This document shows, in pieces, positions 1-64,000 of a DNA stretch of 64,000 bases (its first letter is position 1; each line of letters starts with the position of its first letter). Source of the DNA: Verrucomicrobiia bacterium DG1235. GTDB lineage: Bacteria; Verrucomicrobiota; Verrucomicrobiia; Opitutales; Opitutaceae. A program made the position numbers and the translations under genes. The notes under the pieces are model-generated. The model did not search any database, was not told the DNA's origin, and worked only from the letters and a program-made list of their open reading frames with translations. The DNA is taken from contig DS990592.1 of assembly GCA_000155695.1 (NCBI GenBank), forward strand, positions 248,001 through 312,000, read 5' to 3'.

Positions 1-1
1 T

Positions 2-487
2 AGCCGCAGTCGCCTTTTGGCGTTGCAGGCGAAAGCTCGTATAGAGGAGTCCGAAAATGTGGAAGTTGACTTGATTGATTTGCAGGAGCTTGAGTTGCCG
101 CTTTGCGACGGAGGGGCGACTTATGGGGATCCTGCCGTGATTGAGTTGAGTAGCAGGATGGAGGCTGCCGACGCGTATGTGCTGGCGTCGCCGATTTACA
201 ACTACGGCTTCAATGCGGCCTTGAAGAACGTGATCGAGTTCGCCGGCCGGAAAATGGAGAACAAGCTGGTTGGGTTTCTTTGCGCGGCAGGGGGGGCGAA
301 TTCCTACATGGGAGCCATGTCTTTCGCCAATAGTTTGATGCTCGATTTTCGTACGATTGTATTGCCGCGATTCGTGTATGCGACGGGCGATGACTGGGAG
401 GGCGATTCGCTGAAGCCATCGATCGCTGATCGGCTGAGTCAGTTTTCCGATGACCTGGTTTCGTTTGGGCGGAAGCTAGCAGGCTAG
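2..487 (+). CDS. NAD(P)H-dependent FMN reductase-like flavoprotein (5' end cut off)
   Basis: Flavodoxin-like NADPH-dependent FMN reductase family. The open frame runs in from the left edge. The first readable residues (SRSRLLAL) look like the FMN-phosphate-binding loop normally found near residue 10-15, so the real start lies outside the window; a TTG at 17 is only an internal codon. The key motif is SPIYNYGFNAALKN, the family's P-x-Y-N...LKN element, followed by GFLCAAGGANSYMG, which fits the second FMN-contacting loop. The reaction would be NAD(P)H-dependent reduction of FMN or a quinone in the cytoplasm; the substrate cannot be read. It converges with the next gene and their stop codons share the bases CTAG at 484-487. 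Confidence 0.85.
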   Translation, partial: SRSRLLALQAKARIEESENVEVDLIDLQELELPLCDGGATYGDPAVIELSSRMEAADAYVLASPIYNYGFNAALKNVIEFAGRKMENKLVGFLCAAGGANSYMGAMSFANSLMLDFRTIVLPRFVYATGDDWEGDSLKPSIADRLSQFSDDLVSFGRKLAG

Positions 488-1260
488 ACGCATTCGAAAT
501 TTCGCTCTTCCTCGAGATTGAGTGAGATGCGTGCGCTGCCGAGGTTGACGGCGATTTCTAGAAAGTCTCCGGAGCCGTGGTAGGCGACCGGTTTGCCTTT
601 GGCGACGTCGGAAAAGGATTTGGCGAAGGGGATGCGTTCTCCTCCTCCAAGTAGAACGGCCTCGGGATTTGGGCTGTTTCGGGTGATGCGAAGATTTGTG
701 ATAGCGTTTCCAAAGGTGTCGAAATAGATGACGCTTCCCTTTGTGGGGAGCCCGATTAGTTCGGGAAACTCGATGCCCTCGTGGGCGAATTTCGGCAGTG
801 CCATGCCGAACTCCCCGGGGTTATGTCCGGCGGCGAGCATGGCGGCGGCGGGCGCGAATATGTCTCGTCCGTGAAAGGTGTTGCTCGTGCGGATTTGCGG
901 GTCGATGCGAAGGTTTTCGATTTCGTAGCAGCGACACATGCCCGGTTTGAGGAGATCGAGCAGTCCGTTGTCGGGGGCGACGAAGTGGTAGTCGCCATCG
1001 TAGTGGATGACGGGCTTGCGTTCCGAGCCGACGCCCGGATCGACTACGCAAAGGAAGATAGTGCCGCGCGGAAAGTCGCTATAGCATTGGGAGAGGATGA
1101 AGGCGGCGGAGCGGACATTGCCCGGCTCGACGTTGTGCGTGATGTCGATGGAGCGGGCTTGAGGGCAGATGCGTGCGATAACGGCTTTCATAGAGGCGAC
1201 ATACCAGTCGCTTTCGCCGAAATCCGTGAGGATAGCAATGAGGGGTGGATCGGGCAGCAT
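484..1260 (-). CDS. SAM hydroxide adenosyltransferase (DUF62 family)
   Basis: Protein of 258 residues of the S-adenosyl-L-methionine hydroxide adenosyltransferase family (formerly DUF62, related to fluorinase and chlorinase). Known members hydrolyse SAM to adenosine and methionine. Visible signatures are LTDFGESDWYV near residue 10, the DPGVGSERKP loop around residue 75, a VAPDNGLL segment, and NTFHGRDIFAPAAA. Length is normal for the family. Nothing specific to a halogenase is evident, so water or hydroxide is the expected nucleophile. The gene stands alone on the minus strand. Its physiological role is not settled for the family. Confidence 0.9.
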   Translation of the reverse strand: MLPDPPLIAILTDFGESDWYVASMKAVIARICPQARSIDITHNVEPGNVRSAAFILSQCYSDFPRGTIFLCVVDPGVGSERKPVIHYDGDYHFVAPDNGLLDLLKPGMCRCYEIENLRIDPQIRTSNTFHGRDIFAPAAAMLAAGHNPGEFGMALPKFAHEGIEFPELIGLPTKGSVIYFDTFGNAITNLRITRNSPNPEAVLLGGGERIPFAKSFSDVAKGKPVAYHGSGDFLEIAVNLGSARISLNLEEERNFECV

Positions 1261-1344
1261 GGGCTATGGGTATCGTCGCGTAGACGGTTGGGTTTAGCCT
1301 GGGGAAGGTTGGAGTTCTAAGCGTTTTATGCTAGAGGCACCCTC

Positions 1345-1797
1345 ATGAGAATCAAAGCGTTTTTTGCCTTACTCGTTCTAGTAGGTTTCACGTTGCCTGC
1401 CTTATCGTTCTCACAAGGCGACGAGGCTGAGTTTCGGGAGGCTCTTTATCTGTCGGACGTGGATCGTGACCAGAGAACGCCACAGGCGGTGCGGGTGGGT
1501 GGAGTGGTTTTCGTTTCGGCGATGTCTGGCCCTGGGGCGACCTTGCAGGAGCAGGCGCGCTCGATCTACATGAGGCTGCAGTCCGTGCTGGGCAACTATG
1601 GGATGAGCATGGCTGAGGTGGCGCAGGAGCGTATTTACATTCGCGCTGGCGAGAGCTACGCGGATGCGAGCGCGGCGCGTTTGGCGTTTTTTGGAGAGGA
1701 GAGCGCTCCGGCGAGCACGCTTGTGGAGGTGGCTGGGTTTTCCGACGTGGGGACTTTGATAGAGATTGAGATGATAGCGGTGGCGGGTCCAGAATAG
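1345..1797 (+). CDS. Exported RidA/YjgF-like protein lacking the catalytic arginine
   Basis: 150 residues. Residues 1-24 form a signal peptide (MRIKAFFALLVLVGF...ALSFS) and residues 35-147 form one RidA (YjgF/YER057c/UK114) domain. The family signature near the C-terminus is clear: APASTLVEVAGF and IEIEMIAV. In imine-deaminating RidA proteins the equivalent stretch is PARSxVEV, and its arginine (Arg105 in E. coli RidA) binds the substrate carboxylate. By hand alignment that position is Ser124 here, so 2-aminoacrylate deaminase activity is doubtful. Export is also atypical, as RidA proteins are usually cytosolic. It ends 66 bases before the aminopeptidase start. Function unknown. Confidence 0.82.
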   Translation: MRIKAFFALLVLVGFTLPALSFSQGDEAEFREALYLSDVDRDQRTPQAVRVGGVVFVSAMSGPGATLQEQARSIYMRLQSVLGNYGMSMAEVAQERIYIRAGESYADASAARLAFFGEESAPASTLVEVAGFSDVGTLIEIEMIAVAGPE

Positions 1798-1863
1798 GAA
1801 TCGTGACTCGGAGCTTCAGGCGCCTTGCTTTTTCGCGTTTGGGGGCAATTCTTTGGAGTAACT

Positions 1864-3066
1864 ATGAGTTACGAGCCTTCGAAGGAAATTTTGGAGAAAT
1901 ACGCGGATGTGATGATCAACTTCGCGTTGAACAGTGGGGAGGGAGTGAAGCCCGGCGAAGTGGTGCAATTGCGCGTGCCGGAAGTCGCGAAGCCCTTTCT
2001 CGTCGCCTTGCGGCGAGCGGTTTTGAAAGCGGGGGCGCATCCGCTGGTGTTTTTCACGCCGGACGACATGGCACGGGAGTTCTACGAGTTGGCCAACGAG
2101 GAGCAGCTCTCGTTTTTCGCTGAGAAGTACCATAAGGGAACGGTGGATCAGATTGATCATACGGTCGCGATTCTGGCGGAGACGAACAAGAAGGAGCTCG
2201 AGGGAATCGACAGCAAGAAGATCATGGCGACTCAGAAGGCGCTAAAGCCGTACATGGACTGGCGTCGCGAGAAGGAGTCGGCGGGCAAGTACACTTGGAC
2301 TTTGGCGATGTGGGGAACTCAGCAGATGGCGGACGAGGTTGGCATGTCTCTGGAGGAGTATTGGGAGCAGATTATCGAGGCGTGCTACTTGAAGGAGGAG
2401 AAGCCAGCCGACAAGTGGAAGGCGCTCTACAGGGAATTGTATGACTACAAGGACAAGCTTGACGCTTTGCAGATCGAGAAGGTTCACATCGAGGCCGACA
2501 ATACTGATCTTTGGGTCCAGCTAGGCGATCATCGCAAATGGCTTGGCGGTTCCGGTCGAAACATTCCAAGCTTCGAGCTTTTCGTGTCGCCCGATTGGCA
2601 CGGTACGCAGGGACGTATCCAGTTTACGGAGCCGCTCTATCGCTATGGATCGCTAATTGAAAACGCGTATTTGGAATTCAAAGACGGTCGCGTTGTGAAA
2701 GCTACGGCCAGCAAGGGCGAGGAACTGCTCAAGGAAATGGTAGCAGTTGAGAATGCGGACAAGGTAGGCGAGTTTTCGCTGACGGATCGTCGCTTTTCGC
2801 GAATCACGAAATTCATGGGTGAAACGCTTTACGACGAAAATGTCGGCGGCGAGTATGGAAACACTCATATCGCGGTCGGTTCGGCCTACCGTGATTCCTA
2901 CACGGGTGATCCCTCTAAAGTAGGCGAGAAGGATTGGCTTGAGATGGGCTACAACAATTCCGTGGTGCATACAGACATTGTGGCAACTTCGAATCGTACA
3001 GTAACTGCTTACTTGAAAGATGGTACAAGCGCTGTCATCTACAAGGACGGTCAGTTTGCGATATAA
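1864..3066 (+). CDS. M29-family metallo-aminopeptidase
   Basis: About 400 residues, matching aminopeptidase T/AmpS of peptidase family M29 (two metal ions, broad N-terminal amino-acid release, cytoplasmic). Supporting motifs are GSGRNIPSFELFVSP, which contributes a metal-binding glutamate, FTEPLYRYGSLI, the GGEYGNTHIAVG block and the late NSVVHTDIVA block carrying the His and Asp ligands. I chose the ATG at 1864, preceded by TTGGAG, over an upstream in-frame codon at 1825, because MSYEPSKEILEKYADVMINFAL matches where family members begin. It likely supports peptide turnover. Confidence 0.93.
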   Translation: MSYEPSKEILEKYADVMINFALNSGEGVKPGEVVQLRVPEVAKPFLVALRRAVLKAGAHPLVFFTPDDMAREFYELANEEQLSFFAEKYHKGTVDQIDHTVAILAETNKKELEGIDSKKIMATQKALKPYMDWRREKESAGKYTWTLAMWGTQQMADEVGMSLEEYWEQIIEACYLKEEKPADKWKALYRELYDYKDKLDALQIEKVHIEADNTDLWVQLGDHRKWLGGSGRNIPSFELFVSPDWHGTQGRIQFTEPLYRYGSLIENAYLEFKDGRVVKATASKGEELLKEMVAVENADKVGEFSLTDRRFSRITKFMGETLYDENVGGEYGNTHIAVGSAYRDSYTGDPSKVGEKDWLEMGYNNSVVHTDIVATSNRTVTAYLKDGTSAVIYKDGQFAI

Positions 3067-3080
3067 GTTTTACTCTACGG

Positions 3081-3995
3081 ATGCCCCGCAATTCACGTTC
3101 ACTGTTTGTACTGCTAAGTTTGTTTTTCGTCGCTGAGCTATTGGTCTGCTCAGTGTCCGCGAAGCGTTTCAACATCCTTGTAAACGCTGAAGCTGACGAG
3201 GAATACCTCGAGCGGACGAAAGACTTGAAATATCAGACTTATCATTTCGTCAAAGGAACGTATTTTGGAGGTGCGACTCGTGACAAGGGCTTGGAGTTGA
3301 CTCAGTTTGAAGAGTTGGCGGAGTCCTTGTCTCATACTTTGAAGGTTCGGGATTTCTATCCCGAGCCTGATCAGACTAAGGGTGATCTAATGATCATGCT
3401 TTCTTGGGGTCGCACGGCCCTCGATCCCAACTATGAGGACTTGATGGGAATCATGAGCGCTGGGGAAACTCTCAGCGACGAGGATCGGGATGCCGCTAGT
3501 CGACCTCCGGAGAGCGACAGTCCTGATACGCGAGGCGCGGGAAATCAGCAGGCGATTGGCTCGATGACGACGCCTGGGGAATTCGGGGCGAATCAAGTAA
3601 TGAGCACCAAGTTCGCGACCGCCAAGGGAAAGAACATTCGATTGCTAGGATTGGAGGATGACTTGGAGGTAGAGTTTTATTCGACGATGTCTCGGGATAG
3701 CCTCTGGGATGTTTTGGATGAGGAACGGTATTTTGTTATATTAAACGCATTTGATTATCAGCACTTGTTGAAGCACGGGGAGTTGAAGCAAGTTTGGCGC
3801 GTTCGATACAATACCAAGGCGATTGGGATAGGTTTTCGTACTGCGTACGACTCGATGAACCACGCCGTTTCTGGTGTTATCGGATTGAATATGGATAAGG
3901 TGACAAAGGTAAAAGGCGACTCGAGGGGGACCGTGACTTTGGGGGAATTGGAAGTGCTGGAAATGGATGGCACAGCTGAAGGGGATGCGAACTAG
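3081..3995 (+). CDS. Exported protein of unknown function
   Basis: 304 residues with an N-terminal hydrophobic signal sequence (residues 6-27, ending CSVSAKR). No domain is recognised. The mature part begins KRFNILVNAEADEEYLERTK and contains a hydrophilic, probably disordered stretch around residues 130-175 (many S, P, D, G and E), then mixed strand-like segments with hydrophobic and aromatic residues (FVILNAFDYQHLLKHGE, WRVRYNTKAIGIGF). The C-terminal part carries VSGVIGLNMDKV. It lies 15 bases after the aminopeptidase stop and its own stop directly precedes the epimerase gene, so the three may be co-transcribed. Probably envelope or periplasmic. Confidence 0.7.
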   Translation: MPRNSRSLFVLLSLFFVAELLVCSVSAKRFNILVNAEADEEYLERTKDLKYQTYHFVKGTYFGGATRDKGLELTQFEELAESLSHTLKVRDFYPEPDQTKGDLMIMLSWGRTALDPNYEDLMGIMSAGETLSDEDRDAASRPPESDSPDTRGAGNQQAIGSMTTPGEFGANQVMSTKFATAKGKNIRLLGLEDDLEVEFYSTMSRDSLWDVLDEERYFVILNAFDYQHLLKHGELKQVWRVRYNTKAIGIGFRTAYDSMNHAVSGVIGLNMDKVTKVKGDSRGTVTLGELEVLEMDGTAEGDAN

Positions 3996-4042
3996 TGGTC
4001 CATCTCCTTTCGCGTAACGCTATGAAAAGGGAGACGCGCTGT

Positions 4043-5392
4043 ATGCCATTGGTTAGATGCATAATACTCTTTGCCTCGCTAGTGGCGAATTGTTTTGGGG
4101 CAGGAGCAAATGCAAAGGGGGCTCCGTTGGGTATTTCCTCGGAAATGGAGGCGTCGTTTCAAAAGCATTTAGTTGAAGCTTGGTATCCAAAAACTGTGGA
4201 CAGTCGATACGGAGGATTTTTGACTGGTTTTGAGGCGGACTGGACGGAGTCTGAGGGGCAGACTAAGTTCATTGTGGGGCAGGCGCGTCACATCTGGGTA
4301 CTTTCTCAGCTGGCTGTTTTTTTGGACGATTCTTCTTACGCTGAGCTCGCGGAGAAAGGGATGCGATTTTTGGTCGATAAGATGTGGGATTCGCAGTTCG
4401 GAGGGTTTTACGAATTGGTGTCGCGGGATGGGCGTACTGTTCGCAGTAGCGAAAAGTCTGCTTATGGAATGTCTTTTGCGATTTATGCTCTATCAAGTTT
4501 GCATGCGGCGACTGGCGATTCGGAAGCTTTAGAATATGCGAAAAAGTCTTTTCGTTGGATGGAGGAGCATAGTTGGGATGAGGAATTCAGCGGTTATGTG
4601 AGCTCTATGGATAGAGCCGGGGCGTGGGCGCCAGGAGGTATCGATGCATTTGATACCTTGGGATCTAAGGATTATAATTCTTCTATTCACATGCTGGAAG
4701 CTCTAACCAGCTTGTATGGTGTTTGGCCAGATGAGCTCGTGAAGCGTCGCCTCGAGGGAATGCTTACTTTGGTGCGTGACACGTTTGTACACGAGAAGGG
4801 GTACTTGATTCTTTATTTTGAGCGTAATTGGACCCCGGTAAGTTTTCGGGGCAAGGGTCGTTCGTTTGCTTTAGAGAACAATGCATTCGATCATGTTTCG
4901 TGGGGACATGATGTTGAGACGGCGTTTCTGATGCTTGAAGCGTCTCATGTTCTTGGATACGAAAAAGACGAAAGAACGCTCTCTGTTGCCAAGCGCCTGG
5001 TGGACCATGCTTTGGAGACGGGTTGGGACAGTGAGTATGGGTCTTTTTTCGATGGTGGCTACTATTTCGAGGAAAACGGGGAATGTGAGGTGATACGTCC
5101 TCAAAAGGTTTGGTGGGTGGCGGGAGAGGGCTTGAATGCGTTGCTACTAATGTCGCAGCTCTTTCCGGAGGATCCTCGTTATCGCAACGCGTTTGAGAAG
5201 CAGTGGAGGTATATGAAGACGCATCTTTTTGACGAGCGGCATGGAGGTTGGTTTGGCGAGGGCGCTGATTCCGATCCGGATGCGAGTCGTCGAAGAAAGG
5301 CCCATCGTTGGAAGGCTTCTTATCACGACGGACGCACTTACATGAATTGCCTTAAAATGCTGAAAGGTCAGTATCCGCTGACGCAGCATTAG
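4043..5392 (+). CDS. Exported AGE-family epimerase (cellobiose/mannobiose 2-epimerase-like)
   Basis: About 449 residues forming an alpha/alpha-barrel of the N-acylglucosamine 2-epimerase/cellobiose 2-epimerase family. Family marks are YGGFLTGFEADW early, ALENNAFDHVSWGHDVETAFLMLEA in the middle (catalytic His region) and QKVWWVAGEGLNALL, then RHGGWFGE near the end. These resemble disaccharide 2-epimerases more than GlcNAc epimerases, suggesting epimerisation of a beta-linked disaccharide at its reducing end. An N-terminal hydrophobic stretch (CIILFASLVANCFGAGA) looks like a signal peptide, unusual for this mainly cytoplasmic family. I chose ATG 4043 because AAGGGAG lies 9-10 bases upstream; GTG 3995 and ATG 4022 are alternatives. 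Confidence 0.85.
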   Translation: MPLVRCIILFASLVANCFGAGANAKGAPLGISSEMEASFQKHLVEAWYPKTVDSRYGGFLTGFEADWTESEGQTKFIVGQARHIWVLSQLAVFLDDSSYAELAEKGMRFLVDKMWDSQFGGFYELVSRDGRTVRSSEKSAYGMSFAIYALSSLHAATGDSEALEYAKKSFRWMEEHSWDEEFSGYVSSMDRAGAWAPGGIDAFDTLGSKDYNSSIHMLEALTSLYGVWPDELVKRRLEGMLTLVRDTFVHEKGYLILYFERNWTPVSFRGKGRSFALENNAFDHVSWGHDVETAFLMLEASHVLGYEKDERTLSVAKRLVDHALETGWDSEYGSFFDGGYYFEENGECEVIRPQKVWWVAGEGLNALLLMSQLFPEDPRYRNAFEKQWRYMKTHLFDERHGGWFGEGADSDPDASRRRKAHRWKASYHDGRTYMNCLKMLKGQYPLTQH

Positions 5393-5497
5393 AATTGAGC
5401 GGATTTGAATGGGGCTTGACAAGGCGCGGGGCAGAATCCTTTTTGCCTTCAACTTTCTTCGGACTTGTCCGATGAAAACACGAATCAACATCTCAAG

Positions 5498-5599
5498 ATG
5501 CATCCATCCGCAATTAAGCCAACAAGCCTTATCAACCTCGTGCTAGTGAACGTGGTCGTGGTGGTCGTGGTCGGATGGACCGCGTCAGCGAGAGGTTGA
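5498..5599 (+). CDS. Valine-rich leader peptide for acetolactate synthase attenuation
   Basis: A 33-codon ORF: ATG at 5498, TGA at 5597. It contains seven consecutive valine codons (5552-5572), with an Ile-Asn-Leu-Val-Leu-Val-Asn stretch just before. It is followed 22 bases later by a perfect 14-bp terminator hairpin and then by an IlvB-type acetolactate synthase gene. The arrangement and codon choice closely parallel the E. coli ivbL leader. Expected role: the ribosome stalls at Val (and Leu/Ile) codons when those amino acids are scarce, which changes folding of the downstream RNA. No strong Shine-Dalgarno sequence precedes the ATG. A TTGACA box at 5416-5421 may be part of the promoter, without a good -10 match. 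Confidence 0.85.
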   Translation: MHPSAIKPTSLINLVLVNVVVVVVVGWTASARG

Positions 5600-5662
5600 A
5601 CGAAGCATAGAGCTTTATCGAAACAACCCCGCCGGCGCGAAACCGGCGGGGTTGTTCGTTTT
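5532..5662 (+). promoter_or_regulatory. Transcription attenuator of ilvB (alternative RNA stems)
   Basis: Four segments can be read. Segment 1 (5532-5544) pairs with segment 2 (5587-5599): 8 bp UCAACCUC/GAGGUUGA, one mismatch, then four more pairs including one G-U. This stem brackets the valine codons. Segment 2 can instead pair, more weakly (about 5 bp GGUUG/CAACC), with segment 3 (from 5624). Segment 3 (5622-5635) pairs perfectly with segment 4 (5643-5656) to form the terminator. A ribosome stalled on the valine codons would cover segment 1 and free segment 2 to disrupt the terminator. The 1:2 and 3:4 stems are seen; the 2:3 switch is inferred and is the weakest part. Confidence 0.75.
5622..5662 (+). 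terminator. Rho-independent attenuator terminator
   Basis: Perfect 14-bp stem 5622-5635/5643-5656 (AACAACCCCGCCGG and its complement), 7-base loop, followed by CGTTTT. It lies between the leader peptide and the acetolactate synthase gene. Confidence 0.9.
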
Positions 5663-5720
5663 AGGACGTTCTCGTCGGAATCAGTCGGTGTAAGACCTTC
5701 AATCAATACTGAATCCGAAA

Positions 5721-7409
5721 ATGAACTACACAGGCGCAGAAATCCTAATCAAGTTGCTCGAACAACAGGGCATCCAACGAATCGCGGGCATTCCGGGAGG
5801 GGCGAATCTCCCGATGTATGATGCATTGTCTCGAAGCGAGTCTATCCGCCATATCCTTGCTCGTCATGAGCAGGGTGCGGGCTTTATCGCTCAGGGGCAG
5901 GCTCGCGTGACGGGCGAGGCTGCGGTCTTTTTCGCGACTTCGGGTCCGGGCGCTACGAATACAGTGACGGCTCTGGCCGACGCGAAACTGGATTCCATTC
6001 CGATCATCTGCATAACGGGACAGGTTCCGCAGAGTTTGATCGGTACGGATGCGTTTCAGGAGATCGACACCTATGGCCTGAGCGTTCCGGTTACGAAGCA
6101 CAGTTACTTGGTTCGTTCTGCGGCGGAATTGCTGGAGGTCATACCAGACGCGTTTCGGGTAGCGGTCTCGGGGCGTCCGGGTCCGGTTTTGATTGATATT
6201 CCCAAGGACGTGCAGATGGAGCGAATCCGGATCGAGGAATGGCCGGCGGTAGGCGAACGGGATCAGTCGCCCGAATTCGACGCGAAGGAGATCGAGCTGG
6301 CGGCAGCCATGATCAATGGCTCCGAGCGTCCGATAATATATGTCGGCGGAGGAGCGATTCATGGTTCCGCGGAAAGGCGGATTCTTGAGCTGGCGGAGCG
6401 TATCCATGCTCCGGTTACGACGACCTTGATGGGATTGGGCGCGTTTCCGGCGAGTCACGAGCAGTCGATAGGCATGTTGGGTATGCATGCGGCTCGCTAT
6501 ACCAACATGGCTTTGGAGGAGTGTGATTTGTTGATCGCTCTTGGGGCGCGTTTCGATGATCGGGCGACGGGGAAAGTCGCTCAATTCTGTCCAGACGCGA
6601 AGATCGTGCATATTGATATCGACGCGGCGGAGCTGCACAAAATAAAGACGGCTCATATTGGAATACAGGCAGATCTCAATGAAGCGTTGGAATGTTTGAT
6701 GCCTTTGACTCAGGAGCGTCGACGGGAAGCCTGGTTGCAGCGGATAGCGGAATTGAAGCGCGAGTTCGCCCTTGAGATGCCGGATTCCGATTCTCCGACG
6801 TCCGCGTATGGAATCGTTCGCCAGACGCAGAGTATTTGTCCGCCGGATACGATTGTTACCACTGATGTTGGGCAGCATCAGATGCGGGCGGCGCAGGCGT
6901 TTACTTTCGAGGAACCGCGTCGCTGGCTGACTTCGGGCGGCTTGGGCACGATGGGTTTTGGCGTGCCCGCGGCGATTGGCGCGGCCCTTGAGGCACCGGA
7001 TCAGCAGGTGGTTTGTTTCTCGGGCGACGGGAGCTTGATGATGAATATTCAGGAGTTCGCGACGGCTGCGGAGGAGGGCGTTAATCTGAAGATCGTATTG
7101 TGTAACAACAATTCGCTCGGTCTCGTACACCAGCAGCAGACCCTGTTTTACGGAAAGAATATTTTCGCGTCGAATTTCAGTAGCCACCTCGACTTTTGCA
7201 TGATTGCTCGGGGCTTTGGCGTGGCGGCCTATGATTTGGCGGGGAGCGAGGATCCTAAAGCGATGTTGGAGGAGGCTCTGAAGGCGCCGGGCTGCGTCTT
7301 GATAAACGTGCCGATCGACGTAACGCATAAGGTTTTTCCGATGGTTCCGCCAGGTGGAGCGAATTCGGAGGCGATCCACGAACAGGCGGAGCGCGAGGTC
7401 GCGATATAG
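5721..7409 (+). CDS. ilvB: Acetolactate synthase large subunit, isozyme-I (IlvB) type
   Basis: 562 residues, thiamine-diphosphate enzyme condensing two pyruvates (or pyruvate and 2-ketobutyrate) in Ile/Val/Leu synthesis. Visible: the catalytic glutamate motif ILARHEQGAGFIAQG, SGPGATNTVTALADAKLDSIP, the middle FAD-domain block [12 protein letters not shown], and the TPP-binding GDGSLMMNIQE. It resembles E. coli IlvB (AHAS I) closely along its length, down to the ending PMVPPGGANSE, and more than the second copy at 25205. That similarity together with an ivbL-like leader suggests shared ancestry or transfer with gammaproteobacterial ilvB. No regulatory subunit (ilvN) follows, unlike E. coli ilvBN. 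Confidence 0.95.
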   Translation: MNYTGAEILIKLLEQQGIQRIAGIPGGANLPMYDALSRSESIRHILARHEQGAGFIAQGQARVTGEAAVFFATSGPGATNTVTALADAKLDSIPIICITGQVPQSLIGTDAFQEIDTYGLSVPVTKHSYLVRSAAELLEVIPDAFRVAVSGRPGPVLIDIPKDVQMERIRIEEWPAVGERDQSPEFDAKEIELAAAMINGSERPIIYVGGGAIHGSAERRILELAERIHAPVTTTLMGLGAFPASHEQSIGMLGMHAARYTNMALEECDLLIALGARFDDRATGKVAQFCPDAKIVHIDIDAAELHKIKTAHIGIQADLNEALECLMPLTQERRREAWLQRIAELKREFALEMPDSDSPTSAYGIVRQTQSICPPDTIVTTDVGQHQMRAAQAFTFEEPRRWLTSGGLGTMGFGVPAAIGAALEAPDQQVVCFSGDGSLMMNIQEFATAAEEGVNLKIVLCNNNSLGLVHQQQTLFYGKNIFASNFSSHLDFCMIARGFGVAAYDLAGSEDPKAMLEEALKAPGCVLINVPIDVTHKVFPMVPPGGANSEAIHEQAEREVAI

Positions 7410-7558
7410 ATCGAAGTCGCTTTTTCGGAGGTGGAGTTGAGGGAAATGGCGACGCGGCGTGCAAGGCTGTGCATCGGTCATTTCTCTCGACTCCGGGCTC
7501 TGGGCAGCAGAGGGTATTCGTACTAACCTTTAGTATTAATCCCCAAAGTAATGATCCT

Positions 7559-8095
7559 ATGAGTGAGTCTGTAATACCAGAGCCCCCGAACTCAGAACCT
7601 TCTGCTCCAGCGGTCGACTCCGATGCCGCTGTCGCGGAGTTAATCAAGAAGTTGCATAGCCAGCAGAATTTCCCGTTGGCGATAGTGGCGGCCGTCGTGT
7701 CCGCTCTTGTTGGCGCCACCCTCTGGGCGGTGATCACGGTATCAACCGAGTATCAAATCGGGTTTATGGCTGTGGGTGTTGGGGCCTTAGTTGGCTTCAG
7801 CGTGAGAATACTCGGGAAGGGTGTTGATCAGAAATATGGAATTTTGGGCGCGATCTTTGCGCTGGTCGGCTGTCTGCTGGGAAACCTTTTCACGCAGGTC
7901 GGCTTTGCGGCTACGGAATTGGATGTGAATTTCTTCGAGATCCTCTTTGGATTAAGCAGCGAGGTAATCGTGGAAATTTACGCTCAGAGCTTTGCTCCGA
8001 TGGATTTGCTTTTCTACGGAATCGCGGTCTACGAGGGCTTCAAGTTCAGTTTCCAGCAGTTGGACGATTCGCAGCTATCGACGCTTAAGTCATAG
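7559..8095 (+). CDS. Small membrane protein of unknown function
   Basis: 178 residues from ATG 7559. An N-terminal hydrophilic Pro/Ser/Glu-rich tail (about residues 1-30) is followed by a short helix containing LIKKLHSQQ and several membrane segments: about 40-60 (LAIVAAVVSALVGATLWAVI), 65-80, 95-115 (GILGAIFALVGCLLGNLF) and a possible one near 145-160. No catalytic motif is recognised. Verrucomicrobial genomes often encode such proteins beside biosynthetic genes; no function can be assigned. The frame could be extended upstream to 7469, but that stretch lacks coding character. A terminator hairpin follows the gene. Confidence 0.7.
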   Translation: MSESVIPEPPNSEPSAPAVDSDAAVAELIKKLHSQQNFPLAIVAAVVSALVGATLWAVITVSTEYQIGFMAVGVGALVGFSVRILGKGVDQKYGILGAIFALVGCLLGNLFTQVGFAATELDVNFFEILFGLSSEVIVEIYAQSFAPMDLLFYGIAVYEGFKFSFQQLDDSQLSTLKS

Positions 8096-8112
8096 CGAGC
8101 AAGGATTTACAA

Positions 8113-8148
8113 AAAAGAGCCTGTTTCCGTCTGGGAGCAGGCTCTTTT
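8113..8148. terminator. Bidirectional terminator
   Basis: 11-bp stem AAAAGAGCCTG/CAGGCTCTTTT (8113-8123 with 8138-8148), A-rich before and T-rich after, between two convergent genes, so it can serve both strands. Confidence 0.85.
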
Positions 8149-8171
8149 GTTTTCGAAATTCTTTGTGTCGT

Positions 8172-8648
8172 CTAGTCGATGACAGTGGCTTTCACGATTT
8201 TCTGTTCTTCGAGAGGCTTGTCCATTCCATCGCGCTCGACGCCTTCGATGGCTTGAACGATATCGTAGCCTTCTTCGACTTCGCCGAAAATGGTGTGGCG
8301 CATGTTGAGCCATGGCGTTTTGGCAGTGGTGATGAAGAATTGGCTGCCGTTTGTGCCGGGGCCGGCGTTGGCCATGGCGAGGAGGCCGGTCTTGTCGAAG
8401 CGCAGGTCAGGTGTGCACTCGTCTTCGAAGTTCTTGCCCCAGATGGACTGGCCGCCGCGTCCGGTGCCGGTCGGATCGCCGCACTGGACCATGAAGTCGG
8501 GAATGACGCGGTGGAAGATGATGCCGTCGTAGTAGCCGTTTTCCACGTGGGTAGCGAAGTTTTCGCAGGCTTTCGGAGCTACGTCCGGGTAGAGTTTGAG
8601 GGTGATTGCCCCTTGGTTGGTTTCGAATTTGATCTTGGTCTTGGCCAT
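8172..8648 (-). CDS. Cyclophilin-type peptidyl-prolyl isomerase
   Basis: 158 residues, a single cytoplasmic cyclophilin domain that speeds cis-trans isomerisation at proline. Signatures: YYDGIIFHRVIPDFMVQCGDPTGTG (catalytic Arg of FHRVI and the Q-x-GDPTGTG loop), NAGPGTNGSQFFITT, and HTIFGEV. The start MAKTKIKFETNQGAI at 8648 matches the normal beginning of short bacterial PpiB-like proteins. The frame is open further upstream to 8924 but that part overlaps the next gene's start region and does not resemble protein. No signal peptide. Confidence 0.95.
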   Translation of the reverse strand: MAKTKIKFETNQGAITLKLYPDVAPKACENFATHVENGYYDGIIFHRVIPDFMVQCGDPTGTGRGGQSIWGKNFEDECTPDLRFDKTGLLAMANAGPGTNGSQFFITTAKTPWLNMRHTIFGEVEEGYDIVQAIEGVERDGMDKPLEEQKIVKATVID

Positions 8649-8814
8649 TACCGTTACGAATCGCGCGCGTTTAGGGATCCGCAAGCAGAAAAATTGATTC
8701 GTGCGAGAGTGCAGGGAGGGATGAAATAGTTCTTTTGCCGAATGGGGAGAGCTTTTCGGGCGGCTCAATTTCTCGGTTGTATTTCCTGTTTCCCGCTCTA
8801 TTCGTTGGCCGCTT

Positions 8815-10299
8815 ATGGGCAAAAACTGGCTAGAAGGAGTAGACGAGGAGTACGACGTGGTCGTAATCGGCAGCGGTCTGGGTGGACTGACTAGCGCTAA
8901 CGTCCTCGCCAAATGCGGGCACAAGGTCCTCTTGCTCGAGCACCATTATCAGTTCGGGGGGCTCGCCACTTGGTTCAAGCGTCCGGGCAAGCACATCTTT
9001 GACATCTCGCTGCATGGCTTTCCGCATGGCATGGTTAAGTCTTGCCGCAAGTATTGGACGAAGGAAATCGCGGATTCGATCGTGCAGTTGAAGGACGTTC
9101 GTTTCATCAATCCGCAGTTTGACGTTTGGACGACCTTTGACCGAGCCGACTTTACTCGAATTCTTGTCGAAGACTTCAAGCTCGAGCGCGAGCAGGTGGA
9201 GGGCTTCTACACGCATTTGCGTCAGATGAATTTCTACGACGACGATCAGCGCACGACTCGCGAGCTTTTCGAGGAGTTCTTCCCCGGTCGCAAGGACGTG
9301 CATCGTCTGTTGCTCGAGCCCATTGCCTACGCGAATGGTTCGACGCTAGACGAGCCGGCCATCACGTACGGGATCGTGTTCTCGAACTTCATGAGCAAGG
9401 GAGTCTACACTTTTCAGGGAGGGACGGATGTTCTCGTTGGCAAGATGGTTGAAGAGCTGGAGCGAAATGGGGCCACGCTGAAAAAGAACGTATTGGTCCG
9501 GCAGATACAGACGGAGGAGGTCGATGGAAAACCACGCGTTTCCGGAGTCGTGATCGAGGGACGCACACGCGACAGCGAGCCAGACAATGTAATGACGGTT
9601 CGCTGCAAGGCAGTCGTTTCCAACGCGAACGTGGTTACGACGGTCAAGAAGATGGTGGGCGAGGACAAGTTCTCCAAGGCCTACATCGACGAGCTTAATG
9701 CGGTTCGAATCAACAGCAGCTCCTGCCAAGTGTACATGGGGATTCGGGAGGGAGACTCCATTCCGAACATTGGTGATCTTGTGTTTACCTCTGATGCTCC
9801 TGTCTTCAGTAGCGAGGAATTGGTCGATCTTAATACGACCAGTCGCACGTTTTCGGTATATTATCCAGAAACGCGCCCCGGTTCGGATCGCTATACAATT
9901 GTCGCGTCCTTGAATGCCAAATATATCGATTGGGAGAATTTGACGGATGAGGAATACGAGAAGCATAAGGAACGACTGATAGAAGAGTCGCTTGTTTCTC
10001 TGGAAAAGTATATCCCGGATGTGCGTTCGAAGATCGACCATCTCGAAGCCGCCACTCCGCGTACGATCAATCACTACACGCGCCACCCTGAAGGGACTTC
10101 ATTTGGCACTAAGTTCGAAGGGCTGAAGTGCTCGATGGATTTGCCCGATCAGATTGACGGTCTCTATCATGCCGGTTCGGTGGGTATCATCATGTCTGGC
10201 TGGCTCGGCTCCATGAACTATGGCGTGATTGTCTCGAACAAAGTAGACAAGCAGGTCGTGGCGATGAAGGCCGCGGAGAAGTCCGAACCTGTAGCGTAG
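8815..10299 (+). CDS. CrtI-like FAD-dependent oxidoreductase (phytoene desaturase/retinol saturase family)
   Basis: 494 residues. An N-terminal dinucleotide-binding fold is clear: [30 protein letters not shown], followed by [21 protein letters not shown], typical of the phytoene desaturase/carotenoid isomerase/all-trans-retinol saturase group. The C-terminal FAD contact is [23 protein letters not shown]. Members desaturate, saturate or isomerise long hydrophobic chains. It is the first gene of a same-strand cluster with FabZ-, FabI-, OleA- and OleB-like genes, so its substrate is likely an acyl or polyene chain rather than a carotenoid; no phytoene synthase is nearby. Gap to the next gene is 45 bases. 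Confidence 0.85.
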
Positions 10300-10344
10300 A
10301 AGCGAATACAAATCATTTTAATAACCCCGACGACTCCGTATATA

Positions 10345-10794
10345 ATGGCTACTGAAGAAATCCTTAATGCGATTCCGCACCGCCCTCCTTTTCTATTTGT
10401 AGACGAGGTGGTAGAGCAGACTGAAGACTCGTTGACTACTCGCCGCTACGTTTCCGAAGCGGAGGCGTTTTTCGAAGGTCATTATCCGGGTAATCCGATT
10501 ATGCCAGGCGTATTGATCTCCGAAGCGGTTTTTCAGACGGGCGCCATTTGTTTGAATCGTTTGCTCGCGGACGAACTCGCCGCGAATCCAGACATGGTTC
10601 CTGTCTTGAGCAAGATAACCGATGCTCGTTTTCGAGGGATCGTGCGTCCCAAGGATACCTTGCTGATTACTGCGAAGTTCAAGGAGAAGATGGGTGGCTT
10701 CATGTTCATGAGCGGTAGTGTGAAAACCGAGGATGGTCGCCGTATAATGACGGTGAATTTTTGCGTTTCGCTTTCTAAGGCTGCGGACCAATAG
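10345..10794 (+). CDS. FabZ-like 3-hydroxyacyl-ACP dehydratase
   Basis: 149 residues, a hotdog-fold dehydratase. The motif [19 protein letters not shown] gives His46 and Glu60, the same 14-residue spacing as E. coli FabZ His54/Glu68. It begins [13 protein letters not shown], as FabZ does. The expected reaction is 3-hydroxyacyl-ACP to trans-2-enoyl-ACP in the cytoplasm. It may be a second FabZ paralogue dedicated to this cluster rather than general fatty-acid synthesis, since it sits between the CrtI-like and FabI-like genes and four bases before the latter. Confidence 0.88.
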
Positions 10795-10798
10795 ACGG

Positions 10799-11626
10799 AT
10801 GGGCTTTTTAAATCTAGAAGGTAAGAACGTCCTCGTGATGGGCGTGGCGAATCGAAAAAGCGTTGCTTGGTATATCGCGAAGACTTTGGAGGAAGAAGGG
10901 GCGAAGGTGATCTATAGCGTTCGTTCTGAAGCTCGTAGGGAGTCCACTGCGAAGTTGCTAAAGGACAAGCCGGTCTATGTTTGCGATGTCGAGAATAAGG
11001 AGGAGATTGGAAGCTTAGCCAAGTCTGTAGGAAAGGACTTTGGGACGATTCACGGGATCGTGCACTCGATTGCGTTCGCGAACTATAGCGAAGGCTTCAA
11101 GCCGTTCCACGAAACGAAGCGCGAAGACTTTTTGCAGGCTACCGCGATTTCCGCATTTTCGGTGGTCGAGGTGTCGAACGCTTTTAAGCGCTGTCTCGAT
11201 AAGAAGGCATCGGTGGTGGCGATTAGTATTTCGTCGCTTACGATCACGGCAGAGAATTATGGATACATGTCGCCGGTGAAGGCTGCGCTTGATTCGTCGA
11301 TTCGCTATCTGGCGAAGTCTTTCAGCAAGGATTCTGAAGTGCGATTCAACACGGTGAATCCCGGCACGCTCAAGACCAGCGCTTCGGCGGGTATACCCGG
11401 CTATGCGGAAAGCTATCTCTTCAGCGAGAAGCTTACATTTCGTAAGAAGGCTTTGAATACGCAAGAGGTTGCGAATGCGGCAGCCTTTTTGATAAGTGAT
11501 CGTTCGAGTGGAATGAATGGATCCAGCATGACTTTGGATGCGGGCATGGGGATTAACTATTTCGATTCGGAAGTGATAAAGCTCGCAATGCGACCTAAGG
11601 AAAAGGGTGGAAGCGACTCGGTTTAA
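10799..11626 (+). CDS. FabI-like enoyl-ACP reductase (SDR family)
   Basis: 275 residues, SDR fold resembling enoyl-ACP reductase Fab[16 protein letters not shown] near the N-terminus, HSIAFAN in the middle, and the Tyr-x6-Lys pair in [12 protein letters not shown]. The C-terminal [19 protein letters not shown] is also FabI-like. By eye the second FabI active-site tyrosine (Tyr146 in E. coli) is not obvious; that area reads [10 protein letters not shown], so substrate or mechanism may differ. It would reduce an enoyl-ACP using NAD(P)H. Its stop TAA shares a base with the ATG of the next gene (TAATG), showing tight translational coupling to oleA. Confidence 0.85.
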
Positions 11627-12660
11627 TGAAAGTTCGTTCTGCAGTCATTGATTCCATTTCCTACGTTTCGCCTCCGACGGCTTGGTCGAGTTCGGATATC
11701 GAGGTAAAGCTAGCTCCTTTGTATCAACGTCTGAGATTGCCGGAAGGGCGCTTAGAGTTGATGACGGGAATCAAGGAACGTCGCTTTTGGGAGCGTGACG
11801 TGCGGCCGTCGGAAATAGCGGCTGAAGCCGGTCGAAAGGCTCTTGCAGCGTCGGGCATTTCGCCTGAGCAGATAGAAGTATGTATTCATTCTTCGGTTTG
11901 CCGAGATATGCTCGAGCCGGCGACTGCGTCCTTTGCGCATCGCCTGATGGGATTGAAGCCAAGCGTTCAGGTTTTCGACGTGTCGAATGCCTGCCTCGGC
12001 TTTTTGAATTCGATTTCGCTTTTGAGCGCTATGATTGATGCGGGTCAAATTAAGGCGGGCGTGGTCGTATCCGGTGAAAACGGAAAGCCGCTCCTAGAAA
12101 AAACGATACAGATCTTGCTGGAGCGGGATTTGAATCGAAAGTCGATAAAGCCGTTTTTCGCTAATCTTACAATAGGAGCGGGCGCGGTGGCTGCGGTGGT
12201 GTGCCATGAGTCGCTATCGCCCAATGGGCATCGTATTGTTGGTGGTACTGCTATGGCGGATACGGCGAGCAACGAATTATGCAAGGGAGATTCGAGCATG
12301 GCTGGAGACGGCTTGGAAATGCAGACTGACTCTGAGGAAATGCTGAAAGCGGGCGTGAGCTTGGCGAAGAATACTTGGGATGCTTTCAAGCTTGAGCTTG
12401 GGTGGGACGAGTCGACTTCGGATCGTATCGTATGCCATCAGGTTGGAGCGGCTCACCAGCGTTTGCTTTTCGACACCTTGGGATTGCCGCACGAGAAAGA
12501 TTTTTCCACTTATCAGACTTTTGGCAATACCGGTTCTGCCGCGTTGCCGATCACGCTTGCGAAGGCGGCGGAAGAAGGAGCGGTGAAGTCTGGTGATAAG
12601 GTGGCGCTTTTGGGGATAGGGAGCGGCTTGAATTGCCTGATGATGGGGGTAGAGTGGTGA
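11626..12660 (+). CDS. oleA: OleA-like thiolase-fold condensing enzyme (ketoacyl synthase III family)
   Basis: 344 residues. It resembles OleA of long-chain olefin synthesis, which joins two fatty acyl thioesters head-to-head, more than FabH. Cys123 lies in FDVSNACLGF. Glu97 lies in VCRDMLEPATAS, 26 residues earlier, the spacing of the Glu117/Cys143 pair in Xanthomonas OleA. His and Asn come from CHQVGAAHQ and GNTGSAALPI. The C-terminus LLGIGSGLNCLM is also OleA-like. All catalytic residues are present. Expected product: a 2-alkyl-3-ketoacyl thioester or acid. FabI-like upstream and OleB-like downstream; OleC and OleD are not adjacent. Confidence 0.85.
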   Translation: MKVRSAVIDSISYVSPPTAWSSSDIEVKLAPLYQRLRLPEGRLELMTGIKERRFWERDVRPSEIAAEAGRKALAASGISPEQIEVCIHSSVCRDMLEPATASFAHRLMGLKPSVQVFDVSNACLGFLNSISLLSAMIDAGQIKAGVVVSGENGKPLLEKTIQILLERDLNRKSIKPFFANLTIGAGAVAAVVCHESLSPNGHRIVGGTAMADTASNELCKGDSSMAGDGLEMQTDSEEMLKAGVSLAKNTWDAFKLELGWDESTSDRIVCHQVGAAHQRLLFDTLGLPHEKDFSTYQTFGNTGSAALPITLAKAAEEGAVKSGDKVALLGIGSGLNCLMMGVEW

Positions 12661-13550
12661 GCGTATCCAAGATTCCAGACAGCATTCGTGAGGAGTACCC
12701 CTTTGAGCCGAAGCGCTTGAAGCTGAGCTGCGGCCATGAGATGAGTTACGTGGACGAGGGTGAGGGGTTTCCGGTGCTGATGGTTCACGGAAATCCCACT
12801 TGGTCGTTCTACTACCGGAATGTGATCAAGAAGCTGAGTGGCAAGTTTCGCTGTATCGCTTTGGACCATATTGGTTGTGGCTTGAGCGATAAGCCGGGCT
12901 CGGATTATTCCTACCGCCTTGAGCAGCGTATTGAGGATCTGGGCGAGTTGATCGATCATCTTGATTTGGAGCGATTTGACATCGTGGTACATGACTGGGG
13001 CGGGGTGATCGGCCTGGGAGCGGCCTTGAAGCGTTTTGAGAAGCTTCGGCGTGTTACGATTTTGAATACGGCTGCGTTTGTGGACTCCCGTATTCCTGCG
13101 AGAATATCGCTTTGTCGGGCTCCTGTTTTTGGTAAGCTTATTGTGCAAGGCTTGAATGGTTTTGCTGGCCCTGCGGCTAGCATGTCCGTGAAAAAGAAGC
13201 CGCTGTCGAAGGCTGTGAAAGAAGGTATGCTATTTCCATATGGAAACTGGTCGGACCGGAGGGCAGTGTACGAGTTTGTAAAGGATATTCCGATGCATGT
13301 GTCACACCCCAGCTTTAACACCTTGCTTTCGGTAGAGAATGATTTGCTAAAGCTGCGTCAGCGAGACGTGACTATTCTTTGGGGCGGTAAGGACTTTTGC
13401 TTTAATATTCATTTCTACGATCGCTGGAGGAGATTTCTTCCGGACGCGACCGCGTTCAGGTATCCACAGTCTGGGCACTATATACTGGAAGACGAAACCG
13501 AGTCTTGTTGTGAAGCGATCTATCAGATGGCTGACTATGACGAGGACTAG
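12657..13550 (+). CDS. oleB: OleB-like alpha/beta hydrolase (haloalkane dehalogenase-like)
   Basis: About 297 residues from a GTG at 12657 overlapping the oleA stop (GTGA), with GGGGGT just upstream. Alpha/beta-hydrolase fold: MVHGNPTWSFYYRN oxyanion loop, nucleophile Asp113 in VVHDWGGVIGLG, acid in WGGKDFCFN, and catalytic His in PQSGHYILED. An aspartate nucleophile with HGNPTWS is typical of haloalkane dehalogenases and of OleB, which decarboxylates beta-lactones to olefins. Being coupled to oleA favours OleB. Without a local OleC (beta-lactone synthetase) its substrate would have to be made elsewhere or differ. Confidence 0.82.
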   Translation: MSVSKIPDSIREEYPFEPKRLKLSCGHEMSYVDEGEGFPVLMVHGNPTWSFYYRNVIKKLSGKFRCIALDHIGCGLSDKPGSDYSYRLEQRIEDLGELIDHLDLERFDIVVHDWGGVIGLGAALKRFEKLRRVTILNTAAFVDSRIPARISLCRAPVFGKLIVQGLNGFAGPAASMSVKKKPLSKAVKEGMLFPYGNWSDRRAVYEFVKDIPMHVSHPSFNTLLSVENDLLKLRQRDVTILWGGKDFCFNIHFYDRWRRFLPDATAFRYPQSGHYILEDETESCCEAIYQMADYDED

Positions 13551-13642
13551 TTCGCGTACTCATCAGTCCTCACGGCTTGAAAAATGGATTTGCTGTATTG
13601 CCTATCGGCTTGATTAAGCTAGGGTACTTTGAAGGATCGCTG

Positions 13643-14032
13643 ATGGAGTTACACACGTACTATTCGAAAAATGGGCTGCTTCGGGTGAGTTGGGGAAATC
13701 GTATAGATATCCACTCGCTCAGGAGGCATTTCGAATTGTTGAAGGCGAATGCGGATTATGATCGGGACCTTAAGGTGATTACCTCATCGGATGTCGGTGA
13801 AATCGATATCCCACTTACGCGGGAGAATATGCTCCTTATTAAGGATTGGCGGGAGGATGCCTTGACAGGTTATCGCTCGATAACGACTGCGTTTTACAAT
13901 CTGAACCCGATTCCGGCAGCCTATATCAACTATTTCAGCGAGTTTTTTGACACGGAAAAGTCCTGCCTTCGTCAATTTTCTTCGGAAGAAAGCGCCCTTG
14001 CATGGTTGATGAAAGGGCAATCTGTTTATTGA
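13643..14032 (+). CDS. Small cytoplasmic protein of unknown function
   Basis: 129 residues from ATG 13643, with an AGGA element about 8 bases upstream; an open extension to 13577 is less likely. No signal peptide or membrane segment. The fold looks alpha/beta: LLRVSWGNRIDIHSLRRHFELLKAN, then DRDLKVITSSDVGEIDI, and a helical C-terminus ending FSSEESALAWLMKG. This pattern is loosely like STAS/SpoIIAA-type small proteins, but no diagnostic motif is present, so I make no assignment. It follows the ole-like genes by about 90 bases and may not be part of that operon. Confidence 0.6.
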   Translation: MELHTYYSKNGLLRVSWGNRIDIHSLRRHFELLKANADYDRDLKVITSSDVGEIDIPLTRENMLLIKDWREDALTGYRSITTAFYNLNPIPAAYINYFSEFFDTEKSCLRQFSSEESALAWLMKGQSVY

Positions 14033-14058
14033 TTTGAGAGCGGAGCCTCGCCGTTTTC

Positions 14059-15609
14059 TTAGATTGTATTAACGGCAGGGGCTTTGCTGCGGTAACTGAC
14101 TTCGGCGGTTTCCTTGAGGTAGGCTGCAGTGCCGCCTTTTAGCTCTTGCAGCTGGTTGGGAAGGTATCGCCAGGTCCAGTTGCCTTGAGCTTCGCCCGGC
14201 GTGTTTAAGCGGGCTTCCGAGCCTAGACTCATCAGATCCTGCACAGGCACGATGACGAGGCGGGAGACGCTCTTGTAGGCGGTTCGAAGCAAGTCCCAGC
14301 CGATTTCATCGCCAGTGACGCGCAGGTACCTGCGGATGTGGTCGCGCTCTTTTTCGGAGGCGTCTGCATACCAGCCGAGCGAGGTGTTGTTGTCGTGGGT
14401 ACCTGGATACAGGACGGAATTGGACTGCAGGTTATGGGGCAGGTAGTAGTTGTCTCCTTCGCCGCCGAAGGCGAATTGGAGGATGGCCATGCCCGGTAGG
14501 CCGGTGTCGCGTCTAAGGATACGTACGTCATCGGTCAGGTCTCCGAGGTCTTCGGCGATGAGCTTACAGTTTTTAACCTTCTTCTTGATGGTCTTGAAGA
14601 AGTCGATGCCGGGGCCTTTTTTCCATTCGCCGGTCTTGGCGGTTTCGGATCCGTAGGGAATGCTCCAGTAGGAGTCGAATCCGCGGAAGTGGTCGATGCG
14701 GACGACGTCGTAGAGCTCGAAGCTGCGCTTGAAGCGATTGACCCACCAGGAGTGTCCGTCTTTTTCGAGGGCGTCCCAATCGTAGAGCGGATTGCCCCAG
14801 AGCTGTCCGTCTTCGGAGAAGTAGTCGGGCGGACAGCCGGCTACGGCTGTGGGGCGGAAGGTCTTGGAATCGAGTTGGAAGTACTCTGGGTGTTGCCAGA
14901 CGTCGGCGCTGTCTAGGGCTACGAATATGGGGATGTCGCCGATGATCTGTACGCCTTTTTGGGCGGCGTATTTTCGGACAGCCTGCCATTGGCCCTCGAA
15001 AAGGTATTGGAAGAACATTTCCGAGTCGATCTTGCGGGCGAGCTCTTTGTGCAGTGGGTTCGTCTGGGCGTCGGCAAAGGAGCGTAGCTCTGCGGGCCAG
15101 TCGTACCAGGGCTGGCCGTTGAAGTGGGCTTTGAGGGCTTGGAAGTAGGCGTAGGGCTCGAGCCAGTCCGCGTGCTTTTTCTTGAATGCGACGAATGATC
15201 CGTAGGGGCGTATCTTCTTGTTGCCGCGGACGAAGGTTTCGTAGACGGCGTCGAGCACGGGCCACTTGGCATTGTAGAGGCCGCCGAAGTCGACGAAGCT
15301 GTCGGGTAGGATGGTAAGCTCCTCTAGTATTTCGTGATCGAGAAGGCGTTTCGCTTCGAGGGAGTTCAGGGAGATGAGGTAGGGATTTCCGGCGAAGGAG
15401 GAGAAGGATTGGTAGGGGGAGTCGCCGAATCCCGTCGGGCCGAGCGGGCAGATCTGCCAGTACTCGAAGCCGGCTTCCGCGAGGAAGTCGAGGAAGCTAT
15501 AGCAATGGTTGTTGAGGGTTCCGATCCCGTATTCACCAGGAAGGGAGGTTGGGTGGAGGAGGACTCCAGCAGAGCGGTGGTCAAGCCAGTTGAAAAGCGG
15601 ATCTTTCAC
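14059..15609 (-). CDS. malQ: 4-alpha-glucanotransferase (amylomaltase)
   Basis: 516 residues, glycoside hydrolase family 77, which transfers alpha-1,4-glucan segments in glycogen/maltodextrin metabolism in the cytoplasm. Seen: RSAGVLLHPTSLPGEYGIGTL at the N-terminus, FGDSPYQSFSSFAGNP, the nucleophile region VVRIDHFRGFDSYW, the acid region LIAEDLG, and YPGTHDNNT carrying the third carboxylate. Starts with GTG. No other glycogen genes are adjacent. Length is typical for the short bacterial amylomaltase form. Confidence 0.96.
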   Translation of the reverse strand: MKDPLFNWLDHRSAGVLLHPTSLPGEYGIGTLNNHCYSFLDFLAEAGFEYWQICPLGPTGFGDSPYQSFSSFAGNPYLISLNSLEAKRLLDHEILEELTILPDSFVDFGGLYNAKWPVLDAVYETFVRGNKKIRPYGSFVAFKKKHADWLEPYAYFQALKAHFNGQPWYDWPAELRSFADAQTNPLHKELARKIDSEMFFQYLFEGQWQAVRKYAAQKGVQIIGDIPIFVALDSADVWQHPEYFQLDSKTFRPTAVAGCPPDYFSEDGQLWGNPLYDWDALEKDGHSWWVNRFKRSFELYDVVRIDHFRGFDSYWSIPYGSETAKTGEWKKGPGIDFFKTIKKKVKNCKLIAEDLGDLTDDVRILRRDTGLPGMAILQFAFGGEGDNYYLPHNLQSNSVLYPGTHDNNTSLGWYADASEKERDHIRRYLRVTGDEIGWDLLRTAYKSVSRLVIVPVQDLMSLGSEARLNTPGEAQGNWTWRYLPNQLQELKGGTAAYLKETAEVSYRSKAPAVNTI

Positions 15610-16048
15610 AGATTTTAGTTGGGTTGGTTAGTTGGTGGGAAATAAACGTTAGCTTTGTGGAATCACAAGCTCCCAAAGTAGGCAGGCATGTGAAATTGCT
15701 GTGGCGCTATCCGGTGAGTCGATGGGTTAAGTTCGCGCGCTGGTCTCCAGTCGATTGGCTTATACTATGCCTTTTCTGCCGACAATGCGCGGACGGGAGT
15801 TTCAGGAATGGCTCGGGAGAGTCGATTTAGCAGTTGATCAGACTCAAGGAGTTTAACGACAAAAGAATCGGAATACCGAGGCACAACATAAAGGAGGTTC
15901 CGCGAGTCTATCCTACAAGCCGACGCTCATTTTAGAGTTGTCGGCTTGCACCGTTTGGCGGCCTTGTCCTGAGGGAACTGCCGCTTTGTTGCGTCTGGGC
16001 GGTTTTGAGGTTGCGGGGGGGTGAGCTTGCCAACAGAAACGAGCCCCG
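15610..16048. other. 439-bp gap between malQ and nupC with a hairpin and an orphan SD
   Basis: No protein-coding frame or recognisable riboswitch was found. The right half holds a textbook AAAGGAGG at 15890-15897 that is not followed by a start codon at the usual distance, and an imperfect hairpin of 9 bp (15916-15924 with 15940-15948, CAAGCCGAC) with a CTC/GAG extension in the loop. It could be a leader of the nupC transcript. The left part, next to the divergent malQ, shows a TATACT at about 15760 without a good -35. Confidence 0.35.
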
Positions 16049-17353
16049 ATGGACACGCTTTTAACGCTACTTCGGGCATTGATTGGGATTATAGGGCTAC
16101 TGGCTCTTTGTTGGTGGGTAAGCGAGGACCGAAAACGGATCAATTGGAAGCTCGTGGGCTCGGGATTGGCTCTTCAATTGCTGCTGGGGCTGGCCTTGCT
16201 AAAGGTATCTTTCGTGCACGACGCGGTGGCTGGAGTGTCTGCCTTTTTCAGTCGCCTGATCGGATTTAGCGACGATGGGGCGACGATGATTTTTGGTACG
16301 ATGCCGAGCGATGTGCCGCTTTTTGGAATGGCTTGGACGGTGCTCTCGGCGATTGTCTTCTTCTCTGCGTTCTCCGCGATTTTGTACCATTTGAGAATCC
16401 TGCAAGTGATCGTTTTCGCTTTTGCCTGGATGTTGAGCAAGACGCTCAAGCTTTCCGGGGCGGAGTGTTTGGCGGCCGCGGCGAATGTTTTCATAGGCCA
16501 GACGGAGGCTCCCTTGGTCATCAAGCCTTACCTGCGCGGCATGACGCGTTCGGAGATTAATTCGTTAATGACCGGAGGTATGGCGACGATCGCGGGCGGC
16601 GTTTTGGCAATTTACATGAGCGCGTTAGGAGGCGGTGACGAGGCTTCGATCATCGCTTTTGGAAAGCATTTGCTGACCGCTTCAATTTTGAGCGCTCCGG
16701 CGGCAATGATCGCTGCCAAGATCATCGCTCCTCAGACTGAGAGCGTGGATGGGCAGGTGGCGTTTCCGAAGGAGAAGGAGTACGATGGACTGCTTGACGC
16801 GGCGACTCGGGGGACTTCGGACGGGCTGAAGCTGGCGTTGAACGTCGGCGCGATGTTGATCGCCTTCACCGGTTTGGTGGCATTGCTGAACTATGTGATT
16901 GGCTCCTGGATCGGAGATTGGACCGGGCTGAACGGTTGGGTAGCTTCCGTCACGGATGGCAAGTTTTCAGCCTTCGATTTCAGTTTTCTAATCGGCGTTT
17001 TGAGCGCTCCGTTTGCCTGGCTGCTCGGCGTGCCGAACGGAGATTTGTTGATTGTGGGGCAATTGTTGGGAGAGCGTCTGGTGTTCAACGAGCTCTTCGC
17101 CTACCTGCATTTTGCGGAATTGAAGAACAGCGGTGCGATCACGGATGGGAAGTCGATTCTGATTTTGACTTACGCATTGTGCGGTTTTGCAAATATCGCC
17201 TCGATCGGGATTCAGGTAGGCGGGATTTCGGCGCTTGAGAAAAGTCAGCGCCCAAATCTTTTGCGTTACGGGTTTCGGGCGCTCGTGGGCGGAATGGTGG
17301 CCTGCTATCTGACGGCGATCATGGCGTCTACCATCCAATCTAGCATTTACTAA
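16049..17353 (+). CDS. nupC: Concentrative nucleoside transporter (NupC/CNT family)
   Basis: 434 residues, inner-membrane cation-coupled nucleoside uptake. The CNT pattern is clear: N-terminal membrane helices, FVFGxxP-like 'MIFGTMPSD', the 'AAANVFIGQTEAPLVIKPY' motif that binds nucleoside, 'LMTGGMATIAGGVL', and the C-terminal 'YALCGFANIASIGIQVGGISAL'. Length is normal. It heads a plus-strand run followed 14 bases later by a nucleoside deoxyribosyltransferase-like gene, consistent with nucleoside salvage. Confidence 0.96.
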   Translation: MDTLLTLLRALIGIIGLLALCWWVSEDRKRINWKLVGSGLALQLLLGLALLKVSFVHDAVAGVSAFFSRLIGFSDDGATMIFGTMPSDVPLFGMAWTVLSAIVFFSAFSAILYHLRILQVIVFAFAWMLSKTLKLSGAECLAAAANVFIGQTEAPLVIKPYLRGMTRSEINSLMTGGMATIAGGVLAIYMSALGGGDEASIIAFGKHLLTASILSAPAAMIAAKIIAPQTESVDGQVAFPKEKEYDGLLDAATRGTSDGLKLALNVGAMLIAFTGLVALLNYVIGSWIGDWTGLNGWVASVTDGKFSAFDFSFLIGVLSAPFAWLLGVPNGDLLIVGQLLGERLVFNELFAYLHFAELKNSGAITDGKSILILTYALCGFANIASIGIQVGGISALEKSQRPNLLRYGFRALVGGMVACYLTAIMASTIQSSIY

Positions 17354-17367
17354 GGCGAATCAGGATT

Positions 17368-17937
17368 ATGGATACGAAGAAAGTTTACTTGGCGGGTTGT
17401 TTGTTCGATCTTCGTCACTTGGCGGGAAATGCGATGCTCGGGGAGCAGATCGAGTCAAGGTCAAATGGCCGTTATGGCGTCTACTTGCCCCAGGATTACG
17501 AGCCTGAAAGCCTTGGGGCGAAGGCTATCCGCGACAGCGATTTCGAGGGGCTGCTGGATTGTCAGGCTGCGGTTATCCAATATGACGGTACGGAGCTTGA
17601 TTCGGGTACTGTGGTTGAGTTTATGGCCGCTAAGTTCGCGGACATTCCTTGTGTCTTGTTGCGTACGGATTTTCGAAAGGGCGGAGATCGGAATGACGAT
17701 CCGTGGAATCTGATGTGTAGCTTTTATCCGCGATCTGTATCGCTGGTTGTCGATGCGATGCATTTGTATGTGGAATGTGGGCACGCTGAGATTGGTGGCG
17801 TTAAGGCGTCGGAAAATGCAATTGAGCGGCTGGCGGAGCTTGTGGTTGGGAAGCTCGACGAGGTGGTCGCGATGGATCCGGTGGCGGTAGAGGGAGTTGA
17901 TCGAAACGTGGCGCTGAGGCGTTTGCTGGGAATGTAG
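17368..17937 (+). CDS. Nucleoside 2-deoxyribosyltransferase-like protein
   Basis: 189 residues. The opening KVYLAGCLFDLRHLAGN and the motif DGTELDSGTVVEFMAAKF match the nucleoside 2-deoxyribosyltransferase family, where the glutamate (in VVEF) is the nucleophile and the D-x-G-T pocket holds the sugar. Members swap the base on deoxyribonucleosides or hydrolyse deoxynucleotide glycosidic bonds (DNPH1-like). The C-terminal half (from about residue 115) is less typical. Being next to nupC supports a role in nucleoside salvage or base exchange in the cytoplasm. Confidence 0.83.
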   Translation: MDTKKVYLAGCLFDLRHLAGNAMLGEQIESRSNGRYGVYLPQDYEPESLGAKAIRDSDFEGLLDCQAAVIQYDGTELDSGTVVEFMAAKFADIPCVLLRTDFRKGGDRNDDPWNLMCSFYPRSVSLVVDAMHLYVECGHAEIGGVKASENAIERLAELVVGKLDEVVAMDPVAVEGVDRNVALRRLLGM

Positions 17938-17940
17938 TCT

Positions 17941-18507
17941 ATGAGGGTGTGGCGATCTTCTCGCGGTGACCTTGGTCAGGAATGGGCTTGGAAGGCGTGC
18001 CAGCTTTGGGATGAGGTTTGGCCGTCTAGCGACGATTCCTCGTTGTCCGAAAGGGTTGACGATTTGCGTTCGCAGGAGAGCTTAAGTCGGGAGCTTGTTG
18101 CGGGGAGCGAGGTTTTTCATTTGCTGGATGTCGAGGGTGAGCTAGCGGCGATCTCTCGGAGCTACGTTCGGGAGATGCGTTTTGAGTCTTTGGGCGAAAC
18201 GGTTCCGGTGCTCGCCTTGGCTGGAGTATGCTGCTCGCCCCGATTTCGCGGAAAGGGCTTGGCTACGGTATTGGTGAAGGATGCCTTTTCTCGATTGGGA
18301 GAGGCTGTGCCTTGGTGTCTGTTTCAGACGGGGGTGCCTGATTTTTACCAGAGGCTGGGAGCGTTTAAGGTGGAGAACTCGTTCGTGAATTCTCGTTCGA
18401 GGGAGGGTTCGGAGGCGAGTCCCTGGTGGGATCCCTTCGTGATGGTCTATGGCGATTCGAGAAATTGGCCTGAAGGGCGGGTTGACTTGTTGGGTGTCGC
18501 TTATTGA
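17941..18507 (+). CDS. GNAT-family N-acetyltransferase
   Basis: 188 residues. The acetyl-CoA-binding motif A is VCCSPRFRGKGLATVLVKDAF (R-x-x-G-x-G/A form) around residues 100-120, preceded by the beta4-type strand VPVLALAGV. The later FYQRLGAFKVE is a usual GNAT C-terminal element. The N-terminal half is acidic/tryptophan-rich and not specific. Acceptor unknown. It follows the deoxyribosyltransferase by three bases, so the two are probably co-transcribed. Confidence 0.85.
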   Translation: MRVWRSSRGDLGQEWAWKACQLWDEVWPSSDDSSLSERVDDLRSQESLSRELVAGSEVFHLLDVEGELAAISRSYVREMRFESLGETVPVLALAGVCCSPRFRGKGLATVLVKDAFSRLGEAVPWCLFQTGVPDFYQRLGAFKVENSFVNSRSREGSEASPWWDPFVMVYGDSRNWPEGRVDLLGVAY

Positions 18508-18584
18508 TTGGAGCGATGGGGCGAACGTATATTGAAAGACGAATAATCTCTGCGGGCATTAAGTTGTGCCGTAGGCGTATCGAA

Positions 18585-18902
18585 ATGAAGGGTACGCCGA
18601 TCACTGCCGATGACCTGAAGGACATCGAGGTGAAGACATTTTCTCCGTTTGCTCAGGGAATGTATTTCTTAGCGGGAATCGCGTTCACTGTATTTGGAAT
18701 TTGGGCGCACAATCAGACGAGAAATATGGTCCACTCGTTTCCCTTGGTTCTTTTTGGAGTGGCGCATTGCGTCTACGCGGGATGGGGACGTCCGCGCAAG
18801 GTGCGTGACATGGAGAGCGAGCTGAATCTGATGGATTTGACGACTGAGATCGTGACGCGTTTCGTGGGCGAGATGGAGAGCAAGCGGAAGGACGCCAAGT
18901 AG
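18585..18902 (+). CDS. Small membrane protein of unknown function
   Basis: About 105 residues from ATG 18585. Two hydrophobic segments: MYFLAGIAFTVFGIWAH (about 27-43) and FPLVLFGVAHCVYAGW (about 54-69). A charged tail follows, MESELNLMDLTTEIVTRFVGEMESKRKD, likely helical. The frame is open back to a TTG at 18504 and an ATG at 18516, but that stretch is rich in rare Arg/Ile codons and the ATG has a badly placed SD. No family recognised. Confidence 0.62.
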   Translation: MKGTPITADDLKDIEVKTFSPFAQGMYFLAGIAFTVFGIWAHNQTRNMVHSFPLVLFGVAHCVYAGWGRPRKVRDMESELNLMDLTTEIVTRFVGEMESKRKDAK

Positions 18903-18959
18903 CGCAAGGGAGTTGCAATCGGGTACTGAGTGATATTTGGATTTAGGCCTGTCGATTTT

Positions 18960-19655
18960 ATGAAGGTTCACACCATTGAGATAGCGGACGCGATTGAGCG
19001 AGAACTCCAAGGTTTTCTGAAGGATTGGGGTGGTGGCTATCCGATGAAGTTCACGCGTTTTATAGACTTAGGTGGGCGCCAGACGGACTTGTACGTGTAC
19101 ACCGCGAAGGAAGGAGCGTCCCCTTGGATGATTATCCGCATCAAGTCGGTGATGAAGTCCGAGCAAGGGGAGTGCATCCAGGTGTTTGTCAATGTGGCGG
19201 GCAAGGAGAAGGGGCTTGAAGAGACGCTTGTTTCTCCGGAGATCTGGAAATTGCCAGCGTTGGCTGACCGGGTGCTGACCTTTTCCAAGAACGACATGCT
19301 GGTTAAGATTGGCGAAGGGGGAGATGCCCTTGAGGAAGGGAATAGCGGTGGCTCAAGCTCCGGAGCTTCAGGTAGTCTAGGGCAAGGTCCAACGGCAGAC
19401 GAGGACGAGGAAGACTACGATGATCTCGACACTGCGGGAATCCTAGCTGGCGATGGCGGTGGTGGAGATTCCGATTTTAATCCAGAGGATGTGATCGCTC
19501 AGGCAAATGCTGGCGGAGACGATGATGTAGATCCCAGCGATTTGATCGCCCAGATGAATGCGGAAGGGGCTGGAGACGACGTGGTGGCGGATCCCAGCGA
19601 CTTGATTAGGGAACTAAACGAGGAGTCCGATGAGGATGAGTCGAAGGACTCGTAA
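18960..19655 (+). CDS. Unknown protein with acidic tail bearing three copies of a DPSDLI motif
   Basis: 231 residues in two parts. Residues 1-118 look folded and cytoplasmic (no signal peptide), with alternating strands such as TDLYVYTAKE and WMIIRIKSVMKSEQGECIQVFVNVAG. Residues 119-231 are low-complexity (Gly/Ser then very acidic) and carry three spaced copies of an 11-residue motif: NPEDVIAQANA (174-184), DPSDLIAQMNA (191-201) and DPSDLIRELNE (211-221). Such evenly spaced short motifs in a disordered acidic tail suggest repeated docking of one partner protein. No family recognised. Start chosen at ATG 18960; GTG 18930 is possible. Confidence 0.7.
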   Translation: MKVHTIEIADAIERELQGFLKDWGGGYPMKFTRFIDLGGRQTDLYVYTAKEGASPWMIIRIKSVMKSEQGECIQVFVNVAGKEKGLEETLVSPEIWKLPALADRVLTFSKNDMLVKIGEGGDALEEGNSGGSSSGASGSLGQGPTADEDEEDYDDLDTAGILAGDGGGGDSDFNPEDVIAQANAGGDDDVDPSDLIAQMNAEGAGDDVVADPSDLIRELNEESDEDESKDS

Positions 19656-19674
19656 AACTTTGGCGTCTTTCCGC

Positions 19675-20514
19675 CTAGAAGTGGGAAACGACTTTAGATA
19701 GGGCGTTTTCAATTTCTTCTACACTCTCTTCGAATTCCTCTGCGGAAAGGCCGGTGCGCGGCAGGTGCTCTTCCCAGTTTTCCCAGTAGTTCGATTCGCC
19801 GTGCAGGCCTTTGCCGATTCGTTCCGCGACGCCGTTCGCGAGATTGAGAAGGTGGATGAGAGGGAGCTTCCGCGGAGAGAGCTCGGGCTGGTACTGGAAC
19901 TGAATGGTGCTAGAGGTTTCTTCGGGGAAATTCCAGGAGGTGAGGATGAAACCAGCTACCGTTGGATTCGTAACGCCGAAGTTTGCTTCTTCCCAGTCGA
20001 TGAGCGGGAGATTCGATTCCTTCGAGTAGGTAGGGAAGCGACTGTCGTCCTTGGCGCAGAAATCGAGAACCATTTTGCCCATGTTGCGAAGCAGGCCGAT
20101 GGTGTAGGCTTCCTGGTCGTCGAGGCCGGTTTTGCGGGCCAGAATTTCCATGCCGAGTCCGCAGGCGAGCGAGTTTTCCCATAGCTCTGAACCGGTGATG
20201 TTGTAGGTGCTGTTGTCTTGGGCGAATATTTGCTTGGAGGCGGCGTATCCGACGAGCTTGAAAAGCTCTCTGAAGCCGATGCGATTTATGGCTTCGTCCA
20301 GCGTATCGACTGACATGCCGATGGAGTACATGGCGCTGTTGGAGAGGCGCAGGACGCTGGCGGTAAGGGCCGAGTCCGCGTTTACGAGCTCGGTGATGTC
20401 GCTCAGGTCGGTACCGGAGTCGCGCAGAAGCTTGCTTAGTTTGCCGAAAATACGCGGTGACGGCGGCAGCTGCTGAGCTGCGTTCTTAAGGTCTGCTGGG
20501 GAAATTGTGTTCAT
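19675..20514 (-). CDS. HDOD-domain protein
   Basis: About 279 residues, essentially all one HDOD domain (a degenerate HD-type helical domain used in bacterial signalling). Visible: LPPSPRIFGKLSKLLRDSGTDLSDITELVNADSALTASVLRLSNSAMY, then INRIGFRELFKLVGYAASKQIF, then YTIGLLRNMGKMVLDF and VAGFILTSWNFPEE. No EAL, GGDEF or receiver domain is attached, so it is an HDOD-only protein, probably a signalling adaptor. An in-frame GTG at 20523 would add three residues. It faces away from the thioesterase gene with a shared upstream region of about 170 bases. Confidence 0.9.
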   Translation of the reverse strand: MNTISPADLKNAAQQLPPSPRIFGKLSKLLRDSGTDLSDITELVNADSALTASVLRLSNSAMYSIGMSVDTLDEAINRIGFRELFKLVGYAASKQIFAQDNSTYNITGSELWENSLACGLGMEILARKTGLDDQEAYTIGLLRNMGKMVLDFCAKDDSRFPTYSKESNLPLIDWEEANFGVTNPTVAGFILTSWNFPEETSSTIQFQYQPELSPRKLPLIHLLNLANGVAERIGKGLHGESNYWENWEEHLPRTGLSAEEFEESVEEIENALSKVVSHF

Positions 20515-20686
20515 TGACGGCACGCTAGGCTTCGGTATCGGCTGATTGCTTTGTATCTGTAGGCGAAGCGCGAATGGAATGCCCCTAGAAAAAGTGAATT
20601 ATAAGGGAGTTTACGAAGAAGGGGAATTGCGTCCTCAAGCGCGGATGCACTTGAGTTTTTAATGGTAGGCGGAATGCTCTGCGGGC

Positions 20687-21157
20687 ATGGCTTTCGATTA
20701 CGTACTAGAGCGGGAACTCGCTTTCAATGAGACAGATATGGCGGGTATTGCTCATTTCTCGAATTTCTTTCGTTGGATGGAGATTGCGGAGCATGCGTTT
20801 CTGAAATCGCTAGGTGTGCCTCCGGTGGTTCAGGAAAGGGATAAGTTCTGGGGATGGCCGCGGGTGCGAGCGAGTTGCGAGTACCACACTCCGATTCGAT
20901 TTGGCGATCGGTTTGAGGTTCATCTTTTTGTGAAGGAAATAAAGCAGAAGTCGGTGGTGTACTTTTTTCGATTCAGAAAGGCGCTGCCTGATGGGGGCTT
21001 TGTTGCTCTCGCGAGGGCGGAAATGACGTCGGTCTACGCGGGGTTTGACGTGCCGACTCAGAGCATGTCTGCCCTGGATTTGCAGGAGGAGATTCTTTCC
21101 AAGATCGAGGAAGCTCCTGCGGAGCTGATGAAAGCCGCTCGCAACACTCGACCGTAG
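20687..21157 (+). CDS. Acyl-CoA thioesterase (hotdog, 4-hydroxybenzoyl-CoA thioesterase/YbgC type)
   Basis: 156 residues. The N-terminal motif FNETDMAGIAHFSNFFRWMEIAEHAF fits the YbgC/4HBT group, whose Asp in the T/N-D-x-x-G-x-x-H element activates water. Residues 60-130 carry alternating strands of the hotdog sheet (CEYHTPIRFGDRFEVHLFVKEI, SVVYFFRFRKAL). It would hydrolyse an acyl- or aroyl-CoA thioester in the cytoplasm. One base separates it from the next gene. No tol-pal genes lie beside it. Confidence 0.9.
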   Translation: MAFDYVLERELAFNETDMAGIAHFSNFFRWMEIAEHAFLKSLGVPPVVQERDKFWGWPRVRASCEYHTPIRFGDRFEVHLFVKEIKQKSVVYFFRFRKALPDGGFVALARAEMTSVYAGFDVPTQSMSALDLQEEILSKIEEAPAELMKAARNTRP

Positions 21158-21158
21158 T

Positions 21159-21656
21159 ATGTCGCGAACTTCGGGTAAGGTTTCGGGGCTTGTGAGCTTT
21201 CTATCGCTGATGAGCGGAGGAAGTCTTGTTCTATTTGGGGGTGGTAGTCTGCTGATTTCGGGATTTGCCGGCGCGTTGGCGGGAGCCTTGGTGGGATTGG
21301 CTCTTCTGGGACATGGCTTTTTTGAATTGAAGCAGCGGAAGCTGTTCTTGGGTGATCCTTCGGTGGGAGTGGCGCGAAAGTTGGCTTGGAATCAGGGAGC
21401 GCTCGCTGGCAGCGTGATTCTTTACCTGGGATGGCAGGCGAGGTCCATTGATCGAGCGGTGATTTCGGCGATGTTGAATCGCGATCCTCTTGAGTCACTG
21501 CTCGCGCAGATGCCGCCGGGAACCGCAGAACAGATCAACGCCGAGCTGCCGCGCCTGCTTGTGGCGTTTTACAGTTTAGCGGCCTTGCTCGTCTTGGCGG
21601 GCTGTTTGGGAATGGCGTTTATGTATCTGCGGTCCGCCGCGGAGACGGAGCGCTAG
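21159..21656 (+). CDS. Integral membrane protein of unknown function
   Basis: 165 residues. Membrane segments at about 9-27 (LVSFLSLMSGGSLVLFGGG), 30-52 (ISGFAGALAGALVGLALLGHG), 80-95 (ALAGSVILYLGW) and 135-157 (LLVAFYSLAALLVLAGCLGMAFMYL). A soluble loop (about 97-130) contains an amphipathic helix (LESLLAQMPPGTAEQINAELPRL). No enzyme motif. It follows the thioesterase directly and its last codons overlap the end of the convergent small gene. Confidence 0.72.
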   Translation: MSRTSGKVSGLVSFLSLMSGGSLVLFGGGSLLISGFAGALAGALVGLALLGHGFFELKQRKLFLGDPSVGVARKLAWNQGALAGSVILYLGWQARSIDRAVISAMLNRDPLESLLAQMPPGTAEQINAELPRLLVAFYSLAALLVLAGCLGMAFMYLRSAAETER

Positions 21657-21898
21657 AACTTGCGGCCGCGGGCTTGAATGACCTTTAGGTGTTGGGCTTG
21701 GACTTTCCCGCGCTGGAACTTGTTCTCTGCGAGCTCGTTGACGGTATCCCAGTCTTCGTCGCTTGGAGTGAATTCCTCCCATTGTTCGAAGCGACCGGCT
21801 TGTCGGTGAAAAGTGAGCTTGTTGCCGAAGATGCGGGCCTCGATCTTTAGTTTTCCCAGCTCTGGGTCTTTTTTATTCCATCCGATTGGTCTTGGCAT
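21653..21898 (-). CDS. Small basic protein of unknown function
   Basis: About 81 residues from ATG 21898. Rich in Lys/Arg and aromatic residues: MPRPIGWNKKDPELGKLKIEARIFGNKLTFHRQ, a central acidic turn TPSDEDWDTVNELAENK, and a basic end QAQHLKVIQARGRKF. The helix DWDTVNELAENKFQRGKV and the flanking basic strands suggest a small nucleic-acid or ribosome-associated protein, but this is only an impression. The frame is open to a TTG at 21940; the ATG is preferred. It converges with the preceding gene, overlapping by four bases. Confidence 0.6.
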   Translation of the reverse strand: MPRPIGWNKKDPELGKLKIEARIFGNKLTFHRQAGRFEQWEEFTPSDEDWDTVNELAENKFQRGKVQAQHLKVIQARGRKF

Positions 21899-22011
21899 CG
21901 GAGGGATTGAGCGCGAGTCAATGGGCCTGCTCAACGCCAAAATTTGTGAGATTCGAGGTAACGTTTTCTTTGTTGGGCGGGTAGGAGGGGTATCAATTTA
22001 GAGTATATCGC

Positions 22012-22551
22012 ATGTGGGATTGGATAAAGGAGTTGGATAGCGTCTGGTCGTCCGCGAGTTCGTACGGGCTGGTGGCGTTGAGCTGGGGCTTGCTGCTTTG
22101 CAGCATGGCCATGGGACTGGTCGGTGTAGTGATTCCGGTGATACCGGGGGCAATCGTGATGTTGGTTGGTGCGCTTGTATTCAATTTTTTGACACCAGGA
22201 TGGCTGAATTGGTGGTCCATCGGTGGTCTAGCGGTTTTGATGATTCTGGACCGAGTGGCGGATTTTGCGGGTACGGCTGCGGGCACGAGAATGTTTGGCG
22301 GCACGAAGTGGGGAATCTTTGGCGCTGTGGTTGGCGGGCTTGTCGGTCTTTTCTTTGGTCCTCTGGGGTTGATATTAGGACCTGTGGCCGGGGCGATTTT
22401 GTTCGAGCTTGTCTGGGCGAAGCGTCATCCGCGTGAAGCGGCGAGATCGGGAGTCGGGGCAGGAGTCGGTTTTGGACTGTCTATGTTGGGGCGTCTCGTG
22501 ATTTGTTTGATAATGATGGCGGTGATCGCGATCGACCTGGCGATCGGGTAG
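22012..22551 (+). CDS. DUF456 family membrane protein
   Basis: 179 residues, nearly all hydrophobic. The DUF456 pattern is visible: VGLVG-type turn 'MGLVGVVIPVIPGAIVMLVGAL', then 'LAVLMILDRVADFAGTAAGTRMFGGTKWGIFGAVVGGLVGLFFGPLGLILGPVAGAI', with alternating glycine-rich helices. The family is widespread but has no established activity. It lies between the small convergent gene and the glnA terminator, with no clear operon partner. Confidence 0.85.
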   Translation: MWDWIKELDSVWSSASSYGLVALSWGLLLCSMAMGLVGVVIPVIPGAIVMLVGALVFNFLTPGWLNWWSIGGLAVLMILDRVADFAGTAAGTRMFGGTKWGIFGAVVGGLVGLFFGPLGLILGPVAGAILFELVWAKRHPREAARSGVGAGVGFGLSMLGRLVICLIMMAVIAIDLAIG

Positions 22552-22569
22552 GTCGAATCACGCAAAAAA

Positions 22570-22596
22570 AGCGGCCCCTCGTGGAGAGGAGCCGCT
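22570..22596 (-). terminator. Rho-independent terminator of glutamine synthetase gene
   Basis: Stem AGCGGC/GCCGCT (22570-22575 with 22591-22596) plus inner CCTC/GAGG. Read on the minus strand it is followed by seven U residues, complement of the A run 22564-22570. Confidence 0.88.
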
Positions 22597-22632
22597 GAAA
22601 TTCAAGAGATGTGTTTCCTAGGCCGTATGGCT

Positions 22633-23652
<1,020 letters not shown>

Positions 23653-23842
23653 AGATACTAGTTTTAACTATTAGGGTTTGGAAAGTCCCCTCATGGTGAG
23701 GCAATTCCGAAGGAGTGGGTGCCGCTGTAAGGGACGGGTTCCGAAATCAGCAAAACGCGCGCCTACTTTCAACTAATTTTACTTTTACCTTCCAAATTAT
23801 CGATCTGGTTCACACTTTTGGCCCAGAAGCTCAAAAACGATC

Positions 23843-24289
23843 ATGCAAGAGATCAAAGATACGCAAAGGGCGGTGGTGCACATCGGTTTTGATGGTCGCG
23901 TGCACAAGAGGTACCGAGGGCAGCTCGCGAAAGAGCGTTTCGAGAACGAGGTGCGTGTTCTCAAGTACCTTGAGAAGAAGGGCTGCGATTTTGTTCCTAA
24001 GTTGTTGGAGGAGCATCCGAAGGAGTTGTACATCGTGACGACGAACAGCGGAAACATCGTGCAAAAGCTGAGTCCGGAAAAGGAGAAGGCGATTTTCGCC
24101 GAGCTTGAGAGCTTCGGGGTGAGGCACGACGATGCGTTTATGAGAAACATCACATACAGCGCGCATCTGGGCCGCTTTTGCGTGATTGATTTTGAATTCG
24201 CGGTGATTCTCGAAACGGGTGAAGGCTTGACTTTGAAAGAGGCTGAAGAAGCGCGCGGCAAAGACTATGAGCGAAAAGTTGATAATTGA
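23843..24289 (+). CDS. Miniature protein-kinase-like protein
   Basis: 148 residues. It has the spacing of a kinase active site: a candidate nucleotide-binding Lys22 after a beta-strand pair, Glu36 in a helix FENEVRVLKYLE, a hinge-like strand LYIVTTNSG, then His95-x-Asp97-x4-Asn102 (RHDDAFMRNI), and Asp116-Phe-Glu 19 residues later. These correspond to HxDxxxxN and the metal-binding DFG/DFE of Bud32/RIO/APH-type kinases. The large C-lobe helices beyond DFG are missing, making this one of the shortest kinase-like proteins I can recognise. It overlaps the PP2C gene start by 23 bases, implying coupled expression. Family assignment is inferred from motifs only. Confidence 0.7.
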   Translation: MQEIKDTQRAVVHIGFDGRVHKRYRGQLAKERFENEVRVLKYLEKKGCDFVPKLLEEHPKELYIVTTNSGNIVQKLSPEKEKAIFAELESFGVRHDDAFMRNITYSAHLGRFCVIDFEFAVILETGEGLTLKEAEEARGKDYERKVDN

Positions 24290-25124
24290 TGACGAATTAG
24301 AGGGAGATGAAGAGGCTTCGGTGAGCTGGTCCGGACTTACGCATCCGGGAAGATTTCGAAAGAACAATGAGGATGCTTTTCTCGCTCTGACCTTTAACGC
24401 TGAGGGTCTGCAGTACCTAGGCAAGACGGGATTAGCGCCCATGGATGGGGGCGATTTCGTCTTCGCGGTGAGCGACGGTATGGGTGGAGCGAATGCCGGA
24501 GAATTTGCCAGCCGAATTGCGGTGCAGAAGATAGCTGAGCTTTTGCCAAGCAGCTTTAAGCTTGGGGCCTATGGTATGAAGCGAGGCTTCTCTGACATCT
24601 TGACTGAGCTTTTTCAGCGTATCCACAAAGAGATGACGCAGATGTCTATCTACTATGAGGAGTGTCGCGGAATGGGAGCTACCTTGAGTTTAGGTTGGCT
24701 TTCTCCTGGTTGGATGCATTTTTGCCACATTGGCGATAGTCGGATTTACTACCTTCCAAAGGACCGGGGAATGAAGCAGCTAACGGATGATCATACGCAT
24801 GTGGGTTGGCTCTTTCGGACGGGCAAGATCAACGAGCGTGAGGCGAGGAATCATGCCGAGAGAAATCACCTGCAGCAGGTGCTGGGAGGAAAGTGTCTGA
24901 AAATAGATCCGCAGATCGGTTCGGTCGGCGTGGAGCCGGGCGATCGTTTCGTTTTTTGCTCGGATGGGATCAATGATGGAATTTGGGATAGGCGAGTGGA
25001 GGAGCTTGTGAGGCAGCCTCCGGTGCGCTTCGCTGATTTCGAACCAGCGAACCGACTCGTACAGGATTCGCTTGAGGAATCCGGTCGGGATAATCTGACG
25101 GCGATCGTGGTGGGGATTCAGTGA
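24267..25124 (+). CDS. PP2C-family serine/threonine protein phosphatase
   Basis: 285 residues, metal-dependent PPM/PP2C phosphatase, soluble. Motifs in order: GRFRKNNEDAF (about 30), VSDGMGGANAGEFAS (about 68, metal-binding Asp and Gly), RGMGATLSLGWL, HIGDSRIYYL, DDHTHVGW, CSDGINDGIWD and SGRDNLTAIVVGI. All metal-binding aspartates expected of an active bacterial PP2C are present. The first 20 residues are an acidic tail. It overlaps the preceding kinase-like gene by 23 bases, so a small kinase/phosphatase switch is plausible. A terminator follows. Confidence 0.94.
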   Translation: MSEKLIIDDELEGDEEASVSWSGLTHPGRFRKNNEDAFLALTFNAEGLQYLGKTGLAPMDGGDFVFAVSDGMGGANAGEFASRIAVQKIAELLPSSFKLGAYGMKRGFSDILTELFQRIHKEMTQMSIYYEECRGMGATLSLGWLSPGWMHFCHIGDSRIYYLPKDRGMKQLTDDHTHVGWLFRTGKINEREARNHAERNHLQQVLGGKCLKIDPQIGSVGVEPGDRFVFCSDGINDGIWDRRVEELVRQPPVRFADFEPANRLVQDSLEESGRDNLTAIVVGIQ

Positions 25125-25148
25125 GCAGGGAGTTCATTTAGGCAGCAA

Positions 25149-25178
25149 AAAGCCGTATCCGGTATTGGATACGGCTTT
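25149..25178. terminator. Bidirectional terminator
   Basis: 12-bp perfect stem AAAGCCGTATCC/GGATACGGCTTT (25149-25160 with 25167-25178) and 6-base loop between two convergent genes (the PP2C gene and the minus-strand acetolactate synthase). Confidence 0.88.
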
Positions 25179-25204
25179 AAAGTTTGGATACAGCTTCTGC
25201 TATA

Positions 25205-26983
25205 TTAGCGAACGATCATTTGATCGACGGTTTTGCCGGCTGGAATCATCGGTAGGACGTGCTCGTCGTAGGGGGTGATGACGTCGAGAAGGAAGGCTTC
25301 CTCGCTGTCGAGCATCTCTTGGATGGCGTCTTTGAGTTCGCTCTTTTTATGGACGCGGCGTCCTGGGAGACCGAAGCCTTCGGCAATCTTGACATAGTCG
25401 GGGTAGAGCCCCGTTAGGTTTTCGGGAGTGCCGATATTGTTCTCGTCGCCGAGGATGGTGTTTCCGCGGACGCTGTTGTAGAATCGGTCTTCCCACTGCA
25501 CGACCATGCCGAGATGCTGGTTATTGAGAATCATGGCCTTGGCGGCGATTTTTTCGATCTTGGCGGTGGCGAGTTCTTGGACGTTCATCATGAACGAGCC
25601 GTCGCCATCGATATCAACAACTTGGCGGTCCGGGCGGGCGACTTTGGCGCCGAGAGCGGCGGGGTAGCCGTAGCCCATCGAACCGAGTCCTAGCGAGGAT
25701 ATGAGGCTGCGCGGGTGATTGAAATCGTAGAACTGGGCGGCGAACATTTGGTGTTGGCCGACGCCGGTGGTGATGATCGCCTCGCCTTTTGTCAGCTCGC
25801 AGAGAGTCTGTACCGCGTGTTGGGGGATGATGTGATCGCTCTCGTTGTAGGAAAACGGGTAGTCGCGCTTCCACTCGGCGCATTGTTGCTGCCACGCCTC
25901 GAGGTTCGGCTTTTTGAAGCCTTTTTGGTCCATCAGCTCGATCATGCGTCCAAGGGCGTGCTTGATGTCCGAGACGATGGGGTGATGGACGATTTTGTTT
26001 TTGTTGTGCTCGGAGGCGTCGACGTCGATGTGGACAATTTCCGCTTGTGGCGCGAATTTGGATACGTCTCCTGTGATGCGGTCGTCAAAACGGGCTCCTA
26101 GCGTGAGGAGCAGGTCGGATTGATGGACTGCCCAATTGCCGAATGCGGAACCGTGCATGCCGAACCATTTGAGCGAGAGCTCGTGAGTTTCGGGGAAGGA
26201 GCCAGCTCCCATGAGGGTGGACGCGACGGGTATGCCGATACGTTCGGCGAATTCAGTGAGTTCCTTGCTGGCTTCGGCTGAAACGACGCCACCGCCGAAA
26301 TAGATTACGGGGCGTTTTGCGTCTTCGATGAGGCGTAGGACGTTTTCGAGGTCTCTGTCGGACGCTTTTGCCGGGAGTTTGGATTCGCGATAGGGAACGT
26401 CCGCGTCTGTTGGCCAGACGGGAGTGGTCAAGGTTTGCTGAACATCCTTAGGGATGTCGACCACCACGGGGCCTGGGCGGCCGGTGGTGGCGATTTTGAA
26501 GGCTTCCTTCATGACGCGTGGCAGGTCGTTCACGTCGAGAACGAGGTAGCTGTGCTTAACGACTGGAATGGTCATTCCGAAGAAGTCCGTCTCCTGGAAA
26601 GCTGCTTTGCCGATGAATTTGGAGTATACCTGTCCGGTGATGCACACGAGGGGGGTGCTGTCCATGAAAGCGTCGGCGATAGCTGTCATGAGGTTGGTGG
26701 CGCCGGGGCCGCTGGTAGCCATACAGACTCCGGCTTTTCCGGTGACGCGGGCGTAGCCCTCCGCAGCGAATGAACCGCCTTGTTCGTGGCGGGGCAGGAT
26801 GGTGCGAATGTCGTCCTTGCGCTTGGCGAGAGATTGATGCATCTCGAGCGAGGCTCCGCCTGGATAGGCGAAAATGACGTCAACGCCTTCGCGTATCAGT
26901 GATTCGACTACGATGTCGGCGCCATTCATTTCTTCTGCGGCTGTCTGGGCAGGGGCCGGATGGAGGTCTGTTTTTGCGCTCAT
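25205..26983 (-). CDS. Acetolactate synthase large subunit (second copy)
   Basis: 592 residues, TPP- and FAD-dependent, first common step of branched-chain amino acid synthesis. Motifs: [15 protein letters not shown], the catalytic Glu in [67 protein letters not shown], and [16 protein letters not shown], the last typical of the plant/IlvI-like class. It differs from the IlvB-type enzyme at 5721 and is the more canonical copy for its class. It follows accA by 39 bases on the same strand. No regulatory small subunit is adjacent and no leader peptide was found. The two copies are likely under different controls. Confidence 0.95.
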
Positions 26984-27022
26984 GGTGCTGTTCAGGAAAT
27001 GGTATTTGGAAATTGGATGCGT

Positions 27023-28027
27023 TTAGGAGGCGGCTTTGCTGATCGAGACGATTTTTCCGTCGGAGACTTCTTCTTCCATGACGCCGATTTTGCGGAAGCG
27101 TTGGTAGCGTTGCTCGATGCGTTCGGCGGGGCTCATCTTTTTGAGCTCAGCGAGCTGAGTTTCGAGCTCTTGCTTGAGGCTCGCTGCTGTGGCGTCGGGA
27201 TCGTTGTGGGCGCCGCCGACTGGTTCAGCGATGACCTTGTCCACTATCCCGAGCTTGTGGATTTCCGTGGCGCCGAACTTGAGGGCTTTGGCGGCTTCCG
27301 GCGCCTTTGCTCGGTCCTTCCAGAGAATGGCGGCGCAGCCTTCTGGGGAGATGACGGAGTAGTAGGCGTTTTCGAGGATGAGAATCTTGTTCGCGACCGC
27401 GATTCCGAGGGCGCCGCCAGATCCGCCTTCGCCGATGACGGTGGAAATGATGGGAGTGCCGAATAGGCTCATTTCGCGGAGATTGACCGCGATGGCCTCG
27501 GAGACGTGGCGTTCCTCGGAAGCGACGCCTGGGTAGGCTCCCTGGGTGTCGACGAAGGTGATGATGGGGAGGTCGAACTTGTCGGCCATCTTCATGAGGC
27601 GGAGGGCCTTGCGGTAGCCTTCCGGATAGGGGCTTCCGAAGTTGTGCTTGAGTTTCTCGCGAGTGGTGCGGCCTTTGTGTTGTGCGATGACCATGACGGA
27701 CTCGCCGTTGAGGAATGCGGTCCCGCCGATGATGGCTCGATCGTCCCGAAAGGCGCGGTCTCCGTGAAGTTCCTGAAACCCAGTGAAAATGCGTTCGATG
27801 TAGTCGAGCGCGTAGGGTCGCATGGGATGGCGGGCTAGTTGGACGCGTTGCCAGGCGGTAAGGTTCGAGTAGATGGACTTTTTCGTGTCCGCGATTTTCA
27901 CCTCGATCGCCCTTATCTCTTTAGACAGGTCGATATTGTTCTCAGCCGAGAGTTGGTGCAGGTGCTCCATCTGCTCGATGAGTCCGCGAAGTGGCTGTTC
28001 GAAGTCTAGCGCGTAGTTGTTGTCCAT
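27023..28027 (-). CDS. accA: Acetyl-CoA carboxylase carboxyltransferase alpha subunit
   Basis: 334 residues. Full-length match to AccA: N-terminal coiled helix, then WQRVQLARHPMRPYALDYIERIF, the GDRAFRDDRAIIGG element, GRTTREKLKHNFGSPYPEGYRKALRLMKMA, DTQGAYPGVASEERHVSEAIA and IGEGGSGGALGIA. It transfers CO2 from carboxybiotin to acetyl-CoA together with AccD in the first step of fatty-acid synthesis. accD is not in the window. It sits between the TPR gene (101 bases upstream) and the acetolactate synthase. Confidence 0.97.
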   Translation of the reverse strand: MDNNYALDFEQPLRGLIEQMEHLHQLSAENNIDLSKEIRAIEVKIADTKKSIYSNLTAWQRVQLARHPMRPYALDYIERIFTGFQELHGDRAFRDDRAIIGGTAFLNGESVMVIAQHKGRTTREKLKHNFGSPYPEGYRKALRLMKMADKFDLPIITFVDTQGAYPGVASEERHVSEAIAVNLREMSLFGTPIISTVIGEGGSGGALGIAVANKILILENAYYSVISPEGCAAILWKDRAKAPEAAKALKFGATEIHKLGIVDKVIAEPVGGAHNDPDATAASLKQELETQLAELKKMSPAERIEQRYQRFRKIGVMEEEVSDGKIVSISKAAS

Positions 28028-28128
28028 AGGCCTATCCCGTAAAAAGGGGTGGAATGTGGGTGTTATCTCGATAATGTCGAGGCTTTATCGAAGGTCGGTT
28101 TGTTGGGCAAATCGGAGTCTTTTGGGAC

Positions 28129-28506
28129 TCAAGCTAGGTCAGTTTGTGACTGCGAGGCGTCGGGATTTGTAAGCTGTTCCTTCCAGCTGGCCATGCGAGC
28201 TTGGGCCCCGAAGTGCTCGGCTTGTTCTTTGGAGCCTTTTTCAAGCCAGATGCGGGAGAGGCTGGTGTTTACGAAAAGGTCGTCTGGCCGCAGGGCGTGG
28301 GCTTTCTCGGCCGCTTCGAGCGCTTCGTCGAAGCGTTTCTCGGAATAGAATATCTCGCAGAGGGCGTGCCAGGCCTCGAAGGCTTCCGGCTGCTCGGCGA
28401 GAGCGGCTTGGAGCTTGGCAATGCCGATGTCGGCGTCGCCCATCGTGAAGTCGAATGTGGCGTCTTCGACGATGTTGGTTATTGGCGCTTTTTGAAATTG
28501 GCCCAT
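28129..28506 (-). CDS. Small TPR-repeat protein
   Basis: 125 residues. Three tetratricopeptide repeats span about residues 22-115: (D)ADIGIAKLQAALAEQPEAFEAWHALCEIFYSEKRFDEALEAAEKAHALRPDDLFVNTSLSRIWLEKGSKEQAEHFG read as helix-turn-helix units with the usual W/L/G/Y/A/P spacing. No signal peptide, so cytoplasmic; expected to be a protein-protein adaptor. It lies between queA (60 bases) and accA. Confidence 0.85.
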   Translation of the reverse strand: MGQFQKAPITNIVEDATFDFTMGDADIGIAKLQAALAEQPEAFEAWHALCEIFYSEKRFDEALEAAEKAHALRPDDLFVNTSLSRIWLEKGSKEQAEHFGAQARMASWKEQLTNPDASQSQTDLA

Positions 28507-28566
28507 GCGGAAGTCTATAGTTGGTCGTTAAAAAACGGGCGAGAGTACACGATCCCGAATGGCTTG

Positions 28567-29640
28567 TCAAAGGATGAGCATCGCGTCTCCATAGCTGAGA
28601 AAGCGGTATTTCATGTTGATAGCTTCCGCGTAAATCTCTTTAAGCCAAGCAATTCCGTCCGTTCCGTTCGGGTCGAGGAAGGACGATACGAGGCAGAGAA
28701 GAGTGGAATGCGGCTGGTGGAAATTTGTGATCAAGGCGTCGACTCCGCGGAAGTCGCGGGGCGGATAAATGAAAATGTCTGCCTCGCCGACAAAATTGCC
28801 GGTTTGGATGGTGGTGGACTTGGCGAGGTAGTCTTCGATGCTGCGGACGCTGGTGGTGCCGACACAGACGCGACGGCGGGAATTTGGGGTGCGGATAGCG
28901 TTCTGGGTGGATTCTGGGATTTCGTAGATTTCGCGGTGGATCTGGTGGTCTTCGACGCGTTCGCACTGAATTGGCTTGAAGGTGCCCATTCCGACGTGGA
29001 GAGCGAGATCGTGGAAGGTGGCGCCTTGGGCGGCGAGTTTTTCGACGATTGCTGGGGTGAAGTGCAGGCCGGCAGTGGGAGCAGCTGCGGCGACTGACTT
29101 GTCGGCGGCAGCGTAGACGGTCTGGTAGCGTTCCTTGTCGGAATCGTCGCGGTCGTCGGATTTATCGCGGGCGATATAGGGGGGGAGCGGCATTTTTCCG
29201 AGCTCATCGGCGAGGGCGGGAACGGAAGCGTGTCGCTCGAGGGAGAAACGGACGCGGTATTCGGCCTTTTCGTTTTTCTCGACTACGGACGCGGAAAAGA
29301 AGCCATCGCGAGCGAAGGTAGAGCCGACGGGTAGTTTTTTACCGGGACGAATGAGGGTCCACCACTCAAGCCCGTCATTTGAGGCTGGGCGAAGGAGGAG
29401 GCATTCTACAGCTCCTCCCGTCTGGCGCTGGGCGTATAGGCGAGCGGGAAGGACGCGGGCGTTGTTGCGGAAGATGGAGTCTCTGGCTCCCAGGAATTCG
29501 GGTAGGTCGGAAAAGCGCCGGTGTTCGATGCGGCGTTCGGATCGGTGCACGACAAGTAAACGGGATGCGTCTCGGGCGCTGGCAGGCTCTTGGGCGATGC
29601 GCTCGTCGGGCAGGTGGTATGCGAAAAGTGAGCTGTCCAT
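28567..29640 (-). CDS. queA: S-adenosylmethionine:tRNA ribosyltransferase-isomerase
   Basis: 357 residues. QueA transfers the ribosyl part of SAM to preQ1-modified tRNA during queuosine synthesis. Family marks: LPDERIAQEPASARDASRLLV at the start, FRNNARVLPARL, PPYI, YQTVYA, APTAGLHFTP, LHVGMGTFKPI, CVGTTSVRSIE and ITNFHQPHSTLLCLVSSF. The start MDSSLFAYHLP (29640) matches the usual beginning; a GTG at 29655 would add five residues. No tgt or queC-E genes adjoin it. It is the first gene downstream of the tRNA-Tyr/repeat region; tRNA-Tyr(GTA) is itself a queuosine substrate. Confidence 0.96.
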   Translation of the reverse strand: MDSSLFAYHLPDERIAQEPASARDASRLLVVHRSERRIEHRRFSDLPEFLGARDSIFRNNARVLPARLYAQRQTGGAVECLLLRPASNDGLEWWTLIRPGKKLPVGSTFARDGFFSASVVEKNEKAEYRVRFSLERHASVPALADELGKMPLPPYIARDKSDDRDDSDKERYQTVYAAADKSVAAAAPTAGLHFTPAIVEKLAAQGATFHDLALHVGMGTFKPIQCERVEDHQIHREIYEIPESTQNAIRTPNSRRRVCVGTTSVRSIEDYLAKSTTIQTGNFVGEADIFIYPPRDFRGVDALITNFHQPHSTLLCLVSSFLDPNGTDGIAWLKEIYAEAINMKYRFLSYGDAMLIL

Positions 29641-29723
29641 TTGGTTGGGGCACAAAAAAACGATCGGGAAAGGTCGTTTGTCGATGAATTTTGTTGGTAA
29701 GTTGCCTCATGTCCAAGCGATTG

Positions 29724-29843
29724 GAAAGTGGTGGTGGGAACAGGATTGGCTCCGCTTCGCTTAGGTCCTTCGGACTCATGCTGCGCATGCCCCACCTGCG
29801 CTTTGCTGCGTCGAACCTTTTCGGTTCTCATCCTGTTCCATGA
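29724..29843 (-). repeat. tRNA-Tyr-derived hairpin repeat, copy 1
   Basis: 120-bp unit, 94% identical to copy 2 (seven differences, no gaps, by hand). In the tRNA direction it opens with GGAACAGGAT and closes with ATCCTGTTCC followed by CACCACCA, so the ends pair and mimic the T-arm/acceptor of tRNA-Tyr with a CCA tail. The inside is a chain of mini hairpins, e.g. GAACC/GGTTC, CATGC/GCATG and GTCC/GGAC with 3-5-base loops. A 24-base stretch (29724-29747) is identical to the 3' end plus flank of the real tRNA. Confidence 0.85.
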
Positions 29844-29870
29844 AGGCGTTCTTTCCTTCGGTCACAAAAA

Positions 29871-29890
29871 AAGACCCTCGCGCGGGTCTT
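29871..29890 (-). terminator. Terminator after tRNA-Tyr and repeat copy 2
   Basis: 7-bp stem AAGACCC/GGGTCTT, six-base loop, followed on the minus strand by a U-rich run (complement of the A run 29865-29872). It lies between the two repeat copies, so copy 2 would be inside the tRNA-Tyr primary transcript. Confidence 0.85.
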
Positions 29891-29896
29891 GTGTTT

Positions 29897-30016
29897 GAAA
29901 GTGGTGGTGGGAACAGGATTGGCCTCGCTTCGCTCAGGTCCTTCGGACTCATGCTTCGCATGCCCCTTCTTCGCTTTGCTGCGTCGAACCTTTTCGGTTC
30001 TCATCCTGTTCCATGA
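29897..30016 (-). repeat. tRNA-Tyr-derived hairpin repeat, copy 2
   Basis: Same structure as copy 1, located between tRNA-Tyr and the terminator. The loop of the CATGC hairpin is GAA here and GCA in copy 1, while the stem is unchanged, which hints at selection on RNA structure. The 24 bases 29897-29920 equal 30070-30093 of the tRNA end. Confidence 0.85.
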
Positions 30017-30074
30017 CGCGTTCTTTGAAAAGGGTTCGATTGGAACTGGTTCGACGCATTCCTGAAATGGAAAG

Positions 30075-30160
30075 TGGTGGTGGGAACAGGATTCGAACCT
30101 GTGTAGGGTTTCCCCAGCAGATTTACAGTCTGCCCTCGTTGGCCGCTTGAGTATCCCACC
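30075..30160 (-). tRNA. tRNA-Tyr (GTA)
   Basis: 86 bases including an encoded CCA. Acceptor GGTGGGA/TCCCACC, anticodon arm GCAGA-CTGTAAA-TCTGC giving anticodon GTA, long variable arm as expected of a class II tRNA, T-loop GGTTCGAATCC, discriminator A. Confidence 0.97.
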
Positions 30161-30297
30161 GACCTGAGAAAGGTGGCTACACTCCGAGTTTTGGTTTAAA
30201 GTTCAAGTGTAAATTTGAGAAAAGTTCGAGGGGCTTGATTTGTCCAAAACGAGAGGTTTCGAGTGGTTCTCTGAGCTTGTTTTCGCTCATTCGGGCG

Positions 30298-31017
30298 CTA
30301 GAGCAGGCCGGACTCTTGGAAACTGTAGTAGCCGCGGGAGCGGGGATCGTGCTCGACGGAACCGACTACGATGTGGTCGAGCAGGTCGATGCCGAGGACT
30401 TTTGAGGACTCGCGGAGCTGGCGGGTGACTTTTATATCGGCGGCGCTGGGAGCCGGATCTCCGCTGGGATGATTGTGTACACAGATGACGGCGGAAGCTC
30501 CTTGTCGAATGGCGTCGCGGTAGACTTCCCGCGGATGCACGAGGCTGTTGCTGGCGGTGCCGGAGGTGATTTCGACTTTTTTGATGAGGCGATTCTTTCG
30601 GTTGAGCGAAAGGGTCCAGAACTTTTCGACATCGAGTCCATGAGTGTCGCGTCTCATGAAATCGAATACAAGATCGGGACTGTCGAGTATGGGAGCTGAA
30701 ACGGGTGAGCGTTCGCGCACGCGTCGACAGATTTCGACAATGGTTACTAGCTGGAGGGCTTTGACTTTGCCGATGCCTTTGATGGCACGGAATTCGGCGT
30801 CGCTCCACTTGAGGAGGCCGTTGAGAGAGCCGGATTCTTGGAGTATCTCTGAGGCGACGCTGAGTACATTGCGGCCTTTGCTGCCGCTTCGTAGAATCAT
30901 AGCGAGGAGTTCGGTGTCGCTGAGGCTTTGGGGTCCTTGAGCTTCGAGACGTTCTTGCGGGCGTTCGTTTACCGATAGATCGGCGAGCCTCGGAGTGAGG
31001 TAGGTCGATGTGGGCAT
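30298..31017 (-). CDS. radC: RadC-like JAB-domain protein
   Basis: About 239 residues. An N-terminal helix-hairpin-helix (ERPQERLEAQGPQSLSDTELLAMILRSGSKG and IKGIGKVKALQL) precedes a JAB/MPN metalloprotease-like domain with E-x-n-HPREVYRDAIRQGASAVICVHNHPSGDPAPSAAD, in which the His-x-His and Asp metal ligands are intact. RadC was named for DNA repair but its true role is unclear. I used ATG 31017 (MPTSTYLTPRL), as upstream codons back to 31101 are not RadC-like. It starts opposite the ThuA-like gene. Confidence 0.93.
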   Translation of the reverse strand: MPTSTYLTPRLADLSVNERPQERLEAQGPQSLSDTELLAMILRSGSKGRNVLSVASEILQESGSLNGLLKWSDAEFRAIKGIGKVKALQLVTIVEICRRVRERSPVSAPILDSPDLVFDFMRRDTHGLDVEKFWTLSLNRKNRLIKKVEITSGTASNSLVHPREVYRDAIRQGASAVICVHNHPSGDPAPSAADIKVTRQLRESSKVLGIDLLDHIVVGSVEHDPRSRGYYSFQESGLL

Positions 31018-31150
31018 GGATGTGGGTAGGAGGGTAGAGTTGGTCGAGTAAAACTGTGGGGACAGCATTGGGACTAGAACGTAAAGTCGCTTGCTATACA
31101 ACCCTGAGAAGTATTATGCCCTTGGTTACCAATTAGTGAGGGAGAGCAAT

Positions 31151-31888
31151 ATGGGCGATCGATTGAGAGTAGTGGTTTGGAATGAATTTCAACACGAGCA
31201 GGAGTCGGATTGTGTTCGAGCGGTCTACCCAAACGGCATTCACAATGCTATAGCGGAGGGCTTGCGGGAACTGGACGAAGGCTTGGATGTGGGCACCGCT
31301 ACTCTGCAGGAGCCGGAACACGGGCTCAGCGTGGAGCGTTTAGCGGAGACGGATGTGCTGCTGTGGTGGGGCCATAAGGCGCACGAGCAGGTGAGCGACG
31401 CACTTGTTGATGCGGTGCAGAGGCGAGCGCTGGAGGGTATGGGCCTGATCGTGCTGCATTCGGGGCATTATTCGAAGATTTTTAAACGCTTGATGGGGAC
31501 GAGTTGTTCTCTGACTTGGCGCGAGGCGGGCGAGCGGGAACGACTTTGGGTTTGCAATCCGGGGCATCCGATAGCGGCGGGGATCGAGACCTTCATCGAG
31601 TTGGAAAACGAGGAAATGTACGGGGAGCCTTTTGGCGTGCCGACTCCGGACGAGCAGGTTTTTATATCTTGGTTTGAGGGGGGCGAAGTGTTTCGCAGCG
31701 GGAATTGCTACACCAGGGGCAATGGGAAGATATTTTATTTCCGTCCGGGCCATGAGTCGTATCCAACTTATTATGACACTTCGATAAAGCGCGTGCTAGC
31801 CAACGCGGTTCGCTGGGCGGCTCCGCAGGGTCGTTGGGTCGATTCTTGCCCGAACGTCACTGAATCGCGGGAGCGAATCGGCGATTAG
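31151..31888 (+). CDS. ThuA-domain protein
   Basis: 245 residues from ATG 31151, preceded by GGGAGAG at a suitable distance. ThuA-like (trehalose-utilisation) glutamine-amidotransferase-like fold: [13 protein letters not shown], then [54 protein letters not shown] and [16 protein letters not shown]. Proteins of this type in Verrucomicrobia/Planctomycetes often sit with sugar oxidoreductases; none is adjacent here. Reaction unknown; it may act on a sugar or ketosugar. No signal peptide. Confidence 0.88.
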
Positions 31889-31912
31889 CCATTGGAGCTG
31901 TAATCGGTTGGT

Positions 31913-34900
31913 TTATGGGATGCTTGCGCGGATTTGGATGAATTTAGCGTCGCTGGTGTCATCGATTCTCCAGCGTAGTAGAGATGTGCCATTGACGGCC
32001 GTTTTTTCGTTTATCAATTCGAGGTTTACGGGTATCCAATTTTCCAGGTCGTTCGAGGTGAAGACGTCGAGGTTGGCAGTTGGGATTCTTAGATTGCGAT
32101 AGTGCGATAGTATGAGAACTCCATTTTCCAGAGTGATCTTTGGGGCATAGTCGGGTCCGCTTCCTCCGAAAAGAAAATTGAGGTAGTCTGAGTATCCGTC
32201 TTGGTCATCATCTCCGAATGGATCGCCTTGGAAGACAATCTGATTGATGAAGCCGGGAGTCCCATTTTTAAGGACGCTCCTTTTCCAGCTCGATGGCTTT
32301 GATAGATTTGGATTTGTGAAGGGATCGATTAGTTCGAGGCTGTATCCATCTCCGTCGGCTTCCTCTGGCCAAGGGGATTTATCGTTGTATTCGAAACTAA
32401 CTACGATTTCGCCGTATTGATTCTCTATTCTGATGCTCTCGCCTCCGTTCGAAAGTTTGGTATCGTTGCTGAGCTCTCCAATCGGTGCGTGTTGGTCTCC
32501 GTATCGCAATTCAAACGCGGACTTGTTGAGCGCGATGAGTAAAGTCTGGCCCTGCATCAGATTTGTGAGTGAACTCGTAGAGAAGTCGAAGTCTATTCCG
32601 TTTGTAAAGTGAAGGTTGGATAGGTCGATTGGGTGAGGCCCAATGTTGAGCAGTTCGACGTATTCAAAAAAGGAGTCATCATCGAAACCGGCCGAGATCT
32701 CAGCCTCGTTTGGCTCGGACGGATGGTACATTAATTCGCTTATTATTAGGTTTTGGGCGGATGCGTTTTCGGTTGAGCTGACATTGGCAATTTTAATGTA
32801 ATCGCTGTCCAATTGCTCTCCGATCGAGTTGAAGGCGACGAGAGTCAGTTCGTTTTGGCCGATGTTTAGTTGCACAGTCGCTTCCCACTCTCCCGAATCA
32901 GACCAGTGGAAATCTAGAGCTTGTCCTGTTTCGGCAATGCGGATCTTTTCGAGGTCAATCCAGGCAGAGCCGAGGATATCGACTGTCGATTGGTTGGTAG
33001 TGAAATTATTTCCATCATTGCTTAGGATAGAAAATGGTTGTGGAGGGTACTGCTTTTCTAGTTCTTGAAGGACATAGTCGCGTCGGTCTTTGATCCACTG
33101 TGAGTAATGAGATGCGAGAGGTTGATCTCCGACGTTGTTGTAGTGATTAACCCAATCTGTGATGTAGCTTGGATTGAAACCGGTATAGCATAAGTCAAGA
33201 AGGTGTTGAGCATAGCGTCTGCGATTTTCGGGAATCTGCACAACGGCGGCGAAATCAGCGTTGCCCTTTGCGAAAATAGACCAAGACGGCTGCATGAAGA
33301 ATGTTCGGTCGACGTCCCACGGAATCCACATGGTTTGGGAGGAGTAGGGTGGGCGGTAGAGCAGCATATTGTGCGGAAAACCGAGTACATTGTAGCTATC
33401 AATTGTGGATGTGAGAGCCTGAAAGGCCATTACTCGCAGCCAGTTGTCAATGTCGAGGGCTTGGTCTGTTGCTGCTTTTAGGTTTTGGGTATCTACCAGA
33501 GCTTTGCCGGCCTCCATTATCGCATTATAATTGTCCTGGTCTTTGTTGTTTTGTATTTCGAAATTATAGCGATAGGCCTCTTTGTCTTCTCCCATGTCTC
33601 GAATGAAAACGTGTTTCACATTGGTGAAGTTCGTTTTTAAGCTTTCGGGCTCTCCATCGTCGGTTGTTACCGGATGGTATATCAGTTCAAATTTAAAAGA
33701 TGTGCCGTCGTTTCCGTCTTGGTAATTGGACTCTTTCCAGATCTTTCCGAAACGCGCCAGTTTGAGTTGGGCAAGTTTGTCGTCGCTAGCTTGAGGGGCC
33801 TCAATAAATGCGATGTCGTCGTAGGTAGATGGTATACCTCCAGCTCGATGAGCCATTTGATTGTAGATCAGTTCGTTGGTAGAGACTCCAGCACCAGCTA
33901 GCAGAACGTCGCTTCCATTTCCTTTAGGTATGGCGAATCCGCCATCAACCGAGATTGTTTCGTGGGCGCCTCTGAATTTACGGTCCGCGGGGAACTTTAT
34001 GTTCCAACCACGGCGGGCTCCATTTCTTCCCTGTGGTGAGCCTCGGAGTCTAGTCAGGGCGTCGTACCAAATTTCGCTGTTGTTGTAGATGACGGTTGCC
34101 TGGTAGCGGTAGTCGCTGACGGTGTGTAGTGGCGAGTGCATGAAATCGACGACTTCCGGATCCATGATGACTCTTAAACTGTGTCCTTGATGATTAAAAT
34201 TTATACGATCTCCTACGCGATATAGAGCGGGAGACTGCGTTCCGTGCTTGGGGTAAGTCGCGACTCCGCCAGCTTCGGTTTTCGCTTCTATGTAGAACTG
34301 TACGATGGAGCCATCTGGAAGTCCGGGCAAAGTAGCTTGATAGCCATTGTGGGCGTTGTTGCTCATTGTCACCTGCTGCCAGTCGTCGCCTTGATTGTAG
34401 TGGACTATAGCTGAGGTACTGCTTTCAGCTGCATCGATTTTTGTGGTGATTAAAACAGGTTCGTCTTCTCCTGGGACGAGCGGCGAATGTCGTACTTCGG
34501 CGATGCTTGGCGGAGGGATTGAGACTAGAGTACTGTTAGCTTCTCCGGGAGTCCCAGCGAAAACGGGTTGTGGTAGAATATGGGTTCTGGCGAGTCTGTT
34601 GAAATAGAGGCGTGTATTAAGTTGAGGAGAAGAGGATAGCCATTTGGCGCGGAAGGAAATCTCGTAGGTTTTGCTGGGATTAATGGCTCGATTTTCGGCG
34701 AAGGTGGTAGATGCTAGGTTATAGCTGTGATCTGCGGCGCCGGTCGCGACAACGAGGAGGGCTTTTCCTCCGTCCTTAAGCTCGGTGACATGGGAATCTT
34801 TGTGGCTGCCCAGAATTCGCCATTTGGAGGGTGTGGCTCCAATTGTATCTTGTTCGAAGTCGCCGTTTTGAATGAGTTGGATGTTTTCGCCGTCTGGATC

Positions 34901-36406
34901 TTCGACCACAGAGATGTCATCGATCAAGATTTCGCCTGAATCGAGCATGCCCATTAGAAATTCGTTGAATGCTTTTGGGTTATTGCTTCCAGGTGGGGAC
35001 GCGGCAATGCCCCGATACGAGATGATTTGCCATTCCGACTTATCCGATTCGTCGCTCGCTGCCCAGGATGCGGAGTTATTGTTGTCTGCAAACGGATGTA
35101 CTAGCTCGAGACTCGAACCGCGCCCGTCAGCGGCTTGAGGCCAAGGGTGATCATCATAGTATTCGACAACATCGACTATATTCGATACTGAATCCAGAAG
35201 TTCAATACGATCGTTTTCGTTGCTAAGCCCCCCGGAGAAATTTGAATCGTCCAAGACGAGAAACGCATTCGGCGGGAGTTGTGTTCCTTCGGGAAAAGCA
35301 AATTCAATTGCGTTTTGGAGTCTCCAGCCGGATAGATCAACGGTCTGATTTGATCGATTGTGGAGTTCTATCCATTCCAGAGCGGTTTCAGAATAGGCCA
35401 CATCGTTTATGGGGTCGGAGTATGTTGGTCTATTATGATAGAGGATTTCGTTGATGACGATCTCTGTTCGACGGTTGAAGCTGTTTGATGTGTTTGGGGT
35501 CGGTTCAGCCGGGTATTGCCATGCTTTATTGAGGGGGTCGAAGGCTATTGGCTTATCTTTGATTTTGATTGCTTGAATGATTGCTCCTTCATTGTTTTTT
35601 AGGACAAGAAGCTGATTGCTCTCTGGAGTGTATCCAAAATTAGATGACGTTACGAGAAAGCGCTCGTTTGGCGCTAGGTCCATGTCGGGAAGTTGACGTT
35701 CTCCCAAGAGGAAACCATTTAAATTGAGCGAGTCCGAACTGACGTTTTTGAGTTCTACCCAGAAGTTTTCTTCGAGGATTCCAGCTACTTCATTGATGTT
35801 GAGTGTGCTTCTGTTTAGCTGGTGTAAGAAGTTGATTTGACCAGGCGTCCCTCCTTCAAATTCGCTAGATGTCCAGTTGTCAGCCCTTTTGCTTTCTGTG
35901 TTAGGATTGATTTTAGCGAGAGTCGCTCCTGTCCCATCTGGAGACTGTGGCCAGGGATTATCGTCCGAAAATTCGAGAAAGTCCATGGTGCGCCCGTTCC
36001 GATCTTTCAGTATTAGGCGTTCGCCGTCGTTGGAGAGCTTACCCTCGAAAGGCCCGTAATGGTGATAAGTCTCGTTCGCAAGTGAACTAGTGGAGCTGAT
36101 TGTCCAATATGCGCCGGGCTCCATAATTGATGCTTCGGGAAATGCGTATTCGATTCCTCCAGAAATCGACCATTTCGATAGATCAACACGAACACTCATT
36201 TGGTTGTGTATCTCGATCCATTCTGCTTCGGCTGACCTCTTCGGATGATAGTGGATCTCGTTGAATGTCACGACGCTGTCGGCTTCATTCGCCCTTGCTA
36301 TGAATGGAGCTAGCAGCGTGAGCCAAGTCAGAAGGAGTAAGCGCGAGTGAGGCTGGAACAATAGAGGGCCGATGCTTGAAATACGGATGGCGTTCTGACG
36401 GAACAT
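31913..36406 (-). CDS. Giant exported CotH/lamin-tail-domain protein
   Basis: About 1497 residues. Signal peptide in the first ~40 residues (SRLLLLTWLTLLAPFIARA). Three lamin-tail-type domains follow (VTFNEIHYHP...WIEIHN; a degenerate LNINEVAG... copy; IVINEILYHN...WIELHN), then a sugar-binding-like beta domain (LIQNGDFEQDTIG), a FN3-like segment, and a CotH kinase-like domain containing LTRLRGSPQGR, a GNGSDVLLAGAG stretch and IPWDVDRTFF. Another lamin-tail domain follows (LIISELMYHPSEP) and a C-terminal DDDQDGYSDYLNFLFGGSG calcium-type motif with a beta domain. Likely cell-surface or secreted. An in-frame start at 36493 is possible. No repeats with neighbouring genes. Confidence 0.88.
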   Translation of the reverse strand: MFRQNAIRISSIGPLLFQPHSRLLLLTWLTLLAPFIARANEADSVVTFNEIHYHPKRSAEAEWIEIHNQMSVRVDLSKWSISGGIEYAFPEASIMEPGAYWTISSTSSLANETYHHYGPFEGKLSNDGERLILKDRNGRTMDFLEFSDDNPWPQSPDGTGATLAKINPNTESKRADNWTSSEFEGGTPGQINFLHQLNRSTLNINEVAGILEENFWVELKNVSSDSLNLNGFLLGERQLPDMDLAPNERFLVTSSNFGYTPESNQLLVLKNNEGAIIQAIKIKDKPIAFDPLNKAWQYPAEPTPNTSNSFNRRTEIVINEILYHNRPTYSDPINDVAYSETALEWIELHNRSNQTVDLSGWRLQNAIEFAFPEGTQLPPNAFLVLDDSNFSGGLSNENDRIELLDSVSNIVDVVEYYDDHPWPQAADGRGSSLELVHPFADNNNSASWAASDESDKSEWQIISYRGIAASPPGSNNPKAFNEFLMGMLDSGEILIDDISVVEDPDGENIQLIQNGDFEQDTIGATPSKWRILGSHKDSHVTELKDGGKALLVVATGAADHSYNLASTTFAENRAINPSKTYEISFRAKWLSSSPQLNTRLYFNRLARTHILPQPVFAGTPGEANSTLVSIPPPSIAEVRHSPLVPGEDEPVLITTKIDAAESSTSAIVHYNQGDDWQQVTMSNNAHNGYQATLPGLPDGSIVQFYIEAKTEAGGVATYPKHGTQSPALYRVGDRINFNHQGHSLRVIMDPEVVDFMHSPLHTVSDYRYQATVIYNNSEIWYDALTRLRGSPQGRNGARRGWNIKFPADRKFRGAHETISVDGGFAIPKGNGSDVLLAGAGVSTNELIYNQMAHRAGGIPSTYDDIAFIEAPQASDDKLAQLKLARFGKIWKESNYQDGNDGTSFKFELIYHPVTTDDGEPESLKTNFTNVKHVFIRDMGEDKEAYRYNFEIQNNKDQDNYNAIMEAGKALVDTQNLKAATDQALDIDNWLRVMAFQALTSTIDSYNVLGFPHNMLLYRPPYSSQTMWIPWDVDRTFFMQPSWSIFAKGNADFAAVVQIPENRRRYAQHLLDLCYTGFNPSYITDWVNHYNNVGDQPLASHYSQWIKDRRDYVLQELEKQYPPQPFSILSNDGNNFTTNQSTVDILGSAWIDLEKIRIAETGQALDFHWSDSGEWEATVQLNIGQNELTLVAFNSIGEQLDSDYIKIANVSSTENASAQNLIISELMYHPSEPNEAEISAGFDDDSFFEYVELLNIGPHPIDLSNLHFTNGIDFDFSTSSLTNLMQGQTLLIALNKSAFELRYGDQHAPIGELSNDTKLSNGGESIRIENQYGEIVVSFEYNDKSPWPEEADGDGYSLELIDPFTNPNLSKPSSWKRSVLKNGTPGFINQIVFQGDPFGDDDQDGYSDYLNFLFGGSGPDYAPKITLENGVLILSHYRNLRIPTANLDVFTSNDLENWIPVNLELINEKTAVNGTSLLRWRIDDTSDAKFIQIRASIP

Positions 36407-36522
36407 TTCGCTGCTTCTTTTAATCGATTTAGAGAGATCGCGTTTGGTATATCTACTAGTCGATTCGGTAATGTGCCTAGATTGCACGAGCAATCTATAA
36501 GTTGAGCATGGGCCAATGAAAA

Positions 36523-36543
36523 AGGCCTCGTGTAGCGAGGCCT
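36523..36543 (-). terminator. Terminator upstream of the giant gene, after the surA-like gene
   Basis: Perfect 8-bp stem AGGCCTCG/CGAGGCCT with 5-base loop, followed on the minus strand by UUUUUC. It ends the parA-rnc-mfd-surA transcript. Confidence 0.85.
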
Positions 36544-36585
36544 CATGTTATGTAGAGCTCAGTTGAGCCGCAATTTATTGACGCT

Positions 36586-37566
36586 TTAGTTGAAGCGGCG
36601 GACGTAGCCGTCGCGGCGAAGTCGTTCGAGGAATTTGGCTTCGGCTTCGCGGGCCATTTGCGAGATGAGGATGTCCTCGATGTCTTCGCGAACGTCGGGA
36701 AGGGGCATGTAGCCTTCGGGGCGGTGCTCTTCGCAGTAGAGAATGAAGAGGTTGTTCTTGATCGTAATTGGTTCGCTGTAGTCGCCTTCGGTCATGGCAA
36801 AGGCGGGAGTGCTCAGCTCTTCGATGAGGGAGCCTTTGGTGACCCAGCCCCAGTCGCCGCCCTTTTTGGCTTTGGCATCGTTACTGTATTTGGAGGCGAG
36901 CTCGTCGAAGGCGAATCCGAGCTCGAGCTTCTCGTAGATTTCGTCGGCGGTTTGCTTGAGGACGTCGTCGCTTTCGTCGGCGAGTTTGGTGAGACGGATC
37001 AAGCGCAGGTGGATGGCTTCTTCCTGGAAGAACTCTTGCTTGTATTCGTCGTAGAATTTTTCGATGCGTACAGGGCTAACGACGGAGGCGGACTTGCGCA
37101 TTTTGCTGCGCATGTAGTTTACGATAATCTCTTCCTTGATCATCATTCGGTGCTCGTCGGGGGTCTTGCCTATAGATTTAAGGTAGTCGAGATAGAGCGA
37201 GCGTTTGCCTTCGAACTTGGTGATGATGGTTTCCTCGATTTCGTTGTCGACGAAGCTGGCGGGGATCTGGCCTTTGTCCTCGTAGAACTGCTTCACTATG
37301 AGAACGTTATCGGTGAGATTCTGGATGATGTCCGTCTCCATCTCCTCGATGAGCTGGCGGAACTTCATGGGATCGCCTTTCGAGTCGGCCTGGATCTGCG
37401 GGAGGAATGGCTGAAGCTCGCGGCGAACTTCCTCGACGGTGATGATCTTCTCCTCGGCGATGGCGGCGATGCTGTTTGCGAGGCGGGCTCCCTTTGGAGC
37501 GGATTGGGCGAACGAGAGCGCGAGCGGGATGAACAGGGAGATGAGTAGTGTCGCTTTTTTAATCAT
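36586..37566 (-). CDS. SurA/PpiC-type periplasmic peptidyl-prolyl isomerase
   Basis: 326 residues: signal peptide (residues 1-21, IKKATLLISLFIPLALSFAQ), a SurA-N-like helical domain (about 30-170) and one parvulin domain (about 180-280) with HLRLIRL, FDELASKYSNDAKAKKGGDWGWV and PAFAMTEGDYSEPITIKNNLFILYC. It would help fold outer-membrane proteins in the periplasm. Only one parvulin domain, where E. coli SurA has two. Last gene of the parA-rnc-mfd cluster, 23 bases after mfd. Confidence 0.9.
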   Translation of the reverse strand: MIKKATLLISLFIPLALSFAQSAPKGARLANSIAAIAEEKIITVEEVRRELQPFLPQIQADSKGDPMKFRQLIEEMETDIIQNLTDNVLIVKQFYEDKGQIPASFVDNEIEETIITKFEGKRSLYLDYLKSIGKTPDEHRMMIKEEIIVNYMRSKMRKSASVVSPVRIEKFYDEYKQEFFQEEAIHLRLIRLTKLADESDDVLKQTADEIYEKLELGFAFDELASKYSNDAKAKKGGDWGWVTKGSLIEELSTPAFAMTEGDYSEPITIKNNLFILYCEEHRPEGYMPLPDVREDIEDILISQMAREAEAKFLERLRRDGYVRRFN

Positions 37567-37589
37567 GTATCGTGGGATCGGCGTTTTGC

Positions 37590-40500
37590 CTATGTGCCGT
37601 GACTAGGCAAATTATTCAAGAAGACAAGGATTTCATTTAGCCGCTTCATGGGATTGGTAGAGTTGAGTCGCGGGAAGCGGCTGCCGAGCTTGATGTAATC
37701 CGATTCGCGACCGCGATAAATTCGGCATTTCAGGCGGTTGCCTTGGGACTCGACCGAGCGGATGTGTTTTTGTTCCGCGAGGCAACGGACTTCGGTAAGT
37801 CTCAGAAGGGCCTCTACTTCGGCTGGGAATTTTCCGAATCGGTCGGTGATGGCTTCTCTGAGTTCGCGTACTTGGGCGACGCTGGAGGCGAGTGCCATTT
37901 TTCGGTACAAATCGATGCGGAGCCGGGTTTCGTCTATAAAGGTTGCCGGGATGCGAGCTTGGATGGGTTCGCAGGCGCCTTCTTTGAGGTCGAGACGATT
38001 GAGGACGGTGAATCCGTCTTCGTGGCGGTTTGCGGCGGTCATGGCGCCTTCGCCCTGATAGACGAAGTCGAGCTTGACGCTGGCTCGAATTTGGAGGGCG
38101 GTGGCGTCTCCCTTGAGACGGGCGACGCTTTGCTTGAGGAGTTGGCAGTAGAGCTCGAATCCGACGCCGACGATGTGTCCGGATTGTTCGCTACCGAGCA
38201 GGTTGCCCGCACCGCGTAGTTCGAGGTCGCGCATGGCGAGGCGGAATCCGGCTCCTAGCTGGTTGTGGTGACGGATGGCGGCGAGGCGTTTGCGAGCGAC
38301 GTCCATGAGCCGCTTGTGCTTATGAAGGAGCAGGTATGCGTAGGCTTGTCGCTTGAATCGCCCGACGCGGCCGCGTAACTGATAAAGCTGGGAAAGGCCA
38401 AAGCGGTCGGCGCCTTCGATGATGATGGTATTGCAGTTTGGGATATCGAGGCCGGACTCTATAATAGTGGTGCAAACGAGGACCTGATATTTTTGGTTCA
38501 CGAAATCCAGCATCACGTTTTCGAGTTTCTTTTCGTCCATCTGTCCGTGGCCTACTCCGATGGAGACTTCCGGAAGCATCTTCTCGAGCTTGGCGGCGAC
38601 GGTATTGATGGTTTGCACGCGATTGTGCAGGTAGAAGACTTGGCCGCCGCGGGCGATTTCGCGTCGTATGACTTCGGATACGAGGGCGTCGTCGTAGCTT
38701 TTGACAATGGTTTGGATTGGCTTGCGTTCGACGGGAGCGGTTTCGATGACGCTGAGCTCGCGGGCTCCGGTGAGCGCCATATATAGAGTACGAGGAATGG
38801 GCGTGGCGGACATGGTGAGGATGTCCACGGTCGATCTCCATTCTTTGAATACTTCTTTGTGCTTGATACCGAAACGCTGTTCTTCGTCGATGACGACTAG
38901 ACCGAGATCTTTAAAGCTGACGTCTTTTTGCAGGATTCGATGAGTGCCGATGAGGATGTCGACTTTGCCGGCGGCTGTCGACTGGAGGATCTTTTTTACT
39001 TCGGCAGGTTTTCGGAAGCGGCTGACCGTTTCGACGACGATCGGGTAGCCTGCCATGCGGTCGCGGAAATTGAGAAAGTGTTGCTGGGCCAGCACGGTGG
39101 TTGGGACGAGGATGGCGACTTGCTTGTCGTCCATAACGGCTTTGAAGGCCGCTCGGATGGCGACTTCTGTCTTGCCGAAACCTACGTCTCCGCAAATGAG
39201 GCGGTCCATGGGGATTTCCTTTTCCATGTCGCCCTTGGATTCCTTGATGGCTTTGAGTTGATCAGGAGTTTCCTTAAAGGGGAAGGAGCCTTCAAATTCG
39301 GTTTGCCACTCCGTATCCAGAGCGAATGCGTGGCCGCCGCCGGTGTCGCGTTTAGCCTGCAGCTCGAGCAGCTTGGCGGCGAGGTCGAGGGTGGAGCGTT
39401 CGGCGGCTTCGCGGGTTTTGGACCAGCGGTTGGAGCCGATTTTGCCGAGCTTGGGTCGAGTTTTTGAAATGCCTACGTAGCGGCTGATCAGGTGCGATTC
39501 TTGAAGCGGGACGTGTAGAACGACGCCTTCGTCGAATTCGAGCGAGAGGACTTCCCGCATTTGTCCCTGCATATCCACTTTCGTGATACCGCGGTAGAGA
39601 GCGATGCCGTGGGAGAGGTGGACGACGAATTCGCCATCGACCAGTTCGGCGAAGTCGAGGAGCTGGTCGACCTGAGATTGGCTGACGAGGGCTTTGCTTT
39701 TGCTCGGTGGCTTGCGTCCGCGGCGACGTCCGAAGAGCTCGGTTTCGGTGATGAGAACGCAGCCTTTCGTCTTCTTGAGAAAGGGCCAGGAGAGTTTGCC
39801 GAGCTTAGGGCGAAAGTGGATGCGGAAGCCTTGGTTGAGGTCGCCCTTCCAGAAGGTGAATTTTATCTTCTTCAGTTCTGTTGAGCTCTCGATGATTTCC
39901 TGGATCCGGTTTTTGTCACTGTTGTTGGGGAGCACTACGATGATTTGCTCACCGGCTTTGCTCCATTTTAATACTTGTTCCAGGAATTGAATACGAGCGG
40001 ATTGTTCGTCCGCTAGGCGTTCGTCTGCTAGTTTCGAGCTGTCGGCGAGGGGTCGATAATAAGTGAGCGACTCGGCTTCGTAGGTTTTAGTTATAGCGGC
40101 AGGATCGTCTTGCGAATCGAGGTCGAGGTCTGAGAAGGTGGCCCATAGATCCGCTTGTTCTGATCGTGTGTTGCGAAGTCGTGTCCAGGCTTTGCCAATA
40201 CTGTGGCCGTGCGCTTGCTCAAGGGCGGAATCGAAGCTTTCCATGAGCTGGTCTGGCTCGAGAAGGGCCCATGCGGATCGTGCTGGTAGGTGATCAGCGT
40301 AACCATTTGGAGCTGGTTTTAGTTCGAGAGTGGGCGCGGCGTCGATTGCGATGCTTTCTGTGGGTGCACCTGAACGCTGGGTGACGGGGTCGAGTTCTTT
40401 TATGGCGTCGATCTCGTCGCCGAAAAAGTCGATGCGGTAGGGCGTGTCAGCAGATATTGGATACACGTCTATGAGACCGCCGCGGCGAGCGAACTGGCCG

Positions 40501-41024
40501 GGCGCTTCGCAAAGGCCTTCGTTATCATAGTCGAGCGATTTGAGCTTTTCGACGAGCTTTTCGAAGGGATGCGTTTGTCCGGCCTTGAGGACGAGCTGGG
40601 AGGCGGTGAGCGCATCCACTGCGGGCACTGCTTGGGCGAGTGCTCGAGGCGTGGTGACGAGGACAAGCTGGTCGTTGCTCTGGCGAATTGAGGCGAGCGC
40701 TGCTATGCGGTCGCTTCCGGTTTCGAAGCGGTCTACAGGGCTGTCTTCATCTTCGCTAAGTTCGGTTTCCTCTGGGAAGTAAAGAAAACGGGTCTTGGTT
40801 TTGTCGCCCCTAATCTGTGTGTGGAAGTAGGCGAGATCGGCATTGAGCTGTTCTGCGAGGCGGGAATTTTTCGCTACGATCGTTAGAACGCGAGATTTGC
40901 TAGAGTGTATCCAATCTTCAAGGATGGGTGCGGTCGCTTCTTCTCCGACGCCGATGTATTGCTCCCATTTCTCCAAGTTTGAGGGCAGGAGTATGGAGCG
41001 ATGACTTGCGGAAGATTCTTGCAC
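37590..41024 (-). CDS. mfd: Transcription-repair coupling factor
   Basis: 1144 residues, starting with GTG. Domain order: UvrB-like N-terminal part (about 20-340; FARRGGLIDVYPI, YRIDFFGDEIDAI), CarD-like RNA-polymerase-interacting domain (about 450-540; GEFVVHLSHGIALYRG), RecG-like translocase (about 580-950; Walker A GDVGFGKTEVAIRAAF, VVIDEEQRFGIKHKE, TMSATPIPRTL, IIIEGADRFGLSQLYQLRGRVGR) and the TRCF C-terminal domain (about 1000-1110). It removes stalled RNA polymerase and recruits UvrA. Length normal. Lies between rnc and a surA-like gene. Confidence 0.98.
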   Translation of the reverse strand: MQESSASHRSILLPSNLEKWEQYIGVGEEATAPILEDWIHSSKSRVLTIVAKNSRLAEQLNADLAYFHTQIRGDKTKTRFLYFPEETELSEDEDSPVDRFETGSDRIAALASIRQSNDQLVLVTTPRALAQAVPAVDALTASQLVLKAGQTHPFEKLVEKLKSLDYDNEGLCEAPGQFARRGGLIDVYPISADTPYRIDFFGDEIDAIKELDPVTQRSGAPTESIAIDAAPTLELKPAPNGYADHLPARSAWALLEPDQLMESFDSALEQAHGHSIGKAWTRLRNTRSEQADLWATFSDLDLDSQDDPAAITKTYEAESLTYYRPLADSSKLADERLADEQSARIQFLEQVLKWSKAGEQIIVVLPNNSDKNRIQEIIESSTELKKIKFTFWKGDLNQGFRIHFRPKLGKLSWPFLKKTKGCVLITETELFGRRRGRKPPSKSKALVSQSQVDQLLDFAELVDGEFVVHLSHGIALYRGITKVDMQGQMREVLSLEFDEGVVLHVPLQESHLISRYVGISKTRPKLGKIGSNRWSKTREAAERSTLDLAAKLLELQAKRDTGGGHAFALDTEWQTEFEGSFPFKETPDQLKAIKESKGDMEKEIPMDRLICGDVGFGKTEVAIRAAFKAVMDDKQVAILVPTTVLAQQHFLNFRDRMAGYPIVVETVSRFRKPAEVKKILQSTAAGKVDILIGTHRILQKDVSFKDLGLVVIDEEQRFGIKHKEVFKEWRSTVDILTMSATPIPRTLYMALTGARELSVIETAPVERKPIQTIVKSYDDALVSEVIRREIARGGQVFYLHNRVQTINTVAAKLEKMLPEVSIGVGHGQMDEKKLENVMLDFVNQKYQVLVCTTIIESGLDIPNCNTIIIEGADRFGLSQLYQLRGRVGRFKRQAYAYLLLHKHKRLMDVARKRLAAIRHHNQLGAGFRLAMRDLELRGAGNLLGSEQSGHIVGVGFELYCQLLKQSVARLKGDATALQIRASVKLDFVYQGEGAMTAANRHEDGFTVLNRLDLKEGACEPIQARIPATFIDETRLRIDLYRKMALASSVAQVRELREAITDRFGKFPAEVEALLRLTEVRCLAEQKHIRSVESQGNRLKCRIYRGRESDYIKLGSRFPRLNSTNPMKRLNEILVFLNNLPSHGT

Positions 41025-41063
41025 GGGTCGGGGTTTCGAAAATGGCCTCCGATACTTTTGGGG

Positions 41064-41855
41064 CTAGCTTCGGGAATCGATTTTCGCGATCGCTATGAGG
41101 GCGGCTTTTTCCGCCGCTTCCTTCTTTGTGCGTCCAGCGCCTTTTCCGAGTTGTTCGTCGTGACAGAAGACGGCGACTTCAAATTCCCGCTCGTGGGCTT
41201 CTCCCGTCTGGGCGATCGTTTCGTAGCGTAGAGCGTTGTTGCCATGAACGGGTTGAATGAGCTCCTGGAGCTTGCCTTTGGGATTGGCGATGACGCCTTT
41301 TGCGGTTGGGGCTGTATCCAGATAATTGTAGAGCTCCAGTATGATCTTACGGCTGGTTTCGAAATCTGAATCTAGGTAGATGGCTCCGATAAGGGCTTCG
41401 AAAGCATCGCCGAGCGCGGAGTCGTTTTCCGCGACTCCAGCGTTTCGGTCTTTCGGCTTGAGAATGAGGTAGTCTCCCAATTTGAGTTCGCGGGCGATTC
41501 CGGCCATATAGTCGCCGCGGGCGTATCCGGAGCGGATGGAGGTGAGCTTGCCTTCGCGGAGGCTGGGGAACTTTTCGTAGAGCTTTTCTGTGAGGACGAG
41601 CTGAATGACGGAGTCTCCGAGGAACTCAAGTCGCTGGTTGTTTTTCAGCTGGTCCTTAGTATTCAGAAGGAATGAAGGATGAGTGAGGGACTGGTGGAGC
41701 AGGCCTTTTGTCTTGAAGGTGTAGCCGAGCTTGTTTTCGAGTCTCTTAACTTTTGCCTGAGGCAGTTCGGTAGCGTTGGCGCTTAGACGAGCCGCCTTTT
41801 TGTCAGAGTCCTTGGATACGGATTTTATGAGGCGTTTTAGTTTTGATGCGACCAT
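41064..41855 (-). CDS. rnc: Ribonuclease III
   Basis: 263 residues. The RNase III domain signature NNQRLEFLGDSVIQLVLTEKL is present (about 75-95), with HPSFLLNTKD before and EDAFEALIGAIYLDSDFE-type acidic block (GDAFEALIGAIYLDSD) after. A double-stranded RNA-binding domain ends the protein (about 185-260; KGKLQELIQPVHGN...GAGRTKKEAAEKAALIAI). An extra basic N-terminal tail of about 30 residues is unusual. It cleaves double-stranded RNA (rRNA processing, antisense pairs). 18 bases after parA. Confidence 0.97.
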   Translation of the reverse strand: MVASKLKRLIKSVSKDSDKKAARLSANATELPQAKVKRLENKLGYTFKTKGLLHQSLTHPSFLLNTKDQLKNNQRLEFLGDSVIQLVLTEKLYEKFPSLREGKLTSIRSGYARGDYMAGIARELKLGDYLILKPKDRNAGVAENDSALGDAFEALIGAIYLDSDFETSRKIILELYNYLDTAPTAKGVIANPKGKLQELIQPVHGNNALRYETIAQTGEAHEREFEVAVFCHDEQLGKGAGRTKKEAAEKAALIAIAKIDSRS

Positions 41856-41873
41856 GCGAGGGCGGATTTGCGA

Positions 41874-42662
41874 CTACTTTTTGCGTAGGTCGAAGCGTTT
41901 GATAACCTCTTTTGCAAAGTTGCGGTAGGCGGTGGCTCCTGGATTCATCTTGTCGTATTCGAAAATGGTCTGGCCGAAGGATGGAGCTTCGCTGAGGCGA
42001 ATGGTGCGCGGGATGACGGTGTCGAAGATTTGGTCGGGCAGATTGGTGCGGACTTCTTCTACGACCTCGCGCGACAGGTTGGTGCGTATATCGAACATGG
42101 TCATGACGATGCCGCCCACTTGTAGCTTTTCGTTTAGGCCGGCGTCGTGCAGGCGATCGACCACGGAGAGAATTTGGCCGAGGCCTTCGAGGGCGAGGTA
42201 CTCGCATTGAAGGGCGACGAGGAGGTAGTCGGCGGCGGCGAGGCTGTTCATGGACAGCATGCCGAGGGCGGGCGGGCAGTCGATGACGACGGCGCGGTAG
42301 TCTCCGGAGTCGAAGAGGGGGGCGAGGGCTTGCTTGAGCTGCAGGAGGTAGTCCTCACGTTGGGCGAGCTCGATTTCGGCGGCGGCGAGATCCATTTCCG
42401 AGGTGAGCAGGGAGAGGTTTTTCCGGCCGGTATCGACGACCATGTCCTCGATCGCTCCTTCGCCGAGCAAGACGGGGTAGATGCTTCGGCCTTCCTGCTT
42501 CTCTATGCCGAGTCCGCTAGTGGCGTTGGCTTGGGGATCGAGATCGATGAGAAGGGTGGGAATCTTTTGTTCAGCGAGGGCTGCGGCAAGATTGACTGCG
42601 GTGGTGGTTTTGCCAACGCCGCCTTTTTGGTTGGCGATGGTGAATACGGTAGTGGAGGCCAT
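41874..42662 (-). CDS. parA: ParA/Soj-family ATPase
   Basis: 262 residues. Deviant Walker A ANQKGGVGKTTTAVNLAAAL, then LLIDLDPQANATSGLG (DPQ, Walker A'), VVIDCPPALGMLSMNSLAAADYLLV and ALQCEYLALEGL. This fits chromosomal Soj/ParA, which positions DNA by binding it non-specifically when ATP-bound. Normally parB follows directly; here rnc follows with 18 bases between. Upstream of parA is the tRNA-Cys gene. Confidence 0.92.
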   Translation of the reverse strand: MASTTVFTIANQKGGVGKTTTAVNLAAALAEQKIPTLLIDLDPQANATSGLGIEKQEGRSIYPVLLGEGAIEDMVVDTGRKNLSLLTSEMDLAAAEIELAQREDYLLQLKQALAPLFDSGDYRAVVIDCPPALGMLSMNSLAAADYLLVALQCEYLALEGLGQILSVVDRLHDAGLNEKLQVGGIVMTMFDIRTNLSREVVEEVRTNLPDQIFDTVIPRTIRLSEAPSFGQTIFEYDKMNPGATAYRNFAKEVIKRFDLRKK

Positions 42663-42820
42663 AGGATTTTAAACGCCTGTGTATGAGGCAAATTTTGCGG
42701 ATGGCAATGGTTTAGGCGGGGTCGGTGGGTGTATCGAGGAAGCGAGGCGCTAGGTCTCGCTCCGCGTGGGCATTTGGATACGAAAAAGCCCTCTAAGGAA
42801 GAGGGCGTTTCGAAAGGAAT

Positions 42821-42894
42821 TGGAGGCGTGGGCCGGAATCGAACCGGCGATAGAGCTTTTGCAGAGCTCGGCCTTACCACTTGGCTACCACGCC
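42821..42894 (-). tRNA. tRNA-Cys (GCA)
   Basis: 74 bases including encoded CCA. Acceptor GGCGTGG/CCACGCC, discriminator U as in bacterial tRNA-Cys, anticodon arm GAGCT-CTGCAAA-AGCTC giving GCA, T-loop GGTTCGATTCC. Confidence 0.96.
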
Positions 42895-42981
42895 CTCCGT
42901 TGTAGAGGACGGTCACATTTGCGTTTTGGATTCGAGTTTCAAGGAGAAACTTCGGGAATTTCCGAGCGATCGCGACTTAAG

Positions 42982-43461
42982 CTAGAGAGCCTTGAAGAAA
43001 AGGTGGTCGCCGATCACGGTTGTTGCGCGCATTTTGTGACTCCAGCTCGGGAGCTCGTCGCGTCGCGAGTAATGGTCCGCGCCGTACGTAATGTCAGTGA
43101 GACTGCGGGCGTAGAGTTGGTCTACTATTTGCAGGGCGGTGGTCCAGTTTGAGTCGCGCGAGGCGCGGCGCACGTGGTCCGTGTAGCCGTCCGATCCGGT
43201 TTTTCCGGTGCTGGCGGTATTCAGGGCGCTAAAAGCGTAGGGGTGCTTGACAATGGAAATGTAGCGCGAGGTGTCGCGTTCGCCGCGGTTTGCGATGACG
43301 GCTGCAACCGCTTGCATGCCGATCTCGCCTTGGTTGGAGGCTTCTAGAACGAGGCAGGCGGCAATGATTTGACGTTCCCAAGATGTGGGCTCGTAGGAGT
43401 CTGCCTCGAGGCGGGCTAGACCTGCCAAGGCGGCGATGCTGATAAGAAGGAATTGCTTCAT
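42982..43461 (-). CDS. Exported SleB-like cell-wall hydrolase
   Basis: 159 residues: signal peptide (MKQFLLISIAALAGLARLEA, 1-20) and one Hydrolase_2/SleB catalytic domain. Marks: QIIAACLVLEASNQGEIGMQAVAAVIANR (the catalytic Glu region) and PYAFSALN. The C-terminus YGADHYSRRDELPSWSHKM resembles the YAnHY..P.W element of spore cortex-lytic and lysozyme-like enzymes. It likely cuts peptidoglycan during growth. No spore genes nearby. Confidence 0.87.
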   Translation of the reverse strand: MKQFLLISIAALAGLARLEADSYEPTSWERQIIAACLVLEASNQGEIGMQAVAAVIANRGERDTSRYISIVKHPYAFSALNTASTGKTGSDGYTDHVRRASRDSNWTTALQIVDQLYARSLTDITYGADHYSRRDELPSWSHKMRATTVIGDHLFFKAL

Positions 43462-43876
43462 GGTGTTGATCCCTAAACTGCAGAGCTCGGAAACGGAAAT
43501 TGGCGAGAATGTTCCCTTGGAACGGAAAAGTCTCTTTGTTGGCTGCCGTGTTTTGGAGGTAGCCTGAGCGTTGCGGTCTTGGTGAGTGTCGATCGATGCG
43601 GCTGCTTCGATCGAGCGGTTTCGTGCTGGATTCGTTGGAAAGGGCGGGACAGTAGCGCGCTAGCGGGAGAAAGGAAATTCGCAGACTTGTCTTTTCGTCA
43701 TTGGCAGGATCTACGGAGCCAGTGAGGTGCGGACGCTATATTGGCTTGGAGTAATGCGCTTGTTTTGCGTCGGTTGGGGTTGTCAGATTCTCGAAAAGGA
43801 GGGGAGTGTCTGGAGATCCCGGTATTGATCTTGGTTGGAGCGTATCGTTTTTCGCAGCAATACTGCCGTCCCAACT
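43462..43876. other. 415-bp gene-free stretch between SleB-like gene and tRNA-Pro
   Basis: No coding frame with protein-like character, no tRNA and no clear hairpin terminator. It contains the promoter of the SleB-like gene on its left end and presumably the 3' flank of tRNA-Pro on its right. Confidence 0.4.
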
Positions 43877-43953
43877 TGGTCGGGGTAAGAGGATTTGAAC
43901 CTCCGATCTCTACGTCCCGAACGTAGCGCTTTACCAGGCTAAGCTACACCCCG
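43877..43953 (-). tRNA. tRNA-Pro (CGG)
   Basis: 77 bases including encoded CCA. Acceptor CGGGGTG/TACCCCG (one G-U), anticodon arm CTACG-TTCGGGA-CGTAG with anticodon CGG, discriminator A, T-arm AGGTTCAAATCCT. Confidence 0.96.
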
Positions 43954-44192
43954 ATCATACATGTAAGCGTAGCTGTTTTATAGTTTTCGGAAGGCTGAGT
44001 CTAGCGATTTTTGCAGGAATGAGGGGGCTTTTTTGGGGCTGTTTGTTTCTCGTCTGATGTGATGACGCTTAGAAAGCTTGAGCCAAACAGGGTCTACCCA
44101 AGGAGCAACTATTGTAATATCACTACGATTGTCGGGCTTTTTCTATAGGGTTGATATCAAAGTGTTGTGGGATGAACCGTTGTTTTGATGTC

Positions 44193-45185
44193 CTACTTGT
44201 AAAGTCTGGTGATTTTTTCGGCCGTTTCTCTAATGTTTGAACAGAGAGTTTTGGGAGAGGTTGCGATGGCGTTTTCGCCCCAACTCAGAATCCAAGAAGT
44301 CACTTCTACAAGGCTACCGAGCTTGAAGCTGATAGTGATGGATCCGTCGGAGTGGTAGTCGACCTTTTGGGACGGGTGCCAAATGTTTTCAGAAATGTAT
44401 TCGGAGATCGGATTCAGAAATCTTATTCTTACGTCATGGTCTCCTTCGGGCGAATAGATTCCGAAACTGCTGCCGAGGTAGTCGTCCGCTGAAAATGTTT
44501 TTGGGATTGTGTAGCTTGATTTTCCGAGCGTGGCGGCGCTTGCTCGACTGAGGAGAAAGGTGCGTATTGCATCTCGATTAACATCTCTTCCGATGGCGTA
44601 CCATTTACCGAGAAAGTTCGTAAGATGGTAGGTTTGCAGTACGCGTTCTTCGGCTGTTTTGGCGCCGAGCTTTCGATAGTTGAAAGTGATTTCTCGCTTG
44701 TCCAGCGCTGAGCGAGTGAAGCTATTAAGTATAGTGTCGTCTATATGGGAGGATCGTCCCTGACGGAATGAGATGCTATGGCTTAGCTCGGTTAGATTTG
44801 CTGTTATTGTTTCAGGCAAACTTGCTGCGAGTTTGTTGAGCGCGTTGGAGAGAGGTCGCTCAAAGGGGGTACCTTTATAGTGGTCCATCGCTTTTTGGGC
44901 TATGGATAGGGCGAGCAGCTCTCCTTCGGATATGTCGATTGTAGGAAGGCTTTGAACTTCTCTTGTGTAGAAAAAGCCGTGTTTAGCCGAATCGTAGTCG
45001 ATGGGGAGAAGCATGCGATCTCGCATAAAATCGATATCTCTTGCAATCGTTTTGGAGCTTACCTCCATTTCGCGGGCAAGGGTTGAGCAGTTTGGATACG
45101 CGGCGTGTTTTAGCTCTTGGTGAATACGGAGCATTCGCTCGATAGCGGGGCGTTTTAGTGAGTGGATTTTAGCGTCTGTTTCCAT
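44193..45185 (-). CDS. WYL-domain transcriptional regulator (YafY type)
   Basis: 330 residues. N-terminal winged helix-turn-helix (about 15-70): LRIHQELKHAAYPNCSTLAREMEVSSKTIARDIDFMRDR. Middle WYL domain (about 150-230): EITFNYRKLGAKTAEERVLQTYHLTNFLGKWYAIGRDVNRDAIRTFLLSRA. A C-terminal WCX-type extension follows. Such proteins sense nucleic acids or small ligands and often regulate stress or defence genes. It is divergent from the basic nucleoid-like gene at 45435 across 249 bases, which may be its target. Confidence 0.93.
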   Translation of the reverse strand: METDAKIHSLKRPAIERMLRIHQELKHAAYPNCSTLAREMEVSSKTIARDIDFMRDRMLLPIDYDSAKHGFFYTREVQSLPTIDISEGELLALSIAQKAMDHYKGTPFERPLSNALNKLAASLPETITANLTELSHSISFRQGRSSHIDDTILNSFTRSALDKREITFNYRKLGAKTAEERVLQTYHLTNFLGKWYAIGRDVNRDAIRTFLLSRASAATLGKSSYTIPKTFSADDYLGSSFGIYSPEGDHDVRIRFLNPISEYISENIWHPSQKVDYHSDGSITISFKLGSLVEVTSWILSWGENAIATSPKTLCSNIRETAEKITRLYK

Positions 45186-45434
45186 TGAACGAGTATTATT
45201 GAAAGGTGCTTTTTGGGGTCGTTTTGATTGTTTAGCCGCGCGTTTTCGGCGGTGTGGAAGGCGGCGGAGCCTATAAAATGCTCTATTGCGGATTCTGAAT
45301 CTATGTAAAAGGTAGTATTACTCTTCGTAAAAATACTGTGCAGATGTCTACTAAAGTTGATTATACGAGCATATTTCAGGTTTTATAGATATTTTTAGTT
45401 GAACTTAATACAATGTGACATTTGTTACGGATTG
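45186..45434 (+). promoter_or_regulatory. AT-rich divergent promoter region
   Basis: 249 bases between the WYL regulator and the basic nucleoid-like gene. The right 130 bases are strongly AT-rich with several T/A tracts (TATTTTTAG, TTATAGATATT) and TACAAT near 45408-45413, which would be a fair -10; the -35 is unclear. Exact start sites cannot be read. Confidence 0.35.
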
Positions 45435-45851
45435 ATGATTACAGATACGCAAAAACAAATTGCAGCCGCTAAGGCAAAGCTCGAAGCCCTCGAAAAGAAG
45501 GCCGCAGCTGAAACTTCCAAGAAGCTAGGCAACCTTCACAAGGATGCTGGTTTCGCTACTCGTGCCGAATTGATCGCAGCTCTTCAAGGGCTCGAAGGCG
45601 GCAAGGGCAAGCGTGGACGTAAGCCAAAGGCTGCAACAGCAAAGAAGGCTGCTCCTGCGAAAAAAGCTGCTAAGGCTACTAAGCGCGCCAAACGCGCTCG
45701 TATTACCGAAGAGTTGAAGAGCCAGGTGATTGCTGCGGTTAAGGCTGGAGACAAGGGTGCTGCTATCGCAAAGGCATTCGGAATCTCTATTCCTTCTCTA
45801 CAGAATATCAAGAAGGCCGCCGGTCTTACCAAGACTCGCGCCAAGAAGTAG
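45435..45851 (+). CDS. Basic nucleoid-associated-like protein (coiled coil, AT-hook, H1-like Lys/Ala linker, HTH)
   Basis: 138 residues from ATG 45435. Residues 5-35 form an Ala/Lys/Glu heptad-rich coiled coil. Residues 36-52 (GFATRAELIAAL) resemble the oligomerisation part of H-NS/MvaT-like proteins. Residues 58-65 (GKRGRKPK) are an AT-hook. Residues 66-88 are a Lys/Ala-Pro linker like histone H1 or Hc1. Residues 90-131 are a helix-turn-helix (IAKAFGISIPSLQNIKKAAGL). Likely a DNA-binding architectural protein. Codon use is highly biased toward preferred codons, suggesting strong expression; a strong terminator follows. No single family covers the whole protein. Confidence 0.82.
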   Translation: MITDTQKQIAAAKAKLEALEKKAAAETSKKLGNLHKDAGFATRAELIAALQGLEGGKGKRGRKPKAATAKKAAPAKKAAKATKRAKRARITEELKSQVIAAVKAGDKGAAIAKAFGISIPSLQNIKKAAGLTKTRAKK

Positions 45852-45878
45852 GTCTGAAGTTCAGATCGATAATTTTCG

Positions 45879-45907
45879 AAGCCTGCTCTCTTTTTGAGAG
45901 CAGGCTT
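45879..45907 (+). terminator. Strong rho-independent terminator
   Basis: Perfect 12-bp stem AAGCCTGCTCTC/GAGAGCAGGCTT with loop TTTTT, followed by TTTCTTT. Confidence 0.9.
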
Positions 45908-46108
45908 TTTCTTTGAGAAGGTCTTACGATTTCATGGTGTCGCGACCTTGCTCCTTTTTCGCTTGTTTAAGCTTAGCGCTTACATAACGAGAGCGCCTCG
46001 GGTTCGCGGTCTTGCGTTTATATCCCGAAGACCAGTTTCTGTTCGCTCGTTAGTTCCTTTTTTGACGCATTCCTCGAAAAAACGCGGCGAACTAATATCG
46101 AATCGCGT

Positions 46109-47296
46109 CTAATAGCGTTGAAGGCTGGGATCGATTTGTAGCGCCCAAGCATCTATGCCTCCCGCCACGTTGGTGGAGCGCGTGTATCCGTTTTGCCTTA
46201 GGAAGTGCACGACTCTCAAGCTGCGTCCGCCATGGTGGCAGTGTACAAGGATTTCCTTGTCGTCCGGTAGTTCGCTTAGTCGCGTGGGGAGCTCGCCCAT
46301 GGGGATATGAATCGCTCCATCGATAGAGCATATTTTGTGTTCATAACCTTCGCGGACGTCTATCAGTATACTGTTTCCGTCGGCTAGCTTTGCTTTTGTT
46401 TGGGCGACATCAATTTCTAGAGGCGCTTCGTTCATATTGTCTTCGAGCTGGTTTTGCTGCGCATCGTCTAATTTCGTTTCGCAGGTTTCCTGATAGTTTT
46501 CGGCTTCGATTTTAGTATATTTTGGATGGTCACCGCAAAGTGGGCAGCAGGGGTCTTTTTTCAAGCTTAGGGTTTTGAATCCCATATTCAGGGTATCGAC
46601 GAATAGTAGTTTTCCGGAAAGAGATTGGCCTATGCCGGTAATGTATTTGATCGTCTCCATTGCCTGAATACTTCCTACGACTCCGCAGAGAGCTCCAATG
46701 ACACCGGCTTCCCCGCAGTTAGGAACTGTGCCTGGAGGCGGTGGTTCGGGGAAGAGGCATCGGTAGCATGGACCGTTTTGGGCGGCGTGAAAGAAGGACG
46801 CCTGGCCTTCGAATTTGAATATGCTACCGTAGACGAGTGGTTTTCCCGCTAGGAAGGCAGCGTCGTTGTTGAGATACCGAGTTGAAAAATTGTCGGTTCC
46901 GTCGACGATGATATCGTATTGTTTGAAGAGCTCTATGGCGTTATCCGGCTGGACTCCTTCTTCGTGGAACTGGAGCTGAGTATGCGGATTTATCTCTTTT
47001 AGCGTATCTCTTGCCGAATCGATTTTCGGCCGATCAACATCTGATTGTCCGTGGATGATCTGACGCTGGAGATTGTGTAGTTCGACTTTGTCGAAGTCGG
47101 CCAGTCCGATTGTGCCGACTCCTGCGGCTGCTAGATAGAGGGCGACTGGACTGCCCAGGCCGCCGGCGCCAACGATGAGGGCTTTGGATTGCTTTAGCTT
47201 TTCTTGTCCGGCTACTCCGATCTCTTCGAGGAGGATATGCCGACTGTAGCGGGCCAGTTCGGCGGGGCCTAAGGTTGTTTCGGCTGTCGGCTTCAT
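46109..47296 (-). CDS. MoeB/ThiF adenylyltransferase fused to rhodanese
   Basis: About 395 residues. E1-like domain (about 5-260): LARYSRHILLEEIGVAGQEKLKQSKALIVGAGGLGSPVALYLAAAGVG, DFDKVELHNLQRQ and paired zinc CxxC sites (CYRC and CPLCG). Rhodanese domain (about 285-395) with the persulfide-bearing loop HCHHGGRS. This is the MoeZ/Uba4/MOCS3-like arrangement, which adenylates the C-terminus of a ubiquitin-like sulfur carrier (ThiS/MoaD) and then moves sulfur to it for thiamine, molybdopterin or tRNA thiolation. No carrier gene is adjacent. A longer N-terminus from ATG 47377 is possible; 47296 matches the family. Confidence 0.9.
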   Translation of the reverse strand: MKPTAETTLGPAELARYSRHILLEEIGVAGQEKLKQSKALIVGAGGLGSPVALYLAAAGVGTIGLADFDKVELHNLQRQIIHGQSDVDRPKIDSARDTLKEINPHTQLQFHEEGVQPDNAIELFKQYDIIVDGTDNFSTRYLNNDAAFLAGKPLVYGSIFKFEGQASFFHAAQNGPCYRCLFPEPPPPGTVPNCGEAGVIGALCGVVGSIQAMETIKYITGIGQSLSGKLLFVDTLNMGFKTLSLKKDPCCPLCGDHPKYTKIEAENYQETCETKLDDAQQNQLEDNMNEAPLEIDVAQTKAKLADGNSILIDVREGYEHKICSIDGAIHIPMGELPTRLSELPDDKEILVHCHHGGRSLRVVHFLRQNGYTRSTNVAGGIDAWALQIDPSLQRY

Positions 47297-47412
47297 TGTT
47301 CGGTTTTTGTAGATGGATTTGCGGGAATCAATGGTAATTGGAGGTATTTCTTGTGGATGCTTTTCCTTGTTCGACATTGACGTGCTTGGAGACTTCGGGT
47401 TTCAGAGGAGGC

Positions 47413-48501
47413 ATGTCTGATCGATATGCTGTAATAATGGCTGGAGGGAAGGGCGAACGCTTTTGGCCCGCAAGTCGTCTTGCTCGTCCTAAGCATCTGC
47501 TTCCAATTGTCGGCGAGAAGCCGATGCTGACACAGACGGTTGACCGCCTTGTCGGACTTCTTCCTGCCGAGAATATTATTGTAATTACAAACGTTGAGCA
47601 GATGGCAGGCGTGCGGGAAGTTTGCCCGATGCTGCCAGAAGCTAACATTGTCGCGGAGCCGGTGGGACGCGACACGGCGGCTGCGGTCGGGCTGGCGATG
47701 CTTTTGGTCAAGCAGCGTAATCCGTCGGCGTCGATGGCGATGCTCCCTGCGGACGCGTTGATCAGCGACACGGATTCCTATCAAAACGCGCTGGATACTG
47801 CTTTTAAGGCGGCGGAGAGTTCTCCCAGTCTGGTGACTTTGGGTGTGCAGCCAACTGAGCCTGCGACCGGTTATGGCTACATTCAATGTGGTCCGGTTAA
47901 GACGGTGATCGATAATCGCGACATTTTCAGCGTGAGGCAGTTCAAGGAGAAGCCTGATTTGGATACGGCTAAGCTCTATCTTCAGAGCGGCGAATATTTC
48001 TGGAACGCGGGCATGTTTGTTTGGAGTGTGGATGCTATTTCCGCGGCTTTGGCGGAGTTCACTCCGACGCTCAAAACTGGTCTCGACGAGATCGAAGCAG
48101 GGATGAATGAAGGCAAGGATCTTGTGGCCTTGCTCGCTGATTTGTATCCAAAACTCGAAAAGATCTCGGTCGATTTCGCTATCATGGAGAAGGCGGACAA
48201 CGTGCTAACGCTGGCGGCGACTTTTGATTGGGACGATGTTGGCGCTTGGCCGGCGATCGAGCGTCATTTCCCGGCGGACAGGGCAGGCAATGTCAAGAAG
48301 GGCGAAGCCCGTTTTATGGAGTGCTCGAACAATATAGTTGTCGCTGGCGGCGAGCATTTGGTGGCTTTGGTCGGAGTGGAAGACTTGATTGTTGTGACTA
48401 CCGGTGACGCGACTTTGATTTGCTCGAAAGACAAGGCTCAGAAGATCAAGGATATGGTTAAGAGCCTAGGCGAAGAGGAAGCTCTCAGGCGCTTGCTTTA
48501 A
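47413..48501 (+). CDS. manC: Mannose-1-phosphate guanylyltransferase
   Basis: 362 residues from ATG 47413, with a strong AGAGGAGG immediately upstream. The nucleotidyltransferase signature IMAGGKGERFWPASRLARPKHLLPI is followed by MLPADALI and QFKEKPD. It makes GDP-mannose from mannose-1-phosphate and GTP in the cytoplasm, for cell-surface polysaccharide. Length fits the monofunctional class without the C-terminal phosphomannose isomerase domain. First gene of manC-ruvX-truA, divergent from the MoeB-rhodanese gene. Confidence 0.95.
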   Translation: MSDRYAVIMAGGKGERFWPASRLARPKHLLPIVGEKPMLTQTVDRLVGLLPAENIIVITNVEQMAGVREVCPMLPEANIVAEPVGRDTAAAVGLAMLLVKQRNPSASMAMLPADALISDTDSYQNALDTAFKAAESSPSLVTLGVQPTEPATGYGYIQCGPVKTVIDNRDIFSVRQFKEKPDLDTAKLYLQSGEYFWNAGMFVWSVDAISAALAEFTPTLKTGLDEIEAGMNEGKDLVALLADLYPKLEKISVDFAIMEKADNVLTLAATFDWDDVGAWPAIERHFPADRAGNVKKGEARFMECSNNIVVAGGEHLVALVGVEDLIVVTTGDATLICSKDKAQKIKDMVKSLGEEEALRRLL

Positions 48502-48513
48502 GGAAGGGAGACA

Positions 48514-48963
48514 ATGCGTTGCATCGGCGTTGACTACGGGGAGCGCAGGGTCGGAGTTGCTTTCGGCGATGATATTGGCGTAGCGACTCCGCTGCAGGCG
48601 ATCGTGAAGGCGACGGAAGAGGAGCGTATCCAGGCTTTGGTAGATCTCGCTCGCGAGCGTCGAGCGACGGATTTCGTATTTGGATATCCTTACAATATGA
48701 ATGGTTCCGTCGGCTTCAAAGCGAAGGAGGTGGACGCATTTATCGATAAGCTGCTCAAGGCAATCGATCTGCCGGTGCATCGATTAGATGAGCGACTTAC
48801 TTCCGTCGAGGCATCGAAGGCATTTCCGAAGAAACGCGACGATGAGCTGCGCCGCTCGGGAAAAATCGACTCCGTGGCGGCGAGTTTGATTCTACAAGAC
48901 TATCTGAACCAGACGATTGAATTACCTGAATACGATCCTTTCGAGGAGGGCGAGGGTAGATGA
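48514..48963 (+). CDS. ruvX: Putative pre-16S rRNA nuclease/Holliday junction resolvase (YqgF)
   Basis: 149 residues. RNase H-like fold: CIGVDYGERRVGVAFGDDIG (catalytic Asp7), VFGYPYNMNGSVG, HRLDERLTSVEAS and KIDSVAASLILQDYL with the closing Asp. It removes the 5' leader of 16S rRNA or resolves junctions. Overlaps truA by four bases (ATGA). Confidence 0.95.
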   Translation: MRCIGVDYGERRVGVAFGDDIGVATPLQAIVKATEEERIQALVDLARERRATDFVFGYPYNMNGSVGFKAKEVDAFIDKLLKAIDLPVHRLDERLTSVEASKAFPKKRDDELRRSGKIDSVAASLILQDYLNQTIELPEYDPFEEGEGR

Positions 48964-49691
48964 GGTGGAAGTGTTCCTGTTCTTATGACGGAACGAATTA
49001 CGCCGGTTGGCAGAAGCAAAGCGGGCAGATTTCGGTACAGCAGGTTATCGAAGAGGTTCTAGAGCAGCTTCTCAAGGAGAAGGTGGCGATCCATGGCAGT
49101 GGGCGTACGGACGCGGGCGTGCATGCGCTGGAGCAGGTTTTTCATTTTGACTATGATTGGCGTCACGGAGGCGAAAGCTTGGTAAAGGCGCTGCACTCGA
49201 AGCTGCCGAAGGAGATTCGGGTCGAGTCCGCCACGGAAGTTGGCGAGGAGTTTCACGCGCGCTTTTCCGCGGTGTCCAAGCGCTACCAATACAGGCTCGC
49301 TCTCGGAGAGGCGAACCCTTTCCAGTGGGCATATTGTTGGCCTGTGTCGCGCAAGCTTGACCTGAACTTGGTGAAGGAGGCTATGGATCGCTTTGTTGGA
49401 ACGCATGATTTTGGAGCGTTCGCGGCGAATCGGGGAATTGAGTATGAAAGCACCGAGCGAAAGATGTTGGCGACCGGCGTGTCTCAAGATACTGAATACG
49501 TAGGCTTGTCGTTTCAAGCGGATGGTTTCATGTACAAAATGGTTCGAAGCCTCGTTGGCGCTGTGGTGAATGTCGGACTCGGGCGTATGCAAGTGTCCGA
49601 GATCGAGCGGCTTCTGGAGTCAGCCGTCCGCTCTCCGATGGTGCAGGCCGCACCAGCGAAGGGATTGTTTCTCGAAAAGGTGTTTTATTGA
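48960..49691 (+). CDS. truA: tRNA pseudouridine synthase A
   Basis: 243 residues. TruA makes pseudouridine at positions 38-40 of the tRNA anticodon arm. Marks: SYDGTNYAGWQKQ at the start, catalytic Asp51 in GSGRTDAGVHAL, FHARFSAVSKRYQYRL and FMYKMVRSLVGAVVNVG. Coupled to ruvX by an ATGA overlap. Confidence 0.97.
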   Translation: MRWKCSCSYDGTNYAGWQKQSGQISVQQVIEEVLEQLLKEKVAIHGSGRTDAGVHALEQVFHFDYDWRHGGESLVKALHSKLPKEIRVESATEVGEEFHARFSAVSKRYQYRLALGEANPFQWAYCWPVSRKLDLNLVKEAMDRFVGTHDFGAFAANRGIEYESTERKMLATGVSQDTEYVGLSFQADGFMYKMVRSLVGAVVNVGLGRMQVSEIERLLESAVRSPMVQAAPAKGLFLEKVFY

Positions 49692-49765
49692 GATTTGTCT
49701 CAGAAAAGATCGTTTTTTGAGGTTTTTATTGAAGATAGTCACAAATTGAGACTGACTTTCTTTTC

Positions 49766-50638
49766 GTGCTTGAGAAGTGGGAAGTTCGATCGGATGCCTT
49801 GCATTCTGTTATGTTTCAAGAGTTTGGTGATAAACGACTTGAGGATTCGTTGCACGCTCATGGCGTCTTTGAACTGAGCTATGTGACGCAAGGTGTTGGC
49901 GATTGGCAGATCGGGAATGCAAAGGGGACGTTTCGGCCGGGAATGTTGTTTATCTGTCCGCCCGGCGTGCTGCACGCGTGGAGGAGTGATTGGGGGGCGG
50001 CGACACGTTCGAAGGCTTCGGCGATAGTGTTGCGCTTTCGTCGGGAGTCTTTGCCCGAGGGCTTGCTTCGCCTACCGGAAATGACGGCCTTAAAGTCGTT
50101 TCGAGAAGCCTTTCGAGAGCCGCTTCGTTTTGAGGTTTCGGACCGTGAACGATTGCGGGCGAGGCTGCGTTCCGTCGATCGAGCCCAAGGGGTATTGAGG
50201 ATGGCTCGATTTTATGTGGCCTTGGATTTGGTGGCGAGCTTCAAGGTTTTGGAAGTTGTTGATGTCGATGGTGATAATAGAGATATGACACCTTCGGAAT
50301 CTGCGCGGTTTGAGCGAGTGAAGCGTCATGTAGAGGAGCATTATCGCGCTTCTGTTTCTCGAGCGGAAGCGGCTCGAGCTGTCGGCTTGAGCGAGGCTGC
50401 TTTTTCCCGTTTTTTCCATCGCTCGGTTGGGACGACTTTTATCGATTACGTATCCAGCTTTCGCGTGCGAAAGGCGGCTGAGCTGTTGGGGAGCCGGCGC
50501 GATTATTCGATCTCCAAGGTCGCGGAATTGAGCGGGTTCGGGAGTCTTGCTTCCTTGCATCGCCAGTTTAAGAGACGGCTGGGAACGACGCCGGATTCGT
50601 ACCGAAAGGCTGCGAATTCCGAGGTGTTGGAGCCTTAA
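49766..50638 (+). CDS. AraC-family transcriptional regulator
   Basis: 290 residues. N-terminal cupin-like sensor domain (about 20-110; [39 protein letters not shown]) and C-terminal double HTH AraC domain (about 185-285; [57 protein letters not shown], then [29 protein letters not shown]). Ligand unknown, likely a sugar. Start GTG 49766 has no clear SD; ATG 49811 is an alternative. Its target is not evident; leuC follows 83 bases later. Confidence 0.9.
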
Positions 50639-50721
50639 CTGGAAGTGTTGAATATGTTTGCGAAGAAAGGGGGCTGTTTCGATTTTGGTCGGCCTCTAAC
50701 AAATCCGAAATTTCAACAATC

Positions 50722-52146
50722 ATGGGTAAATCATTATTTCAGAAAGTATGGGACTCGCACACCGTGCGAACCTTGTCGAATGGGCAGACTCAGTTGCTCA
50801 TTGGCACGCACCTCCTTCACGAGGTGACGAGCCCGCAAGCCTTTGGAATGCTTCGCGATCTTGAGCTCAAGGTCGCCTATCCGCATCGTACTTTCGCGAC
50901 AGTTGACCATATCGTGCCGACGGACTCGCGTGTGGAGCCGTTTGCGGATCCGCTTGCGGATGCGATGATTAACGAGCTTCGTAAGAATTGCGCGGATACG
51001 GGCGTGACGTTCTTTGACATGAAGAGCGGCAAGCAGGGCATTGTACACGTGGTCGGCCCGGAGCAGGGGATCACGCAGCCAGGCACGACAATCGCTTGCG
51101 GCGATTCACACACTTCTACGCACGGCGCGTTTGGAGCGATCGCGTTTGGTATCGGCACTACGCAGATTCGCGATTTGTTGGCTACGCAGACGATGGCGTT
51201 GAGCGAACTGAAGGTTCGCCAGATCAAGGTGAACGGGAAGCTTCGCCCGGGCGTTTATGCCAAGGACGTGATTCTGCATATCATCCGTCAGCTCGGCGTG
51301 AATGGAGGAACTGGATACGCCTACGAATATGCGGGCGAGATTTTCGACAACTTCTCGATGGAAGAGCGCATGACGGTTTGTAACATGTCTATCGAAGGAG
51401 GAGCTCGCGTGGGCTACGTCAATCCTGACGAAAAGACGTTCGCTTACCTGAAGGGTCGTCCTTACTCGCCAAAGGGCGAAGCGTGGGATGCTGCAGTTGA
51501 GAGCTGGAAGTCGTTCGCGAGTGATCCAGATTGTGAATACGATGATGTTGTGGAAATCGATGCGGCAGACATCGCTCCGACGGTTACTTGGGGGATTAAT
51601 CCTGCCCAGGCTATCACGGTGGAGGAGAACATTCCATCCGTGGACAGCGTGTCTGCTTCTGAAAAGGCGATCACGGCGGAGGCTCTCGAGTACATGAAGC
51701 TTGAAGGCGGGGCTCCGATCAAGGGCACTAAGGTCGACGTATGCTTCGTAGGCTCGTGCACGAATGGTCGCTTGTCTGATTTCGAGGAGGTTGCCAAGTA
51801 CCTGAAGGGGCACAAGGTTGCTTCGGGCGTGAAGGCGATCGCAGTTCCCGGCTCGCAGATCGTGGATGCGATCTGTAAGGAAAAGGGGATCGATCAAGTC
51901 TACAAGGATGCGGGGTTTGAGTGGCGTGAAGCGGGTTGCTCCATGTGCTTGGCGATGAACCCGGACAAGTTGATAGGCGATCAGCTTAGCGCGAGTTCGT
52001 CGAACCGTAACTTCAAGGGCCGCCAAGGCAGCCCGACTGGGCGTACTGTTTTGATGAGTCCTGTGATGGTGGCGGCAGCTGCGGTGACAGGCGTGATCAG
52101 CGATTCTCGCGAAGTGTTCGACATCAAGGAAACCGTAGGCGCGTAA
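50722..52146 (+). CDS. leuC: 3-isopropylmalate dehydratase large subunit
   Basis: 474 residues. LeuC isomerises 2-isopropylmalate to 3-isopropylmalate in leucine synthesis. Marks: [47 protein letters not shown], and the [4Fe-4S] cysteines in [10 protein letters not shown] and [12 protein letters not shown]. The sequence ahead of the ATG holds no Leu-codon leader, unlike ilvB. 19 bases before leuD. Confidence 0.98.
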
Positions 52147-52165
52147 GCAGAAAGGAACTACAAAA

Positions 52166-52768
52166 ATGGCTTTAGAAAAAATTACAGAAGTTTCAGGCAA
52201 GGGTGTTGTCGTCGCTGGCGACGAGATCGATACCGATCGTATCATTCCGGCCCGCTTTATGAAGTGCGTCACTTTCGATTCGATGGGAGAGTACCTGTTT
52301 TACGATGTGCGCAAGAATGAGGATGGCAGCGACAAGGAGCATCCGCTTAACGATCCGCGTTTCAAGGAAGCGAGCATCCTCCTCACTGGCGCGAATTTTG
52401 GCTGCGGGAGCTCTCGCGAGCATGCTCCGCAGGCGATTTATCGTTATGGATTTCGAGGGATCATCGCTGAGAGTTATGCGGAGATCTTTTTTGGCAACTG
52501 CACGACGCTGGGTATCCCGTGTTTCATCGCTGCGAAGGAAGACATCGCGAAGGTGGCGGCAGCGGTCGAGGCCGACCCGTCGTTGGAGATCACTCTCGAT
52601 GTCGAGAGCGAACGTATTCAGTTTGGCAACGAAAGCGTAACTGCTGTGGTACGCGATACGGCCCAGAAGGCGCTTGTTGCTGGCAAGTGGGACATGATTG
52701 GCGAGCTTAGCGAGTCTGCAGGAGATGTCGCTTCGGTGGTGGCGAAATTGCCATACATGTCGAAGTAG
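52166..52768 (+). CDS. leuD: 3-isopropylmalate dehydratase small subunit
   Basis: 200 residues, swivelling-domain partner of LeuC. Marks: GDEIDTDRIIPARFMKC, TGANFGCGSSREHAPQAI and IIAESYAEIFFGNCTTLGIP. Preceded by AAAGGAAC. Terminator follows at 52816. Confidence 0.97.
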   Translation: MALEKITEVSGKGVVVAGDEIDTDRIIPARFMKCVTFDSMGEYLFYDVRKNEDGSDKEHPLNDPRFKEASILLTGANFGCGSSREHAPQAIYRYGFRGIIAESYAEIFFGNCTTLGIPCFIAAKEDIAKVAAAVEADPSLEITLDVESERIQFGNESVTAVVRDTAQKALVAGKWDMIGELSESAGDVASVVAKLPYMSK

Positions 52769-52815
52769 TCGCGAGGCTACTTGAGCAGGAATCTGATTTC
52801 ATATCCACAGGTCAT

Positions 52816-52843
52816 AGTCCGAGGGTGTAAATGCCCTCGGACT
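52816..52843 (+). terminator. Terminator of leuCD
   Basis: Perfect 10-bp stem AGTCCGAGGG/CCCTCGGACT with 8-base loop, then TTTTT. Confidence 0.9.
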
Positions 52844-52959
52844 TTTTTGTCGGGAGCTTTGGGTTGGGACGTTTTTCTGTTGAACAAGCGCTGTCCATAG
52901 GAGTCTTTTGTGGGTCGCGGCTTTTGTTGTCCGCTCCTGTACAAAAATATTTCGCAGCT

Positions 52960-53517
52960 ATGCCAGACCTTTTTAGAGACGCCGGAATTTTCGTTTATCC
53001 CCTTTTAGCCTGTTCGTTGGTAGGTGTGTTCGTGATCTGCGAGCGTTTTTTTTCACTTCGAAGCAGCGCGGTGCTTCCGGAGGAGCTAGTGGACGAAGCG
53101 GGCGAGGGCCGGCGAGGAGACGGGGAGCATAGTTCAGCTTTTGGTCGTATTCTAAAATACTGGCGTAAGCATGAAGCGGACGTGGGTGCGGTGAAGGCTT
53201 ACGCTCGGCTTGAAGTGAACCGAATGGAGCGTGGGCTTGTATTTCTCGAAATCGTGGTCGGGGCGGCGCCTTTGTTGGGCTTGCTGGGTACGGTGACGGG
53301 ATTGGTGACTGTCTTCGGTAATGTGTCCTTGGATACTGGCTTGCCGGAGCCTGCCTTGTTTACGAAGGGAATCGCGATGGCGATGACGACGACGGTGATG
53401 GGGCTGACGGTTGCGATACCTTGTCTGATCGCGAACAGCTATTTTCAGCGTAGAGTTGAGACTTTCGCGGTGCAGATCGAGTCGCTTCTCGAGCAGCTCG
53501 GCCTGAAGGACGTATGA
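52960..53517 (+). CDS. exbB: MotA/TolQ/ExbB proton channel family protein
   Basis: 185 residues from ATG 52960. Three membrane helices: about 10-27 (IFVYPLLACSLVGVFVICE), about 100-120 (ALVFLEIVVGAAPLLGLLGTVTGLV, with the conserved proline/glycine core) and about 145-167 (AMAMTTTVMGLTVAIPCLIANSYF). It couples the proton gradient to an outer-membrane machine with ExbD/TolR, whose gene overlaps by four bases. The frame is open to 52831 but that part overlaps the leuD terminator. No TonB gene adjacent. Confidence 0.93.
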   Translation: MPDLFRDAGIFVYPLLACSLVGVFVICERFFSLRSSAVLPEELVDEAGEGRRGDGEHSSAFGRILKYWRKHEADVGAVKAYARLEVNRMERGLVFLEIVVGAAPLLGLLGTVTGLVTVFGNVSLDTGLPEPALFTKGIAMAMTTTVMGLTVAIPCLIANSYFQRRVETFAVQIESLLEQLGLKDV

Positions 53518-53912
53518 GCAGTTTGCTGACAAGAAAGCGTCCGAAGGCGACGATTAACATCGTCCCGCTCATGGACGTGCTGACGATACTCATTTTCTTC
53601 TTTTTGGTGAGCATGCAATTCAAGGAAATGACGACGCTTAACCTGACGCTTCCAACAATCGAATCGGCCGGAAAGAATGAGTTTCCGGACAAGATCCAGA
53701 TCAGTATCGACGAAGAGGGCCAAGTCTTTTTGGAGAACAAGCTGGTGGAAATAGGCGAGTTGGAGGCGGTAATCTCGAAGCTGTCCGATGTGAGCAACAA
53801 TATTCCTGTGCTCATTCGAGCGCACAACATGACGCCGCTCGAAACGGTGACGGATGTGATGGATGCATGCCGTCTCAATGGATTGAGCAAGATTCGTTTG
53901 CAGTCTCGTTAG
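53514..53912 (+). CDS. exbD: ExbD/TolR family protein
   Basis: 132 residues. One N-terminal membrane helix with the key aspartate: INIVPLMDVLTILIFFFLVSM (about 15-35). The rest is periplasmic. Partner of ExbB in the proton-driven stator. No TonB or TolA gene adjacent. Confidence 0.93.
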   Translation: MSSLLTRKRPKATINIVPLMDVLTILIFFFLVSMQFKEMTTLNLTLPTIESAGKNEFPDKIQISIDEEGQVFLENKLVEIGELEAVISKLSDVSNNIPVLIRAHNMTPLETVTDVMDACRLNGLSKIRLQSR

Positions 53913-54098
53913 AGGCTGGCGGGTTCGCTCGAGGCTCTCATTTGACGGCGTGATGAGCTCTGTACTCTAAGGGAGGAGCCGGATTGTGTGTTTTTTTCGA
54001 GCATCTTCTGAAAGCTATTCAGAAAACTGACGATAGAGAGTATGTGAGTGGCTCTAGCTGCTTGCGGGGTGTTTTACCCAACTTTCTATTTCGCGAAA

Positions 54099-54518
54099 AT
54101 GAAAATACTAGGCGCATCGGTCGAACGAAGACTTCCTTATGACAAGGAAATGGTGCGGCGCTTTATCTCGGCGCCGGCGCTGATTGTTAATTGGCACCCT
54201 TGGGTTGAGAAGATTTCGATTTTTGAGGAGGAAGGGCTTCTTTACCGGAAATCGATTCTCTCCGGCGGGGAAACCGAGCTCGTGGAAAAGTTCTGGGAAG
54301 ACGAGGATCAGGACGAGTTTCACTATCAAGTGGTACAAGGTCTGTGGTCGGATTGCCGTTATCGTTCGAAAATCAGTCTCGAGAGCTGTGAGGACGGCAG
54401 CATCGTATCCTGGCAAGGTCGGTTGATGATGAGCGAGCCTGACGACGAGTCGGAGCAGATGGAGGCTTTTTACGAGGAAGGCTTGAGAGGGCTCGAAGAG
54501 TTTCTCGCTGACTTGTAG
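54099..54518 (+). CDS. SRPBCC-like small protein
   Basis: 139 residues from ATG 54099. The opening MKILGASVERRLPYDKEMVRRFISAPALIVNWHPWVEKISIFEEEGLLYRK has the strand-helix-helix pattern of START/SRPBCC (polyketide cyclase-like) proteins, followed by alternating strands and a long C-terminal helix (EQMEAFYEEGLRGLEEFLADL). Members bind hydrophobic ligands; ligand unknown. An alternative start at GTG 54048 would add a hydrophobic N-terminus. Confidence 0.68.
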   Translation: MKILGASVERRLPYDKEMVRRFISAPALIVNWHPWVEKISIFEEEGLLYRKSILSGGETELVEKFWEDEDQDEFHYQVVQGLWSDCRYRSKISLESCEDGSIVSWQGRLMMSEPDDESEQMEAFYEEGLRGLEEFLADL

Positions 54519-54575
54519 CCTAGACGGCTCTCAAGAGTCTCGCCAATTTGGGCTCTGTGGTTTGGCTCTGTGTAG

Positions 54576-55364
54576 ATGAGTTTCTACGATGCGCATTGTC
54601 ATTTGCAGGATGAGCGAATCGCTTCGCGTGTCGAGGAGGTCGTTCGGCTTTACGGAAATCTCGGTGTTCGAGCATCCGTGGTGAACGGCACGTGCGAGGA
54701 GGATTGGGGAAAGATTGCTCGGCTAGGAAAAAGCCACGACTGCCTGAGGCCGTCTTTCGGTCTGCATCCGTGGAAGGCTCCTGCCGCTGGGGCTTTGTGG
54801 AAAGAGCGATTGATCGAGCTTTGGGATTCGAATCCGAATTCAGGCGTGGGGGAGATTGGCTTGGATCGTTGGATAGAGGGTTACGATCTGTCCATCCAGG
54901 AGCCCGTGTTTTTATGGCAGCTAGAACAGGCAGTGGAAAGAGATGCAGCTGTATCTATTCATTGCTTACGAGCTTGGGGACGATTGCTTGAGCTGCTGGA
55001 GTCGCAGCCGGTCCCGAAACGGGGCTTTTTGCTGCACTCGTACGGAGGGTCGGAAGAGATGCTTGCTCCATTGGCGAAGTTGGGAGCGTATTTTTCCGTG
55101 TCTGGATATTTTGCGCTGGAGCGAAAGGAGAGGCAAAGAAGTGTGTTGCGAAAGATCCCGCTAGATCGATTACTGATCGAAACTGATGCACCTGACATGC
55201 TCGGACCGAAAGAGTTTAGCTTGTATCGGTTTAGTGGGGACGAGGGCTTGAATCATCCGGCCAATATCGTCGGGGTATACTCTTTTGTTGCTGAGTTGTT
55301 GGGTATGCCGCTTGAGGAGTTGAAAGGGCAGGTTGAGGACAACTTTATACGATTTTTCGGCTAG
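54576..55364 (+). CDS. TatD-family metal-dependent hydrolase
   Basis: 262 residues. TIM-barrel amidohydrolase-type DNase/peptidyl-amino-acid deacylase family. His7 and His9 (YDAHCHLQ), catalytic Glu in GVGEIGLDR, SIHCLRAWG, LLHSYGG and LLIETDAPDML with the last metal-binding Asp. In this class the usual FHCFSG is replaced by LLHSYGG. Converges with the next gene, three bases apart. Confidence 0.93.
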   Translation: MSFYDAHCHLQDERIASRVEEVVRLYGNLGVRASVVNGTCEEDWGKIARLGKSHDCLRPSFGLHPWKAPAAGALWKERLIELWDSNPNSGVGEIGLDRWIEGYDLSIQEPVFLWQLEQAVERDAAVSIHCLRAWGRLLELLESQPVPKRGFLLHSYGGSEEMLAPLAKLGAYFSVSGYFALERKERQRSVLRKIPLDRLLIETDAPDMLGPKEFSLYRFSGDEGLNHPANIVGVYSFVAELLGMPLEELKGQVEDNFIRFFG

Positions 55365-55367
55365 AGC

Positions 55368-57119
55368 TTACTGATCTGTCTTTTGCTTTGAGATTCGGTA
55401 TAGATGACCTTGTCGGTCGTCGTAGGTCTGCGATTCGCGTTCCAGTTCGAGGGCGCTTAGGGCGCCCCAGTCGAATTCGAAGTACTCCGGCGGGATGCCT
55501 TTGTCTGGATTTAGCTGAAGATAGAATACGGTGGCGAGGCGGAAGAGGGTTGTTGGTAGATTCTGGAATAGAAGCGTTCCGTTTCCAATCTGGTCGGCTG
55601 AGTTTGCGTTCATCGGATTGGTTACTAGATAGATTTCTTCGCGTTCGTGAAGCGTATGGAAACTCTTTAGTGTGCCTCGCCCTATGGTGATGTAATGATC
55701 GTCGTAGGCGAGGGCGAAGCGGTCGGACGTGATGCTTGAGTCAATGTCGCTATCGACAAATAGAATGCCGTCCTCCTGGTATGCAAGCTGGCCTTTGGCG
55801 CGTAGAAGGATCGGGATTTGGCTGTCGATGAGTTTGCTGATTGTGTTTCCCTCGCGTAGCCGAAATTTGATGGCGTGGTCGAATATGACTTTTTCGGTAA
55901 CTTTTACCATGGCATTGCGGGCGGTGCCTGTATCCAAAGTATGGAGGGTATTGATCTGGTTTTCGAAGCCTTCGGCTACGATGTCCTCCAATTGAAGACC
56001 TGTGTCTGAGTAAATCTTAGATCGAAGTCCAAAATAGGGGATGTTGGCTATGGGCGCTGCTTTGAGGATGGCGTTTTTAAGCGTAAGAAGAGCTTGTCCC
56101 GTATCTATGTTCAGGCCTTCGGCTGAGAAGATGGGCATCTCTTCTGGGTATTGATGCAGTACGGTCTCCGAGGGTGATATTGTGGATAGTAAGCCAATTC
56201 TGTCTTTGTATCTGACGCTTGAATACGAAGACTTCTCTCCGCTGAGCTCGGTCGCGATGTGGAGAGAGTCGATTTCGTTTAGGCCAAGTTCGTTGAGGAG
56301 GCGCTTGAGCGAGATGCTTGCTGCCATGCTTCCTTTTTGCGTCAGCGATCTTTGAGCGTTGTGACTGTATAAATCCAAGCAAGGCTGAGCGTTTATATGA
56401 AGTGAGAAATCTGGTTTTGATATATGGGACTCATGCTTGTGTTTTGCGATACTGTCGGCGAGCGAGGGAGTCGGCATATTGTTCTTATTGAACTCAAGCA
56501 GCGCGTATAGGCTAGACGGATTGGAAGAGAGGTAGAGAACGTCTTGGTAGACGGTCCAGGTTGGGTGGAAGGGAACTGTCCCGTCTTGGAGATTGATTTC
56601 CAGTTCCCAAGTGGGGGTATCGTTCCAGTTTTTCATAGCCCACGTGTACTGCTCTTCTCCGCTCGAGGCTTGGGAGGCGATTTTCGTGAGCGTCGACGCG
56701 AGGTCTTCGGGCGAGCCATAGAACTGCGTGGCGAGCGCGAATTCTGGAGCAAGGCTACCTTTTTCCGCAGGAGGTAAAACCGCTAGGGCTAGCTCTGTTT
56801 TGAAGTGTTGGACGAGGTCCTCGAGCAGTTCAGGATCGATATCGACGTCAAGCGTCGGAAGGTCTTCGTCTTCGGCGGAGTCGCTGAGCGTTTTGGCGAT
56901 GGCCCGAATGACATTTGAGGCGGATTTTAGCTGATCGTCGGTTGCGAAGGCGATGGCCGCCTTGCGGATGTGTCGGATGGATAAGTAGGCGTAAGTGTCG
57001 GAAGGAAATTTAGTTGCCAGCGCTTCACGTTCGAAGCCGATGAAGCGAGAGTAGAGAAAGAGACAAAGCAGCCCGATAAAGAGGATGAGGGCGCTGCCTA
57101 TAGCTGTCTTCTTTCCCAT
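55368..57119 (-). CDS. Membrane-anchored exported protein of unknown function
   Basis: 583 residues. One N-terminal hydrophobic helix (about 7-25, GSALILFIGLLCLFLYSRFIG) acts as anchor; the rest should be periplasmic. It contains an alternating strand/helix pattern with repeats of 'ALATKFPSDTYAYLSIRHIRKAA' and 'LALAVLPPAEKG' type, loosely like the DUF3352-type proteins common in Planctomycetes/Verrucomicrobia, but I could not confirm this. About 20 bases after the DUF368 gene on the same strand. Confidence 0.7.
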   Translation of the reverse strand: MGKKTAIGSALILFIGLLCLFLYSRFIGFEREALATKFPSDTYAYLSIRHIRKAAIAFATDDQLKSASNVIRAIAKTLSDSAEDEDLPTLDVDIDPELLEDLVQHFKTELALAVLPPAEKGSLAPEFALATQFYGSPEDLASTLTKIASQASSGEEQYTWAMKNWNDTPTWELEINLQDGTVPFHPTWTVYQDVLYLSSNPSSLYALLEFNKNNMPTPSLADSIAKHKHESHISKPDFSLHINAQPCLDLYSHNAQRSLTQKGSMAASISLKRLLNELGLNEIDSLHIATELSGEKSSYSSVRYKDRIGLLSTISPSETVLHQYPEEMPIFSAEGLNIDTGQALLTLKNAILKAAPIANIPYFGLRSKIYSDTGLQLEDIVAEGFENQINTLHTLDTGTARNAMVKVTEKVIFDHAIKFRLREGNTISKLIDSQIPILLRAKGQLAYQEDGILFVDSDIDSSITSDRFALAYDDHYITIGRGTLKSFHTLHEREEIYLVTNPMNANSADQIGNGTLLFQNLPTTLFRLATVFYLQLNPDKGIPPEYFEFDWGALSALELERESQTYDDRQGHLYRISKQKTDQ

Positions 57120-57138
57120 TGTTCTGCTTTTTTGCTTA

Positions 57139-58059
57139 CTAGCGTTTTTGAGCGGTTTTCTCCAATAGCGAGACAGCTACTATCCCTGCGACCATGAGGG
57201 CGATGGCGATCCAAGTTGTTGGGGAGTTAAAGGCGGGAACGAACCATTCGTAGCCTTGTACTATTTTTTCTCCTTTTTTGAGGATGAGAACTCCTGATTC
57301 GTCGGTGAGATGGACTTCGTTTTTCCAAGGCCAAATAACGACGAGTGATCCGAGGATAAACCCGGTAAGGGCGCTCAATGTCGTGTCGTGGAAATGGTGA
57401 AGCAGGTAAGAGATGATTCGAGATAGTATGATAAATCCGATGCCTCCTCCAATTGCAAAGGGGAGAATGATCTGAAGGTCTAGGTTTGGAACGGCCTGCA
57501 GCATGACAAGCTGATAGTTGCCCATGAGTATGAGGACGAACGAACCGGAGAGGCCTGGTAGAATCATGCTGCAGACAGCGACGATCCCGCAAATGGCGAT
57601 GTAGAAGAAGGCTGGGTTTTCCTCCGCGGGTTTTAGAAAGGCGAGCGCTAGGGCTGCTATAGTGCCGAGGGTGAATGTAAGGTAGGCTGAAGCCGTTCTT
57701 TGTCTTATTACTTTGGATACGAAATAGACGGACGCGAGAATGAGGCCGAAAAAGAAGCTCCAAACGAACACGGGATAATTGTTAAAGAGCCAGTCGAGTA
57801 GCTTGCCGAGCGAGAATAGGCTGACGCCGACGCCGAGGAAGAGGGGTATGAGAAAGGCGAGGTTGAGGTGTTTTATCAGTTCGCCGATCTTGAATCCGAG
57901 CGCGAGTTTGAGAGCTTTGAGATCGAAGGCTTTGAGGCTGTCGATGAATTCTTCGTATATGCCGGTTACAAAGGCGATCGTTCCCCCGCTTACGCCGGGG
58001 ATGACATTTGCAGCGCCCATAGCGATGCCTTTGAGAAAGAGAAGAAGGGTGGTGCCCAT
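57139..58059 (-). CDS. DUF368 membrane protein (PopT-like polyprenyl-phosphate transporter)
   Basis: 306 residues, about eight membrane helices. DUF368 marks: FLKGIAMGAANVIPGVSGGTIAFVTGIYEEFIDSLK at the N-terminus and its internal repeat MILPGLSGSFVLILMGNY in the second half. Recent work on the family shows that members return undecaprenyl phosphate across the inner membrane, which supports cell-wall recycling. No cell-wall gene is directly adjacent. The LMW phosphatase gene starts 48 bases upstream. Confidence 0.93.
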   Translation of the reverse strand: MGTTLLLFLKGIAMGAANVIPGVSGGTIAFVTGIYEEFIDSLKAFDLKALKLALGFKIGELIKHLNLAFLIPLFLGVGVSLFSLGKLLDWLFNNYPVFVWSFFFGLILASVYFVSKVIRQRTASAYLTFTLGTIAALALAFLKPAEENPAFFYIAICGIVAVCSMILPGLSGSFVLILMGNYQLVMLQAVPNLDLQIILPFAIGGGIGFIILSRIISYLLHHFHDTTLSALTGFILGSLVVIWPWKNEVHLTDESGVLILKKGEKIVQGYEWFVPAFNSPTTWIAIALMVAGIVAVSLLEKTAQKR

Positions 58060-58106
58060 AGGTAGATTTGTTTGGGAGAAAGTGGGTGGAGGATCGCTTG
58101 TTGGCT

Positions 58107-58616
58107 CTAATCAGCGGTTTGGTCTTTTTTCGCCGATTCGCAGATTTTTTTGACGACCTCTATTAGTGAAGGAATCGCTTCGACCATGCTATCTCTGCAA
58201 GCTTCGTATTGAAGGAGGCTACCGCCAAAGGGATCGGGAATTTGATCGTCTGAACCGTTGCCAAGGAATTGTCTCATGAGGAAGGCGTTGGCTGGGGGCG
58301 GATCAATCTGGTAGTTGAGCATGGCGAGGTGGGAGTCGGTCATGCAGAAAAAAGCGAGTGTGTTGTCGACGAGTTCCTGGCTGAGCGGCTGGCTGGAGTG
58401 GTCCTCAAGCTCGATGTTCACCTTTTTGAGGGCGTTCACTGAGTTTGGACTGGCAGATTGTCCTGGAAAAGCGGATACGCCTGCGGATGATACTTTCAAT
58501 GATCTGAGTGGCTCTTCCTGGGCGTCGAGAGCGTGTCTAAATAGAGCGGCTGCCATCGGGCTTCGGCAGGTGTTGGCGGTACAGACGAATACGATTTCGT
58601 TAGGTGTTTGAGGCAT
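58107..58616 (-). CDS. Low-molecular-weight protein-tyrosine phosphatase family protein
   Basis: 169 residues. The P-loop VCTANTCRSP gives Cys12-x5-Arg18, and the general-acid loop is IPDPFGG. Both are intact, so it may be active against phosphotyrosine (or arginine-phosphate in the YwlE class). Soluble. No tyrosine kinase gene adjacent. Confidence 0.93.
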   Translation of the reverse strand: MPQTPNEIVFVCTANTCRSPMAAALFRHALDAQEEPLRSLKVSSAGVSAFPGQSASPNSVNALKKVNIELEDHSSQPLSQELVDNTLAFFCMTDSHLAMLNYQIDPPPANAFLMRQFLGNGSDDQIPDPFGGSLLQYEACRDSMVEAIPSLIEVVKKICESAKKDQTAD

Positions 58617-58711
58617 GCGTGGATAGGTTCGCGGGTGACCCTAGTTGAACGGGGAAGTCTGTAAACAGCGGATTTTAGGAGGCTTTCAAGTCGATTTAGG
58701 CAAAAGAAAAA

Positions 58712-58733
58712 CGCTCACCTAAAGGAGTGAGCG
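58712..58733. terminator. Terminator between LMW-PTP and PDZ genes
   Basis: Stem CGCTCAC/GTGAGCG (58712-58718 with 58727-58733). Followed on the minus strand by UUUUU, with a T run on the plus strand too. Confidence 0.85.
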
Positions 58734-58760
58734 CTTTTGCGAAGAACTTTGGAAATACCG

Positions 58761-59255
58761 TTAGCTGCGGGAACTGCCTGCTTTTATCGAATGGTTTTGG
58801 CCAAATCCGTCGCGGATGATTGTGGTATCGATAGAGCCGTTCCAGTCGACTTCTGGAATGACTCGATCCGCGAATTGCTGCAGGGCTGCTTGCCCTCGAG
58901 AGACGTATAAGCTGTTGATTTGAATCAATTGATCACCTGGCTTAAGGCCGAGCTGGTCCGCGAGTGAGCCTTTGACTACGCATATTATTTGAAGGCGGTC
59001 GGAGAACTTAAGCTCTTGCTTGGCCGATTTGATTAATTCGGGTGGAAAATCATGAATATTGGCAAGCACGACCCCCAGATTTTCGACGGGCTCACGTTGT
59101 TCGAGAATTTGTGAAATGGCATCGTTGAGTCCGTTGCCCTTGCATTTCAGCACTGTTTCCTGGCTATTGGTCGAAGCCGGGGTTGAATGGACCGAGGCTG
59201 TCGCAAATGCTAACAGCGCAAGGCTCAAAATCTTCATAGAGAAGGGCTTCTTCAT
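58761..59255 (-). CDS. Exported PDZ-domain-only protein
   Basis: 164 residues: signal peptide (about 1-24, KILSLALLAFATASVHS) and one PDZ-like domain (about 60-155; QIICVVKGSLADQLGLKPGDQLIQINSLYVSRGQAALQQFA). No protease triad or other domain is attached, so it may be a substrate-presenting adaptor in the periplasm. Lies 85 bases after alr. Confidence 0.85.
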   Translation of the reverse strand: MKKPFSMKILSLALLAFATASVHSTPASTNSQETVLKCKGNGLNDAISQILEQREPVENLGVVLANIHDFPPELIKSAKQELKFSDRLQIICVVKGSLADQLGLKPGDQLIQINSLYVSRGQAALQQFADRVIPEVDWNGSIDTTIIRDGFGQNHSIKAGSSRS

Positions 59256-59340
59256 TTTTTAATAGGTATAATTTTAAATAGATTCAGTAAAAACGCGTTT
59301 TGTTCCAAGATTTTGAAACTGAGCGCCTTACGGTTGAGCT

Positions 59341-60498
59341 CTAGCCTGTGGCAATGGAGGTCTTGTAGATCCGGGGCACTCTTTTTGTGATGGAACAGAG
59401 GATTTCCCAAGAGATCGTGCCTGCCCAGCGGGCAAACTGCTCCACCTTGATTTCACCGCCGTCTTGAAAGCCGATCAGGCAAGCTTCGTCGCCCGCTTGG
59501 GGCGAGACTTCCAAATCGGTCACGTCGATGATGGTTTGGTCCATGGTGACCCGGCCCAGATACGGGCATCTTTTGCCCTGAATCAGAGCGAAACCTTTGT
59601 TGGATAGAGAGCGGGGGATACCGTCGCCATAGCCGGCGCAGAGAATTGCGACGCGGCTTTCTCTTTTCAGTCGGCAAGTTCGGCCGTAACTGACTTCGGT
59701 GCCGGCGGGCAGTCTCTTGACGAGGGAGATTCGAGTTTTGAAACTGAAGATCGGATTGGTGGGGACTTTTGCGAAAAGCGATTGAGCATAGGGGGTAATG
59801 CCAAACTGGAGCAGTCCGATGCGGACGGCATTGTAGGCGCTCTCGCGCGAGAAGCTGGTCAGGCCAGCGCTATTGTCTGCGTGGATGAGAAGCTCGGCAG
59901 GATTGATCCAATTCACTCTTGTAATCGCCGTCATGAAGCGTCGGCGCTGGCGTTCGGTAAATTCGACGTCGGTCTCTGCGTGGGAGAAGTGGGTGTAGAT
60001 GCCGTCGAGTTTGAGCCGCTTGGCTGTGCGCATGGCTTCGAAGAGCTCGTCAGCGTCCTCGTGCCAGATGCCTAGGCGTCCCATGCCGGTGTCTACCTTG
60101 ATGTGAACTCTGAGGTTTGCGTCTCGTTTTTCGGCCAAGTCATCGAGAAAGCGCACTTCTTCGACGCTAGAGAGGGTAGGAATCAGGTCGTATTCGAAGA
60201 GGAATTGGGCCTCCTCTCTGAGTGTTGCTCCAAGAATTAGAATCGACCAGCCGGAGCCTCCGATTTCGCGAATGGTGGCGGCCTCGGCTACATTTGCCAC
60301 GCCGTACATGTCGATGCCCGCCTGCATGAGACGGGCGACCGTCTGGTGCATGCCGTGTCCGTAGGCGTCGGCCTTCACGACTGCGATATAGCGAATACGC
60401 GGCGGGAGGGCGTTTTTTATGGCGTTGAGATTCCGTTCAAGGGCGGCGAGGTCGATTTCGGCCCAGCAGCGACGGGGAAATTGATCGAGTCCGTTCAT
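59341..60498 (-). CDS. alr: Alanine racemase
   Basis: 385 residues from ATG 60498, overlapping the tsaB stop (ATGA). PLP lysine Lys42 in AVVKADAYGHG; HIKVDTGMGRLGI and VSYGRTCRLKRESRVAILCAGYGDGIPR are typical. It makes D-alanine for peptidoglycan. Length normal. Second gene after tsaB. Confidence 0.97.
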   Translation of the reverse strand: MNGLDQFPRRCWAEIDLAALERNLNAIKNALPPRIRYIAVVKADAYGHGMHQTVARLMQAGIDMYGVANVAEAATIREIGGSGWSILILGATLREEAQFLFEYDLIPTLSSVEEVRFLDDLAEKRDANLRVHIKVDTGMGRLGIWHEDADELFEAMRTAKRLKLDGIYTHFSHAETDVEFTERQRRRFMTAITRVNWINPAELLIHADNSAGLTSFSRESAYNAVRIGLLQFGITPYAQSLFAKVPTNPIFSFKTRISLVKRLPAGTEVSYGRTCRLKRESRVAILCAGYGDGIPRSLSNKGFALIQGKRCPYLGRVTMDQTIIDVTDLEVSPQAGDEACLIGFQDGGEIKVEQFARWAGTISWEILCSITKRVPRIYKTSIATG

Positions 60499-61172
60499 TC
60501 TCTCGAGGCGGTGTGGATTTTCGCGTCCCACTTTTTGTATTCGTTCGAGCGGATTATGAGCGGAGTCGCCTCGTCAGTGGGCTCTATAAGGGAGAGAAAG
60601 GTTTCCCCTTCAAATACGGGAGTTGGGTCGTAGGCGAGCTCGATCAGCTTCGCGGCCGTTTTTGTCCAACGCGGGAATTCCGCAAAGCTTACGAGGGAGT
60701 GCGTTTCGGTTTCGAGGGATTCGTTTGGAATGAGCTCGATGGAGTCGTCGCGGGACTGGGGGTAGGGAAGGGTGTTCCATGAGGACCGTCGCGCGTCGGT
60801 GATGATGAGGCCGCAGGGCGGAGCGTCCGGGGAGGCGTTTGCGATCAAGGCGCCGATTTGCAGGCTATTATAAGTGAATACGTTTTGAGCGGCGGCAATT
60901 CCGATGCCTTTCCATGCTCTGATAGCCATGGAGGCAGTTCTCGCACCGAGCATGGATCCGGGGCCTGCGCAAAATATGATGGATCGAAGATCGGCCAGAG
61001 AAATTCCGGTTTCGCCGAAAAGTTTTTCGACGAGGCGAAACAGCGTTTTGCTCGGGTCCTGCTCTTCGGATTCTGCGACGAGTTTGCTAGGTTCTAACTT
61101 CAATCCGACCCAGGTCCGGCGGGACGAGGTATCGAACGCGAGCATTGGGTATTCCGGCGTGTGATTTGACAT
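60495..61172 (-). CDS. tsaB: tRNA threonylcarbamoyladenosine biosynthesis protein TsaB
   Basis: 225 residues. ASKHA fold of TsaB: MLAFDTSSRRTWVGL at the start and IIFCAGPGSMLGARTASMAIRAWKG (the GPGSxTGxR motif with Met-Leu for Thr/Phe). It partners TsaD and TsaE to make t6A37 in tRNAs; those genes are not in the window. It leads tsaB-alr. Confidence 0.88.
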   Translation of the reverse strand: MSNHTPEYPMLAFDTSSRRTWVGLKLEPSKLVAESEEQDPSKTLFRLVEKLFGETGISLADLRSIIFCAGPGSMLGARTASMAIRAWKGIGIAAAQNVFTYNSLQIGALIANASPDAPPCGLIITDARRSSWNTLPYPQSRDDSIELIPNESLETETHSLVSFAEFPRWTKTAAKLIELAYDPTPVFEGETFLSLIEPTDEATPLIIRSNEYKKWDAKIHTASRE

Positions 61173-61378
61173 TTTCGAGCAAGCAGAGTCATCAGTGATT
61201 CATGCGGCGCTCAAGCGTGAATTAGGTGAAGTGGCGCATCAACATGAGTTATCCAAGATGCAGCAGTATTTCGCTTTTGCTCGTGGACTTGCCTAATTCC
61301 ATTGACCGACCGGAAAAATGTCTTCTAGTTTGCGCGATTTTCTCCGGCTAACTGAAACCTGGACACCAGCAATACGCA

Positions 61379-62683
61379 GTGAAAATCGACATACAAGACG
61401 TCAACGATACCCGTAAAACCCTCGCGGTTTCTTTTGAAGCTAGCGAAATTGCCACCGAAGAGGCGGCAATTTTGAAGCAGTTTTCGAAGGAGGCTAAGAT
61501 CCCAGGCTTCCGCCCAGGAAAGGCTCCGGTAAATATGATTCGCCAACGCTTCGGCAAGCAGATCGCCGGAGAGCTGCGTCAGCGAGTGATCTCCAAGGGC
61601 TACCAGGACGGAACGAAGGATGCAGGCCTCGATCTCATCAACGTGGTGGATCTTGGAGATGTTGAGATTGCTGCAGGCAGCGATGCCGAGCTTAAGTTCA
61701 CAGTGGATGTACGACCGAAGTTCGAAATTTCCGACTACAAAGAGATTTCCGTAAAGGGACTTTCGGAAGAGGTGTCAGATGCTGACGTAGAGGAAGCGAT
61801 TGATCGCATTCGCACTGAACGGGCGGAATTTTCTCCAGTTGAGCGCGAGGCTTCGAAGGGCGACTATGTTAAGTTTTCCCACGAAGGAACCATTGATGGT
61901 CAGGCAATTAGCGAGATTGCTCCGGAAAAGCCCGTTTACGCAAAGATGCCACAGACTTGGGAGGAGATCGGATCCGAGCATGGTCTGATTCCCGGTCTGT
62001 CCGATGGCCTTGAGGGGCTGAAGACTGGCGACAAGAAGGAGATCGAAGTGGAGTTTCCGGCTGATTTCACGGTTGAGGCTTTGCAAGGCAAGAAGGCTGT
62101 TTACGCGGTTGAAGTGCAGGAAGTTCGGGAGCGTAAGCTGCCGGAGCTAGACGAAGAGTTCTGCAAGGCGCAGGGCGTAGAGTCCGTTGATGAATTCAAG
62201 GAGCGCGTCACCGAGATGGTGAAAGGCAAGAAGTCGCAGGATCGCCGGGCGGATATCCGTCGCCAAGTCACCGAAGCAATTGCGGGCAAGATCGAGATTC
62301 CTCTTCCTGAGAGTCTAGTTGATTACGAAACGGAAATGGCGATGCGCCAGGTCGTTCAGAACAATGTTCGCAAGGGCGTATCCCAGGAGAAGCTGGAGGA
62401 AAGCAAGGAGCAGATCCATGCGGAAGCTCGCGGCGCTGCTGCGGAAGCAGTGAAGCTCCAGTTGATCCTTACCCAGATCGCTGAAAAGGAAGACATCAAG
62501 ATTTCCGATGAAGATTTCAGCCGTTTCATCATGAATCGAGCTTACCAGTCTGGCCAGAAGCCAGACGCGATTGTAAAGGAGCTTCGGGCTGATCAGGATC
62601 AGGTTCGACGGATCCAGTCCTCTCTTCTTTACGATAAGACACTTGAATTCCTAGTCGATCAGGCTAAGGTCTCCGAGGCTTAG
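61379..62683 (+). CDS. tig: Trigger factor
   Basis: 434 residues, starting with GTG 61379. Ribosome-binding N-terminal domain with the signature IPGFRPGKAP (residues 39-48), FKBP-like PPIase domain (about 150-245; GDYVKFSHEGTIDG), and the helical C-terminal chaperone domain. First gene of tig-clpP-clpX, the usual bacterial order. It folds nascent chains. Confidence 0.97.
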   Translation: MKIDIQDVNDTRKTLAVSFEASEIATEEAAILKQFSKEAKIPGFRPGKAPVNMIRQRFGKQIAGELRQRVISKGYQDGTKDAGLDLINVVDLGDVEIAAGSDAELKFTVDVRPKFEISDYKEISVKGLSEEVSDADVEEAIDRIRTERAEFSPVEREASKGDYVKFSHEGTIDGQAISEIAPEKPVYAKMPQTWEEIGSEHGLIPGLSDGLEGLKTGDKKEIEVEFPADFTVEALQGKKAVYAVEVQEVRERKLPELDEEFCKAQGVESVDEFKERVTEMVKGKKSQDRRADIRRQVTEAIAGKIEIPLPESLVDYETEMAMRQVVQNNVRKGVSQEKLEESKEQIHAEARGAAAEAVKLQLILTQIAEKEDIKISDEDFSRFIMNRAYQSGQKPDAIVKELRADQDQVRRIQSSLLYDKTLEFLVDQAKVSEA

Positions 62684-62740
62684 CAACTAGCCGACGCCTA
62701 GTTAGTTAGGTGGACAACAGCATAATAATCTTACCACAAC

Positions 62741-63343
62741 GTGCCTTACTACTTACCCAACGTTATTGAGAACACCGGACGCGGCGAGCGTAGCATGGAT
62801 ATCTACTCCCGTCTTTTGAAGGACCGTATCGTATTCATCGGTACGCCTATCAACGACGAGATAGCCAACGCTATTATCGCCCAGCTTCTTTTCCTTCAGA
62901 TGGAGGATCCGAAGAAAGATATCAACGTATACATCAATTCGCCTGGTGGCAGTGTCACCAGTGGTATGGCGATTTATGATACAATGAATTTCCTTTCTTG
63001 CGAGGTCTCGACCTGGTGTATCGGTATGGCGGCCAGCATGGGAACGATCCTACTTGCTGGCGGCACCAAGGGTAAGCGATATGCTTTGCCGAATAGTCGT
63101 GTCATGATTCACCAGCCATCTGGTGGAGCGGGCGGGCAGGCCTCAGACATCTCGATACAGGCCAAGGAAATCATACGCTGGCGCGAAACGTTGAACAAGG
63201 TATTGGCGGAGAAAACGGGCCAGTCTGTGGAGCGCATTCAGAAAGATTCCGATCGCGACTACTGGATGACCTCCCAAGAGGCACTCGAATACGGAGTGAT
63301 TGATAAGGTGTACTCCGGCAATCAATCAAAGTCGGACAAGTAA
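62741..63343 (+). CDS. clpP: ATP-dependent Clp protease proteolytic subunit
   Basis: 200 residues, GTG start at 62741. Catalytic triad Ser99 (GMAASMG), His124 (MIHQPSGG) and Asp173 (DRDYWM). 57 bases after tig and 9 bases before clpX. Forms the tetradecameric chamber. Confidence 0.98.
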
Positions 63344-63352
63344 TCTCGAATT

Positions 63353-64000
63353 ATGGCAAAATCTTCACGCATGACCCTTTGTTCCTTCTGCGGTAAGTCG
63401 CAGTCGGAGGTTCGCAAGATGATCGCAGGCCCTGGCGTTTACATCTGTGACGCGTGCGTGTCCGTGTGTAAGACCATCATCGAGCGAGAGCTAGGTGGCG
63501 AAGAGAAGTCCACGGAGGAAAAGCCTGACTTTAATCTGGTGAAGCCAACCGAGATTAAGGCCGTGCTTGATCAACATGTCATCGGGCAGGAGCACGCTAA
63601 AAAGGTTCTCTCGGTAGCGGTTTACAATCACTACAAGCGCCTCGGCTTCGAAGTCGCGAAACCCAGTGATGGTGAGTCGAAAGAAGAAGCCGTTCTGGCT
63701 GCGCCTCCGAGCGAGTATGCGGATGTCGAGGTCGAGAAGAGCAATATATTGCTCGTCGGACCGACCGGCTCCGGAAAGACCTTCCTCGCTCGCAACCTCG
63801 CTCGCATCTTAGACGTTCCATTCGCTATCGCCGACGCGACAACGCTTACGGAAGCGGGTTACGTTGGAGATGACGTGGAGAATATTGTTCTGCGATTGCT
63901 TCAATCGGCCAACTACGACGTTAAGCGAGCGGAGTGCGGAATTATTTACGTGGACGAGATCGATAAGATCGGCCGCAAGACGGAAAACGTATCCATCACC
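63353..64000 (+). CDS. clpX: ATP-dependent Clp protease ATP-binding subunit (3' end cut off)
   Basis: First 216 codons. N-terminal zinc-binding domain (CSFCGKSQ...CDACVSVC), then the AAA+ module: [22 protein letters not shown], Walker [32 protein letters not shown] and Walker [12 protein letters not shown]. It unfolds substrates for ClpP. Truncated by the window edge. Confidence 0.97.

Follow-up and report, generated by a model that had tools for sequence, protein, structure and literature searches.

Closest described systems

The closest known system to the repeats presented here is RtT RNA, or RttR, of the Escherichia coli tyrT-tyrV genes (Rfam RF00391), where RttR is annotated as a 171-nt noncoding RNA whose end lies exactly at a copied CCA. 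Excerpts of one paper report RtT RNAs seen on Northern blots and by sequencing, RtTs with other E. coli tRNA operons, and RtTs with tRNA-Asn and tRNA-Lys in Actinobacillus, placed upstream of those genes (PMC4986893). Parts of two further papers mention a possible stringent-response role of rtT and its likeness to BIME elements (PMC2965389) and list rttR as REP containing (PMC12306157). The association of RtT with several tRNAs is partly in print already; a search of the literature available to us on RtT and tRNA-linked repeats returned nothing on tailored ends or taxonomic breadth. Apparently new here are the breadth of the family, its tailoring to each tRNA and the indirect signs of structure at the DNA level.

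Other short repeats and tRNA-linked elements invite comparison. CGTC-tagged REPs are described, in the excerpted text, as short, palindromic, noncoding chromosomal repeats that are interspersed and have stems of 8-9 bp starting with complementary AT (PMC3733652). The short common palindrome CGTTA-N9-TAACG also lies right after tRNA genes, and the available part of its description mentions no tRNA-end copy. Integrative elements that target tRNA genes leave the tRNA 3′ end directly repeated on both sides of the insert and the tRNA intact.

Two elements behind tRNA-Tyr

The window, by which we mean the whole 64,000-nt stretch analysed, comes from Verrucomicrobiia bacterium DG1235 (contig DS990592.1, positions 248,001 to 312,000), and all positions below are counted within it. 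Its features of interest are as follows; model R1 is described in the next section.

30298-31101: RadC-like ORF upstream of tRNA-Tyr (ORF list)
30075..30160, minus strand: host gene, tRNA-Tyr(GTA) (ARAGORN; Rfam tRNA, 54.9 bits)
30075-30093, minus strand: last 19 nt of tRNA-Tyr, source of both element copies
29902..30015, minus strand: element 1, nearest the tRNA (R1, 105.1 bits; Rfam RtT, 43.1 bits; repeat finding)
30003..30012, minus strand: 5′ strand of stem P1 of element 1, GGAACAGGAT (sequence; P1 covariation in 33 relatives)
29986..30000, minus strand: P2 hairpin of element 1, GAACC-GAAAA-GGTTC, inside the motif GATGAGAACC...GGTTCGACG (invariant or nearly invariant columns in alignment A1)
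29902..29920, minus strand: element 1 copy of the tRNA-Tyr 3′ end, 19 nt, identical to 30075-30093
29866..29889, minus strand: terminator-like hairpin and T-run between elements 1 and 2 (read from sequence)
29729..29842, minus strand: element 2, of the same anatomy as element 1 and 93% identical to it (R1, 98.6 bits; Rfam RtT, 43.0 bits)
29830..29839, minus strand: 5′ strand of P1 of element 2, GGAACAGGAT (sequence; P1 covariation)
29729..29747, minus strand: element 2 copy of the tRNA-Tyr 3′ end, 19 nt, identical to 30075-30093
29653..29678, minus strand: terminator-like hairpin and T-run past element 2 (read from sequence)
28567-29655: QueA-like ORF downstream (ORF list)

Repeat finding placed the units at 29721-29843 and 29894-30016 (93% over 123 nt), with a third copy of 26 nt at 30068-30093 and a spacing of 173/173 nt between the units and the tRNA end. 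Together with side-by-side reading it bore out the two 120-bp units and seven differences of a preliminary description of this locus; the reading added one more difference among the 3 nt outside. That description gave each unit a 24-base copy of the tRNA end. The copy is real, but its tRNA-derived part is 19 nt (AATCCTGTTCCCACCACCA, tRNA position 58 to CCA in our own numbering), after which come a few shared nucleotides (CTTTC). The acceptor-like stem that it proposed likewise stands in part: each unit opens with 10 nt (GGAACAGGAT) complementary to the tRNA end, and the closed stem spans the T-stem and about 3 nt of the acceptor, not the whole acceptor stem. The P1 5′ strand of element 1 complements its own 3′ copy and, equally, the tRNA 3′ end.

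In order, a unit consists of GGAACAGGAT, GAG (sharing its G with the hairpin that follows), GAACC-GAAAA-GGTTC, GACG, a mini-hairpin chain in which the loops are GAA or GCA, then GCC and finally the 19 nt AATCCTGTTCCCACCACCA. The chain was seen correctly in the preliminary description, as were the one mini-hairpin whose loop changes between GAA and GCA with its stem kept and the position of the copy nearest the tRNA, between the tRNA and the terminator-like hairpin at 29866-29889. The hairpin past element 2 is probably the original terminator of tRNA-Tyr, since genomes of the genus without the element have similar hairpins after their tRNA-Tyr. Three ORFs of 137-141 aa (minimum, 100 aa) overlap element 2 and extend into queA, two of them on the element strand.

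The tRNA-Tyr gene sits between ORFs that we take, from their sequences, to be RadC-like and QueA-like (28567-31101). Of 8 genomes of the genus, 7 have a QueA-like protein after tRNA-Tyr and 7 a RadC-like one before it. tRNA-Tyr is a substrate of the QueA modification pathway.

Like RtT behind its tRNA-Tyr, the window copies stand directly behind a tRNA gene on the same strand, end in the tRNA end with CCA (19 nt), carry the GGATGAGAA...GGTTCGAC motif and a closing stem with ATCC, and have hairpins with GNA (GCA) loops. Because they score 43.1 and 43.0 bits against RF00391, below the Rfam gathering cut-off of 45, we call them RtT-like and do not file them under that family. Two relatives pass the cut-off (L008, 51.0 bits; L062, 58.5 bits), and the E. 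coli sequences reach 132.9-137.5 bits. The internal hairpins of the window elements are unlike those of RtT, a terminator-like hairpin separates the two units, and elements of this kind lie behind several isotypes with ends matched to each.

With the CGTC-tagged REPs, as excerpted, the elements share short palindromic noncoding sequence, and CGTC adjoins the P2 palindrome on the opposite strand; they lie at tRNA 3′ ends, however, and P2 is a 5-bp stem (GAACC/GGTTC) beginning with G-C, which falls outside the definition of those REPs (PMC3733652). Nor, across 100 family genomes, does a Y1 transposase accompany the repeat, as it does in REP/RAYT systems. The repeated tRNA 3′ end that flanks an insert and the intact tRNA recall tRNA-targeting integrative elements; unlike these, the units encode no integrase, are too small (120-173 nt), have self-complementary ends and form tandem arrays. 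Rfam sX4 was considered and rejected, its matches being sub-threshold and overlapping tRNA-Ser.

Occurrence in related and distant genomes

Searched by blastn with the unit, the genome itself yielded just the two window copies and the tRNA end; a sample of 150 genomes from the taxonomic family, this one counted, gave matches in 21. Of 28 match loci retrieved from other genomes (L004-L031), 23 hold a tRNA gene, of type Tyr, Glu, Pro, Ser or His. From 33 Opitutales-type elements, picked for a good tRNA copy, alignment A1 was made and covariance model R1 built; one window element is inside R1, so its match to window element 1 holds by construction. At E ≤ 0.01, R1 matched 50 of 100 family genomes (41 at 0.001 or better, 9 between 0.001 and 0.01). 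Its 12 matches in the genome itself comprise the two behind tRNA-Tyr, one behind tRNA-Ser(GCT) that stands after a terminator-like hairpin, arrays of three after tRNA-Gln(CTG) and of three after tRNA-Leu(CAA), weak matches at tRNA-Ser(CGA) (31.1 bits) and tRNA-Pro(TGG) (28.4 bits), and an orphan (36.1 bits) after a tRNA-Ser-like 3′-end fragment (L277, C6:4565115). These 12 matches and the 50 family genomes rule out a local duplication only. They also correct the preliminary view of the unit as derived from tRNA-Tyr, in that the element kind extends to several other tRNAs.

The exact pattern GGATGAGAACC-N(2-12)-GGTTCGACG, scanned over a named genome collection, occurs in at least 116 stretches, 80 of them listed. 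A same-strand tRNA or tmRNA gene lies upstream within 1.5 kb in 97 of the 127 matches listed (Ser, 27; Gln, 24; Tyr, 11; Pro, 9; Glu, 7; Met, 6; Leu, 5; tmRNA, 3; Asn, Gly, Val, Arg and His, one each); the other 30 include contig ends, places with no tRNA called and some apparent chance matches in coding DNA. Among the matches listed, the motif follows tRNA or tmRNA genes in Verrucomicrobiota, Proteobacteria, Gracilibacteria and DPANN archaea, with record titles of the tRNA-linked loci naming Opitutales, Gamma- and Alphaproteobacteria, Gracilibacteria, Nanoarchaeota and Pacearchaeota. A looser pattern matched 33 of 150 family genomes and 14 of 288 genomes of a phylum sample, and a reversed-pattern control matched none.

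Several loci depart from the common arrangement. Three tmRNA-linked motifs in gammaproteobacterial records (L039, L067 and L083) lie about 50 nt past the gene, beyond a terminator-like hairpin, and none of these three elements holds a copy of the tmRNA end. Six DPANN archaeal records (L044, L051, L068, L072, L074 and L075) have the same opening motif after Leu, Gln and Gly tRNAs. Orphan elements in family genome G048 (L301 and L305), like L277 in the genome itself, have a tRNA-Ser-like 3′-end fragment ahead of them and no called tRNA; L301 and L305 share similar DNA ahead of the fragment, as if an integrated island had split the tRNA from the element.

Whole units also occur in tandem arrays, spaced at 137 bp in L013 and 149 bp in L157, and the anatomy of a unit runs T-arm sense, antisense, then split sense. 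Both features suit a passive by-product of replication, in which forks stalled at a tRNA gene would switch templates along the palindromic T-arm and make sense-antisense-sense copies and tandems without selection or mobility. The motif GATGAGAACC...GGTTCGAC, however, is common to distant genomes, and in Opitutales so are GGAGATGGG and CCAATCC; because independent accidents would not yield a motif shared by distant genomes, we consider this origin improbable.

Ends matched to the host tRNA

The 3′ terminus of an element is usually a copy of the host tRNA 3′ end, from about position 58 to CCA, with a complementary 5′ arm. Among the 97 matches listed, 61 share an exact match of at least 12 nt with the end of their own tRNA, 38 of these being exactly 19 nt (A58 to CCA), and 36 fall short of 12 nt; ends of other isotypes matched in 1 of 1,940 comparisons. 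The 19-mer is identical to the tRNA in 49 of the 88 elements with a recognisable copy, and P1 reaches at least 8 bp in 29 of these 88 vs 26 of 1,150 isotype-swapped combinations. At archaeal loci the copy, without CCA, reaches about the called tRNA end.

A covariation check found the closing stem to covary in A1; with the recurrence at other tRNAs, this takes away the ground on which the preliminary description would have dismissed the unit, namely no occurrence elsewhere and no covariation. Both-side cells in P1/P2 numbered 75 vs 29 in shuffles, and the score was 0.311 vs 0.105 (at most 0.144 when slid); two of the five measures, both-side-change pairs (402/500) and further pair types (119/500), were not above shuffles. 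Four of the five P2 pairs never vary in A1, and P1 is imperfect, with 69 mismatches among 285 variable pairs. At the 16 disagreements between tRNA and copy, the 5′ arm pairs only or better with the tRNA in 11, with the copy in 2 and with neither in 3; several of the copies are decayed or misaligned, and we attach no weight to this split.

Presence and absence at orthologous loci

All eight sampled genomes of the genus have tRNA-Tyr, and elements stand behind it in four of them; the other four hold no element in the 330 nt inspected and have a terminator-like hairpin after the tRNA instead. The G144 element is flanked by the tRNA on one side and, on the other, by a terminator that G427 has too, without an element; CCA and terminator are 205 and 21 nt apart in G144 and G427, respectively. 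Trees of QueA and of RadC, with 7 genomes in each and branch supports of 0.39-0.99, interleave genomes whose tRNA-Tyr locus is occupied with those where it is empty.

RtT varies similarly in E. coli. At megablast sensitivity, 4,680 of 5,426 complete genomes matched, with a median of 2 places and up to 9, and 746 gave no match. Strain B1 has no element behind tyrT and tyrV: the junction is at CCA, after which comes, with a few base differences, the sequence that K-12 has past the last unit. In strain JJ1886 (L220), tyrT has no RtT annotated behind it; what directly follows is a cluster of genes, including ones for fatty-acid and sterol desaturase family proteins.

Related cores follow tRNA-Leu(CAA) in three genomes of the genus, and some elements, such as these, look stable in place. 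Core similarity averaged 0.305 for the same genus and tRNA (14 pairs), 0.230 for the same genus and another tRNA (75 pairs), 0.196 for the same tRNA in another genus (72 pairs) and 0.183 where both differed (725 pairs). With the 43 cores used (one under 45 nt was dropped), 268, 125 and 139 of 2,000 permutations reached the observed clustering by genome, tRNA and genus, respectively, which shows neither pure descent with the tRNA nor free spread. The pattern of presence and absence could reflect deletion alone.

Vehicles were sought in several collections. The exact pattern occurs in one contig only of a viral collection and RtT in one record only of a phage collection, that record being titled Salmonella enterica; 23 records of a plasmid collection hold a match, all of them called non-mobilizable and several chromosome sized. 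An element borne by phages or plasmids is unsupported by these collections. Mobilisation by RAYT/Y1 transposases was also set aside: Y1_Tnp is present in 89 of 100 family genomes whether or not they have elements, and G048, with 8 R1 matches, has zero Y1_Tnp. No enzyme that moves the element was found in these searches.

The preliminary description had offered a tRNA-targeting mobile repeat as one reading. In its favor, the elements recur at several tRNA 3′ ends, their ends are matched, P1 covaries and orthologous loci differ in presence; because the searches turned up no moving enzyme and almost no copy of the motif in the viral collection, we infer mobility from the presence and absence pattern. 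The elements might instead be debris or satellites of integrative elements that target tRNA genes, moved in trans by a tyrosine recombinase. Such an origin would account for the tRNA 3′ end directly repeated on the flanks of each unit, and the orphans in G048 and in the genome itself follow tRNA 3′-end fragments that resemble att sites; the orphans are more simply read, however, as islands inserted between tRNA and element. The unit lacks an integrase, and the scarcity of the motif in viral contigs and of RtT in phage records also tells against debris. To our knowledge, a complementary 5′ arm is not an att feature. We judge integrative debris very unlikely.

Pairing as DNA or as RNA

RNA is not known to have any special stability in mini-hairpins with GNA loops. 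As DNA, according to an excerpted source, GNA loops with G-C pairs form exceptionally stable mini-hairpins, with a Tm of 78°C for GCGAAGC (PMC4686876). Among 219 mini-hairpins in 94 cores, 95 have GNA triloops (GAA, 35; GCA, 28; GGA, 17; GTA, 15) vs 4.0 expected from dinucleotide shuffles, and C-G closes 91 of the 95; the opposite strand of the cores has two. GNRA tetraloops are enriched too in the same cores, although far rarer (10 vs 2.3 expected). By group, in a somewhat different set of cores sorted by record titles that we recognised, GNA loops account for 32 of the 82 gammaproteobacterial hairpins, 32 of the 57 from the Verrucomicrobiota set, 47 of 135 among the unsorted and 1 of 10, from 9 cores, in archaea, where they are few. 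A small control of E. coli 16S and partial 23S rRNA gave 1 GNA and 1 GNRA loop in 49 hairpins.

The variable P1 pairs of 57 elements comprise 207 Watson-Crick, 69 mismatched and 9 G-U pairs, so that G-U makes up 9 of 78 non-Watson-Crick pairs (11.5%) vs 20.6% in shuffles, a modest difference. In host tRNAs all 32 non-Watson-Crick pairs are G-U (82 CCA-ended tRNAs, with 574 acceptor and 410 T-stem pairs; 14 of 96 distinct tRNAs were left out for want of CCA), a control that is biased because ARAGORN calls only well-paired genes. By a rule of our own that has no shuffle control, a terminator-like hairpin with a T-run lies between the tRNA and the element in 39 of 107 first-in-line elements. Together, the GNA loops, the G-U share of P1 and these hairpins favor pairing at the DNA level; each is indirect by itself, and the counts come from related rather than independent cores.

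The same evidence bears on an RNA function, in which an RttR-like, CCA-ended small RNA would be cut from the tRNA primary transcript and, through its stem and tail, would compete for tRNA 3′ processing or act in amino-acid starvation. The annotated E. coli RttR, ending at the copied CCA, speaks for it, as do the excerpted reports of a possible stringent-response role (PMC2965389) and of RtT RNAs on blots and by sequencing (PMC4986893). In the window, reading of the sequence shows no terminator between the tRNA and element 1, and single-strand RNA folds of the two units reach z-scores of -2.5 and -3.4 against dinucleotide shuffles (2 and 1 of 200 shuffles equal them); P1 also covaries. Against it stand the terminator-like hairpins ahead of 39 of 107 elements, that at the genome's own tRNA-Ser(GCT) included, the 95 GNA loops vs 10 GNRA, the absence of any preference for G-U in P1 and the 746 E. 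coli genomes without a match at megablast sensitivity. Because the G-U control is biased and GNRA loops are enriched as well, and in view of what PMC4986893 states, we rate the DNA reading and its stronger form (below) slightly lower than at first and the RNA function slightly higher, the latter as a possibility that we would still call doubtful. The preliminary suggestion of a tRNA-mimicking RNA fares accordingly: an RNA of this kind is annotated in E. coli, but the acceptor stem is mostly unformed, and the loops, hairpins and G-U share point elsewhere.

Interpretation and significance

On balance a DNA cassette that comes and goes seems to describe the elements better than a tRNA-mimicking RNA does. 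Our best explanation, held with moderate confidence, is a noncoding, DNA-folded repeat that is gained and lost at tRNA 3′ ends, with RNA as its read-through product. RtT-like elements are noncoding cassettes of roughly 95-180 nt filling the space after the CCA of tRNA genes; their recurrence, position, tailored ends, closing-stem covariation, tandem units and presence or absence at orthologous loci are what the data show directly. The tRNA-sense strand would adopt a conserved fold as single-stranded DNA, in which C(GNA)G mini-hairpins follow one another inside a closing stem matched to the end of the tRNA itself. Units may be gained, lost and multiplied when recombination or template switching uses the repeated tRNA end, a handle that would also keep the ends of the element matched to its host tRNA. 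Transcription through the element, as with E. coli RttR, would give a read-through product that has perhaps acquired a role in some hosts.

A stronger form of this explanation, which we put forward as speculative and on the whole unlikely, is that bacteria and DPANN archaea both contain a class of DNA cassettes, folded as single strands and specific for tRNA 3′ ends, that insert precisely behind a tRNA gene and rewrite both arms to the new host tRNA. The logic would resemble that of integron cassettes, except that attachment would be at the tRNA end and no enzyme is known for it; E. coli RtT would be one relic. In the boldest reading, by analogy, an integrase acting on the folded strand would bring the unit behind a new tRNA.

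Until now RtT RNA has been taken for a by-product, at the RNA level, of tRNA operons. Should the same cassette indeed occur, with re-matched ends, behind many tRNAs of several bacterial phyla and some archaea, its CCA ending may stem from copying and not from tRNA mimicry. The function of RtT would then become a question at the DNA level too, namely, what places RtT and why at tRNA 3′ ends, and the elements offer a natural set of GNA mini-hairpins with changing stems.
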